Assembly (NCBI GenBank): GCA_024640085.1
Contig: JAHEFR010000027.1
Coordinates: 1-36,339, forward strand
Source: Gammaproteobacteria bacterium
GTDB taxonomy: Bacteria; Pseudomonadota; Gammaproteobacteria; Steroidobacterales; XN24
DNA: 36,339 bases
Reading direction: 5' to 3'
The position numbers and the translations under genes are program-made. The notes beneath the pieces were generated by a model. The model searched no databases, was not told where the DNA came from, and was given only the letters and a program-made list of their open reading frames with translations. Of the stretch, positions 1 through 36,339 are shown piece by piece; within the stretch, counting starts at the first letter, position 1; every line of letters starts with the position of its first letter.

Positions 1-1
1 A

Positions 2-118
2 AGCTTTATACACGAGCACGCGAGGCTGAGCGGGTTTCCTGCCACCCGTGTGTACGAGGTGAAGACGATGATCGATCCGTCCACCGACCGCAGGGACAAG
101 CTGGCCCAGGTAGCCTGA
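2..118 (+). CDS. 3' end of an unidentified gene (partial)
   Basis: An open frame runs from the window edge to a TGA at 116-118, giving 38 residues that end in DRRDKLAQVA. The peptide has an ordinary mixed composition, unlike the Arg/Pro-rich shadow frames typical of this GC-rich DNA. I do not recognise the family. The last 38 bases (80-117) recur in diverged form at 1357-1394. Because the copy is short, it is not certain that this is coding rather than a repeated element. Confidence 0.35.
   Translation, partial: SFIHEHARLSGFPATRVYEVKTMIDPSTDRRDKLAQVA
80..117 (+). repeat. 38-bp direct repeat, copy 1
   Basis: Aligned without gaps to 1357-1394, 31 of 38 bases are identical, including the final block AGGTAGCCTG. 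It covers the last codons and stop of the partial gene at the window start. The second copy lies just upstream of the second 71-residue paralogue, so the repeats may mark an old local duplication. Confidence 0.5.
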
Positions 119-381
119 TTTGCGCGGGCAGGGCCGGCGGTAGCCAGTCAACAGGCCGGCGCTCGGCCCCGCTCGGCTTCATCCCTGGTCGTGCCCGATC
201 CCGCCTGCAGGGGTACCTGGCACGGCACTGAAGTCGGCGCGCTGCCCTGTCTATCGAAGGTGCGAAGAATGAAGCTTGCCCCAGCCGGTACACTCGGGGC
301 TCGAATACGCCCGACAGGGACCTCGGCGGGTAGTCGGATTCCGGACGGTCGATTCAAGCACAGCCCAGGGGGTGCAGTCCG
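119..381. other. Intergenic region without recognised gene
   Basis: This 263-bp stretch lies between the partial gene and the cyclic-nucleotide-binding membrane protein. The frames here are short and Arg/Pro-rich. It presumably holds the promoter of the downstream gene, but I see no convincing -35/-10 pair. Confidence 0.4.
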
Positions 382-984
382 ATGAACGGTGTAGAAATCC
401 TCGGTTACCTTGCTGCGGGCCTCGTCTTCACCACCTTCTATATGAAGACGATGTTGCCGCTGAGGGTGGTAGCCATCGCGAGCAACCTGGCCTTCATCGG
501 CTATGCGTACTTCGACAACCTCTATCCTATCTTCATCCTCCATGGAATCTTGCTGCCACTCAACGTGTTCCGCCTGATGCAGCTCCTCAGGTTGATGCGC
601 AGAGTTGAGGCGATCAGCCGGGCAGGGGAATTCCCGATGGAGAACCTTCTGTCGTACATGAAGAAGCGACCTCTGGCCGCCGGTGCCTATCTGTTCCGCA
701 GAGGGAACAAGGCCGAGGAGATGTACTACCTGTTGGAGGGCACAATCGCCCTGGAGGGAATAGACAAGACCGTTGAGGCGGGTGAAATTATTGGAGAGAT
801 TGGTGTGTTTTCGCCCGAGCGGCGGAGAACGGTGTCAGCCGTGGCCAAGACAGATTGCGTCGTATACGCACTGACGGCGGTGGCCGCCAAGGTCCTCTAC
901 TATCAGAATCCAAGATTCGGATACGCGGTTCTACGGCTGGCGGTATTGCACCTGGTCGGTGATGTTTCGCGCCTGGAGACCTGA
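382..984 (+). CDS. Membrane protein with C-terminal cyclic-nucleotide-binding domain
   Basis: The 200-residue product has three hydrophobic segments at about residues 7-22, 27-45 and 48-68, followed by a cyclic-nucleotide-monophosphate-binding fold at about 85-195. The phosphate-binding-cassette signature is visible as GE at 138-139 and an Arg-Thr pair at 149-150. There is no helix-turn-helix, so this is not a Crp/Fnr transcription factor. The order of short membrane helices then cNMP domain resembles the architecture of Popeye-domain proteins. The likely role is sensing cAMP or cGMP at the inner membrane; the output is unknown. The ATG is preceded by a purine-rich GGGGG at about 10 bp. A class III cyclase gene lies at 18.6-20.4 kb, but a functional link is speculative. 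Confidence 0.8.
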   Translation: MNGVEILGYLAAGLVFTTFYMKTMLPLRVVAIASNLAFIGYAYFDNLYPIFILHGILLPLNVFRLMQLLRLMRRVEAISRAGEFPMENLLSYMKKRPLAAGAYLFRRGNKAEEMYYLLEGTIALEGIDKTVEAGEIIGEIGVFSPERRRTVSAVAKTDCVVYALTAVAAKVLYYQNPRFGYAVLRLAVLHLVGDVSRLET

Positions 985-1003
985 CGGTGGAAATCTTCCC
1001 GGC

Positions 1004-1219
1004 TCAGAAGTCAGCGACGCTGCCCGTGCGCCCGGATGAGTCTCCGTAGAACCCGCGATGGTTCCGGAGCTCCGCTCTCTGGAACTTGCGGGCAAGGACG
1101 CACAGCAGTGCGCCAATGCAGGCGCCGGCGGCCCCCAGGGTCGGCGCGCCTCCGAGGGCCAAAAGAATCCCCGTCACGAGAACGGTCAGGCCGGCGACAT
1201 ATGTCGTTTCCGAGAGCAC
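1004..1219 (-). CDS. Small membrane protein, 71 residues (paralogue A)
   Basis: The product starts at a GTG preceded by GGAGAAG at a good distance. It has two hydrophobic stretches (about 7-24 and 27-43) followed by a basic, polar tail. The gene at 1543-1758 encodes a protein of exactly the same length with a shared ALGGA core, a shared ALARxF-type junction and a shared RNxR motif, so the two are clear paralogues. Both lie on the minus strand. I do not recognise a family. The arrangement suggests an inner-membrane protein with a short cytoplasmic tail. It converges on the cyclic-nucleotide-binding gene, with 19 bp between them. Confidence 0.7.
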   Translation of the reverse strand: MLSETTYVAGLTVLVTGILLALGGAPTLGAAGACIGALLCVLARKFQRAELRNHRGFYGDSSGRTGSVADF

Positions 1220-1542
1220 TTTGCTTCTCCGCGATCGACTGGTTCGACCTGACGTTAGTGCCCGACGCAGTACGCGGCTGTGACGGGTGTCCCAGATTCA
1301 CGAAGGAATCGGAACAGCGGCGGAAGGGACGGCCCCTGCTGTTATCGGTCCTGCTGTCCATCGATCGCACACACAGGCTGGCCGAGGTAGCCTGCGCGGT
1401 ATAGGCGGGTCCGGCCGCGGGTGATCATCCGGCCATCGATCCTGGCTTGCCGCCCGCCCCCTCAGCCGGGCCGGGTATCCGTCGATGCCCGTGCCCCGGA
1501 TCTTTCGGATCCCCCCGGTCTGGCGGCGGCCTTGACCCCGGA
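1220..1542. other. Intergenic region between the 71-residue paralogues
   Basis: This 323-bp stretch contains the second copy of the 38-bp repeat (1357-1394), within which CAGGCT and AGCCTG form a 6-bp inverted repeat. The leader and promoter of paralogue A should lie at its left end. No intact gene is supported. Confidence 0.45.
1357..1394 (+). repeat. 38-bp direct repeat, copy 2
   Basis: This segment matches 80-117 at 31 of 38 positions. In the frame equivalent to copy 1 it reads DRxxRLAEVA, but the stop codon is not conserved here, so it looks like a relic of the same gene end or a non-coding repeat. Its 3' half can form a hairpin (CAGGCT/AGCCTG). Confidence 0.5.
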
Positions 1543-1758
1543 TCAGATGCCGGCGATATCCTGCTGGGGTCCCGGATCGGCCCCGTAGCATGCTCGGCGG
1601 TTCCGGATCTCCTTGTCCCGGGAAAAGCGGGCAAGAGCCCAGAGCAACCCGCCGCCGAGGGCGCCGGCGACGCCCATCGACGTGGCACCGCCGAGAGCAC
1701 AGATGAGCCCCGCCACGAGGACCACAAACCCCGCGATGTAGATCGACTCCGACGGCAT
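1543..1758 (-). CDS. Small membrane protein, 71 residues (paralogue B)
   Basis: The ATG at 1758 is preceded by GGAG seven bases upstream, and the frame closes after 71 codons, the same length as paralogue A at 1004-1219. The product has two hydrophobic segments around residues 6-24 and 27-43, the ALGGA core, and a charged tail with RNRRACYG where paralogue A has RNHRGFYG. A longer frame continues upstream to 2247, but that part overlaps the flavoenzyme gene and has shadow-frame composition, so the start at 1758 is preferred. Function unknown; probably an inner-membrane protein. Confidence 0.7.
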   Translation of the reverse strand: MPSESIYIAGFVVLVAGLICALGGATSMGVAGALGGGLLWALARFSRDKEIRNRRACYGADPGPQQDIAGI

Positions 1759-1992
1759 GTTCGTACTCCGCACCGAATGGCGTGGTCGGACGGTAGCCTT
1801 CCTGACTTCCGACGGCTGTGAATTGCATCGCAGATCCCTATCAGGGAGCCGGCGCCGGCTTCCGCCGACCGGCCCGCTGGTATGATCCGGCGAGGCGCGG
1901 TCCGCATCCGTGCCGGGAGCCGTCGATGGTTGTGTTCGGGTGATGGAGCCCGAATCGCTGACCAAAGGTGCTATATCCGGGAGGCACGGGGG

Positions 1993-3168
1993 ATGGACGT
2001 ACATCCGGTGGTGGTCGTCGGCCTGGGAGCCATGGGTTCCGCGGCGTGTGCAAGCCTCGCCGCCCGCGGGGCGCCGGTCATCGGCCTGGACCGTTTCTCG
2101 CCTCCGCACGACATGGGCAGCACCCACGGGGGATCGAGGGTCATCCGCCGCGCGTACTTCGAGCATCCGGACTACGTGCCGTTGCTGCGCCGCGCCTTCC
2201 GCGGCTGGAACGAACTGGAATCCCGGACCGGCCTGGCCTGTTTCCACCGTGTCGGAGTCCTGCTGATCGGTGGAGCGGAATCCGACGTGCTACGGGGATC
2301 CCGGCAGAGCGCCGACAGGTACGACATCCCGGTACGGCATCTGGACCCGGACGCACTCGCCGTCGCGTTTCCCCAGTTCAGCCTGCCGGAAACCATGTAT
2401 GGATTGCTGGAACCGGGTGCCGGATTCCTGGTGCCCGAGAACGGCGTCCAGGGGCACCTGGAGATCGCTCGGCGATACGGCGCCGATCTGCGGTATGGGA
2501 CCCGGGTGCTGGGGCTGGAGGCGGACGATCAGGGTGGCGTCGTACGCATCGAGAATGGCGAGATCCGTGCCGCGCGGATTGTGGTGACCGTCGGCGCGTG
2601 GGTCGATCATCTGCTGCCTTCCCTGCGGTCGCGTGTCGAATTTGCTCCCCAGCTCAAGCACATCGTCTGGTTCCTCCCGCGGGACGTTGCGGCATGCTCC
2701 GCGGGCAGGATGCCGGCCTGGGTGATGGACGATGGGGGTGCCTGCGGCGACGGCCTCTACTACGGTGTGCCGGCCTGGCCTGGGCAGATCGGACCCGCCG
2801 GGGTGAAGGTCGGGTTCCACGGCCCCGGCGCGCCAGTGGATCCGGACAACGGGGACCGCGGTCCCGATGCTGCCGTGGTCACGCGCTTCGAACGGGACGT
2901 GCATGGGTTCCTGCCGGATGTGCTGGACGGCCCGTCGGCGGCAGCGACCTGCCTCTACACCATGTCGCCGGACCGACACTTCGTCATCGACAGGCTTCCC
3001 GGTTCCTCAGCGGTGGTGTTTGCCGCCGGGTTCAGCGGCCACGGCTACAAGTTCGCACCGGTGGTCGGGGAACTGCTCGCCGACCTGGCCTTGCAGGGCC
3101 ACAGCAACATCGAAGCCGGTTTCCTCAGCCTGGATCGATTCAGCGCAGGCACTGGATCTGCGGTCTGA
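1993..3168 (+). CDS. FAD-dependent N-methyl amino acid oxidase (monomeric sarcosine oxidase / N-methyltryptophan oxidase family)
   Basis: The 391-residue product matches the length of this family (about 370-390). It opens with a Rossmann dinucleotide motif (VVGLGAMGS, 8-16), followed by HGGSR at 45-49. The Cys at 320 in the CLYTMSPD context fits the cysteine that binds FAD covalently in monomeric sarcosine oxidase. The KVGFH motif at about 272-276 fits the oxygen-activating lysine region. The expected reaction is oxidative demethylation of a secondary amino acid to the free amine, formaldehyde and hydrogen peroxide; the substrate cannot be chosen from sequence. The frame is open from 1882, but the FAD motif starts right after the ATG at 1993, which has a GGGAGG-like site upstream. 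The gene stands alone and converges on the next gene. Confidence 0.85.
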   Translation: MDVHPVVVVGLGAMGSAACASLAARGAPVIGLDRFSPPHDMGSTHGGSRVIRRAYFEHPDYVPLLRRAFRGWNELESRTGLACFHRVGVLLIGGAESDVLRGSRQSADRYDIPVRHLDPDALAVAFPQFSLPETMYGLLEPGAGFLVPENGVQGHLEIARRYGADLRYGTRVLGLEADDQGGVVRIENGEIRAARIVVTVGAWVDHLLPSLRSRVEFAPQLKHIVWFLPRDVAACSAGRMPAWVMDDGGACGDGLYYGVPAWPGQIGPAGVKVGFHGPGAPVDPDNGDRGPDAAVVTRFERDVHGFLPDVLDGPSAAATCLYTMSPDRHFVIDRLPGSSAVVFAAGFSGHGYKFAPVVGELLADLALQGHSNIEAGFLSLDRFSAGTGSAV

Positions 3169-3183
3169 AAACAGCTGACTCCC

Positions 3184-4410
3184 TCAGCGGTCGCCGGGCA
3201 CCACATTGAAGGAAATGCAGAGTCGCTCGTGGTCATCCGCGAAGGGCAGCGTCCGGTGCCAGAAGTAGGACGGAAACGCGATGAGCCGCCCTTCCTCCGG
3301 CTGAATCCGTCGTATGGCCGGCGATGAGTCATGGAACAGGTCGTCTGTGCCCCGGCCGAATTCAATCCAGCCGGCCTGTGATCCCTCGCTCTCCCGCACC
3401 GCCGGCGGAAGGCGGACGTAGTAGACGCCGCTGATCCATGCGTCCTGGTGGTAATGGGGAACCTGGAAACCGCCGCTCCACATACGCACCCCCCAGCCGC
3501 TGAGGTGCCAGCGCTTGGGACGGCCGGCAATGAAAGGATGATCCGCATCCAGTTCCAGCCCGTCCTGCATCCGCGACACCGCGTTTTTCACAGCAACGAT
3601 CAGCGCGTGAATGGCGGGGTCGTCAGAGTTCAAAATCTCGCCTGTGTCGAGTCCGTTGGTTGTTGTCCTCTCGGCGCCCAGGGAAGGGTGGTCGAGGATG
3701 AGGCGAGCCAGGCAGTCGTTGAGCTCTGCCGCATTGCCGAACCCGTCGCCACCCTCGAAGCCGTCGATATGGATCATGGTCTCCAGGTCTACCAGGGCAG
3801 CGATTCCGGCCTGTTCCTTCATCTGGGAAAGTGCCGCGATCTTGTGGGCCAGCCCGTGGACGTCGCCGGGCGTTCTCGCCAGCACTGACTCAATCTGTTC
3901 AAGCGCCCTCTCCGGCTCCTGCATGCGTAGCAGGGCGAGGGCGAGAGCGCCGCGGGCTCTATCGTCGCGGGCATCCAGCGCGACAGCCCGTTCCAGCGCC
4001 TCGACGGACTCGCGCAGGCATTCCGGCCTGTCCATCAGCAGCATGCCCAGGTTGTAGAAGGCAGACTGCCGTCGAGGCTGGTCCGCGACCAGCGCCCGAA
4101 GACACTGGATACCGTCCTCTTCCTGGCCATTCTCTCCCAGGATGCACGCCAGTGCCTCCATGGCGCGGCCGTCCTCCGAGCCTGCCGCAACCGCACGCCG
4201 AAGCAGATCCACCGCCGCCTCCGGTTCGCCGGCCTGGTACTTCAGGACGCCCAGGAGACGCAGCAGTTCATGGTGCCGGGGGAAACGGTCGAGCAACATC
4301 CGGTATGCCATCTCCGCTTCCTGCAGTCGTCCCTCCAGGTGAAAGCGATGGGCAGTCGCCAGGCTCTCGCGCAGGGAGGTCGAAGGTGGAATGGGATTCG
4401 TTGTCGTCAC
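3184..4410 (-). CDS. TPR protein with C-terminal 2-oxoglutarate/Fe(II) oxygenase domain
   Basis: From the preferred GTG start the product has 408 residues. Residues about 16-220 form tetratricopeptide repeats. The C-terminal part carries the double-stranded-beta-helix iron triad: H321 and D323 in an HxD motif followed by SGVYYV, and H385 in FPSYFWHR, with an Arg at 396 placed to bind 2-oxoglutarate. The SGVYY and FPSxxWHR contexts are typical of the putative 2OG-Fe(II) oxygenase family 5. The substrate is unknown; TPR fusion suggests a protein or a carrier-bound target. The frame stays open to 4608, but the N-terminal extension is low complexity. The GTG at 4410 has an AGG nearby. The start is uncertain. 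Confidence 0.75.
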   Translation of the reverse strand: MTTTNPIPPSTSLRESLATAHRFHLEGRLQEAEMAYRMLLDRFPRHHELLRLLGVLKYQAGEPEAAVDLLRRAVAAGSEDGRAMEALACILGENGQEEDGIQCLRALVADQPRRQSAFYNLGMLLMDRPECLRESVEALERAVALDARDDRARGALALALLRMQEPERALEQIESVLARTPGDVHGLAHKIAALSQMKEQAGIAALVDLETMIHIDGFEGGDGFGNAAELNDCLARLILDHPSLGAERTTTNGLDTGEILNSDDPAIHALIVAVKNAVSRMQDGLELDADHPFIAGRPKRWHLSGWGVRMWSGGFQVPHYHQDAWISGVYYVRLPPAVRESEGSQAGWIEFGRGTDDLFHDSSPAIRRIQPEEGRLIAFPSYFWHRTLPFADDHERLCISFNVVPGDR

Positions 4411-4677
4411 GGACCTGGAAAGGATCGGGGTGTGCTTGTCTGCGGGGTCTCCCAACTTAATCCGGTGACGGGAGGTCTGGCAAGTGGAGGTGACGGGAGA
4501 TAATGTCCGCTGAAACAGGGCCGGCGCGGACAGACCGTAGCCGGTGGCCCCGAACATCCCCCTACGGGTCTGTTCCGGGCCGTCGTGCCGCAACGCATAC
4601 GCGGTCAAGAATCCTGCTGCATCGAACGCCGTTTTGAGCTATACAGTTATCGCGCCTAGCGCTACAGGGAGACGACG
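4411..4677. other. Divergent intergenic region
   Basis: These 267 bp separate the TPR-oxygenase and the histone-like gene and should hold both promoters. A TATACA sequence near 4641 is a possible -10 for the rightward gene, but I find no good matching -35. If the upstream ATG at 4608 is used, part of this region is coding. Confidence 0.4.
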
Positions 4678-5157
4678 ATGACGAGCAAGAAGGCACCAGC
4701 AAAGAAGACCACTTCCAGGAAGAAGGCTTCAAAGAAGAAGCCGACTTTGAAACAGAAGCTCCAGGCCATGGAGAAGTCCGTGGAGAAGGGCGCCGCGGAT
4801 CTGGGGCGTCGGGTGAAGGCCGAGATGCCCGCAGTCAAGGCCAGGGCCAAAAAGGCGGGCAAGGCCGTGGCCAAGAAGGCAGCCGAGGTCGAGGCCGCGA
4901 TCGAGAAGGAGGTCAAGAAAGACGTGGCCAAGGTGAAGCAGAGAATGGCAGCAAGGAAGAAGGCTACGGCCAAGAAGAAACCGGCGGCCAAGAAGAAGGC
5001 TGCCACAACGAAGAAAGCTGCGACAAAGAAGAAAGCGGCGGCAAGCAAGAAACCGGCGGCCCGGCGCAAGCCCGCTGCGAGGAAGGCAACCGCCAGGCGT
5101 CCTTCGGCGAAAAAGAAAGCCGCGGCGCGCAGGAAGCCTGCAGGCAAGAAGAAGTAA
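4678..5157 (+). CDS. Histone H1-like Lys/Ala-rich DNA-binding protein
   Basis: The 159-residue product is dominated by Lys and Ala with Arg near the end. Residues about 25-95 are a mixed, helix-prone region (QKLQAMEKSVEKGA and following). Residues 95-159 are a repetitive KKPAAKKKAA-type tail like that of AlgP and other bacterial H1-like proteins. Such proteins bind DNA through the basic tail and affect nucleoid compaction or transcription; a function here is inferred from composition only. GGGAG lies six bases upstream of the ATG. A perfect 11-bp hairpin follows the stop. The gene appears monocistronic. Confidence 0.8.
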   Translation: MTSKKAPAKKTTSRKKASKKKPTLKQKLQAMEKSVEKGAADLGRRVKAEMPAVKARAKKAGKAVAKKAAEVEAAIEKEVKKDVAKVKQRMAARKKATAKKKPAAKKKAATTKKAATKKKAAASKKPAARRKPAARKATARRPSAKKKAAARRKPAGKKK

Positions 5158-5172
5158 GGATCCCCATTCACA

Positions 5173-5199
5173 CCCGGGCGCAGATTTGCTGCGCCCGGG
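5173..5199 (+). terminator. Hairpin after the histone-like gene
   Basis: CCCGGGCGCAG, a five-base loop ATTTG, and CTGCGCCCGGG form a perfect 11-bp stem beginning 15 bases after the stop codon. There is no downstream T-run, so it may be a weak intrinsic terminator or an RNA-stabilising hairpin. Confidence 0.6.
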
Positions 5200-5356
5200 A
5201 GTCCGTCCCTGCCTGCCCCGACTATCCCGTTCGGACTAAGGAAGCCCCGGCCCGGCCGCCAGTCCCGAATCCGGCAGCCGCCGCGGCCACATTCTCCTCG
5301 CCGGGCTGTCGGGACAGACTGTGGACACCATCGGCAATGTGCTACAAGGTATGGCC

Positions 5357-6715
5357 ATGGCGTTTAAGCGAGCCCTGGTAGTCGACGACTCCAAGTCAGC
5401 CCGGATGGCGCTCAAGGCCCTTCTCGAGGAGCAGGAGTTACACGTTTACCTTGCCGAGACCGGCGAGGACGCGATCGAATTCCTTCGGACCCAGGCCGTC
5501 GACGTGATCTTCATGGACCACTCCATGCCGGGCATGACCGGCCTGGAGGCGGTCTCGGTGATCAAGGGCAATCCCCGCACGGCGATGATCCCCGTGATGA
5601 TGTACACAGCCAAGGAGGGCGAGGTCTACGTGGGTCAGGCTCGCGCCCTTGGCGCGGTCGGCGTATTGCCGAAACAGGTTCAACCGGGTGCCCTGTTCGA
5701 TATGCTGCTGAAGCTTGGTCTGGTCAGGGACAGGCGCGCCGAGCTGCGAGCGGCGGAAAGCGGGGAGGCGGCGGAAGCGACAGAACATGCCCCGGACGAG
5801 GTGGATCGCCAGTACGAGCAGCAGGCCCTCGGCATGTCGGTACAAGCGCTGGTCAGCCGCATACTCGAGGACCAGCACACCGTGTTGCGCTCCGACATCC
5901 TCAGCAGCCACAGGAACTTCGCCAGGCAGGTTGCCGCGGAGATATTCCAGAAGCAGAGGGCGGAGGCGGAACTGGCGAAACTGACGCCGCCGCCGGCAAA
6001 AACGTATGGCCGGGGCGCCGTTTTCTTTCTGGCTCTTGCGCTGCTGGTGCCGACCCTGATCCTTCTGGCGACGGTCTGGCAGCTCAGAGGTGAACGGGAC
6101 GCGGCGTTGAACGACAACGCCAGGCTCGTGGAAGCGGCCCAGCGCCAGCTGGCCGCGGCACAGACCGAGACAAGTGATCTCGTCTCCGGAATGGAAGCGG
6201 AACTCGCGCATGCGCAGTCCCGCTACCTGACCTCTCTGGCGGCCATTCAATGGGCGGTCAATAGAGATGGCGGAGTGCCCTTTGACGAATTGCCTCTGAA
6301 CGAAAATCGCCAGGAGACCCTGGAATCGTTGCTGGTGTATGCCCGTGCGCTCGGCTTCCAGGGAACCGTGCGTGTCGAGTCCCATCTCGGGGAATTCTGT
6401 CTCGTACCCGACGACCGCGGTGGATACCGGTTGCCGGAGGCCGACATGCCGCTGGCCCAATGCGTCATGATCGGCCATCCACAGGATAACTCTGACTCCG
6501 CCGTGGATCGCCAGGCGATCGGGTTCGCCAATTTCCTTGCGACTTCACCCCTGGTGAACGGATCCGGGGTCGACGTGGAGGTTGTTGCCCACGACCGCTC
6601 GGGCTCGGTCCGGCGTTACCCGTTTCCCGCAAACCTCCAGACAGCGGGCGAGTGGAATCGCATCGCCGAGAAGAATAACCGGGTCGAGTATTCGCTGCTC
6701 CCCGTCAGTCCCTGA
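5357..6715 (+). CDS. Receiver-domain protein with transmembrane anchor
   Basis: From the ATG at 5357 the product has 452 residues. Residues 4-120 are a CheY-like receiver: D10/D11, phosphoacceptor D54 (FMDHSMPGM), T84 and K106 are all present. A linker leads to one transmembrane helix at about 218-243, then a coiled coil (about 244-290) and a C-terminal region of about 160 residues that I do not recognise. A cytoplasmic receiver placed before a membrane helix, with the unknown part presumably periplasmic, is unusual and suggests phosphorylation-dependent signalling across the membrane. AAGG lies six bases upstream of this ATG; a GTG at 5321 and an ATG at 5351 are alternative starts. No histidine kinase is adjacent. 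Confidence 0.75.
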   Translation: MAFKRALVVDDSKSARMALKALLEEQELHVYLAETGEDAIEFLRTQAVDVIFMDHSMPGMTGLEAVSVIKGNPRTAMIPVMMYTAKEGEVYVGQARALGAVGVLPKQVQPGALFDMLLKLGLVRDRRAELRAAESGEAAEATEHAPDEVDRQYEQQALGMSVQALVSRILEDQHTVLRSDILSSHRNFARQVAAEIFQKQRAEAELAKLTPPPAKTYGRGAVFFLALALLVPTLILLATVWQLRGERDAALNDNARLVEAAQRQLAAAQTETSDLVSGMEAELAHAQSRYLTSLAAIQWAVNRDGGVPFDELPLNENRQETLESLLVYARALGFQGTVRVESHLGEFCLVPDDRGGYRLPEADMPLAQCVMIGHPQDNSDSAVDRQAIGFANFLATSPLVNGSGVDVEVVAHDRSGSVRRYPFPANLQTAGEWNRIAEKNNRVEYSLLPVSP

Positions 6716-6884
6716 GACCGCTCTCCGGGGGCCGGCGCCGCCTTCGCTGGCGCCATGATGAAATCCCTTTGCGGCGACTGAATTCAGAGTAGAATTGCCC
6801 TCCGATCGGGGCGGGTCCGTTCACCTTCTGCCGTAGGCAGGGGGGTGGCTCGCCGGTCGTGTCAGGCCCATCAGAGGTTACGTC

Positions 6885-7679
6885 ATGACCACCACGTTCG
6901 CCCATCTATCCTCTACTCCGTCTCATGTGCGGCATCCGCTGGGATCCGTCGTTGCGGTGTTGTTGATGCTGCTGGTCGGCCTGCTCATCAGCGAGACCGC
7001 TGCCGCGGAATCCGAGGGCGTGCTGATCTTGTCCAGCAACTTCGAGCTGAAGCAGGTCACCGCCCACGGGATGCTCGAGGCCAAACCGGAGGACTCCGAG
7101 GCCGCGCGCCGCGTCCTGCGCCAGGCCGTGACGGCGGCGATGGACACTCACCCGGACTTGCAGGGGGTTGCGCTGCCGACTCTGGATGCGGATGAACAGG
7201 CCGCCGTGGACGAACACGTGGCTCTGCTCTCGACGATCATCGACAACGTCCGCTTCATGGAGGAGCGGAATACCGCAGGCTACGCCCGCAAGAGCGCCCT
7301 GGGTGTGGCTGCCATCTCGGCGCGGGATTACAGCATGGGCGCCGGCCTGAACTTCCTGGCCGAACGGACCGGTGCCCGTCAGGCGCTGATCGTGACTGGA
7401 TGGCATGTAGCGCCCACCGGTGGACGTGTCGCACTGGGAATCCTGCTCTACGGGATGCCACCGCCGCAGGCCGGCGCATTGTCCGTGGCCATGGCCGACC
7501 TGGGGACCGGTCGACTCACCTGGTTCCGGTCCACCCAGGAAGTGTATGACGGGGTCTCGTACGCGTTCCTCGGGCAGGGCAAGAGCGTGGACGACGACGT
7601 CGTCACCGATCCGGCCAGGGCGGAAGCCCTGTTCCGCGACATGCTCGCCAGTTACCGGGGGCAAGGGCAGGCTCAGTGA
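6885..7679 (+). CDS. Exported protein of unknown function
   Basis: The 264-residue product has a long N-terminal region with a hydrophobic core at about 21-36 followed by ETAAAES, which fits a signal peptide or membrane anchor with cleavage near 41-43. The mature part contains mixed alpha/beta sequence without a motif I recognise. GAGG stands eight bases before the ATG. The stop overlaps the GTG of the next gene (GTGA), so the three genes up to 9387 are translationally coupled. Context with an M48 protease lipoprotein and a second lipoprotein points to an envelope function. Confidence 0.7.
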   Translation: MTTTFAHLSSTPSHVRHPLGSVVAVLLMLLVGLLISETAAAESEGVLILSSNFELKQVTAHGMLEAKPEDSEAARRVLRQAVTAAMDTHPDLQGVALPTLDADEQAAVDEHVALLSTIIDNVRFMEERNTAGYARKSALGVAAISARDYSMGAGLNFLAERTGARQALIVTGWHVAPTGGRVALGILLYGMPPPQAGALSVAMADLGTGRLTWFRSTQEVYDGVSYAFLGQGKSVDDDVVTDPARAEALFRDMLASYRGQGQAQ

Positions 7680-8812
7680 AGCGCCTGGCCGCCGTCGCCA
7701 TGATTGCTGTGGTCGGCTGCACCTCGGTCGGCGACATCAAGCCGTTTCAGCCCGGTCAGGGCACCACCGCCCTGGCAATGGACGAGAAAAGGCTCTGGTA
7801 TGACTCGGACGAGTTCGACAAGCAGCTTGCCAACGCCGGTGCCATCTACCCGGATGCGGAACTGAAGGCCTACCTCCAGGGCATCGTGGATCGCCTGTTT
7901 CCGGACTACCAGGGCACCATGCCCATCCATCCCTTTTACAGTTCGGAACCCAACGCTTTCTGCCTGCCGAACGGCTCCATCTATTTCGATATCGGCATGT
8001 TCGCCCGGCTCGACAACGAGGCCCAGCTGGCGGCCATCATCGGTCACGAGGGGTCGCATTTCGTCGGTCGCCATTCCCTCAGGTCCGTCCGCAGTGCCAA
8101 GCAGAGCATGAACGCGGTCATGGTCTTCGAGTCCCTGACCGGCATACCGTTGGTCGGGCGGGTGGTAGCCTACTCGTCCATGATGGGCTACTCCCGGGAC
8201 CTGGAAAGGGAGGCAGATACGGTCGGGTTCCAGCGCATGCAGGCGGCCGGCTACGCGACGTCTGAGGCCGGGAAGCCGTTCGAGCGCCTCGCCAGGGAGG
8301 CACAGGTCATGGACTACGACACCCCGGTGTTCTTCTCCTCCCATCCCCAGATGGCCGAGCGTGAGCGAAGCTTCGAAGAGATGGAGAAGGGTTCGCCCCC
8401 GGGCGGCGAGATCAATGAAGACGGCTACCGGGCACGGGTGCTGTCTGCAATACGGACTTCCCTCGCGACCGACCTGGAGAGGCGGGACCCGAAGGTGGTG
8501 ATCTTCCTGATGGAGGATGAGGGCCTGCTGGACCGGTCGCCGCCCGAGTATCGCTACTATCTCGCCGAGGCATATCGGATCCGCGGTGAGCCCGGCGACG
8601 CCGAACGGGCGGAACAGGAATACCTGCTGACGCTGGAGACCAGTCCCGAATTCGCGCCCAATCACGAAGCCCTCGGACTGATCCGGATGAACCAGGGCCG
8701 TAATGAGGAAGCCATCGAGTTCTTCACCCGCTACCTGGAGCTGTCCCCTCGGGCCCAGGATCGGGCTTATATCGAACGATATGTAGCCAGGCTCAAGGAG
8801 CAGACGCAATGA
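7676..8812 (+). CDS. M48-family metalloprotease lipoprotein with TPR tail
   Basis: The 378-residue product begins with a lipoprotein signal ending AVVGC (Cys15). The zinc-protease motif is HEGSH (H124, E125, H128), with the third ligand likely E177 in LEREAD. This matches the M48 peptidase family, which includes BepA and LoiP. Residues about 260-375 are TPR-like, as in BepA, where the repeats contact outer-membrane assembly substrates. The likely role is periplasmic protein quality control at the outer membrane. No lysine or aspartate retention call can be made safely: residue 2 after the Cys is Thr, so sorting to the outer membrane is expected. The GTG start overlaps the previous stop, and the stop overlaps the next ATG (ATGA). 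Confidence 0.85.
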   Translation: MKRLAAVAMIAVVGCTSVGDIKPFQPGQGTTALAMDEKRLWYDSDEFDKQLANAGAIYPDAELKAYLQGIVDRLFPDYQGTMPIHPFYSSEPNAFCLPNGSIYFDIGMFARLDNEAQLAAIIGHEGSHFVGRHSLRSVRSAKQSMNAVMVFESLTGIPLVGRVVAYSSMMGYSRDLEREADTVGFQRMQAAGYATSEAGKPFERLAREAQVMDYDTPVFFSSHPQMAERERSFEEMEKGSPPGGEINEDGYRARVLSAIRTSLATDLERRDPKVVIFLMEDEGLLDRSPPEYRYYLAEAYRIRGEPGDAERAEQEYLLTLETSPEFAPNHEALGLIRMNQGRNEEAIEFFTRYLELSPRAQDRAYIERYVARLKEQTQ

Positions 8813-9387
8813 ACGTGCGACTCACCACTCGGTGTCTTGTCATCATCGGCCTCGTCGCGATCGCGTCCGGCTGCGTTACGCCCCCGAAATGGGAGGATTC
8901 ATACGGCAACGAGTACGTGGACCCGGACGGCGGATACGCCATCACCCTTCCCGAAGGGTGGGCCTGGATCAAGTACAACGCCAAGGCTCCGTTACTCTCC
9001 TCCCACGACGGCCCCGATCTGCAGGCGATCCGCGTGTTCTACCGAGCGCATGACAAGGCCTTTCCAGCCATCGAGGAAAGGTCCTCTGCGGACATGCCGC
9101 CGCGGGAGCTGGCAGAGCTGTTCGTGGCGGACCTGCGCAAGGAGCGCAGCGTGGGCACAATCGAGATCGTCGACAATGTCCCGGCGGATCTGGGCGGGGT
9201 ATCGGGGTTCCGGGTCGAGCTCGCATGGCGATCCGAGAGTGGTTTGAGATACCGCGCGTTGGTTTATGGTTGCGCCACCGCGCGCGGCTTTTACGCCGCT
9301 GCCTACAATGCCCCGCTGCTGCACTATTACGAGAAGAGCGTGGGACCGTTCGAGCAGTCGGTAAGGACCTTCAAGTTCCAGGCCTGA
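8809..9387 (+). CDS. Putative lipoprotein
   Basis: The 192-residue product has a lipoprotein signal ending IASGC (Cys22) and a mature region with alternating hydrophobic strands, including GGYAITLPEGWAW. Short exported proteins with a DxxGYxxxxPEGW-type opening occur in many proteobacteria, but I cannot assign a function. It is coupled to the M48 protease gene by an ATGA overlap and is the last gene of the envelope operon. Confidence 0.7.
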   Translation: MNVRLTTRCLVIIGLVAIASGCVTPPKWEDSYGNEYVDPDGGYAITLPEGWAWIKYNAKAPLLSSHDGPDLQAIRVFYRAHDKAFPAIEERSSADMPPRELAELFVADLRKERSVGTIEIVDNVPADLGGVSGFRVELAWRSESGLRYRALVYGCATARGFYAAAYNAPLLHYYEKSVGPFEQSVRTFKFQA

Positions 9388-9404
9388 GCCGATTCAGGAC
9401 GTTG

Positions 9405-9421
9405 CCGGAACAGTGTTCCGG
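9405..9421 (+). terminator. Short hairpin after the envelope operon
   Basis: CCGGAAC, AGT, GTTCCGG is a perfect 7-bp stem 17 bases after the last stop codon. There is no T-run, so termination is only possible. Confidence 0.35.
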
Positions 9422-9580
9422 TCGTGCTGGCCGGCGTGCCACCGGCAGATGATGCACCGGAGATCATCGAGCGCATTGGTCAATGCGGCGGGTGTTCGTC
9501 GATCCCTGCTATAAAGCCGACTGGATCACGCGTTCGCTGGCGCTTCCCCGCGGTCGGACGGCAGGCAGGAAACGCTCCAA

Positions 9581-10765
9581 TTGACGACACGCTCGACGAC
9601 TTCCTGGCTGCCCCGTACCGTGGTCGTTCTCGGAGCGGTATCGCTGCTGCAGGATGCGGCCAGCGAGATGGTAACGCCACTGTTGCCTGTATTCCTTACG
9701 GCTACCCTCGGCGCCAGTCCGGTGATCGTCGGGCTGGTGGAGGGAGTGGCCGAGGCTACCGCCAGCCTGCTCAAGCTGGTATCCGGGAGGCTGGCGGACC
9801 GGGGCTGGAACGCCAAGGGGATGGTGGTGGGCGGTTACGGCGCATCGACGGCCGCGAGGCCATTGATCGGTCTGGCCCTCGGCTGGCCCTGGGTCCTGGC
9901 GATGCGCTTCCTGGATCGCCTCGGCAAGGGCCTGAGGACTTCGCCGCGGGACGCCATGATTGCGGCGACAACCGCGGAGGACCAGCGGGGCCGGGCCTAC
10001 GGTTTCCATCGCTCCATGGACCATCTGGGTGCGGTCATAGGCCCCCTCGTGGCATTCGTGCTGCTCGGCCTGGGAGTACCGCTTCCCCAGGTCTTCCTCT
10101 TGTCTGTCATCCCAGGGCTCATGGTGGTTGCACTGCTTGTCTTTGGCGTGCCCGACATCCCGCTGACGGGCGATGCTGCCCCCGAGACGGCACCCCTGGC
10201 CTGGCGATCCCTCGACCGGCGGCTCAAGGGGCTGATTGCCGCCACCGGCGGCCTTGCCCTAGCCACGGCCCCGGAAGTGTTCCTCGTCCTGTGGGCCCAA
10301 TCCCGGGGCTTGCAGGTCGTGTGGATTCCGCTGTTGTGGGCGGCGGCCAGCGCGGTCAAGGTGCTGGTGGCCATGCCCGCCGGCCAATGGTCCGACAGGC
10401 TAGGCCGGTTGCCCGTTCTGGTGGCCGGCTGGTTGCTGCGGATCGCGGCGCTGGTGGCCCTGGGCCTGATCGGGGGCGACGGGGTCGTGGTCTGGATCCT
10501 GTTCCTGGCCTACGGGGCGAGCCTCGCATTCACCGAGGGTCCGGAGCGGGCGCTGATCGGGGACTGCGCCAGGGCCGGACAGCGGGCCACGGCATTTGGC
10601 CTGTATCACATGGTCGCGGGCCTGTTGGCGCTGCCCGGCGCGGTGCTGTTCGGCGCGGTGTGGCAGTGGTTCGGACAGGCCACCGCCTTCCTGGTCGCGG
10701 CAGCCCTGACCGCCGGGTCAGTCAGCATCTTGGTGAGCGTGGCTGCCGGCCGCCGGCTCCGGTGA
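9581..10765 (+). CDS. Major facilitator superfamily transporter
   Basis: The 394-residue product has about twelve hydrophobic helices. The loop GRLADRGWNAK after the second helix is the MFS motif-A position. The sequence DRLGKGLRTSPRD (about 110-123) is a conserved loop of a broad MFS subgroup of putative efflux or uptake carriers. The substrate is unknown. The frame has no ATG near its beginning; TTG at 9581 with an AGGA site about ten bases upstream is the best start. The gene is flanked by about 150-190 bp of non-coding DNA on both sides, so it is probably transcribed alone. Confidence 0.8.
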   Translation: MTTRSTTSWLPRTVVVLGAVSLLQDAASEMVTPLLPVFLTATLGASPVIVGLVEGVAEATASLLKLVSGRLADRGWNAKGMVVGGYGASTAARPLIGLALGWPWVLAMRFLDRLGKGLRTSPRDAMIAATTAEDQRGRAYGFHRSMDHLGAVIGPLVAFVLLGLGVPLPQVFLLSVIPGLMVVALLVFGVPDIPLTGDAAPETAPLAWRSLDRRLKGLIAATGGLALATAPEVFLVLWAQSRGLQVVWIPLLWAAASAVKVLVAMPAGQWSDRLGRLPVLVAGWLLRIAALVALGLIGGDGVVVWILFLAYGASLAFTEGPERALIGDCARAGQRATAFGLYHMVAGLLALPGAVLFGAVWQWFGQATAFLVAAALTAGSVSILVSVAAGRRLR

Positions 10766-10918
10766 ATGGCCGGTCAGGCCGCCTGCCGCGAAAGCTCCGC
10801 CCGCAATCCGGGAGCAAAGCCTTCCGACGCCGCTGCGGGGCGGCCGGAACCCGGATCGCGGAACTTTGCAGAGTGACCCCCTGGGGCGTGCGCCTCCGGG
10901 ACGCCTCGCAGACGGGCG

Positions 10919-11077
10919 TCACGCCATCCGGATCGCCTCGAACAGGGTAACGGCACCCAGCGCCAGTGCCACGTACAGGATCGCCGTCATCAGCCGTTCC
11001 GGCACCCGGTCGAGCCAACCGGACGCCGCCAGGGCCTTCACCCTCGCCGTCGATGCCTCTTTGGTGGGATCTTCCAT
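10919..11077 (-). CDS. Small single-helix membrane protein, 52 residues
   Basis: GGGAGG lies six bases upstream of the ATG at 11077. The product has a charged N-terminal half (MEDPTKEAST and following) and one hydrophobic helix at about 31-49 ending FEAIRMA. The frame continues upstream to 11128, but the strong ribosome-binding site decides for 11077. I do not recognise a family. The next gene on this strand is the diiron protein 454 bp away, so the gene probably has its own promoter. Confidence 0.6.
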   Translation of the reverse strand: MEDPTKEASTARVKALAASGWLDRVPERLMTAILYVALALGAVTLFEAIRMA

Positions 11078-11486
11078 CGTAACCTCCCGCGCGTCCGCTG
11101 CCGCCGCTGGCGGCCGATCACGCGTCACCGGCCCGACCCGGACGGAGCCGGACCTTCACTGTTAAACACACCGCAACAACGAAAGGACAGGGCAGGTGGG
11201 ATGGAAAGGTGCGCCTGGCCCTCCACGCGCCATGCGCCCGGCTTCCTGCCGATCGGGAACCCTGCCCGCCCGCCGCTTATGGACTACACGGGGGCGTTGG
11301 CAAGACGTCCGGCGACGGTATCCCCTGATTCCGCTTCGGACATCTTATTTGGCTATATATACCAGCCCGGCCGGGTGTCAAGGGTGGGCGCAGAAAAATT
11401 CTCCCGGGATTGTCAGGATCGAAAGGCGCATCCGCCGCCGGGCGGTTTCCGGTGGCTACCGTCGCGATCCCGACACACGAGAAAGC
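11078..11486. other. Intergenic region without recognised gene
   Basis: About 410 bp between the 52-residue membrane protein and the hairpin after the diiron gene. It contains an AT-rich patch (CTATATATAC around 11353) in otherwise GC-rich DNA, which may be a promoter. No reading frame with credible composition or ribosome-binding site was found. Confidence 0.4.
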
Positions 11487-11510
11487 CCCGGGGACCGGAT
11501 GGTCCCCGGG
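11487..11510 (-). terminator. Hairpin after the diiron-protein gene
   Basis: A perfect 10-bp stem, CCCGGGGACC/GGTCCCCGGG with a four-base loop, lies 21 bases beyond the stop of the minus-strand diiron gene. On that strand it is followed by GCTTTC, a weak T-tract. Confidence 0.6.
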
Positions 11511-11531
11511 ACAAACCGCGGGTGCCGGGAG

Positions 11532-12512
11532 TCAGGCGGCCGCGGAAGTGATAGCGGCGGGGGCTGTCGGTGACCCTGCTTCTATCAGGGGGGCCAGGGC
11601 TGTCACGATTTGGGTCATCTGGGCCTCGGTAGTGAGGTCGCCCAGGATCTCCATGAATCGCGGATCCCCTACGCCGGAGACGATGTACTGCCAGCGGTAT
11701 GCACGAAGCACCGCAGAATTGATCTGCCCGGCCTCGTCATCGCCAAAGTCACGTTTGCTGACGTTCACGAAGTAGTCCGCGTCGGCTTCGGCCTGGAGCT
11801 GCAGGATCCCGTCCACGGCGCCGACCAGCTCGATCAGGTCGTCCACCGCCTGGTCGCGCTGATGCTCGGTCAGGCTCGCGTGTTCGCGCCGCCACTCCAG
11901 TTCGTCCAGGATGGCGTGCTGGGACTCCTCCCTCCAGTGGTACAGGAACACGTCCCTGAACAGATCGGAGAGCTGGTCGTCCGGCGCAATACTCTGCCGG
12001 TAGTGTTGCTGGGTGAATAGCTCGATGTGGCAGGTCAGCCCCAGCACGGCCCAGGTGGACTTGCTGAGCACCGCGGCTGCCACCTCGTTAGGGTCGGGGG
12101 CGCAGACATAGCCTTCGGGCATGCCCTGGGCGGCCATCCGTTCGATTCGGCGGAACAATTCCTGGTGTTTCAGTTCCTCGTCGCTGAAGCGGATCAACGC
12201 TTCGAGGGCGGTCTGGTCTCCGAGCCAGTGGTCGCGGCTGACTTCCAGCACCTTGGCGTTGATGAAACGCTCCACCAGCCCGAAGAGGTTGGCGTAGGTA
12301 CGGCCCTGTACCTGGCTGAGGAAGCGCCGCTCCTCTTCGGCCAGGAAGGCGATCTCGTGCACCAGCGACAGGCCGTCGGGGAGGAATTTCTGCGACAGGT
12401 CGAATTCCCGTCCGCGGATCACATCCTTGTCGATGTCCCAGCGGATCCGCTTTGACGCGTTGATGCATCGCTCATATGTGGCGCCGTCGATGTCGTATAC
12501 GCTGTCTACCAT
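11532..12512 (-). CDS. AurF-like ferritin-type diiron oxygenase
   Basis: The 326-residue product carries a complete set of candidate diiron ligands: E81, E113 and H116 (ExxH in DEELKH), E164 (HIELF), then H192, E196 and H199 in HWREESQH. The H-x3-E-x2-H arrangement and the spacing from the fourth ligand match AurF and CmlI, N-oxygenases that use an extra histidine. AurF converts p-aminobenzoate to p-nitrobenzoate. No biosynthetic cluster surrounds this gene, so the substrate is unknown and a detoxification role is possible. Start: ATG at 12512 with GGAGG nine bases upstream; the frame is open to 12611. It lies downstream of a 40-residue membrane-protein gene and of a promoter with a TetR-type operator. 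Confidence 0.75.
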   Translation of the reverse strand: MVDSVYDIDGATYERCINASKRIRWDIDKDVIRGREFDLSQKFLPDGLSLVHEIAFLAEEERRFLSQVQGRTYANLFGLVERFINAKVLEVSRDHWLGDQTALEALIRFSDEELKHQELFRRIERMAAQGMPEGYVCAPDPNEVAAAVLSKSTWAVLGLTCHIELFTQQHYRQSIAPDDQLSDLFRDVFLYHWREESQHAILDELEWRREHASLTEHQRDQAVDDLIELVGAVDGILQLQAEADADYFVNVSKRDFGDDEAGQINSAVLRAYRWQYIVSGVGDPRFMEILGDLTTEAQMTQIVTALAPLIEAGSPTAPAAITSAAA

Positions 12513-12740
12513 CTCTTTGTCCTCCACTGGCGCGGGGATCTGTCGATCCGTGAGGGCGTCCCGCGCTATTGATGTCTGGATATGTGCCCCTGAATACCAA
12601 CCCGGGCACAACAGCCGGGCAGAAATATGGGAACTCTGTCCCGTCGTCGGCCAAGTCTCCGCTCGGGAACGGGGACCAACGCCCCGCCGTGCGTCCCTGG
12701 CCTTATCCGCATGTCCCGGGGTTCGTGCCGCGGTGGCGGC

Positions 12741-12863
12741 TCAGTGCAACCAGGCCAATGCCGTTACGATCAGACCGGTCCACAGTGCGACGGCGACGGC
12801 CGCGTAGGCGGTCACGTTGTCTCGTTCGTCGCTGAACGGAGAAGGTCGCGTCCTCATCGTCAT
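12741..12863 (-). CDS. Micro membrane protein, 40 residues
   Basis: GAGGAG sits three to eight bases before the ATG at 12863. The product has a polar N-terminus (MTMRTRPSPFSDERDN) and one hydrophobic helix at about 20-38. An upstream ATG at 12926 would overlap the -10 region and is rejected. The gene is the first one after the operator-bearing promoter at 12917-12945 and is followed, after 228 bp, by the diiron oxygenase. No family recognised. Co-regulation with the diiron protein is likely from position. Confidence 0.6.
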   Translation of the reverse strand: MTMRTRPSPFSDERDNVTAYAAVAVALWTGLIVTALAWLH

Positions 12864-12916
12864 GTCTCCTCGATTTCCGCTTGCAAGCGGGTTCATGCTT
12901 TGTGTTGGGGGTGTAA

Positions 12917-12945
12917 TTAATACCAACCAGTCGGTAATAATTCAA
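12917..12945 (-). promoter_or_regulatory. Promoter with TetR-type operator in the spacer (leftward)
   Basis: On the minus strand TTGAAT (12940-12945), a 17-bp spacer and TATTAA (12917-12922) form a good sigma-70 promoter. A 14-bp imperfect palindrome of form ACCnACnnGTnGGT (12922-12935) fills most of the spacer. It shares the core ACCAGTCGGT with the box at 13096-13109 in front of the TetR gene. Confidence 0.7.
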
Positions 12946-13086
12946 GCATCCCGAACCAAAATAAACGAACTGGAGATCGCTTGGGGGTGAAGCTTGGTTG
13001 TCGCAGGTAGCACAAGGCTCTAATTTTAAATGAAAAATTGGGACCCCCACCTCGGCGAATGCTCGGGCACGTCCAGGCAGAAGTAT

Positions 13087-13115
13087 TTGATATATACAGA
13101 CCAGTCGGTTATATT
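13087..13115 (+). promoter_or_regulatory. Promoter with TetR-type operator in the spacer (rightward)
   Basis: TTGATA (13087-13092), a 17-bp spacer and TATATT (13110-13115) precede the TetR gene. The operator-like box at 13096-13109 (ACAnACnnGTnGGT) lies inside the spacer, as in the divergent promoter. This arrangement predicts autorepression. Confidence 0.7.
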
Positions 13116-13149
13116 CTTGCGCAGAATCTGAATGATGGGAGAGCCGGGA

Positions 13150-13794
13150 ATGGCGAGTCGGGGCGAAGCCACGCGTGAAAAAATCCTTCAGGCCACCCAG
13201 GACCTGATCCTGGCGAATGGCTTCTCGGCGACCTCTATCGACAAGGTCCTCGAGAATACCGGTCTGACAAAAGGCGCCTTCTTCTACCACTTCAAGAACA
13301 AGGAGGCGCTCACCCGGGCGGTCATCGAGAGATACTCCCGGAGAGAACAACTGCAGCTGGACGCCGTACTTGACCGGGCCAGGGGCATGACGCGTGACCC
13401 CCTGCAGCAGTTGCTGGTGGGGGTCGGCCTGCTGATAGAAGGCATGGAAGCGGAGATCCGTGCGGCCGGCAGGATGAATCCCGGTTGTCTCTATGGTTCA
13501 TATGCCTACGAGTTGCCGGTCGTCGACGAAGATGCCATGCAGGCGATGCGCGATACGGTCGTGCATTGGCGCGAGACCATCCGGGACCAGCTCGAGCGTG
13601 TGTCGGAACGCTACGTTCCGCGGGTCGAGGTGGATCTGGACGCGCTGGCGGATAATCTCCTTGCGGTGGTAGAAGGCGGGCTGATCCTGGGCCGTCTGAT
13701 GGATGATGCTGGGCAGACGCTGGCGCATCTCAAGCTGTATCGTAATCACCTGGAGTTGCTCTTCGCCCCGGCGGAGCAGGGCGACCGGGCGTAG
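13150..13794 (+). CDS. TetR/AcrR-family transcriptional regulator
   Basis: The 214-residue product begins with the TetR DNA-binding domain: REKILQATQDLI, then a helix-turn-helix at about 27-46 ending GAFFYHFKNKEAL. The remaining 150 residues are the variable ligand-binding domain. The ATG at 13150 has GGGAG eight bases upstream; an ATG at 13132 is possible. It is divergent from the micro membrane protein and diiron genes, and both promoters carry the same box, so it probably represses itself and them until a ligand binds. The ligand may be a substrate of the diiron oxygenase, which is inference. Confidence 0.9.
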   Translation: MASRGEATREKILQATQDLILANGFSATSIDKVLENTGLTKGAFFYHFKNKEALTRAVIERYSRREQLQLDAVLDRARGMTRDPLQQLLVGVGLLIEGMEAEIRAAGRMNPGCLYGSYAYELPVVDEDAMQAMRDTVVHWRETIRDQLERVSERYVPRVEVDLDALADNLLAVVEGGLILGRLMDDAGQTLAHLKLYRNHLELLFAPAEQGDRA

Positions 13795-13856
13795 ACTCAG
13801 CAACGCCTTGCCGGCGGCCACGGTTCCTTGTGGCCCCGGAAAAGACCCTGATTCGG

Positions 13857-14047
13857 CAGTCCGTTCGTTTTCTCAAGACGCAGGATGGTGTGACCATCCC
13901 CTGGGCCGCAGCCGGCTAAGGACCGGCATTGGTCAATGTGGCGATCTGGAGTACGACTGGGACCGCCCCTGCTGCCGGCACCGGAAGCGCTTCTTCGCCG
14001 AGAACTACCGCTTCATCCGACACGACGAGCGCGTGGTGTCCCGGATC
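13857..14047 (+). pseudogene. Relic of an alpha/beta-hydrolase signalling gene
   Basis: Frame one reads QSVRFLKTQDGVTIPWAAAG, then a TAA at 13917-13919, then GPALVNVAIW. After a frame change near 13943-13950 it continues DLEYDWDRPCCRHRKRFF and then YRFIRHDER. This is the opening of the alpha/beta hydrolases often joined to cyclase, winged-helix or TPR signalling modules, normally of the form DGVxIAxA..GxGPxLV...W..HLEYDW.SPxWRHW..F....RFxRYDERG. One in-frame stop, one frameshift and loss of the whole 3' part show that it is dead. The sequence ends against the 3' end of the M3 peptidase gene. Confidence 0.8.
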
Positions 14048-16229
14048 ACTCCCGAATGGCGCCTTCGCTCACAGTAGGCTCGGGCAGCAGTCCGCGAGTC
14101 CGGAGCAGCGGCTCGATATCCGGGTCCTTGCCGCGGAACTTGCGGTACAGGACATCGGGCTCCTCCCGTCCACCTGCCTCGAAGATGTAGGTCTGGAATC
14201 GCTGGGCGAGGGCCGGATCGAAAATGTCGCCCCGCTCCTTGAAGGCCGTAAAAGCGTCCGCGTCGAGGACCTCCGCCCACAGGTAGGCGTAATAGCCCGC
14301 CGAATACCCGCCCGAAAAGATGTGAGCGAAATAGGGGCTGCGATATCGGGGCTCGATCTCGGGAAGGAGACCGTAGCTTTGCAGCACATCGGCCTCGAAC
14401 TGCCTTGCGTCGGTGACTGACGCCGCCTGTTCAGCGCTCATGGTGTGCCACGACAGGTCGAGAAGAGACGCCGCGATGTACTCGGTGGTCATGAATCCCT
14501 GGTTGAACGTGGCCGAGGCGGTGATCTTGTTGATCAGGTCGTCCGGGATCACTCGTCCCGTCTGGTAGTGCCAGGCATAGACGCGCAGCACCTCCGGCTC
14601 CCGGGCCCAGTGCTCCATTACCTGCGAACACAGTTCCACATAGTCCCGCGGAAGCCCCGAGGTACCCGAGAACCGCTCGTAATCGACGGTGGTCAGCATG
14701 CCCTGCAGAGCATGGCCGAATTCGTGAAAAAGCGTCTCCGCCTCGTCGAAGCTCAGCAGGGTCGGCTCGCCTTCCCCCGGCTTGATCAGGTTCAGGTTGT
14801 TGGTGACGATCGGCCGGATGGGGCGGTCGATGTCCGAGGCGTTGCGATAGGTGTTCATCCACGCCCCGCCACTCTTGGAATCACGCGTGTAGTAGTCGGC
14901 CATGAAGACGGCGAGAAACTCGCCGTTGGCGTCCTTGACCTCGAAGACTTCCACGTCGGGATCCCAGGTCGGGACACCTGGCACCGGGTGGAAGGTGATG
15001 CCGAACAGCCGGTTGGCCGCGTAGAAGGCGCCGTTCCGGACCCGGCTGAGTTCGAAATAGGGCTTGAGCTCTTCGTCGTTCAGGGAGAACCTCTGGCGGC
15101 GCAGGCGCTCGGCGTAGTACCACCAGTCCCAACCCTGGAATTCCTCGATGCCGTCCTGTTGCGCCAGGACGCGCATGTCCGCCAGTTCCTCGCGTGCGCG
15201 CTCCAGGCCGGGCTCCCAGACCTGCAGCAGGAACTCCTCCGCCCGCGCCGGGGTCCTGGCCATGTTCACTTCGAGCTGATAATCGGCGTGGGTCGGGTAG
15301 CCCATCAGCTCGGCGCGGCTGGCGCGCAGGCGGACCAGCTCCAGGAGGATTTCACGGTTGTCCGTCTGTCCTCCCTGGCCGCCCCGGGAACGGTAGCCGT
15401 CGAACAACCTCCGCCTGAGTTCACGGTTGTCGGCGTTGGCCATGAATGCCTCGAAGGAAGAACGGTCAAGCCCGAAGACCCAGGCGTCCTCGTGACCGCG
15501 TTTCTTCGCCGTCTCCCGAGCCGCCGCAATGACATCGGTGGGCAGCCCGGACAGATCGGCCGGGTCCGTGATCACCAGTTCAAACGCCTTGGTCTCCGCT
15601 CTGAGGTTCTGGCCGAACTGTGCGCTCAGCTCGGCGATCCGGGAATTGAGCTCCTGGAGGCGCTCGCGGTCTGCCTCGGGCAGAGCCGTGCCGGCGCGCA
15701 CGAAGTCCCGATGGGTGAGTTCGACCAGCCGTTTCTGCTCCGCCCCCAGATCGAGATTGTCCAGGTTCTGGTAGACGGCCTGGACACGACGGTACAGGTC
15801 CTGGTTCAGGTAGACGGCGTCGCGCTCCCGGCCATAGCGAGGCTTGATCTCGAGTTCCAGGGCGTCCAGGGTCGGGTCGGTGTCCGTCCCGGTGATGTTG
15901 TCGAACACCTTGTAAATCCGATTCAGTTCCGACCGTGCCAGTTCGATGGCGAGGATGGTGTTGTCGAAATCCGGTGGCGCCGGATTCTCCAGGATGGCTG
16001 AGATTCGGGCGCGCTGGGTCTCGAAGGCCGCCTCCAGCGCGGGGGCATAATCAGTGTTTTCGATGAGATCGAACGGCGGGACGCCAAGTGGCGTGTCCCA
16101 TTCCCGTATCAAGGGATTCTGGCGCTCAATGTCCACGGTGGCATCCTGGGGCGTTTCGGCTAGGGCGGTTGCGAATATTGCCACAAGGGCTGCGCACAGG
16201 GTCAACGCGGAGGATTTGTTGCTGCTCAT
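14046..16229 (-). CDS. dcp: M3-family peptidyl-dipeptidase, exported
   Basis: The 727-residue product starts with a signal peptide (hydrophobic core about 8-22, ALA before ETPQD). The M3 zinc motif HEFGH is at 502-506, and a glutamate about 30 residues later (DYVELCSQ, E532) is in the third-ligand position. Length and layout fit peptidyl-dipeptidase Dcp (about 680 residues plus signal), which removes C-terminal dipeptides. A periplasmic location is inferred from the signal peptide. The ribosome-binding site is weak. Oligopeptidase A is the alternative, but the overall sequence and export fit Dcp better. Confidence 0.85.
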   Translation of the reverse strand: MSSNKSSALTLCAALVAIFATALAETPQDATVDIERQNPLIREWDTPLGVPPFDLIENTDYAPALEAAFETQRARISAILENPAPPDFDNTILAIELARSELNRIYKVFDNITGTDTDPTLDALELEIKPRYGRERDAVYLNQDLYRRVQAVYQNLDNLDLGAEQKRLVELTHRDFVRAGTALPEADRERLQELNSRIAELSAQFGQNLRAETKAFELVITDPADLSGLPTDVIAAARETAKKRGHEDAWVFGLDRSSFEAFMANADNRELRRRLFDGYRSRGGQGGQTDNREILLELVRLRASRAELMGYPTHADYQLEVNMARTPARAEEFLLQVWEPGLERAREELADMRVLAQQDGIEEFQGWDWWYYAERLRRQRFSLNDEELKPYFELSRVRNGAFYAANRLFGITFHPVPGVPTWDPDVEVFEVKDANGEFLAVFMADYYTRDSKSGGAWMNTYRNASDIDRPIRPIVTNNLNLIKPGEGEPTLLSFDEAETLFHEFGHALQGMLTTVDYERFSGTSGLPRDYVELCSQVMEHWAREPEVLRVYAWHYQTGRVIPDDLINKITASATFNQGFMTTEYIAASLLDLSWHTMSAEQAASVTDARQFEADVLQSYGLLPEIEPRYRSPYFAHIFSGGYSAGYYAYLWAEVLDADAFTAFKERGDIFDPALAQRFQTYIFEAGGREEPDVLYRKFRGKDPDIEPLLRTRGLLPEPTVSEGAIRE

Positions 16230-16506
16230 GGTCGTATGACGATGCTTCTCACCGGTCCGATGCGTCGGTCCGGCTGAAACGCCGGGACAGTCCGGGTCTT
16301 TCGAAACGACGGGGCCGGTCTGAGTGTCGCGTCGCTGGGGGGAGGGTGCCTGGCTGATTTTTCTGGACGCCAGGACGAGGTGCGGTTGCTAGCCCAGCCG
16401 GCCCTTAGGGCGCAGTAATACCTGAATCGGCTGGCGAATACACTGAGCAGGGTCAATTCCCCGCCCGACCGGGCGTCGCGGCGGGCATCGGCGGGGCCGG
16501 TCCGGA

Positions 16507-18264
16507 TCAATTCGGCAGGCTCAAACGGCCCACGATCTCCTGGAAGCGCGGATCCTGCCGGATTCCCTCCAGTACGCCTCCGTAGCCGTTGTGGATTGCG
16601 ATCCAGGGAAACCAGTCAACTCGCGCCTCGTAGGCGGTCTCCAGCCGGCGGATCGCCCCGTCCGTGTCACCCAGCCCTGCGTAGGTGAATGCAATGTGCA
16701 GCAGGTCCTTGGGCCCGGGATCGATCATCATTGCTTCGGCCATCATCAGCGCGTCTTCGCGGCGACCGGCCATCGCATAGGTGGGTCCAAGCGCCCAGTA
16801 CCGTATCGGGAGGCCTTCCGGGATCTGCTCGTGGACAGCGATTGCCTCCTCGATCCTGCCCTGGGCCGAGTAAACCTGTCCCAGACCGTAAAGAGCCAGC
16901 GGGAAGCCTGGCGCCAGGTCCAGGCCCTCTTCACAGGCCGCGACCGCCTCATCGAAACGATCCGCCACTATGTACAACCAGCAGGCGAAACTCGGCCAGA
17001 CCGGCGAGAGCGGATCGACCTGGCTCGCTTGGGCGACGAGGGCGAAGGATTCCTCCGTGCGCCCCAAGAGTATCTCCAGGAAGGCGTAGTGGCCGAGGGC
17101 CTGGGGCAGGCTGGGATTCAATTCCACCGCGCGCCGGAAGTTCTGCTCCGATTCGGCCCAGTCCCAATCAAAGTAGAGTGCGGCTTCCGCCATGGCCGCC
17201 CGGGCCTCCGCGGAGTCCGGGTCCAGCTTGAGGGCCGTCAGCGCGGCGGCCCTGGCTTTCGGAAACGCGGATCTCGGACCCGACGAGTGGCCGATCTCGT
17301 TGTAAGCCAGGGCGAGCCCGGCGTAGGCGAGGGGATCGGATGGGTCCCGATCGACCGCCTGTCTGAGCAGGGTGATGCCCTGCTCCATGCCCTCAGGCGT
17401 GAATTGATACAGGTGATACATGCCCTTGAGGTAGAGTTCGTAGGTCTCCGGGTCGACTTCCCGACCGGCCAGCCGCGATTCCTGCCCTGGGCTGAGCTGA
17501 CCCTCGATCTGCCCTGCGATGGCGAGGGCCATATCGGCCTGCATATTCAGTACGTTGCCGATGTTCCGTGAATAGCTTTCCGCCCACAGGTTCTCGTCGG
17601 TGGCGCCGTCGATCAACTGAACCGTGATCCGGACCTCGTCGCCGTCACGATAGACCGAACCCTCCACGAGCCTCGCAACCCGCAGTTCCCGGGCGATCTC
17701 CGGAAGTGTTTTGGTCGCGCCCCGGTAGGCGTTGGCCGAAGTACGGGAGATGACTTTCAGGGCGTCCACCTTGGAAAGCAGGGTGATCAGGCCATCGTGC
17801 ATCCCCGCCACGAAATACGCCTGCTCCGGATCCCCGGTCAGGTTGTCCAGCGGCAGTACGGCAACTGAATTGGGCGAGATCTCAAGGACCGCTTCCTGGG
17901 CCCCGGGTTGCCGCATGTCGGCGATCCGGGTCGACAGCAACGCCAGCACGCCCGCGGCGGCGATCGCCAACACCGATAGCAGCAGGTAATCGTTGCGGAC
18001 CAGGCGGACAGGCCCGCCTGCGGAATCCGCAGCCGGTGTCCGGACGACACCGCGCCCGGTAATGTCGTAGCGCCAGCCGAAAATCAGCGCGAGAGGGAAC
18101 AGTGCGAAGGCACCAATCCAGATGAAGCGTATGGCTTGCTCCGGGATGTCGAGCCCGGGGAAAGCCAGGTCGGCGACCTGCAACGCGACCCAGGCGCCGA
18201 CGACATACAGTGCCGCGAGGCGGAAAACCCTCCGGCGTGCCGCCTCCTCCAATACACTGCGCAC
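16507..18264 (-). CDS. Membrane TolB-N-like/TPR signalling protein
   Basis: Starting at a GTG with GGGAGG six bases upstream, the product has 585 residues. An N-terminal segment (EEAARRRVFRLAALYVVGAW) and two further helices up to about residue 100 form a membrane region. A domain starting SVAVLPLDNLTGDPEQAYF follows (about 130-260), the TolB-N/FlgO-like fold seen in many TPR-cyclases. The rest is tetratricopeptide repeats. No cyclase domain is present. Proteins of this type are usually joined to a DNA-binding or cyclase domain; here a membrane anchor takes that place. It has the same output module as the cyclase gene at 18638-20398, also on the minus strand. Confidence 0.75.
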   Translation of the reverse strand: MRSVLEEAARRRVFRLAALYVVGAWVALQVADLAFPGLDIPEQAIRFIWIGAFALFPLALIFGWRYDITGRGVVRTPAADSAGGPVRLVRNDYLLLSVLAIAAAGVLALLSTRIADMRQPGAQEAVLEISPNSVAVLPLDNLTGDPEQAYFVAGMHDGLITLLSKVDALKVISRTSANAYRGATKTLPEIARELRVARLVEGSVYRDGDEVRITVQLIDGATDENLWAESYSRNIGNVLNMQADMALAIAGQIEGQLSPGQESRLAGREVDPETYELYLKGMYHLYQFTPEGMEQGITLLRQAVDRDPSDPLAYAGLALAYNEIGHSSGPRSAFPKARAAALTALKLDPDSAEARAAMAEAALYFDWDWAESEQNFRRAVELNPSLPQALGHYAFLEILLGRTEESFALVAQASQVDPLSPVWPSFACWLYIVADRFDEAVAACEEGLDLAPGFPLALYGLGQVYSAQGRIEEAIAVHEQIPEGLPIRYWALGPTYAMAGRREDALMMAEAMMIDPGPKDLLHIAFTYAGLGDTDGAIRRLETAYEARVDWFPWIAIHNGYGGVLEGIRQDPRFQEIVGRLSLPN

Positions 18265-18637
18265 CGGATCCTCCCTCGAACAGCCCACGCTGCTAGAGCA
18301 TAGTCATCGGCCAACCCGGGCGCATCATGCGTCGCAATACCCGGGGGAAGGACGGGGATCCGGCTTTGCGGACAGCGGGATCGTGCCCCAGAGCCTATCC
18401 GTGGTCCCGGACACAAGAGGGCCCAGGCCGCCGGGGTGTCCAAATCCCGTGGGAGAGGTCGGGCTGGGCATCGGCCTGGCTGTCTTCCGATCGCGGTTGC
18501 GTCAGATGAGCGCCGCTCCGCGCAGTAGTGAATACTGCCGCTGCCAGGCGTGGCAGGATGTGGCTCTCAACAGAAACCTGGCAGCGCTTTGCGGGGCAGC
18601 CGATAGGACGCGGGAGGGTGGCCGGAGGGGTCCGGTT
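18265..18637. other. Intergenic region between the two TPR proteins
   Basis: 373 bp with no credible reading frame. It should carry the promoter of the membrane TPR protein and the end of the cyclase transcript, but I see no clear promoter or terminator. Confidence 0.4.
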
Positions 18638-20398
18638 TCAGCCGGTCCAGCCGGCCAGCCGCAATCCCTTGACGTAGCGCTGGGCATCCTCGTCCCGCAG
18701 GAAGACGCGCATCCTGTCCTCGGTCAGATCCGGCGCCAGGCGGATCATCTGGCCAAGAGCGTGCCGCGCCTCGTCCATCTTGCCGAGCAACGCGCTGGCG
18801 GCGGCGACGATTCGCCAGGCTCCTGGCTGGTCGGGCTTCATGTCCAGACTTTGCTGGGCGAAATGGATGGCTTCCTCGTAGCGGTCGGCCATGAAATGGG
18901 CCGAGCCGATGGAAAACAGGAATTCGTTGGTCAGGGGATCCTGGGGGGACAGGCGCATCGCCTTCTCTATCATGGGGATGCCGTCGTCGGGCTTGCCTGC
19001 CGTGGTCAGGGTAGTGCCGAGGGACCAGAAGGCGAGGGCGGAGCTGGGATTCACCTCCACGGCACGCTGCAGTACTGCCACCGCCCGGTCCCGGTATCCG
19101 CAGAGGGCGCAGGCGAATCCCAGGGCTGTCAGGGCCATGGGGTCGTCCTTGTCCGCGGCCACGGCTTTTTCCGCAGCCTGCATCGCCGCCATGAGAGGCT
19201 CCTCCCGGGAGGCCACCCACTGGTAGATCACCTCGTACATGTGGCTGAAGGCGATGATGCAATAGGCCGTTGCGGAATCGGGCTGTAGTTCGAGAGCCCG
19301 GGCGGACCACGCGCGGGCCTTGGCGACGCCCTCCCGGGTGTACCGGTAGAGGTGCCACATGCCACGGTGGACGCAGTCCCAGGCGTCCGAGTTGCGCGGC
19401 GCCCGGCGGATGGCATGGAGCATCTCGCTCTGGAACAGCGCCGGTCCGACGGCTCCGGCGATCGCTGCGGTGATCTCGTCCTGGACCTGGAAGATGTCGC
19501 TGATCTCCCGGTCATAACGGCCCGACCAGATCTGGCGGCCGTCCCCGGAATCCACCAGCTCCGCGTTGACCCGCACCCGTTCGCCTACCTTCCTGACGCT
19601 GCCGGTGACGATGTAGTGGGCGCCGAGATCCTTGCCCGCCTGGCGCGGGTCTGTCGCCTTACCCTTGAAGGCGAAACTGGAGTTCCTGGAGATGACCGGA
19701 TAGATGCGCAGGGAGGCGAGGGACGTGATCAGGTCCTCGGCCAGGCCGTCGGCAAAGTACTCCTGGTCCGGGTCCGGGCTCAGATTGCGGAAGGGAAGCA
19801 CGGCGATGGCGCTGCGACCTCCGAAACCCGGGACGTGGGGCTCCATGGTTGCGGCGCCCGGAGCCGGCGCCTCTTCGTCGCCGCCGTCTCCCGCCAGCAC
19901 TTCGTAGATCTGCACCGGGCGCGGGACATTCTTCAGCGAAAACTCGCCCTTGTCTCGCAACTTGATGGGAAGTTTCCCGTCGATCTGATCGAGCACGGAC
20001 CGGGAGATTGCCACCGAACCCGGCGTGGCTTCGGCCTCGATGCGCGCGGCCACGTTGACGCCGTCGCCGACGATGCGGTCGCCCACCACCATGAGATCGC
20101 CGACGTTGACGCCGATGCGGAACTTCATCCGCCGGTCTTCGGGCCTGTCTTCGTTGCTTTCCGCAAGCTGTCGCTGAATCTCGACGGCGCACTGGACGGC
20201 ATCTACGGCGCTGGGGAACTCCGCCAGGAGGTTGTCGCCGACCTCGTCGACGACCCGACCCCCGTGCTGCCTGATCAGTCCGCCCATGATGGAGCGATAT
20301 GCATCCAGGGTCTCCAGGGTTGCGACCTCGTTGCGCGCCATCATCTGGGTGTATCCCACGGCGTCGGCGGTGAGGATGGCGGCGAGTCTGCGCTCCAT
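18638..20398 (-). CDS. Class III adenylate/guanylate cyclase with TolB-N-like and TPR domains
   Basis: The 586-residue product starts with a class III cyclase domain: MERRLAAILTADAVGYTQMM gives the first metal aspartate (D12), VGDNLLAEF the second (D55), and GDGVNVAARIE the Asn/Arg transition-state residues (N115, R119). The catalytic residues look complete. A TolB-N-like domain (SAIAVLPFRNLSPDPDQEYF, about 200-330) and TPRs follow. It should make cAMP or cGMP in the cytoplasm in response to an unknown input. The frame is open to 20440, but the cyclase motif starts at the ATG at 20398. The cNMP-binding membrane protein at 382-984 is a possible but unproven receiver. Confidence 0.85.
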   Translation of the reverse strand: MERRLAAILTADAVGYTQMMARNEVATLETLDAYRSIMGGLIRQHGGRVVDEVGDNLLAEFPSAVDAVQCAVEIQRQLAESNEDRPEDRRMKFRIGVNVGDLMVVGDRIVGDGVNVAARIEAEATPGSVAISRSVLDQIDGKLPIKLRDKGEFSLKNVPRPVQIYEVLAGDGGDEEAPAPGAATMEPHVPGFGGRSAIAVLPFRNLSPDPDQEYFADGLAEDLITSLASLRIYPVISRNSSFAFKGKATDPRQAGKDLGAHYIVTGSVRKVGERVRVNAELVDSGDGRQIWSGRYDREISDIFQVQDEITAAIAGAVGPALFQSEMLHAIRRAPRNSDAWDCVHRGMWHLYRYTREGVAKARAWSARALELQPDSATAYCIIAFSHMYEVIYQWVASREEPLMAAMQAAEKAVAADKDDPMALTALGFACALCGYRDRAVAVLQRAVEVNPSSALAFWSLGTTLTTAGKPDDGIPMIEKAMRLSPQDPLTNEFLFSIGSAHFMADRYEEAIHFAQQSLDMKPDQPGAWRIVAAASALLGKMDEARHALGQMIRLAPDLTEDRMRVFLRDEDAQRYVKGLRLAGWTG

Positions 20399-20486
20399 GA
20401 TCCGGTGTCTCCGGGCTCCAGGCCCATGATCAAAGCGCAATTCTACAACGGCTGGTCCCCGGGGTAGGGGACGGGTGGCGGAACCG

Positions 20487-21686
20487 TCAATCCAGGGGGA
20501 GCCGCTCCACCAGGGTCTGGACGACGTAATCCAGATCCAGACTCGGCCACAGCGTCAGCGGGTCCGCCTTGCCGAGGCCAGGGAGCGGGATGCCCTCGAC
20601 GAAGGGGTAGTAACGTGCCCTGAGTTCCGGCATCACCGTGGAGAAGATCACCACCGACGGGACCGAGAAGCAATCGCCGATGTGATAGATGCTGGTGTCC
20701 ACGGAGACAAGCGCGGAGGCATTCTTCACCACGGTGCAGTAATGCTGGAAACTGCGGCCCGAAATCGCCGAAAGGTCGATCTGACGTTCGTGCATGTTCG
20801 GGACCGGGACGACCGTGGCCACATCCATGCCGGTGGCCTTGACCAGCCTGGCGCAGAGGTCGCCGAAGACCTCGGCCGGCATGTTGCGTCCCAGGCTGCG
20901 GCTCAGCGGATGCAGGATCAGGTAGCGGCGGCTCAAGCCGAGGGTCGCGTCTCCCACTTCCTTGACGACCGGGATGCTAAGGGCCAGCTGGTTACGCTTG
21001 TCGTCTCGCGTGACGCCGCTGGGATCGACGCCCAGCAGCTCGAGGAAGAAGTCCACCGTAGATCGCCGAGACACGGTTGGCCGGTCCTTGAGGCCTCCCA
21101 GGTCCCAGTAGCCATCCAGAGCCTTGAATCGCTCCACCGGGACCGGCAGCATCTCGACACGGTCTATGCCTCCGTGCATGTCACAAACCGCGGCGGCATT
21201 ATCGTAGCCGGCCGAACGCACCCATAGCTCGATACTGGCCTGCTTGATGCCGGCCGCCGCCAGGCGCTTGCGCACCTCGCGGATTGCAGTCATACCCACC
21301 AGGTTGTCGCCGACGCCGACGCCGAAGCCGTTGATGATGGCGAGCTTGATCGTTTCCTTGCCGCGGAAATTCTTCATCTGGTTATCCAGCGCGCGGAAGG
21401 GCATCGCCGGAGGCGGCTGGCCCTGGTCGAGGGCCTTCTTGCGGGCAAATTCGCCGCGATTGGATATTCCCAGTTCCTTGGGCGCGTCGTGGCCGGCGAA
21501 CCAGGCGTCCTCGGAGATCCTGGACAACGCCCGTCGGGCGTCCGGGGACGCCAGGGACGAACGCAACTCGATGAAGTCATACATCGAGGTGACGTAATTG
21601 GCGTCTTCGCCACGGGCGGGATTCAGTTCCTGTTGCTTCCCATGGCGTTCAACCACGATCCTTCCTTTGGATCTGAAGAAAAACAT
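20487..21686 (-). CDS. GT9-like (heptosyltransferase-fold) glycosyltransferase
   Basis: The 399-residue product has an N-terminal region of about 120 residues, then IINGFGVGVGDNLVGMTAIR, which resembles the first nucleotide-sugar loop of ADP-heptose transferases (GDxxxxxPAIR). The C-terminal half has LILHPLSRSLGRNMP and later ALVSVDTSIYHIGDCFSVP, the GT9 donor-site pattern SVDTxxxHxAxxxxxP. The family transfers heptose or related sugars in envelope glycans. No LPS gene is adjacent, so the acceptor is unknown. The ATG at 21684-21686 is chosen because the product starts MFFFRSKGRI; the frame is open to 21761. Confidence 0.7.
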   Translation of the reverse strand: MFFFRSKGRIVVERHGKQQELNPARGEDANYVTSMYDFIELRSSLASPDARRALSRISEDAWFAGHDAPKELGISNRGEFARKKALDQGQPPPAMPFRALDNQMKNFRGKETIKLAIINGFGVGVGDNLVGMTAIREVRKRLAAAGIKQASIELWVRSAGYDNAAAVCDMHGGIDRVEMLPVPVERFKALDGYWDLGGLKDRPTVSRRSTVDFFLELLGVDPSGVTRDDKRNQLALSIPVVKEVGDATLGLSRRYLILHPLSRSLGRNMPAEVFGDLCARLVKATGMDVATVVPVPNMHERQIDLSAISGRSFQHYCTVVKNASALVSVDTSIYHIGDCFSVPSVVIFSTVMPELRARYYPFVEGIPLPGLGKADPLTLWPSLDLDYVVQTLVERLPLD

Positions 21687-21908
21687 CTTTTGGTTCCGCT
21701 CCGACAGGTCTTGCGCGATGCTAGCTGCTTCGGGCCCGGCTCGGCAGGACAGACTCCTCATTTTTCGCGATCGATCCGCCCGCCGCCAGGCACATCGTGG
21801 GCATCAGGCCTCCTCTTGTACGGCCCCACGACGACGCCGGCCTCAAGTCTCGCCTGGTCCGGAGGACAGTGGCAGCGATCCACCAGGTCTCCGGTACCGG
21901 CGCTCTAT
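21687..21908. other. Intergenic region upstream of the glycosyltransferase
   Basis: About 220 bp to the promoter of the small gene. It should hold the leftward promoter of the glycosyltransferase; no clear element or gene is seen. Together with the promoter and leader of the small gene, 21687-22038 is 352 bp without a coding sequence. Confidence 0.35.
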
Positions 21909-21936
21909 TTGACATAATGATTTGTCATAATAATGT
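21909..21936 (+). promoter_or_regulatory. Sigma-70 promoter of the 35-codon gene
   Basis: A consensus TTGACA (21909-21914), 16-bp spacer and TAATGT (21931-21936) sit in an abruptly AT-rich block. ATTTGACATAAT and ATTTGTCATAAT form a direct repeat 13 bp apart, and TGACA/TGTCA an inverted one, so a regulator may bind here. Confidence 0.6.
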
Positions 21937-22038
21937 TGAAAAACAGGAATTTAAGCAAATGACCTGGATCAGTGTGTCAGCTATATGCTCCGGATAACAT
22001 GGGCGCCATCCAAGACCGGAATCCGCCGGAGGTACGAC

Positions 22039-22146
22039 ATGGAGAAGCGGAAACCCGCCTCCAATGACGGCCTGGCACATCGGGAGGCTCGCCTCCTTCG
22101 TCGTCACCTGAGACGACGCCGCCAGGCCAACGCCAGGAGGCCATGA
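22039..22146 (+). CDS. Small basic protein, 35 residues
   Basis: The ATG is preceded by GGAGG at seven bases, the best such site in the region. The product starts MEKRKPASNDGLAHREARL and ends in an Arg-rich helix with RRHLRRRRQANARRP; about one third of residues are Arg or Lys. It lies between a consensus promoter (21909-21936) and an intrinsic terminator (22150-22180), forming a complete small transcription unit. I do not recognise it. It could be a nucleic-acid-binding micro-protein, or the RNA itself could be the product. Confidence 0.55.
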   Translation: MEKRKPASNDGLAHREARLLRRHLRRRRQANARRP

Positions 22147-22149
22147 CGA

Positions 22150-22180
22150 AAGCCCCGCCTGCCTGGCGGGGCTTGTCTTT
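22150..22180 (+). terminator. Intrinsic terminator, probably bidirectional
   Basis: AAGCCCCGCC, loop TGCCT, GGCGGGGCTT form a perfect 10-bp stem followed by GTCTTTT. It starts four bases after the small gene. On the minus strand the stem is followed by TTCG, and the HhH gene stops 58 bp away, so it can serve both. Confidence 0.85.
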
Positions 22181-22237
22181 TCTGTCCCCTGTCGCCGCTG
22201 ACCGTCCGGTGCCGAGACGCGATACGTCGAGGGGGCG

Positions 22238-23095
22238 TCATCGGCCATTCCCGCCGTAGAGATCGCGACACTCTTTCTCCCGGCCGCGCACCACCCGCCG
22301 GCCCCTTAAAGGGCCCTGGGTCTCGGTCACCACCGTGTGCTGGCCTTCTTCGTGGTCCTGATCATAGAAGTAAATCACCACCCAGTCCTTGACCTTGCCG
22401 AGCTGGTGGGCTCGGGGTGTATTGGAATAGAGCGCGGTGAAGTGCCATCCGGCCAGATCAGTATGGAGGATGGGCAGCCATGCCGCGCCGTCAGGATTGA
22501 ATCGCTTCGGCGCGATTTGTGGCAATGACCCGTCGCCGGCGCCCTGGCGATAGCGGCGGTCCACCTCCAGCAGGACCTTCACCGGCGGGCCGTCCGGACT
22601 GGTTCCGGCCGCCGGTCGCCGCGTCCTGCCCAGCATGGTCGAAAGTGCGGCGCGCAGGGCTTGCAGTTTCCTTTCGCCGATACCCGGCAGATTCTCCAGC
22701 CGGCCGTCGTAGGCTGCCGCTTCGAGTTCCTCCAGCGAGTCCACGTGGAGTTCGTCGTGAATTCTCTCCGCAAGGGCCGGCCCTACCCCGGGCACTGTCC
22801 GGAACAGGGACTCGGGCTGGAGGCTGCCGCGCAGCCGCTCCAGCTGACTCCAGCGTCCCGTATGGACGAGTTCCCATACGGCGGAGGCGATGCCCTTGCC
22901 GATTGTGGGCAGGGACGTCAGGCCCTCCATTCCCTCCGAGGCGGCGATCTCTTCCAGGTCCCGGTCCAAGCCGCCCACCGCGCTCGCCGCCCGGCGATAG
23001 GCGCGCACCCGAAAGGGATTGGCGCCCTGCGCCTCCAGCAGCCCGGCCATTTCGTCAAGCTTCTCGGCGACCTGTCTGTTCAGGGACGAGGTCAC
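22238..23095 (-). CDS. PolX-like helix-hairpin-helix protein without a recognised polymerase domain
   Basis: The 285-residue product begins like the 8-kDa domain of family X DNA polymerases (VAEKLDEMAGLLEAQGANPFRVRAYRRAA), with the helix-hairpin-helix LPTIGKGIA, then VPGVGPALAERI and LPGIGERKLQALRAA. Residues up to about 165 thus look like a DNA-binding module. The C-terminal 115 residues (KVLLEVDRRYR, then WLPILHTDLAGWHFTALYS) are a different domain; the nucleotidyltransferase GGS...DxD motif and the PHP domain are absent. A DNA-binding role in repair is inferred; catalysis is unknown. GTG at 23095 has GGGGAA seven bases upstream; the open frame to 23317 is low complexity. Confidence 0.75.
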   Translation of the reverse strand: MTSSLNRQVAEKLDEMAGLLEAQGANPFRVRAYRRAASAVGGLDRDLEEIAASEGMEGLTSLPTIGKGIASAVWELVHTGRWSQLERLRGSLQPESLFRTVPGVGPALAERIHDELHVDSLEELEAAAYDGRLENLPGIGERKLQALRAALSTMLGRTRRPAAGTSPDGPPVKVLLEVDRRYRQGAGDGSLPQIAPKRFNPDGAAWLPILHTDLAGWHFTALYSNTPRAHQLGKVKDWVVIYFYDQDHEEGQHTVVTETQGPLRGRRVVRGREKECRDLYGGNGR

Positions 23096-23307
23096 GGCAG
23101 TTCCCCGAATCGCTGATCCTGTACAGGGATTCTGGCACACGTCCGTCCGACACGCGGGCGCGCCGCGCGGGGACCTCCCCGGCAGCGGTGACCGCGGACG
23201 GGGTCTTCGGTGACTGCGGATTGGCCACGGCGGGGACGCCATGGACATCCCGGTACAGATCCGGATGTCGGCCCGGGTGCCATACTTGTAAGAGCAGGAG
23301 GAATCCG

Positions 23308-24051
23308 ATGGAAGCATGGGCCATAAGGAGCAGGTGGGTGGTCCTGTGCCTGCTGGCGATGGGCGGGCCGGCCTCCGCGGGGCCGGACAGCGACATGGCG
23401 GCGCGGCGGCAGGCCATGGTTGACGAGATCGCAGGCGAGGTGCGGATGACCTCCCAATACCTGGGCCGGGATCGCCTGGATTCCCGGGTCCTGGAAGCCA
23501 TGGGCCAGGTGCCGCGGCACGAACTCGTGCCCGAGCGCCAGCGGCGTTACGCCTATGAGAACCGGCCGTTGCCGATCGGTCACGGTCAGACGATATCCCA
23601 GCCCTACATCGTGGCCATCATGACCGACCTGATCGAGCCCGAGCCGACCCACGTGGTGCTGGAGGTGGGGACCGGGTCCGGGTACCAAGCCGCAGTGCTG
23701 GGCCGACTGGTGGACCGGGTGTGCACCATCGAGATCATCCCCCCGCTGGCGGATCGGGCCCGGGCCGACCTGGCCCGACTGGGCTATGGCAATATCCGGA
23801 CGCGCACCGGCGATGGCTACTACGGCTGGCCGGAGTGCGGGCCCTTCGACGGTATCGTCGTCACCGCAGGCGCCAGCCAGGTTCCGCCCCCCCTGATCGA
23901 GCAACTCAAGCCCGGCGGCAAGCTTGTTATCCCCGTGGGCAGCCGTTTCCTGACCCAGCAATTGCTGCTGGTGGAGAAGGGGGAGGACGGGGAGTTGAGG
24001 ACCCGGCAGATTCTGCCGGTCCGGTTCGTACCCCTGACGGGCGGCCACTGA
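23308..24051 (+). CDS. pcm: Exported protein-L-isoaspartate O-methyltransferase
   Basis: The 247-residue product has a signal peptide (core about 9-20, cleavage likely after ASA at 24). The mature part is a full PCMT: GHGQTISQPYIV (91-102) and the SAM motif VLEVGTGSGYQ (117-127), with GDGYYGW and GGKLVIPVG further on. PCMT methylates isoaspartyl residues with SAM to repair aged proteins. Export is notable because SAM is cytosolic; the signal may act as a membrane anchor instead. The ATG has a strong AGGAGG six bases upstream. It is the first gene of a likely operon with the next two (22 and 35 bp gaps). Confidence 0.85.
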   Translation: MEAWAIRSRWVVLCLLAMGGPASAGPDSDMAARRQAMVDEIAGEVRMTSQYLGRDRLDSRVLEAMGQVPRHELVPERQRRYAYENRPLPIGHGQTISQPYIVAIMTDLIEPEPTHVVLEVGTGSGYQAAVLGRLVDRVCTIEIIPPLADRARADLARLGYGNIRTRTGDGYYGWPECGPFDGIVVTAGASQVPPPLIEQLKPGGKLVIPVGSRFLTQQLLLVEKGEDGELRTRQILPVRFVPLTGGH

Positions 24052-24073
24052 AGCCGTCTTCCGGTTGCTTGCG

Positions 24074-26533
24074 ATGCCTCAGAGCAATCCGCGACCCCCG
24101 CTGGTTTCCCTGGCCATGGCCTCCGGCGCGGCGCTGGCGTATCAACTCCAGCTGGTGCGGCTGTTCTCGATCATCCAGTGGCACCATTTCGCGTACATGA
24201 TCATCAGCCTGGCGCTCCTGGGATACGGGGCCAGCGGCACCTTCCTCAGTCTGTTCCGGCGTCCCATGGAGACGTGGCTAGGGCAGGCCTACATCGCATG
24301 TATTGCGATGTTCGCCATACTTGCTCTGCCGGCGTTCCTCCTGGCCCAGTCCCTGGCGTTCAGTCCCGAGGAGCTGTTGTGGCGGCCGACAATGATCTGG
24401 CGGCTGGCATGCATCTACCTGGTCCTCGGCACGCCGTTCTTCTTCGTCGCCTGCGCGATCGGTCTGGCATTCATGGGATGGGGCCGTCAGTCCAATCGGA
24501 TCTATGCCGCGGACCTCACAGGGGCCGCCGCCGGCAGCGTACTGGCCATCGGGCTGGCCTGGACCCTGAATCCCGTGGCGGCTCTTTCCGGCAGCGGGAT
24601 CCTTGGGGTGCTGGCGGCCGTGGTGGCCGCGCTGGAGACAGGGCGTGGACGGTCCTGGATGACCGTAATGGCCGCAGCCTATCTGGTGGCGACGACAGTT
24701 CTGCCGGCGCCACAGCTCCAGCCATCCCCCTACAAGGATCTCGCCTCGACACTGCAGGTAGCGGGCGCCCAGACCAGGGCGGTGCGCTCGAGTCCCTATG
24801 GCCAGGTAACGGTGGTGACGAATCCGCGTGTCCCTTTCCGCGATGCACCGGGTATGGGACTCAAGGTAACCGCGGAGCCGCCGGCCCAGCTGGCGCTGTT
24901 TCATGACGGCGACTTCGCCTCCACCATCACACGCGACAGCGGCGACGGGGCGGATCTTCGCTTCCTGGCCTCGCTACCGTCGGCGGCCCCGTACGCCGTG
25001 GCTAGCCCCGGACGAGTGCTGGTGCTGGAAGCCGGGGGAGGGCTGCTGGCTTTGCAGGCCAAATACCTGGGCGCGAAGCAGGTGACCGCGGTAGAGCGGA
25101 ACCCGGACGTCGTCGACCTGGTCCGCGACGACTTCGCTGGATTCTCCGGCGATCTTTACGGCAGCCCTCCTGTCAACGTGGTCAGGGCCCATCCGCGATC
25201 GTTCCTGACAAGCGACCGGCGCGACTGGGACCTGATCCAGCTTCCGCCGAGCGGCGGTCTCGGCGGCGGCGCCTCCGGTCTCTTCGCCCTGACCGAGGAT
25301 TATCTGCGGACCACGGAGGCCATAGAGTCCATGCTGGACCGGCTGGCGCCGGACGGCATACTTGCCGTGCAGGCTTGGGAATCCCTTCCGCCCCGCGGCA
25401 GTTTGCGGCTGGCCGCCACTTTGGTGAATGCCCTTCAGCGGCGTGGGGTGGAGACGCCCGGAGACAGCATCGTTGCGCTGCGTAGCTGGCAGATGGCCGT
25501 CATCCTGGTGCGGAACGGCCGCTTCGGGCTCGCTGACCTGTCGGAGCTGGGAGAGTTCGCAACTACATGGGGATACGATCTGGCCTGGTACCAGGGGATG
25601 CCGCGGGAGCAGGCGCAGGGGCTGAACCGGACGCAGGAACCCTGGCTGTACGACGCCATCACCGCCTTTATCGCCTCGGAAGACAATTTCACTCGGGGGT
25701 ACAAGTTCGACATCCGGCCGACGGATGACGATCAGCCGTTTTTCAACAACTTCCTGCGCTGGCGCACCTTGCCCGAAACGGTCCGCATCCTGCACAGTGG
25801 CGGCATGGCCTTGCTGGAGGCCGGCTACATACTGCTGCTGGCGACGCTCGTCCAGGCGGCACTGCTGGCTACAATATTGATCCTCCTCCCGTTGGTCCGC
25901 AGCAGGTCGTGTCCGCCGGGGTTGGCGGGCGGTGTGAAAAGGGGCAGGACGGCGGCCTATTTCGGCGCCATCGGTTTCGCTTTCATGCTGGTCGAGGTGG
26001 CAGCAATACACCGGTTCACCCTGTTTCTGGGGGAGCCCCTTATGGCATCAGCCGTTGTCGTATCCACCTTCCTGGTCTTCGCCGGCGCCGGCGGTCTCGC
26101 CGCGGGCGCATTGGCTGCTCGCTTCGGCGCCCGCGCCACGGCGCGAACCGGCGCCGTGGCAGTGGTGGCTCTCGGTTTGGCCTGGCTGCTGGTCGTCGGG
26201 TCCGCATTCGACGCAGGCGCCGGCCTGGGTACAGCCGCCAGGGTCGCACTTGTCGTGGTGGTGACAAGCCCGCTGGCCTTCGCCATGGGGCAGTTCTTTC
26301 CCACCGCCCTGGGCGCGTTGTCGGAGCATGCGCCGGCGCTCGTGCCCTGGGCGTGGGCCGTCAATGGCTGCGCCTCCGTTACCGGCGCGGTGCTGGCCAC
26401 CGTGCTCGCCCTGGCCCTGGGATTCGACAGGTGCATGCTGGTGGCCCTGGCCTTGTATCTGGTCACGCTCTTCTCCTTTCCGGTCGTGGCTCGCGGGTCC
26501 GGCCCGTTCGCTCCGGCTATCGATGACACGTAA
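24074..26533 (+). CDS. Polytopic membrane protein with spermine-synthase-like domain
   Basis: The 819-residue product has about six N-terminal helices, a central Rossmann methyltransferase-like domain with VLVLEAGGGLLALQAKYLGA and VTAVERNPDVVDLV (about 310-355), and about six C-terminal helices. The DWDLIQLPPSGG stretch stands where spermidine synthases have their catalytic acidic motif, so aminopropyl transfer is doubtful. TDDDQPFFNNFLRW before the second membrane block is a typical hallmark of membrane SpeE-like proteins. Substrate unknown. ATG at 24074 is preferred; TTG at 24065 is in frame. It follows pcm by 22 bp. Confidence 0.8.
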   Translation: MPQSNPRPPLVSLAMASGAALAYQLQLVRLFSIIQWHHFAYMIISLALLGYGASGTFLSLFRRPMETWLGQAYIACIAMFAILALPAFLLAQSLAFSPEELLWRPTMIWRLACIYLVLGTPFFFVACAIGLAFMGWGRQSNRIYAADLTGAAAGSVLAIGLAWTLNPVAALSGSGILGVLAAVVAALETGRGRSWMTVMAAAYLVATTVLPAPQLQPSPYKDLASTLQVAGAQTRAVRSSPYGQVTVVTNPRVPFRDAPGMGLKVTAEPPAQLALFHDGDFASTITRDSGDGADLRFLASLPSAAPYAVASPGRVLVLEAGGGLLALQAKYLGAKQVTAVERNPDVVDLVRDDFAGFSGDLYGSPPVNVVRAHPRSFLTSDRRDWDLIQLPPSGGLGGGASGLFALTEDYLRTTEAIESMLDRLAPDGILAVQAWESLPPRGSLRLAATLVNALQRRGVETPGDSIVALRSWQMAVILVRNGRFGLADLSELGEFATTWGYDLAWYQGMPREQAQGLNRTQEPWLYDAITAFIASEDNFTRGYKFDIRPTDDDQPFFNNFLRWRTLPETVRILHSGGMALLEAGYILLLATLVQAALLATILILLPLVRSRSCPPGLAGGVKRGRTAAYFGAIGFAFMLVEVAAIHRFTLFLGEPLMASAVVVSTFLVFAGAGGLAAGALAARFGARATARTGAVAVVALGLAWLLVVGSAFDAGAGLGTAARVALVVVVTSPLAFAMGQFFPTALGALSEHAPALVPWAWAVNGCASVTGAVLATVLALALGFDRCMLVALALYLVTLFSFPVVARGSGPFAPAIDDT

Positions 26534-26568
26534 ACTCCGATGCACCGGAACAGTCGGGAGTAGCGGTC

Positions 26569-28020
26569 ATGGGGTCGTCACGGAGAGGGTTTTTGAGAGA
26601 CAGCACAATGGCGGTATTCGGCGCCGGATTCCTGGGCCGCCTGGAGCGGGTTTCGGCGATGCAGAAACCGGTGTCCCTGACCGACAGCCTCAGGGCCCAG
26701 GCCAGCGGGACGAGCGAGTCCCTGTTCCTCAAGCCCGACCCGGATGCCGAGGGCCCGCCGCCGCCTGCTGACTACGATCGCCTGCCCCTGGAATGGAACA
26801 AGCGTACGGTGGCCCGGTTCAAGGCTTTGCTGGCCGACCGGAGCATCGAGGCGTTCCTGGTCCGTAACCCGCTCAACACCATCTATCTGACCGGCTACTG
26901 GCATACCACCACCGAACGTCCGGAGGCGACGTTCATGAACGCCGATGACGAGGCGCCGTGGTTCATGTATCCGGGCCTGGATCGGGATCTGGTCAAGAGC
27001 TGGTGGTTCGGCAGCGGCGAGATGTATTTCGATTTCCATCATGCCGAGGGCGCTTTCCCCCACGACGGCAAGGTGCAGCAGGGGGCGAAAGTAGACCTGT
27101 TCGAGTTTCTGCTCCAGGGCATCAGGAAGCACGGCGTACAGGGCGAAATCATCGGCGTGGACGGAGAACTCTACCCGTCGGAGCTGGCCAAGGCCGAGAA
27201 GACCCTACCCGGCGTGGAGTTTGTGGACGTCAGCGACATCCTGATCGACATGCGCCAGGTGAAAACGCCCGAGGAACTGGCCCTGTGGCGGCGTTCTTAC
27301 CTGTACCAGGACCGGGCCCACGCATTTGCGAGGGACTACATCCTCACCCACGGCACGGACGTGACCGACTACGAGGTCGGCATGGCGACCACGCTGTGGA
27401 TCAACGATCAGCTCTATTCGGATCTGGACCTGGCCGACGGCGCAGTTCACCACGGCGTCAAGAGCCGAGTCGGCATCTATGTCCGGGTCGGACCCGTGAC
27501 CGCGGTCCCTCACCCTAACCAGCCCTATTTCAATCGCATCGGCCGCGGCATGGCGCTGCAGGTCGCCGGGATCTCGAGCATCGGTGGCTACGGGCACGAG
27601 AACTACCGGGCCTACATCATCGCCGACGACAAGGGTGAGTTCGATCCCCACATGCGCAAGCTGTGGACCGTCAGTAGGAACTGCTGCGACATGCAGAGGG
27701 ACCTGTCGGTGGAAGGGGTGACCTGCTCCCATGTGGCCTACGAGATCCACAAGTACCAGGTGAAGGAGGGCGTGGAGCGATTCGTCTATCACCGACCCGC
27801 CCATGGCGCCGGTGTCGAAGGGCACCAGTCGCCCTACATCGCCCTCGGCGACTACACCATGATGAAGAACAACATGTGTTTTTCGGAGGAGCCCGGTCTG
27901 TATGACCCGGAGGCCGGCTGCGGTTTCAACTGGAGCGACACCATCGTGGTCGGCGAGAAATCCGGCTACCGGATGAGCCAGGTGCCCTACACCGAGGAAT
28001 GGTGCTGGATCCGGGTTTAG
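26569..28020 (+). CDS. Tat-exported M24-fold protein with degenerate metal site
   Basis: The 483-residue product starts with a Tat motif (SSRRGFLRD, 3-11) and hydrophobic core, cleavage likely near residue 30. An N-terminal creatinase-like domain (about 75-225) and an M24 pita-bread domain (about 230-483) follow. Of the five M24 metal ligands, the conserved His (H412 in AHGAGVEGH) and first Glu (E441 in SEEPGLY) remain. The first Asp is V332 (LQVAG), the second is replaced by His/Glu (H343/E344), and the last Glu by S456 (GFNWSD). Metal peptidase activity is therefore unlikely; creatinase, a metal-free member of this fold, is a precedent for other chemistry. GGAG lies nine bases before the ATG. 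Last gene of the pcm operon. Confidence 0.75.
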   Translation: MGSSRRGFLRDSTMAVFGAGFLGRLERVSAMQKPVSLTDSLRAQASGTSESLFLKPDPDAEGPPPPADYDRLPLEWNKRTVARFKALLADRSIEAFLVRNPLNTIYLTGYWHTTTERPEATFMNADDEAPWFMYPGLDRDLVKSWWFGSGEMYFDFHHAEGAFPHDGKVQQGAKVDLFEFLLQGIRKHGVQGEIIGVDGELYPSELAKAEKTLPGVEFVDVSDILIDMRQVKTPEELALWRRSYLYQDRAHAFARDYILTHGTDVTDYEVGMATTLWINDQLYSDLDLADGAVHHGVKSRVGIYVRVGPVTAVPHPNQPYFNRIGRGMALQVAGISSIGGYGHENYRAYIIADDKGEFDPHMRKLWTVSRNCCDMQRDLSVEGVTCSHVAYEIHKYQVKEGVERFVYHRPAHGAGVEGHQSPYIALGDYTMMKNNMCFSEEPGLYDPEAGCGFNWSDTIVVGEKSGYRMSQVPYTEEWCWIRV

Positions 28021-28025
28021 GGCCT

Positions 28026-29237
28026 TCAGCGCGAGGCCGACACGGCCCGTTTCGCGGGTCTCTCCACCGCTTGCGTCCGCGGGCTGCTGAGCCTGTTGAC
28101 CCTCGCGTATACCCCCGGGCGCGAACCGTATCGGCGCATGACCAGGTGCCACAGGTGGAGGTCCTCCACTTCGAACGCCGCCCGTGAGGACATGAGGTAG
28201 AAGTTCCACATCCTGCGGAATCGTTCGTCGAAAGGCCTGGATCCCTCGAGGGCCCTGATCCGGTGCCAGTTACGATTGAAGTTGTCGTGCCAGGCCTGCA
28301 GAGTCGGCACGTAGTAATGACCGTAGTTCTCCCAGTCCTCGATCACGAAGCGCTCCTCGGTGGCGCCCACAAGCTGGCGCATGGACGGCGCCATGGAATT
28401 GCGGAAGATGTACTTTTCGGTCCACGGTTCGACCACGACCGTATCGTGCCGGTTGCCGATGGTGTGCAGGAGGAACAGCCCCTCGTCCTTCAGGACAGTG
28501 TGGATGACGCCCATCAGGCCGGGGTAGTTCTTGTACCCTACGTGCTCGATCATGCCGCAGATCAGTACCTTGTCGAAGGGCCCCAGGGACGAGGCGGGGA
28601 GATCGCGGTAGTCCAGCCGATGGATCTCCACCGGCAGGCCGGCGGTATAGCGTCGGGCGTACTCGATCTGCTCGTCGGAAAGACTGATGCCGATGACGCG
28701 GCAGCCGCGCGTTGACGCCGCGTATTTCGCGAAACCGCCCCAGCCGCAGCCGACGTCCAGGACCCGGTCGTCGGGGCCCAGTTCGAGCTTGTCGCAGATC
28801 ATCTCGAGCTTGCGGACCTCGGCCTCTTCCAGGTCGTCGGTGTCGTCGAAGAAACAGCACGTGTACTGGTTCCATGGCCCCAGGAACAGGGCGTACATGC
28901 GATGATCGAGGTCGTAATGTTCCTCGGCGACAGCCCTGGAGCGGGTGCGGGTCTGCAGATTGGCCAGCCGGGCATGGATTTCCTTGACCAGCCGGTTGAG
29001 CCGCAGCAGGGGATGATCCTGGAGTCCCGTTCCCATGGCCCGCCTGAAGAACTGGATCAGTGATCCGGTGTCCCAGTCGCCGTCCATATAGGATTCGCCG
29101 ACACCGAGAGATCCCCGCAGGGCCCTCGAGAAGAAACGCGGGTTGTGAACGGCAACGTCCCACGGGCGATCGCCGCCGACTCGGATGTCCGCCCGCCCGA
29201 GGATGCCGGTAATGATGCGTCTCGCCACTGCTTGCAT
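28026..29237 (-). CDS. cfa: Cyclopropane-fatty-acyl-phospholipid synthase
   Basis: The 403-residue product fits the E. coli enzyme (about 380). It has the N-terminal lipid-binding region (GVGESYMDGDWD), AEEHYDLDHRMYALFLG before the catalytic domain, the SAM motif VLDVGCGWGGFAKYA, and the later CGMIEHVGYKNY. It methylenates unsaturated phospholipid acyl chains using SAM at the cytoplasmic membrane, usually in response to stress or stationary phase. It converges on the M24 gene with 5 bp between stops. It lies downstream of the NO island on the same strand, but a hairpin and 362 bp separate it, so separate transcription is likely. Confidence 0.92.
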   Translation of the reverse strand: MQAVARRIITGILGRADIRVGGDRPWDVAVHNPRFFSRALRGSLGVGESYMDGDWDTGSLIQFFRRAMGTGLQDHPLLRLNRLVKEIHARLANLQTRTRSRAVAEEHYDLDHRMYALFLGPWNQYTCCFFDDTDDLEEAEVRKLEMICDKLELGPDDRVLDVGCGWGGFAKYAASTRGCRVIGISLSDEQIEYARRYTAGLPVEIHRLDYRDLPASSLGPFDKVLICGMIEHVGYKNYPGLMGVIHTVLKDEGLFLLHTIGNRHDTVVVEPWTEKYIFRNSMAPSMRQLVGATEERFVIEDWENYGHYYVPTLQAWHDNFNRNWHRIRALEGSRPFDERFRRMWNFYLMSSRAAFEVEDLHLWHLVMRRYGSRPGVYARVNRLSSPRTQAVERPAKRAVSASR

Positions 29238-29599
29238 GCGATGGCCCCCGCGGCCGCTGCAAGATTCGAGTTTCTTTGCAGCAACTTATAAATGATTCGG
29301 CGCCGCGATTCTATTTGCAGTGCGACACGGCGGAAGGCGGATTATGTAAAACTGCCTGCCGGCGGACGCCCCGTCCCCGGGGGTCCTGTCAGTCTGCGGA
29401 GCGGACCGCTCGGTTCGGTGCGGCGGATGCGCATGATCCGGCACCCACGAGCGATCCGCGCCCCCGGAAACAGACCGCCCGCGGCGTCGCTGCGTGGCGC
29501 AACTTGCCCCAGCCCGGGTCCGCGGTGGCAAGCGGCCAGGTGGAAACGTCGAGGGGCCCATGAAGGGCCCCCCGGCTGCATGACTGGCGGATGCGCGTG
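29238..29599. other. Intergenic region upstream of cfa
   Basis: 362 bp containing the hairpin at 29553-29571 and, at its left end, an AT-rich stretch with TTATAAA around 29286-29292 that may belong to the cfa promoter. No gene is supported. Confidence 0.45.
29553..29571 (-). terminator. Hairpin after the truncated haemoglobin gene
   Basis: GGGGCCC, ATGAA, GGGCCCC is a perfect 7-bp stem, 28 bases beyond the haemoglobin stop. A clear T-run is lacking on the minus strand. Confidence 0.5.
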
Positions 29600-29974
29600 T
29601 CAGTCCACCTCGACGATGTCCTCGCGCGTGCTGTCGATGAACGCAAGCACGTCCTTGCGTTCCCGGTCGGGTACGCCGAACTGGTCCAGCGTGGCCTCCA
29701 GGTGGCCGATGAATGCCGCCCAGTCTGAGGCGCTGATATTCATCCCCTTGTGGGACAGGAGCATGTCCCGACCGGTGTAGAACAGGGGCCCGCCGGCGCG
29801 GTCGCACAGGAAGTCGATCAGCAATTGCTTCTCGCGGTGGACGCCGTCTTCGCTCCGATGGGCCCAGAATCGGCCCAGGGCCGGGTCATCGGAGAGTCGC
29901 GGCAACAGGTTCTCCGCCACCGCCGCAATGGCGTCGTAGCCCCCGAGTCGGGCGTAGAGGGTCTGATCATTCAT
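29600..29974 (-). CDS. Group 1 truncated haemoglobin
   Basis: The 124-residue product has the LYARLGGYDAI opening and the FYTGRDMLLSHKGM region with the proximal His75. At the B10 position, where many group 1 proteins have Tyr, the sequence ENLLPRL gives Leu, which would alter ligand stabilisation. Group 1 truncated haemoglobins of other bacteria oxidise NO to nitrate or handle oxygen. GGAGG lies before the ATG. It follows the small cytochrome c by 24 bp and norCB upstream of that, so NO detoxification is the likely job. Regulation by NsrR through the nor promoter is inferred. Confidence 0.85.
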   Translation of the reverse strand: MNDQTLYARLGGYDAIAAVAENLLPRLSDDPALGRFWAHRSEDGVHREKQLLIDFLCDRAGGPLFYTGRDMLLSHKGMNISASDWAAFIGHLEATLDQFGVPDRERKDVLAFIDSTREDIVEVD

Positions 29975-29998
29975 GTCTTTTCCTCCTGCCAGGACGGC

Positions 29999-30307
29999 TC
30001 ACTTGCAGGGCTGGGATGCGAAAAACGCCGCGATGTCGGCCATGTCGGCGTCGGATAATGCCGCCGCCAGGGCGTTCATGTTCGGGTCCTTACGGGCGCC
30101 GCTTTTAAAGTCCTGCAGTTGCTTGACCAGGTACTCCGGGTGCTGGCCCGCCAGGTTCGGCCACAGTGGATTGACGCTGATGCCGGTCATGCCGTGGCAG
30201 CCTATACAACTTGCTGCCTTGGATTTGCCGGCGGCGGCATCGCCGGCGAAAGCCGTCGATGAGCACAGCCAGGCCAGTGCCAGAAAGCCAGCCAATAGTT
30301 TTTTCAT
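29999..30307 (-). CDS. Small class I cytochrome c, periplasmic
   Basis: The 102-residue product has a signal peptide (MKKLLAGFLALAWL..., cleavage after AFA at 21), the haem-attachment motif CIGCH at 34-38 and a Met in DPNMNALAAAL as axial-ligand candidate. Size and the C-terminal MADIAAFFASQ helix fit cytochrome c553/c4-type domains. It probably delivers electrons to the NO reductase. The ATG at 30307 is preferred over 30313 because the GAGG site lies nine bases away. Located 84 bp after norB and 24 bp before the haemoglobin. Confidence 0.85.
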   Translation of the reverse strand: MKKLLAGFLALAWLCSSTAFAGDAAAGKSKAASCIGCHGMTGISVNPLWPNLAGQHPEYLVKQLQDFKSGARKDPNMNALAAALSDADMADIAAFFASQPCK

Positions 30308-30352
30308 TTCCATTCGCCTCGTTGCTTGATTCGAATTCTCAACCGTTGGTAG

Positions 30353-30382
30353 GCGGGCAGGCGCCGTGTGGCGCCTGCCCGC
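30353..30382 (-). terminator. Strong hairpin between norB and cytochrome c
   Basis: GCGGGCAGGCGCC, loop GTGT, GGCGCCTGCCCGC is a perfect 13-bp stem nine bases beyond the norB stop. There is no T-run on the minus strand, so it may reduce read-through or protect the norCB mRNA rather than end transcription fully. Confidence 0.6.
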
Positions 30383-30391
30383 TCGCGTGAC

Positions 30392-31843
30392 TCATGCTGT
30401 CGCGGCGGCGATGGTCGGATCGATGGCCGGCCGCGTCTCACCCTTGCCGATGGTGACAAGGTCCCACAGGAGAAGGACGACGCCGATCATGGTCATGACG
30501 CCGAACAGCATCCTCCAGTGCATACCTTGCATGAACCATGGCGTGGCCTGGGCAGAGAAGTAAGCCGCCCAGGTGGAGCCGCCCAGGGCGCGCTCGACGA
30601 AGGACTGCTCGTAGCCCGAGATCAGCAGGGCTACGGTCATGCCGACGACGCCCAGATTGAGCAAGCCAAGGGACCATTTCCATTTCCAGCCGTTATCCGG
30701 CAGATCCGCCGACATCCAGACGTCACCCCGCCACTTTTGCACCGCGATATAGATCATGGCGATGATGATAGTGGCATAGGCGCCGAAGAATGCCAGGTGG
30801 CCGTGGGAGGCCGACCACTGTGTGCCGTGGGTGTAGAGGTTGATCTGGGGAAGAGTGTGCATGAATCCCCAGACGCCCGCGCCGAAGAAATTGCCGAACG
30901 CGTGGGCGATCAGCCAGGCCAGGGCCGGGTGATTCGAATTGCGGAAATTATGCCTGCCGGAGTCGTAGACGGCGTGCACGACCATGGCTACCAGCGGGAT
31001 CGGTTCGAGAGCGGAGAAGAAACCGCCGATGCTCAGCCAGTATTCCGGCGTCCCGATCCAGAAGTAGTGGTGACCGAGGCCCAGGATGCCGGAGCCGAAC
31101 ATCAACGCCACCTCGATATAGAGCCAGGTGGTGACGATCTTCCGACGCGCGCCGAGGGTCTTCATCAGGCCCCAGGCCATGATGCAGCCCACCAGGACCT
31201 CCCAGGTAGCCTCTACCCAGAGGTGGATCACCCACCACCACCAGTACTGGTCCACCGAAATGTTGGTGGTGTAAAACATGCCCGCCAGGTACAGCCCGGC
31301 CAGCGCGACCAGGTCCAGCACCAGCACGCCGGAGATGCCGCTCCATTTGCCCTTCATGAATGTGGCTGCGACGTTGTAGAAGAAGATCAGCACGCACACG
31401 ACGATGCCGATATCCGCCCAGCGCGGTGCCTCGATGTACTCTCGGCCCTCGTTGATCAGCCACAGAGTTTCCTTCGTGCCTGGCCCGGTCTGGACGAAGA
31501 GATAGACCACGACGACGATCGCTACGGCGATGGTCAGGATCCAGAAGTTCAGGTTGGCCAGCTTGGCGCCGACAAGCTCGGTGCCGCTCTCTTCCTCCAC
31601 CAGCCAGTAGACCGAGCCGATGAACCCGTAGAGCATCCACACGACCATGGCGTTGATGTGCACCATCCGGTTCACGTTGAAATCGAGGATGTTGTAAAGG
31701 AAGTCCGGCATGATGAACTGCAGGCCCGCCAGCAGGCCGAAGAGGCACTGGGCGAGGAACAGGATCATGGCGACGGCGAAGTATTTCACCGCGACTTTCT
31801 GGCCGGAATTCAGGTTGGCGCTGTTGAATGCTGCGACGTTCAT
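30392..31843 (-). CDS. norB: Nitric oxide reductase large subunit (cNOR)
   Basis: The 483-residue, roughly twelve-helix product carries every key residue: H62 and H349 for low-spin haem b, H347 for haem b3, H207, H258 and H259 for the non-haem FeB, plus E211 and E280. Most of these fall at the numbering known for the Pseudomonas aeruginosa enzyme. It reduces two NO to N2O at the cytoplasmic membrane using electrons from NorC. No quinol-oxidising N-terminal extension is present, so it is the cytochrome-c type. The ATG at 31843 overlaps the norC stop (ATGA) and has GGAGG eight bases upstream; the frame is open further upstream into norC. Confidence 0.96.
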   Translation of the reverse strand: MNVAAFNSANLNSGQKVAVKYFAVAMILFLAQCLFGLLAGLQFIMPDFLYNILDFNVNRMVHINAMVVWMLYGFIGSVYWLVEEESGTELVGAKLANLNFWILTIAVAIVVVVYLFVQTGPGTKETLWLINEGREYIEAPRWADIGIVVCVLIFFYNVAATFMKGKWSGISGVLVLDLVALAGLYLAGMFYTTNISVDQYWWWWVIHLWVEATWEVLVGCIMAWGLMKTLGARRKIVTTWLYIEVALMFGSGILGLGHHYFWIGTPEYWLSIGGFFSALEPIPLVAMVVHAVYDSGRHNFRNSNHPALAWLIAHAFGNFFGAGVWGFMHTLPQINLYTHGTQWSASHGHLAFFGAYATIIIAMIYIAVQKWRGDVWMSADLPDNGWKWKWSLGLLNLGVVGMTVALLISGYEQSFVERALGGSTWAAYFSAQATPWFMQGMHWRMLFGVMTMIGVVLLLWDLVTIGKGETRPAIDPTIAAATA

Positions 31844-32442
31844 GACGCGTCCTCCTGCCGGATCGGGGTGAAGCCCTTCGGGAAGCCGTTGGTGTCGATG
31901 GACGACATCCACTTGAGGAAGGCGACCACGCCCCTGGCTTCGTCTTCGGTGATGCCCAGCTGAGGCATCCGCCGACCCGTGCCATAGGTGCGCGCGTTGG
32001 CCGTCGGATCCATCAGGAAGCTGACCATCAGCTGCTCACGGACCGATTCGGCGCCCCAGGCCGGGTCCAGCCAGGCCTTGGTGAGGTCGGGCGCGTAGTA
32101 GGCACCGTTGCCGAGCAGCGTGTGGCAGTTCATGCAGTTCTTGGCCTGCACGGTGAGCTTGCCCAGCGTCACCAGATCTTCGGCTTCCTGGGGGCTCAGC
32201 GCCTTGCCGAACAAGGGCGCATCGCCGCCGATCACCGGCTCCTGCATGTTCCGCTCTGCGTTGTAGGTGTAATAGATCCGCTTGTTGATCACGTCGTAGC
32301 CCGGGACCCGCTTGGAACCGGCGGTGATCGTCGCCACGGAGTCGAAGGTCAGGAAGATCAGGACCACCGCCATGATCGCGGTAACCCAGATCGCCCATTT
32401 GCGCCAGACGTCTTCGCTGGCCCACCAGGGTGTGTCTGCCAT
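31840..32442 (-). CDS. norC: Nitric oxide reductase cytochrome c subunit, long form
   Basis: The 200-residue product has one N-terminal membrane helix (about 15-33), the haem motif CMNCH at 103-107 followed by TLLGNGAYYAPDL, and MPQLGITEDEA with the Met ligand, then FLKWMSSIDTNGFP, all typical of NorC. The usual length is about 146-150 residues with CxxCH near residue 61. Here about 40 extra residues lie between the helix and the haem motif (about 45-95). NorC receives electrons from periplasmic cytochrome c and passes them to NorB. GGGAGG precedes the ATG. Translationally coupled to norB. Confidence 0.93.
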   Translation of the reverse strand: MADTPWWASEDVWRKWAIWVTAIMAVVLIFLTFDSVATITAGSKRVPGYDVINKRIYYTYNAERNMQEPVIGGDAPLFGKALSPQEAEDLVTLGKLTVQAKNCMNCHTLLGNGAYYAPDLTKAWLDPAWGAESVREQLMVSFLMDPTANARTYGTGRRMPQLGITEDEARGVVAFLKWMSSIDTNGFPKGFTPIRQEDAS

Positions 32443-32480
32443 TACGAGGTTCCTCCCTTTTCAGTTACGTATTCTGTCGG

Positions 32481-32792
32481 TCAGCCGGTGTGGGCTTCCG
32501 ATACATGGGTGCCGGCGCACAGGTGCCATATCAGGCGTGGCGCCACGAAGTATCCAATCACCATCACGGCGGCGATGACCTGCCAGAAGCCGGTCAGGTT
32601 CAGAGTCGTCGACAACACCCAGACGGCGCCGATCAGGATGGCGTAGGCCGTATAGGCCCATAACATCAGCCCGGGGCGCTGCTGCAGACGCGACAGGGCG
32701 AAAAGCAGCGCGTAGACGGCGCCGAACAGGATGATGAGGGCGCCGGCGATGGCCGCCGCCATGATGTGCTGGGTGGCTACCGGATCGATCAT
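32481..32792 (-). CDS. Three-helix membrane protein of the nor operon
   Basis: The 103-residue product has three hydrophobic helices at about 8-32, 43-62 and 68-90 and a His-containing tail (HLCAGTHVSEAHTG). The ATG at 32792 has GGGAG seven bases upstream; the 38 bp to norC indicate one transcript. Its position is like that of accessory NorE/NorF proteins, but it does not clearly match either. It could help assemble or stabilise NO reductase; that is inference from place only. Confidence 0.7.
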   Translation of the reverse strand: MIDPVATQHIMAAAIAGALIILFGAVYALLFALSRLQQRPGLMLWAYTAYAILIGAVWVLSTTLNLTGFWQVIAAVMVIGYFVAPRLIWHLCAGTHVSEAHTG

Positions 32793-33019
32793 TGGGTTCT
32801 CCCGATTGACTGGCAGGCTGGGTGGCCCAAGCGAAAAAGAGCCCGCATGCGCCCGGTTCGGAGAAGCTCTCTGAGCCCCGCCGCCCGGGAGGGGGTCCCG
32901 CCATCGGTCGGGGACCGGGCGACGGTGGTCTCGTGGCCGTGGCCGAGGGAGGCGCAACGAAGTCGCGACGGGCCACGACGCCGGCGACGGGACGTTTTCC
33001 TGTTGTGGATCGGACGCAT
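32789..33019 (-). CDS. Possible leader reading frame, 76 codons
   Basis: Downstream of the predicted nor promoter, an ATG at 33019 with GAGG seven bases upstream opens a frame ending in TGA that overlaps the ATG of the membrane protein (ATGA). The product is Arg-rich (HNRKTSRRRRRGPSR), which is also what chance frames look like in this GC-rich DNA. The two translation signals are the only reason to list it. If real it would couple translation of the nor operon to a leader peptide. Confidence 0.25.
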   Translation of the reverse strand: MRPIHNRKTSRRRRRGPSRLRCASLGHGHETTVARSPTDGGTPSRAAGLRELLRTGRMRALFRLGHPACQSIGRTQ

Positions 33020-33038
33020 GCGGACGCCTCTTTTAATT

Positions 33039-33086
33039 GATGCATCAAGCATACTCCATTAAAGATGCATCATCAATACATATATG
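33039..33086 (-). promoter_or_regulatory. nor promoter with two NsrR-type boxes
   Basis: On the minus strand TTGATG (33071-33076), 17 bp, TATGCT (33048-33053) form a promoter. Two GATGCAT-containing 23-bp half-palindromic sites start 25 bp apart (33037 and 33062), the second of 11-1-11 form AAGATGCATCA/CAATACATATA. The module matches 33939-33986 at 34 of 48 positions. The GATGCAT core fits the NsrR consensus of gammaproteobacteria. The leader to the membrane-protein gene is about 250 nt. Confidence 0.7.
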
Positions 33087-33483
33087 CGTCCGGGAACACG
33101 GTCTTTTCCTTGATGGTCTCGACCGGGAGCCTGGAAATTGCCCCCGGCCAGGGGGACGGGGAACCCGACGGGTTCGTGCGGTCTCGCGGTGTCCGAAAAC
33201 CCAGGGAACCCGCCCCATCAGGCCTGATTGCGCCCGGGAACCTCCCTGTCATCCAGACGACCTTGCCACGGGGGAGTCCGGACAAGAGTCATCCCGTGGC
33301 GCGGCGTGTCCAGGCGGGATCGCGTGCCTGTCTGTCGAGAGAGAAGTGCCGATGCCTTTGCCCGCATCGGGGACCACCCAGCGACTCGGCCAGCCCGCCG
33401 CCCGAAAAGGCGGTTGAGCGATACCTGGGAAGGGGAGCACGCGGCCCCGCCGCAGGACTGTCGCCAAGCGGTGGACGCCGCTG
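33087..33483. other. Intergenic region between nor promoter and nsrR
   Basis: About 400 bp with only Arg/Pro-rich chance frames. The nsrR transcript should end here, but I see no clear terminator. Confidence 0.4.
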
Positions 33484-33918
33484 TCAGGCGGGAATCTTGA
33501 GTTTCTTGCGGAGCTTGAGTCTCGGCTTGACGAGATCCGCGATTGAGTAGCGATCCAGGATCGCCATGAACTCGTCCAGGGCGTGGCCGAAAACGCCCGA
33601 GAGGACACAATCCGGGGTGATGATGCACTGGTTGTCCTGGCGGAAGCACTCCACCAGGGCGATGTCGTCCTCGCACCTGCGCACGACCTCGCCGACTGTG
33701 ATGTCTTCCGCGGGACGCGCGAGGATGAGGCCGCCGTTGACGCCCCGTGACGCTTCCACCAGTTCGGCCCGGGTCAGCTTGTTGACCACCTTCATCAGGT
33801 GATTGCGGGAGATGCCGTAACCGTCGGCCACGTCCCTGATCCTGACCCTTCGATCCGGTTCCAGCGCCAGGTACATCAGGACTCTCAGGGCGTAGTCAGT
33901 GAAGACGGTCAATCGCAT
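33484..33918 (-). CDS. nsrR: NO-sensing Rrf2-family repressor
   Basis: The 144-residue product has the Rrf2 winged helix (MRLTVFTDYALRVLMYLA, then ISRNHLMKVVNKL) and three cysteines C91, C98, C104 spaced as the [Fe-S] ligands of NsrR. NsrR represses NO-detoxifying genes and releases DNA when NO attacks the cluster. AAGGA lies upstream of the ATG. The promoter carries two boxes like those of the nor promoter, so autoregulation is expected. IscR and RirA differ in cysteine spacing. It shares its upstream region with the divergent TonB-dependent receptor. Confidence 0.92.
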   Translation of the reverse strand: MRLTVFTDYALRVLMYLALEPDRRVRIRDVADGYGISRNHLMKVVNKLTRAELVEASRGVNGGLILARPAEDITVGEVVRRCEDDIALVECFRQDNQCIITPDCVLSGVFGHALDEFMAILDRYSIADLVKPRLKLRKKLKIPA

Positions 33919-33936
33919 GGCTCACGGTCCTTGCAA

Positions 33937-33986
33937 AAGATGCATTGATAATACACAATTAAAGATGTACAAACAATGCATCAATA
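33937..33986. promoter_or_regulatory. Divergent nsrR/receptor control region with NsrR-type boxes
   Basis: Two 23-bp sites of 11-1-11 form begin at 33937 (AAGATGCATTG/TAATACACAAT) and 33962 (AAGATGTACAA/CAATGCATCAA). For nsrR, TTGTTT (33971-33976), 17 bp, TATTAT (33948-33953) on the minus strand. For the receptor, TTGATA (33945-33950), 17 bp, TACAAA (33968-33973) on the plus strand. The boxes cover both promoters. 33939-33986 aligns with 33039-33086 at 34 of 48 bases. Confidence 0.7.
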
Positions 33987-34008
33987 ACAGGGGGCTCGAC
34001 GGACCCCT

Positions 34009-36270
34009 GTGGACAACGCGCAGATGGTGGCGGGAGACAGCGGAACGATTCGCTTCGGCGGGCCTTGCCGGGAAAGCCAGGGGCCCGGTCAAACCGGCTG
34101 TGTGGCGCTGCTGATCCTGTCTGCCCTTATCTCGCTCTCAGCCGCCGCCGCTAACTCCGCGGGGGCGTCAGAAGGCAGCGTGGTCGTCCTGGAGCCGGTG
34201 GTGACCGTGGCGACCCGCGAGACCCGGCCGCTGAAGGAGGTTGCCGGTACGGTCACCGTGTTGACCAGGGAAGACCTCGACCAGAGCCTGACGACGTCCC
34301 TGGACCAGGTCTTCAGATACACGCCGGGCATCGATGCCACGACCACCGGCACGCGTTTCGGCACCGAGGGCTTGATTATCCGCGGCATCGGCGGCAACCG
34401 GGTGGCGATGGAACTGGACGGCGTGCCCCTGTCCCAGCAGTTTGCCGTCGGCAATTTCTCGAATGCGACCCGCGACCTGGTCGACGTGGGCCTGATCGAG
34501 CGGATCGAGGTGCTCCACGGGCCGGCGTCGGCGCTGTACGGAAGTTCCGCCCTGGGAGGCGTGGTCTCGATGACGACGCCTGACCCCGGGGCGATGGCAA
34601 CGTCCGCGGACGGCAGCGGACTGTTGCTTTCCCAGGGGCTGCAGTCCTCGGACGACAGCCTGCACACGGTCGGGGCGGTCACTGGCGGGACGGGCAGGCT
34701 CGCCGGCCTCGGGATGATCGGCGTGCGCTCCGGGCACCAACAGGAGGCCAAGGCCGCCGACGAACCCGATCACCGGGATTTCGACAACCGGTCGGGCTTG
34801 GCCAAGCTGGCATTCGACACCGCCGCCGGTCATCGGCTGAGCAGTCTCTACTATCACCACGATTCCAACGTCCAGACAGACCTTCAGTCGGTCCTCGGCA
34901 GCGGCCGATTCCGGTCGACCACGCTGCTGGAAGGAGACGACCGGTACAGGCTGGACCTGCTGGCCGGATCGCTGGAACTGGCCCCGTCCCGGCTCATCGA
35001 CGGCGGGGTGCTCCGACTCTGGTCCGAGACCACGGACATCCGCCAGGACACGGTGGACGAGCGCACGGCGGCGGCGCGCCCCGTGAGCATCGACCGGCGC
35101 TTCGCCTACCAGCAGGACACCGCCGGCGCGTCCTCCGACCTCCGTCGCACCGTCCTCCTGGCAGGCCTGGATCACCAGTTTTCTCTTGGTGCCGAGTGGA
35201 CCGCGAGCCGCATGAAGGAGACCCGCGACGGCTCGGAGACCGGGCTGGATGACGGACAGATCTCCGACACCGTGCTCGGGGAGACATTCCCACTGCGGGA
35301 TTTCCCGGTCACGGACGTGGACGAGATCGGGGTCTATGTGCATGACGAGGTGGACCTCGGCAGGGTGCGGCTGATCGCCGGCATCCGCTATGACCGATAC
35401 GATCTGGATCCGGATCCGGACGCCGTCTACCGGGAGGATAACCCCGAGACGGAGGTCGTCGGCATCACCGACGACCAGTTCTCCCCGAAGCTGGGTCTGG
35501 TCTACCAGTTCTCGCAGGCTGTAGACGGCTGGCTGCAATACGCCCACGGATTCCGCGTTCCGTCATTCGAGGACGCCAACATCGGCCTGGACATCCCCAT
35601 GTTCAACATCCGGGCGATCCCCAATCCAGACCTGAAGCCGGAGACCTCGGACGGCGTCGAGGCCGGCCTGAGATGGCGCGCTCAAGCGGTGCGGGTGAAC
35701 GCCAGCCTGTTCTACACCCGTTACGACGACTTTATCGAAACGAAAGTCCCGCTGGGCATGGATCCCGAAAGCGGACGGCTGCTATTCCAGTCCCAGAACA
35801 TCGATCAGGCGTGGATATACGGCGCAGAGGTCGCCGCCGAGGTGTCCCTCGATGCCTGGTTGCGGGGGACCAGTCTTAGCGCGGCGGCGTACTGGGCGCG
35901 GGGCGACAACCGGGAGACCGACGAACCACTGAATTCCGTCGGGCCGGCGCAGGCGGTGCTCGCTGTCGGCTGGATGAGCCATAGCGGGAGAACCGAGGCC
36001 ACGCTGGTGGGGACCTTCACCCGGCGCAACTCAAGGCTGGACGAGAGCCGTGGCGAATTGTTCGAAGCCCCGGGATACGCGGTCTTCGACCTGTTCCTCT
36101 CGCAACGGTGGGGACGGCACCTGATGGCGCGGGCCGGCATCGAGAACCTGCTGGACCGAACTTACTGGCGATGGGCAGACGTCCGCGGTTTCGCTCCTGA
36201 CGACCCGGTCGTGCCGCTTTTGAGCCAGCCGGGCCGGAGCGTCTCCATGGACCTGAGATGGATTTTTTGA
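34009..36270 (+). CDS. TonB-dependent outer-membrane receptor, haem/haemoprotein type
   Basis: The 753-residue product has a late hydrophobic signal core (about 32-48, VALLILSALISLSAAAAN), a TonB-box-like EPVVTVA near residue 60, and a plug domain with VTVLTREDLDQ, GTEGLIIRGIGGNRVAMELDGVPL and EVLHGPASALYGSSALGGVV. The beta-barrel ends with the terminal aromatic LRWIF. The plug motif IRGxxGNRVxMxxDGxxL is frequent in haem and haemoglobin receptors; the substrate is not proven. The GTG at 34009 has a poor ribosome-binding site and an ATG at 34024 is an alternative, so the start is uncertain. Its promoter overlaps the NsrR boxes. A further gene follows after 55 bp. Confidence 0.85.
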   Translation: MDNAQMVAGDSGTIRFGGPCRESQGPGQTGCVALLILSALISLSAAAANSAGASEGSVVVLEPVVTVATRETRPLKEVAGTVTVLTREDLDQSLTTSLDQVFRYTPGIDATTTGTRFGTEGLIIRGIGGNRVAMELDGVPLSQQFAVGNFSNATRDLVDVGLIERIEVLHGPASALYGSSALGGVVSMTTPDPGAMATSADGSGLLLSQGLQSSDDSLHTVGAVTGGTGRLAGLGMIGVRSGHQQEAKAADEPDHRDFDNRSGLAKLAFDTAAGHRLSSLYYHHDSNVQTDLQSVLGSGRFRSTTLLEGDDRYRLDLLAGSLELAPSRLIDGGVLRLWSETTDIRQDTVDERTAAARPVSIDRRFAYQQDTAGASSDLRRTVLLAGLDHQFSLGAEWTASRMKETRDGSETGLDDGQISDTVLGETFPLRDFPVTDVDEIGVYVHDEVDLGRVRLIAGIRYDRYDLDPDPDAVYREDNPETEVVGITDDQFSPKLGLVYQFSQAVDGWLQYAHGFRVPSFEDANIGLDIPMFNIRAIPNPDLKPETSDGVEAGLRWRAQAVRVNASLFYTRYDDFIETKVPLGMDPESGRLLFQSQNIDQAWIYGAEVAAEVSLDAWLRGTSLSAAAYWARGDNRETDEPLNSVGPAQAVLAVGWMSHSGRTEATLVGTFTRRNSRLDESRGELFEAPGYAVFDLFLSQRWGRHLMARAGIENLLDRTYWRWADVRGFAPDDPVVPLLSQPGRSVSMDLRWIF

Positions 36271-36325
36271 TCGACCGCGAAAACGCCGGCAAGCGGCGGG
36301 ACGCGATCGAAGGGAGGTAATCGTG

Positions 36326-36339
36326 ATGATTCGGAAACT
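36326..36339 (+). CDS. Start of a gene running off the window
   Basis: GGAGG eight bases before an ATG (GTG at 36323 is in frame) opens MIRK- and is cut by the window end. It lies 55 bp after the TonB-dependent receptor in the same direction, so it is probably co-transcribed with it. Nothing can be said about its function. Confidence 0.55.

Follow-up and report, generated by a model that had tools for sequence, protein, structure and literature searches.

The gene nirS, which encodes the cd1 nitrite reductase, often serves as a marker of denitrification. According to excerpts of PMC3694632, haem d1 reaches NirS in the periplasm, deletion of nirN does not abolish NirS activity, and NirS carrying dihydro-d1 has about 50% activity in vitro. 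Known sites of the repressor NsrR are 11-1-11 repeats, for example AAGATGCATTTAAAATGCATCTT at ytfE, according to passages of PMC5320621. Here, we describe a gammaproteobacterial locus in which the gene for a TonB-dependent outer-membrane receptor diverges from an nsrR-like gene near norCB, with genes for a cytochrome c and a truncated globin also nearby in the ORF list and Pfam results (Table 1). The window, meaning the whole stretch of DNA analysed (36,339 nucleotides), is an entire contig and stops four codons inside the gene downstream of the receptor. Based on genomic association, we propose that the receptor is probably induced by NO and imports haem d1, or its dihydro form, for NirS in the periplasm.

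Table 1. Features of the receptor locus, in window coordinates, with the basis of each assignment (G numbers are genome handles).
Feature	Position	Strand	Basis and remarks
TonB-dependent outer-membrane receptor, 753 aa; haem-receptor superfamily, NirS-linked clade	34009..36270	+	Pfam, TIGR, fold, tree
nsrR-like Rrf2 repressor gene, 144 aa	33484..33918	-	Pfam Rrf2; divergent from receptor
norC-like cytochrome c subunit of NO reductase	31840..32442	-	ORF and Pfam; order kept in G001, G004, G089
norB, NO reductase catalytic subunit	30392..31912	-	Pfam COX1 superfamily; order kept in G001, G004, G089
NsrR-type box 1 of the receptor/nsrR double operator	33939..33957	+	GATGCATTGATAATACACA; 0 mismatches to GATGYA-N7-TRCAYM; conserved in G001, G004
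NsrR-type box 2, matching on both strands	33964..33982	+	GATGTACAAACAATGCATC; conserved
Second copy of the double operator, norC promoter	33039..33082	-	Pattern search
Possible receptor promoter, TTGATA (33945-33950), 17 bp, TACAAA (33968-33973)	33945..33973	+	Read in sequence; boxes overlap
Ribosome-binding site GGGAGG of the next gene, putative nirS	36312-36317	+	Sequence
First codons ATG ATT CGG AAA of the next gene, putative nirS	36326-36337	+	Sequence

Bases 36326-36339 are the start of a further gene that was overlooked in the initial annotation and that is nirS in relatives; the end of the window can be compared with the nirS start of G001, which has GGGAGG and ATGATTAGGAAA. No nirS was found elsewhere in the assembly of the source genome (G000), so the placement of nirS downstream of the receptor rests on 14 bases and on the relatives, from which we infer that the next gene in the source organism is nirS. 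The gene lies off the contig in G000, is interrupted by Ns in G001, and in G004 contains both an in-frame stop and a break in the reading frame.

The association of the receptor with nirS is consistent among relatives. NirS lies immediately downstream of the receptor in all 20 relative loci that were fetched, and it is present in 38 of the best 80 of 568 confirmed receptor loci, the outgroup included. The final receptor tree has 115 rows, including additional receptor matches (L184-L193 outside the clade described here; L025, L194 and L030 inside it), and contains a single clade of 66 rows with an SH-aLRT value of 100. NirS is in the locus for 60 of these rows, with the window added by inference, and five rows are without it. 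Two of the five (L126 and L128) are cut contigs whose genomes have NirS or a NirS fragment, two (L110 and L025) have NirS elsewhere in the genome, and L030, on a 3.3-kb contig of G048, is an exception, having no d1 match in its genome. Outside the clade, none of the 49 rows has NirS in the locus. The pair is arranged in four ways among 62 loci, duplicates included (38 receptor first, 12 NirS first, eight divergent and four convergent). One interpretation of the association is regulatory hitch-hiking, whereby a general iron or metal receptor resides in a denitrification operon and has no cofactor role. With lower scores, the receptor family also matches siderophore and copper receptors, but the existence of one clade spanning eight named families and four arrangements, with close NirS co-occurrence, argues for a function. 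In addition, a different TonB-receptor family stands beside the same type of NirS in the f15 genomes. We consider hitch-hiking highly improbable. Counting against our proposal, several NirS genomes without the d1 pathway show no clade receptor next to NirS: the f15 genomes have the other receptor family there, and in six more (G134, G081, G033, G142, G008 and G556) none was seen by tblastn and ORF reading.

The NirS proteins of the relatives have the features of a cd1 nitrite reductase and score 878 bits against P. aeruginosa NirS. In an alignment of 25 NirS sequences, the haem c ligands, the proximal d1 His, the two distal His and the Arg residues at the d1 side chains are invariant (H235, M272, H366, H511, H553, R340, R382 and R556); among these are the equivalents of His182, His327, His369, Arg156, Arg198 and Arg372, whose roles are taken from excerpts of the literature. 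These proteins carry an extra N-terminal cytochrome c domain, giving two cytochrome c domains before the d1 domain.

The known genes for haem d1 synthesis, meanwhile, are mostly absent. Among 147 genomes, which like our other sets are mostly MAGs sharing descent, NirJ was over its cut-off in two, and NirDLGH (PF17805) was present in the same two. At a loose E-value NirJ is matched in 136 of the 147, all but two of them far below the cut-off, so only over-cut-off matches were counted. A d1 match of at least 430 bits is found in 39 of the 147 genomes, two of which have NirDLGH. In the source genome, neither NirJ over its cut-off nor NirDLGH was found. A survey of 46 genomes of the 80 named loci found PF17805 in one; it left out L127, L129, L130, L132-L143 and L145-L160, which are outside the clade, as well as L083, L090 and L105, whose genomes are covered under G handles. 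Isolates that carry the linked receptor and in which no NirDLGH genes were found include Pseudidiomarina donghaiensis, Marinicella litoralis and Wenzhouxiangella sp. 15190. By comparison, among 398 control genomes of the phylum, 36 reach a d1 score of at least 430 bits, of which 34 contain PF17805, and 51 match at E <=1e-90, of which 48 do, tallies that were counted by hand from the result tables; the stricter 430-bit count is given too because some E <=1e-90 matches may be NirN or NirF. Two further points count against our proposal: NirF and NirN, maturation helpers in P. aeruginosa, are mostly absent as well, and the clade receptor and the d1 pathway occur together in two genomes, G052 and G192 (a Thioalkalivibrio MAG).

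An intact NirS in the absence of the d1 pathway suggests that the cofactor or its source is unusual. This could mean that an imported tetrapyrrole or precursor, such as sirohaem, a d1 intermediate or haem, is converted by a non-homologous route, or that NirS uses a different haem. However, the d1-contact residues named in the literature excerpts are kept, and no further enzyme common to all 20 loci was seen beside the receptor-NirS pair; a gene for an Alginate_exp-type outer-membrane protein is beside the pair in 13 of the 20. We regard such a conversion or substitution as quite unlikely, and favor import of haem d1 or its dihydro form.

The structure of the receptor bears on which tetrapyrrole it might carry. 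Its assignment to the haem-type family in the initial annotation is supported. The protein has the PF07715 Plug and PF00593 barrel domains of TonB-dependent receptors and scores above the cut-offs of two haem/haemoglobin receptor models (331.2 bits compared to 316.85 for TIGR01785, and 331.3 compared to 323.75 for TIGR01786). Relatives score around these cut-offs (TIGR01785/TIGR01786: L037, 314.0/316.0; L039, 324.8/318.1; L056, 287.4/282.5; L079, 303.9/345.3). The best solved receptor relatives are PhuR and ChuA/ShuA, and PhuR (8the) ranks first both by sequence (283 bits) and by the fold of the AlphaFold2 model (pLDDT 82.6, pTM 0.84; TM 0.83/0.87, 29% identity). A copper receptor of the NosA/OprC type was considered because OprC is among the fold matches, and was rejected: PhuR and ChuA/ShuA outrank OprC by fold, and TIGR01778 gives 70 bits compared to a cut-off of 472.

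The haem ligands of PhuR, which we take to be His124 in the plug and Tyr519 in a loop, align with Thr154 and Asn524 of the receptor, leaving no PhuR-type ligand pair at these positions. Across the NirS-linked rows, the His124 column is mostly Thr or Gly and the Tyr519 column is always Asn. His occurs in the first column in three of 100 rows, all outside the NirS-linked clade. In the second column, Tyr is found in 14 of the 42 unlinked-labelled rows (including L110, L126 and L128, all inside the clade) and in none of the 58 linked rows, the window being labelled NirS-linked by inference. A Tyr before the NPDL motif is found in 40 of 41 unlinked-labelled rows compared to 23 of 58 linked rows. 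For this alignment and the first tree, five of 105 rows were removed as duplicates with identical last 300 residues. In five genomes (G112, G067, G108, G073 and G090), the linked receptor is accompanied by another, unlinked receptor that falls outside the clade and retains the Tyr before NPDL.

The main rival to haem d1 as the ligand is ordinary haem, imported under NO control either for denitrification (the haem c of NirS, NorBC and the globin) or as an iron source while NO is damaging iron proteins. Several observations agree with this: both haem/haemoglobin models are above their cut-offs, PhuR and ChuA/ShuA are the nearest solved structures, the norCB, cytochrome c and truncated globin genes are close by, and the Tyr before NPDL persists in part of the linked rows. 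However, the steady partner of the receptor is nirS, while norB adjoins it in only some loci; the PhuR ligand positions are altered in the linked rows; and, in the five genomes with two receptors, the unlinked Tyr-bearing one could handle haem. Ordinary haem also leaves the co-occurrence with loss of the d1 pathway unexplained. The initial annotation had supposed that the receptor supplies haem to NO reductase, cytochrome c and the globin; given that nirS stands behind the receptor in relatives, mostly in genomes without d1 synthesis, and that linked receptors are without the presumed PhuR ligands, this does not seem the best account of its purpose. Haem d1 appears to be the better fit, and we view import of ordinary haem as rather unlikely.

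Control of the receptor by NO through NsrR, also suggested in the initial annotation, is a well-supported prediction, given a double operator conserved in three species and the adjacent nsrR and norCB genes. The nsrR-receptor intergenic region contains two GATGYA-N7-TRCA boxes 25 bp apart, and their form is that of NsrR sites: an inverted repeat with GATGYA/TRCATC cores and 7-bp spacing, upstream of NO genes. With up to one mismatch, GATGYA-N7-TRCAYM has six matches in 36 kb compared to 1.08 expected, all at the two nsrR-side promoters, and none of 100 shuffles reaches six, although this count is partly circular because the pattern was derived from the same sites. Conservation provides an independent test: G000, G001 and G004 each contain exactly two copies of the double operator, at the norC and receptor promoters, and the reversed pattern, used as a control, occurs in none of them. 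The operator analysis also covered the window and 32 receptor-first loci; of the 38 such loci, five duplicates and the partial L103 were omitted, and in L088 the sequence upstream of the receptor is almost entirely missing. The full 23-bp NsrR motif has no matches with three or fewer mismatches, because the outer arms diverge. The proposed promoter TTGATA-17-TACAAA is present and overlapped by two boxes, as the initial annotation stated, but a sigma-70 consensus scan of 33900-34060 called no promoters, TACAAA being a poor -10 element. The repressor itself scores 134.7 bits with the NsrR model and 131.4 bits with the RirA model, both below cut-off, and Cys91, Cys98 and Cys104 are present in all three species compared. 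Iron control by RirA was considered in view of its near-equal score and was rejected: the boxes are of the NsrR type, they occur doubled elsewhere only at norC in the three genomes, and norCB is adjacent.

We propose that the receptor gene is the first of an NO-inducible receptor-nirS operon. NsrR would bind the double operator over the divergent nsrR and receptor promoters and the second copy at norC. NO, from denitrifying neighbors or formed by the cell itself from nitrite, would release NsrR and turn on norCB, nsrR, the receptor and nirS together. NirS would act as a periplasmic cd1 nitrite reductase, with its extra cytochrome c domain, in a cell without haem d1 synthesis genes. The receptor, using TonB energy, would bring external haem d1 or dihydro-haem d1 into the periplasm, where NirS is assembled; with delivery to this compartment, an inner-membrane transporter would not be needed.

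Among the open-licence papers listed by our literature searches, no title or abstract opening mentions import of haem d1, auxotrophy for d1 or a TonB receptor next to nirS. On balance, we lean towards the view that this is the first recognised outer-membrane haem d1 importer, and that a wide set of Gammaproteobacteria, including Woeseiaceae, Wenzhouxiangella, Marinicella, Pseudidiomarina, Kangiella, Arenimonas and others, are d1 auxotrophs with a complete nirS. These bacteria would be fed by d1 shed by other denitrifiers, with NO or low oxygen inducing the importer as a sign of ongoing denitrification. If many nirS carriers must import d1, gene counts overstate who reduces nitrite alone. Denitrification would then involve trade in a shared cofactor, as for vitamin B12, with an identified importer, NO as its inducing signal and isolates suitable for testing the idea. 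Genes of this kind may be in active use, since transcripts of Woeseiales nirS, possibly of the receptor-linked type, occur in Arctic sediment according to excerpts of PMC7451513.

The locus can be compared with four known systems. It shares with PhuR of P. aeruginosa (8the) the plug, the barrel and the FRxP and NPDL motifs, and differs in having Thr154 and Asn524 at the presumed ligand positions, NsrR-type operators, and a nirS neighbor in relatives. In common with the NsrR regulon, as covered in passages of PMC5320621, it has the GATGYA/TRCATC cores, equal spacing and NO-detoxifying norCB as a target, but here the boxes are in tandem, 25 bp apart, and the predicted targets include a receptor, followed in relatives by nirS. 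Compared to the P. aeruginosa nirS...nirFDLGHJEN cluster, the NirS domain is near the solved enzyme and the catalytic and d1-binding residues are kept, whereas NirJ and NirDLGH are mostly absent, a TonB receptor is beside nirS, and NirS has the extra N-terminal cytochrome c domain. Finally, the Chloroflexi C1-C2-NirS likewise has two cytochrome c domains ahead of the d1 domain; excerpts of PMC8756737 call this form Chloroflexi-only, and the gammaproteobacterial proteins described here are similar to it by architecture.

The contig that makes up the window (C22, 36339 bases) ends four codons into the gene behind the TonB-dependent receptor, with GGGAGG followed by ATG ATT CGG AAA. In G001, a genome of the same genus, the gene starts with GGGAGG and ATG ATT AGG AAA, and its product has two cytochrome c domains and a cytochrome d1 domain. 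The gene for cd1 nitrite reductase, nirS, was found by tblastn directly behind the receptor in all 20 fetched relatives. The G089 protein matches P. aeruginosa NirS with 878 bits, and across 25 such NirS the equivalents of haem c His51 and Met88, d1 His182, catalytic His327 and His369, and the d1-side-chain residues Arg156, Arg198 and Arg372 are invariant (residue roles from published passages). Based on this match and these residues, the relatives' gene is judged to be a bona fide nirS with one additional cytochrome c domain (cc-NirS). It is interrupted by Ns in G001 and has an in-frame TAG and a frame break in G004 (same family); no nirS was found elsewhere in the window's own assembly.

A scan of a genome collection for the receptor, from which the best 80 of 568 confirmed named loci were kept, placed NirS within the locus in 38 of the 80. 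Over both sets, receptor and NirS occur together in at least 62 loci (duplicates included); among those listed, the receptor comes first in 38 and NirS in 12, with 8 divergent and 4 convergent pairs. In a first tree of 100 rows, the linked receptors formed one clade of 61 (SH-aLRT 99). With weaker receptor matches of the relatives added (115 rows), the clade contained 66 rows (SH-aLRT 100). NirS lies in the locus for 60 of these rows and, by inference, for the window; the other five lack it there. Of these five, L126 and L128 lie on cut contigs of genomes that contain NirS or a NirS fragment, L110 and L025 come from genomes with NirS elsewhere, and L030 comes from a genome without a d1 match (G048). 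None of the 49 rows outside the clade has NirS in its locus. Isolates in the clade, among the matches listed, are Marinicella litoralis, two Wenzhouxiangella, three Pseudidiomarina and Arenimonas malthae; Arenimonas fontis also belongs, through a second receptor adjoining its NirS. Eight Lysobacteraceae receptors fall outside, and NirS is present in 2/8 of their genomes.

Most of these bacteria appear unable to make the NirS cofactor, haem d1. The synthesis markers NirJ (over cut-off) and NirDLGH (PF17805) were each found in the same two of 147 relatives (G052, G064). In 39 of the 147, a d1-domain match reaches 430 bits or more, and G001 adds a split match; the pathway is absent from 38 of these 40. 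The window's own genome has neither NirJ over cut-off nor NirDLGH. In the 46 named receptor genomes covered, d1 matches exceed the cut-off in 40 (including fragments in G172 and G190) and PF17805 occurs in one (G192, a Thioalkalivibrio MAG); within the clade it is one of 38. In a phylum control of 398 genomes, by comparison, PF17805 accompanies 34 of 36 d1 matches of at least 430 bits, and 48 of 51 at E up to 1e-90 (exceptions G241, G261 and G556). This contrast is strong, between genomes that are not independent but share common descent. G556, listed as a 100% complete gammaproteobacterium, encodes a canonical-size NirS (574 aa, L171) without NirDLGH, and no window-type receptor was matched within the fetched 20 kb. 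G064 combines cc-NirS, a canonical-size NirS and d1-pathway genes (L066, L067), and no receptor match was found next to its cc-NirS.

We consider haem d1 or dihydro-haem d1 the probable ligand of the receptor. Passages of one study report that d1 reaches NirS in the periplasm, that NirS carrying dihydro-d1 retains roughly half of its activity in vitro, and that nirN deletion lowers NirS activity without abolishing it (PMC3694632). For these reasons, an outer-membrane receptor alone could supply cofactor to periplasmic NirS, and a receptor-nirS operon without an inner-membrane transporter would be compatible with such direct supply. In the open-licence literature searched, none of the records listed described a haem d1 importer.

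The initial annotation had described a haem-type TonB receptor, and this description holds: the protein has plug and barrel domains (Pfam), two haem/haemoglobin receptor models score above cut-off, and the closest solved relative, by sequence and by fold, is the P. aeruginosa haem receptor PhuR (8the; AlphaFold2 model with pLDDT 82.6, pTM 0.84, TM 0.83/0.87 to 8the). Import of ordinary haem, which these matches favor, nevertheless seems unlikely. His124 and Tyr519, which we take to be the haem ligands of PhuR, align with Thr154 and Asn524 (chain positions taken from the sequence alignment), and Asn occupies the Tyr519 position in 58/58 rows labelled NirS-linked (100 distinct receptors compared). 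Tyr stands beside an NPDL motif in 40/41 rows labelled unlinked (gap omitted) versus 23/58 linked rows. In five genomes (G112, G067, G108, G073, G090), the NirS-linked clade receptor is accompanied by a second one that falls outside the clade and keeps Tyr before NPDL. Separate entry routes for haem and the NirS cofactor would predict such a pair; unlinked second receptors of this kind count in favor of haem d1 import. Those of the first four (L184-L187) and L189 (G120) form a Tyr-bearing group in family f7, unlinked to NirS and outside the clade; they are possibly the ordinary haem receptors of those genomes.

Other genomes count against haem d1 import: G052 and G192 have the d1 pathway yet also a clade receptor, and G048 has a clade receptor without a d1 match. 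Some d1-less NirS genomes showed no clade receptor beside NirS, which weakens the case for its being required. In G102, a TonB receptor of another family lies three genes from NirS (L061), and tblastn and ORF reading, with Pfam scans of part of the neighbors, revealed no TonB receptor near NirS in G134, G081, G033, G142, G008 and G556. In family f15, NirS is adjoined in seven loci by receptors of a different TonB-dependent family, a pairing that points the same way as the clade receptor (L063-L065 and L068-L070 judged by ORF length and weak tblastn matches, with Pfam confirmation for L063 and L072). These receptors lie upstream of cc-NirS; their scores are siderophore-like, and the four that were scanned fell under cut-off. 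Another outer-membrane protein, matching Alginate_exp, is found near cc-NirS in 13 of 20 loci L037-L056 (for example, L039:13333-14556), and in L061, L071-L073 and, by eye, L074 (Pfam-scanned in L039, L061 and L071), including genomes in which no TonB receptor adjoining NirS was seen. This protein may offer nitrite or cofactor a second way in.

Features of the window, including the receptor/nsrR promoter region
Feature	Position	Strand	Remark
Lysine/alanine-rich, histone-H1-like ORF	4678-5157	+	159 aa
Small protein	32481-32798	-	between norC and nsrR
Second box pair	33039-33082		upstream of norC
nsrR	33484-33918		divergent from receptor
NsrR-type box 1	33939-33957		GATGYA-N7-TRCAYM; nsrR/receptor interval
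NsrR-type box 2	33964-33982		GATGYA-N7-TRCAYM; 25 bp from box 1, start to start
Receptor gene	34009-36270	+	ORF read in window

The receptor is very likely under NO control, to judge from its promoter region. Boxes 1 and 2 both overlap a possible promoter, TTGATA-17-TACAAA, as initially proposed, although a sigma-70 consensus scan did not call this promoter. With up to one mismatch, the box pattern has six matches in the window, all at the receptor/nsrR and norC sites, against 1.08 expected (0/100 shuffles reached six; the pattern was derived from the same sites). Three genomes (the window's own, G001 and G004) each contain exactly two copies of the double operator, one at the norC promoter and one at the receptor promoter; a reversed-pattern control gave none in these three. 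What we take to be the full 23-bp NsrR consensus had no match in the search with up to three mismatches. Because this search and the sigma-70 scan gave nothing, the evidence for the predicted operators is conservation and placement, not perfect consensus. The order norB-norC-small gene-nsrR-receptor is kept in G001 and G004. The small protein, without Pfam or NCBIfam match, also adjoins norC in G001, G004, G089 and G108.

Other lineages have FNR/DNR-type boxes upstream of the receptor, and NsrR boxes belong to the window's family: 33 upstream regions contained NsrR-type boxes in 3 (0.04 expected) and FNR/DNR-type boxes, by a pattern we presume for FNR, in 12 (0.64 expected). A Crp/Fnr-type gene lies near the receptor on the opposite strand in five f7 loci (domain read for L039). 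In another family, an NsrR homologue (54% identity) is convergent behind the NirS-receptor pair (L080, G047). Either trigger would fit cofactor supply to NirS. Of the NO-controlled haem uptake first envisaged, for NO reductase, cytochrome c and truncated haemoglobin, the NO control is supported by the conserved double operator, whereas the nirS link and the missing d1 pathway argue against an ordinary haem ligand.

The receptor shares its plug/barrel fold with PhuR and differs at the presumed ligand positions. A two-cytochrome-c NirS architecture is common here in Gammaproteobacteria (L038-L056, L061-L080), whereas a similar one, C1-C2-NirS, is described as unique to Chloroflexi in PMC8756737. 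The window's boxes have the same core and spacing as known E. coli NsrR sites in PMC5320621.
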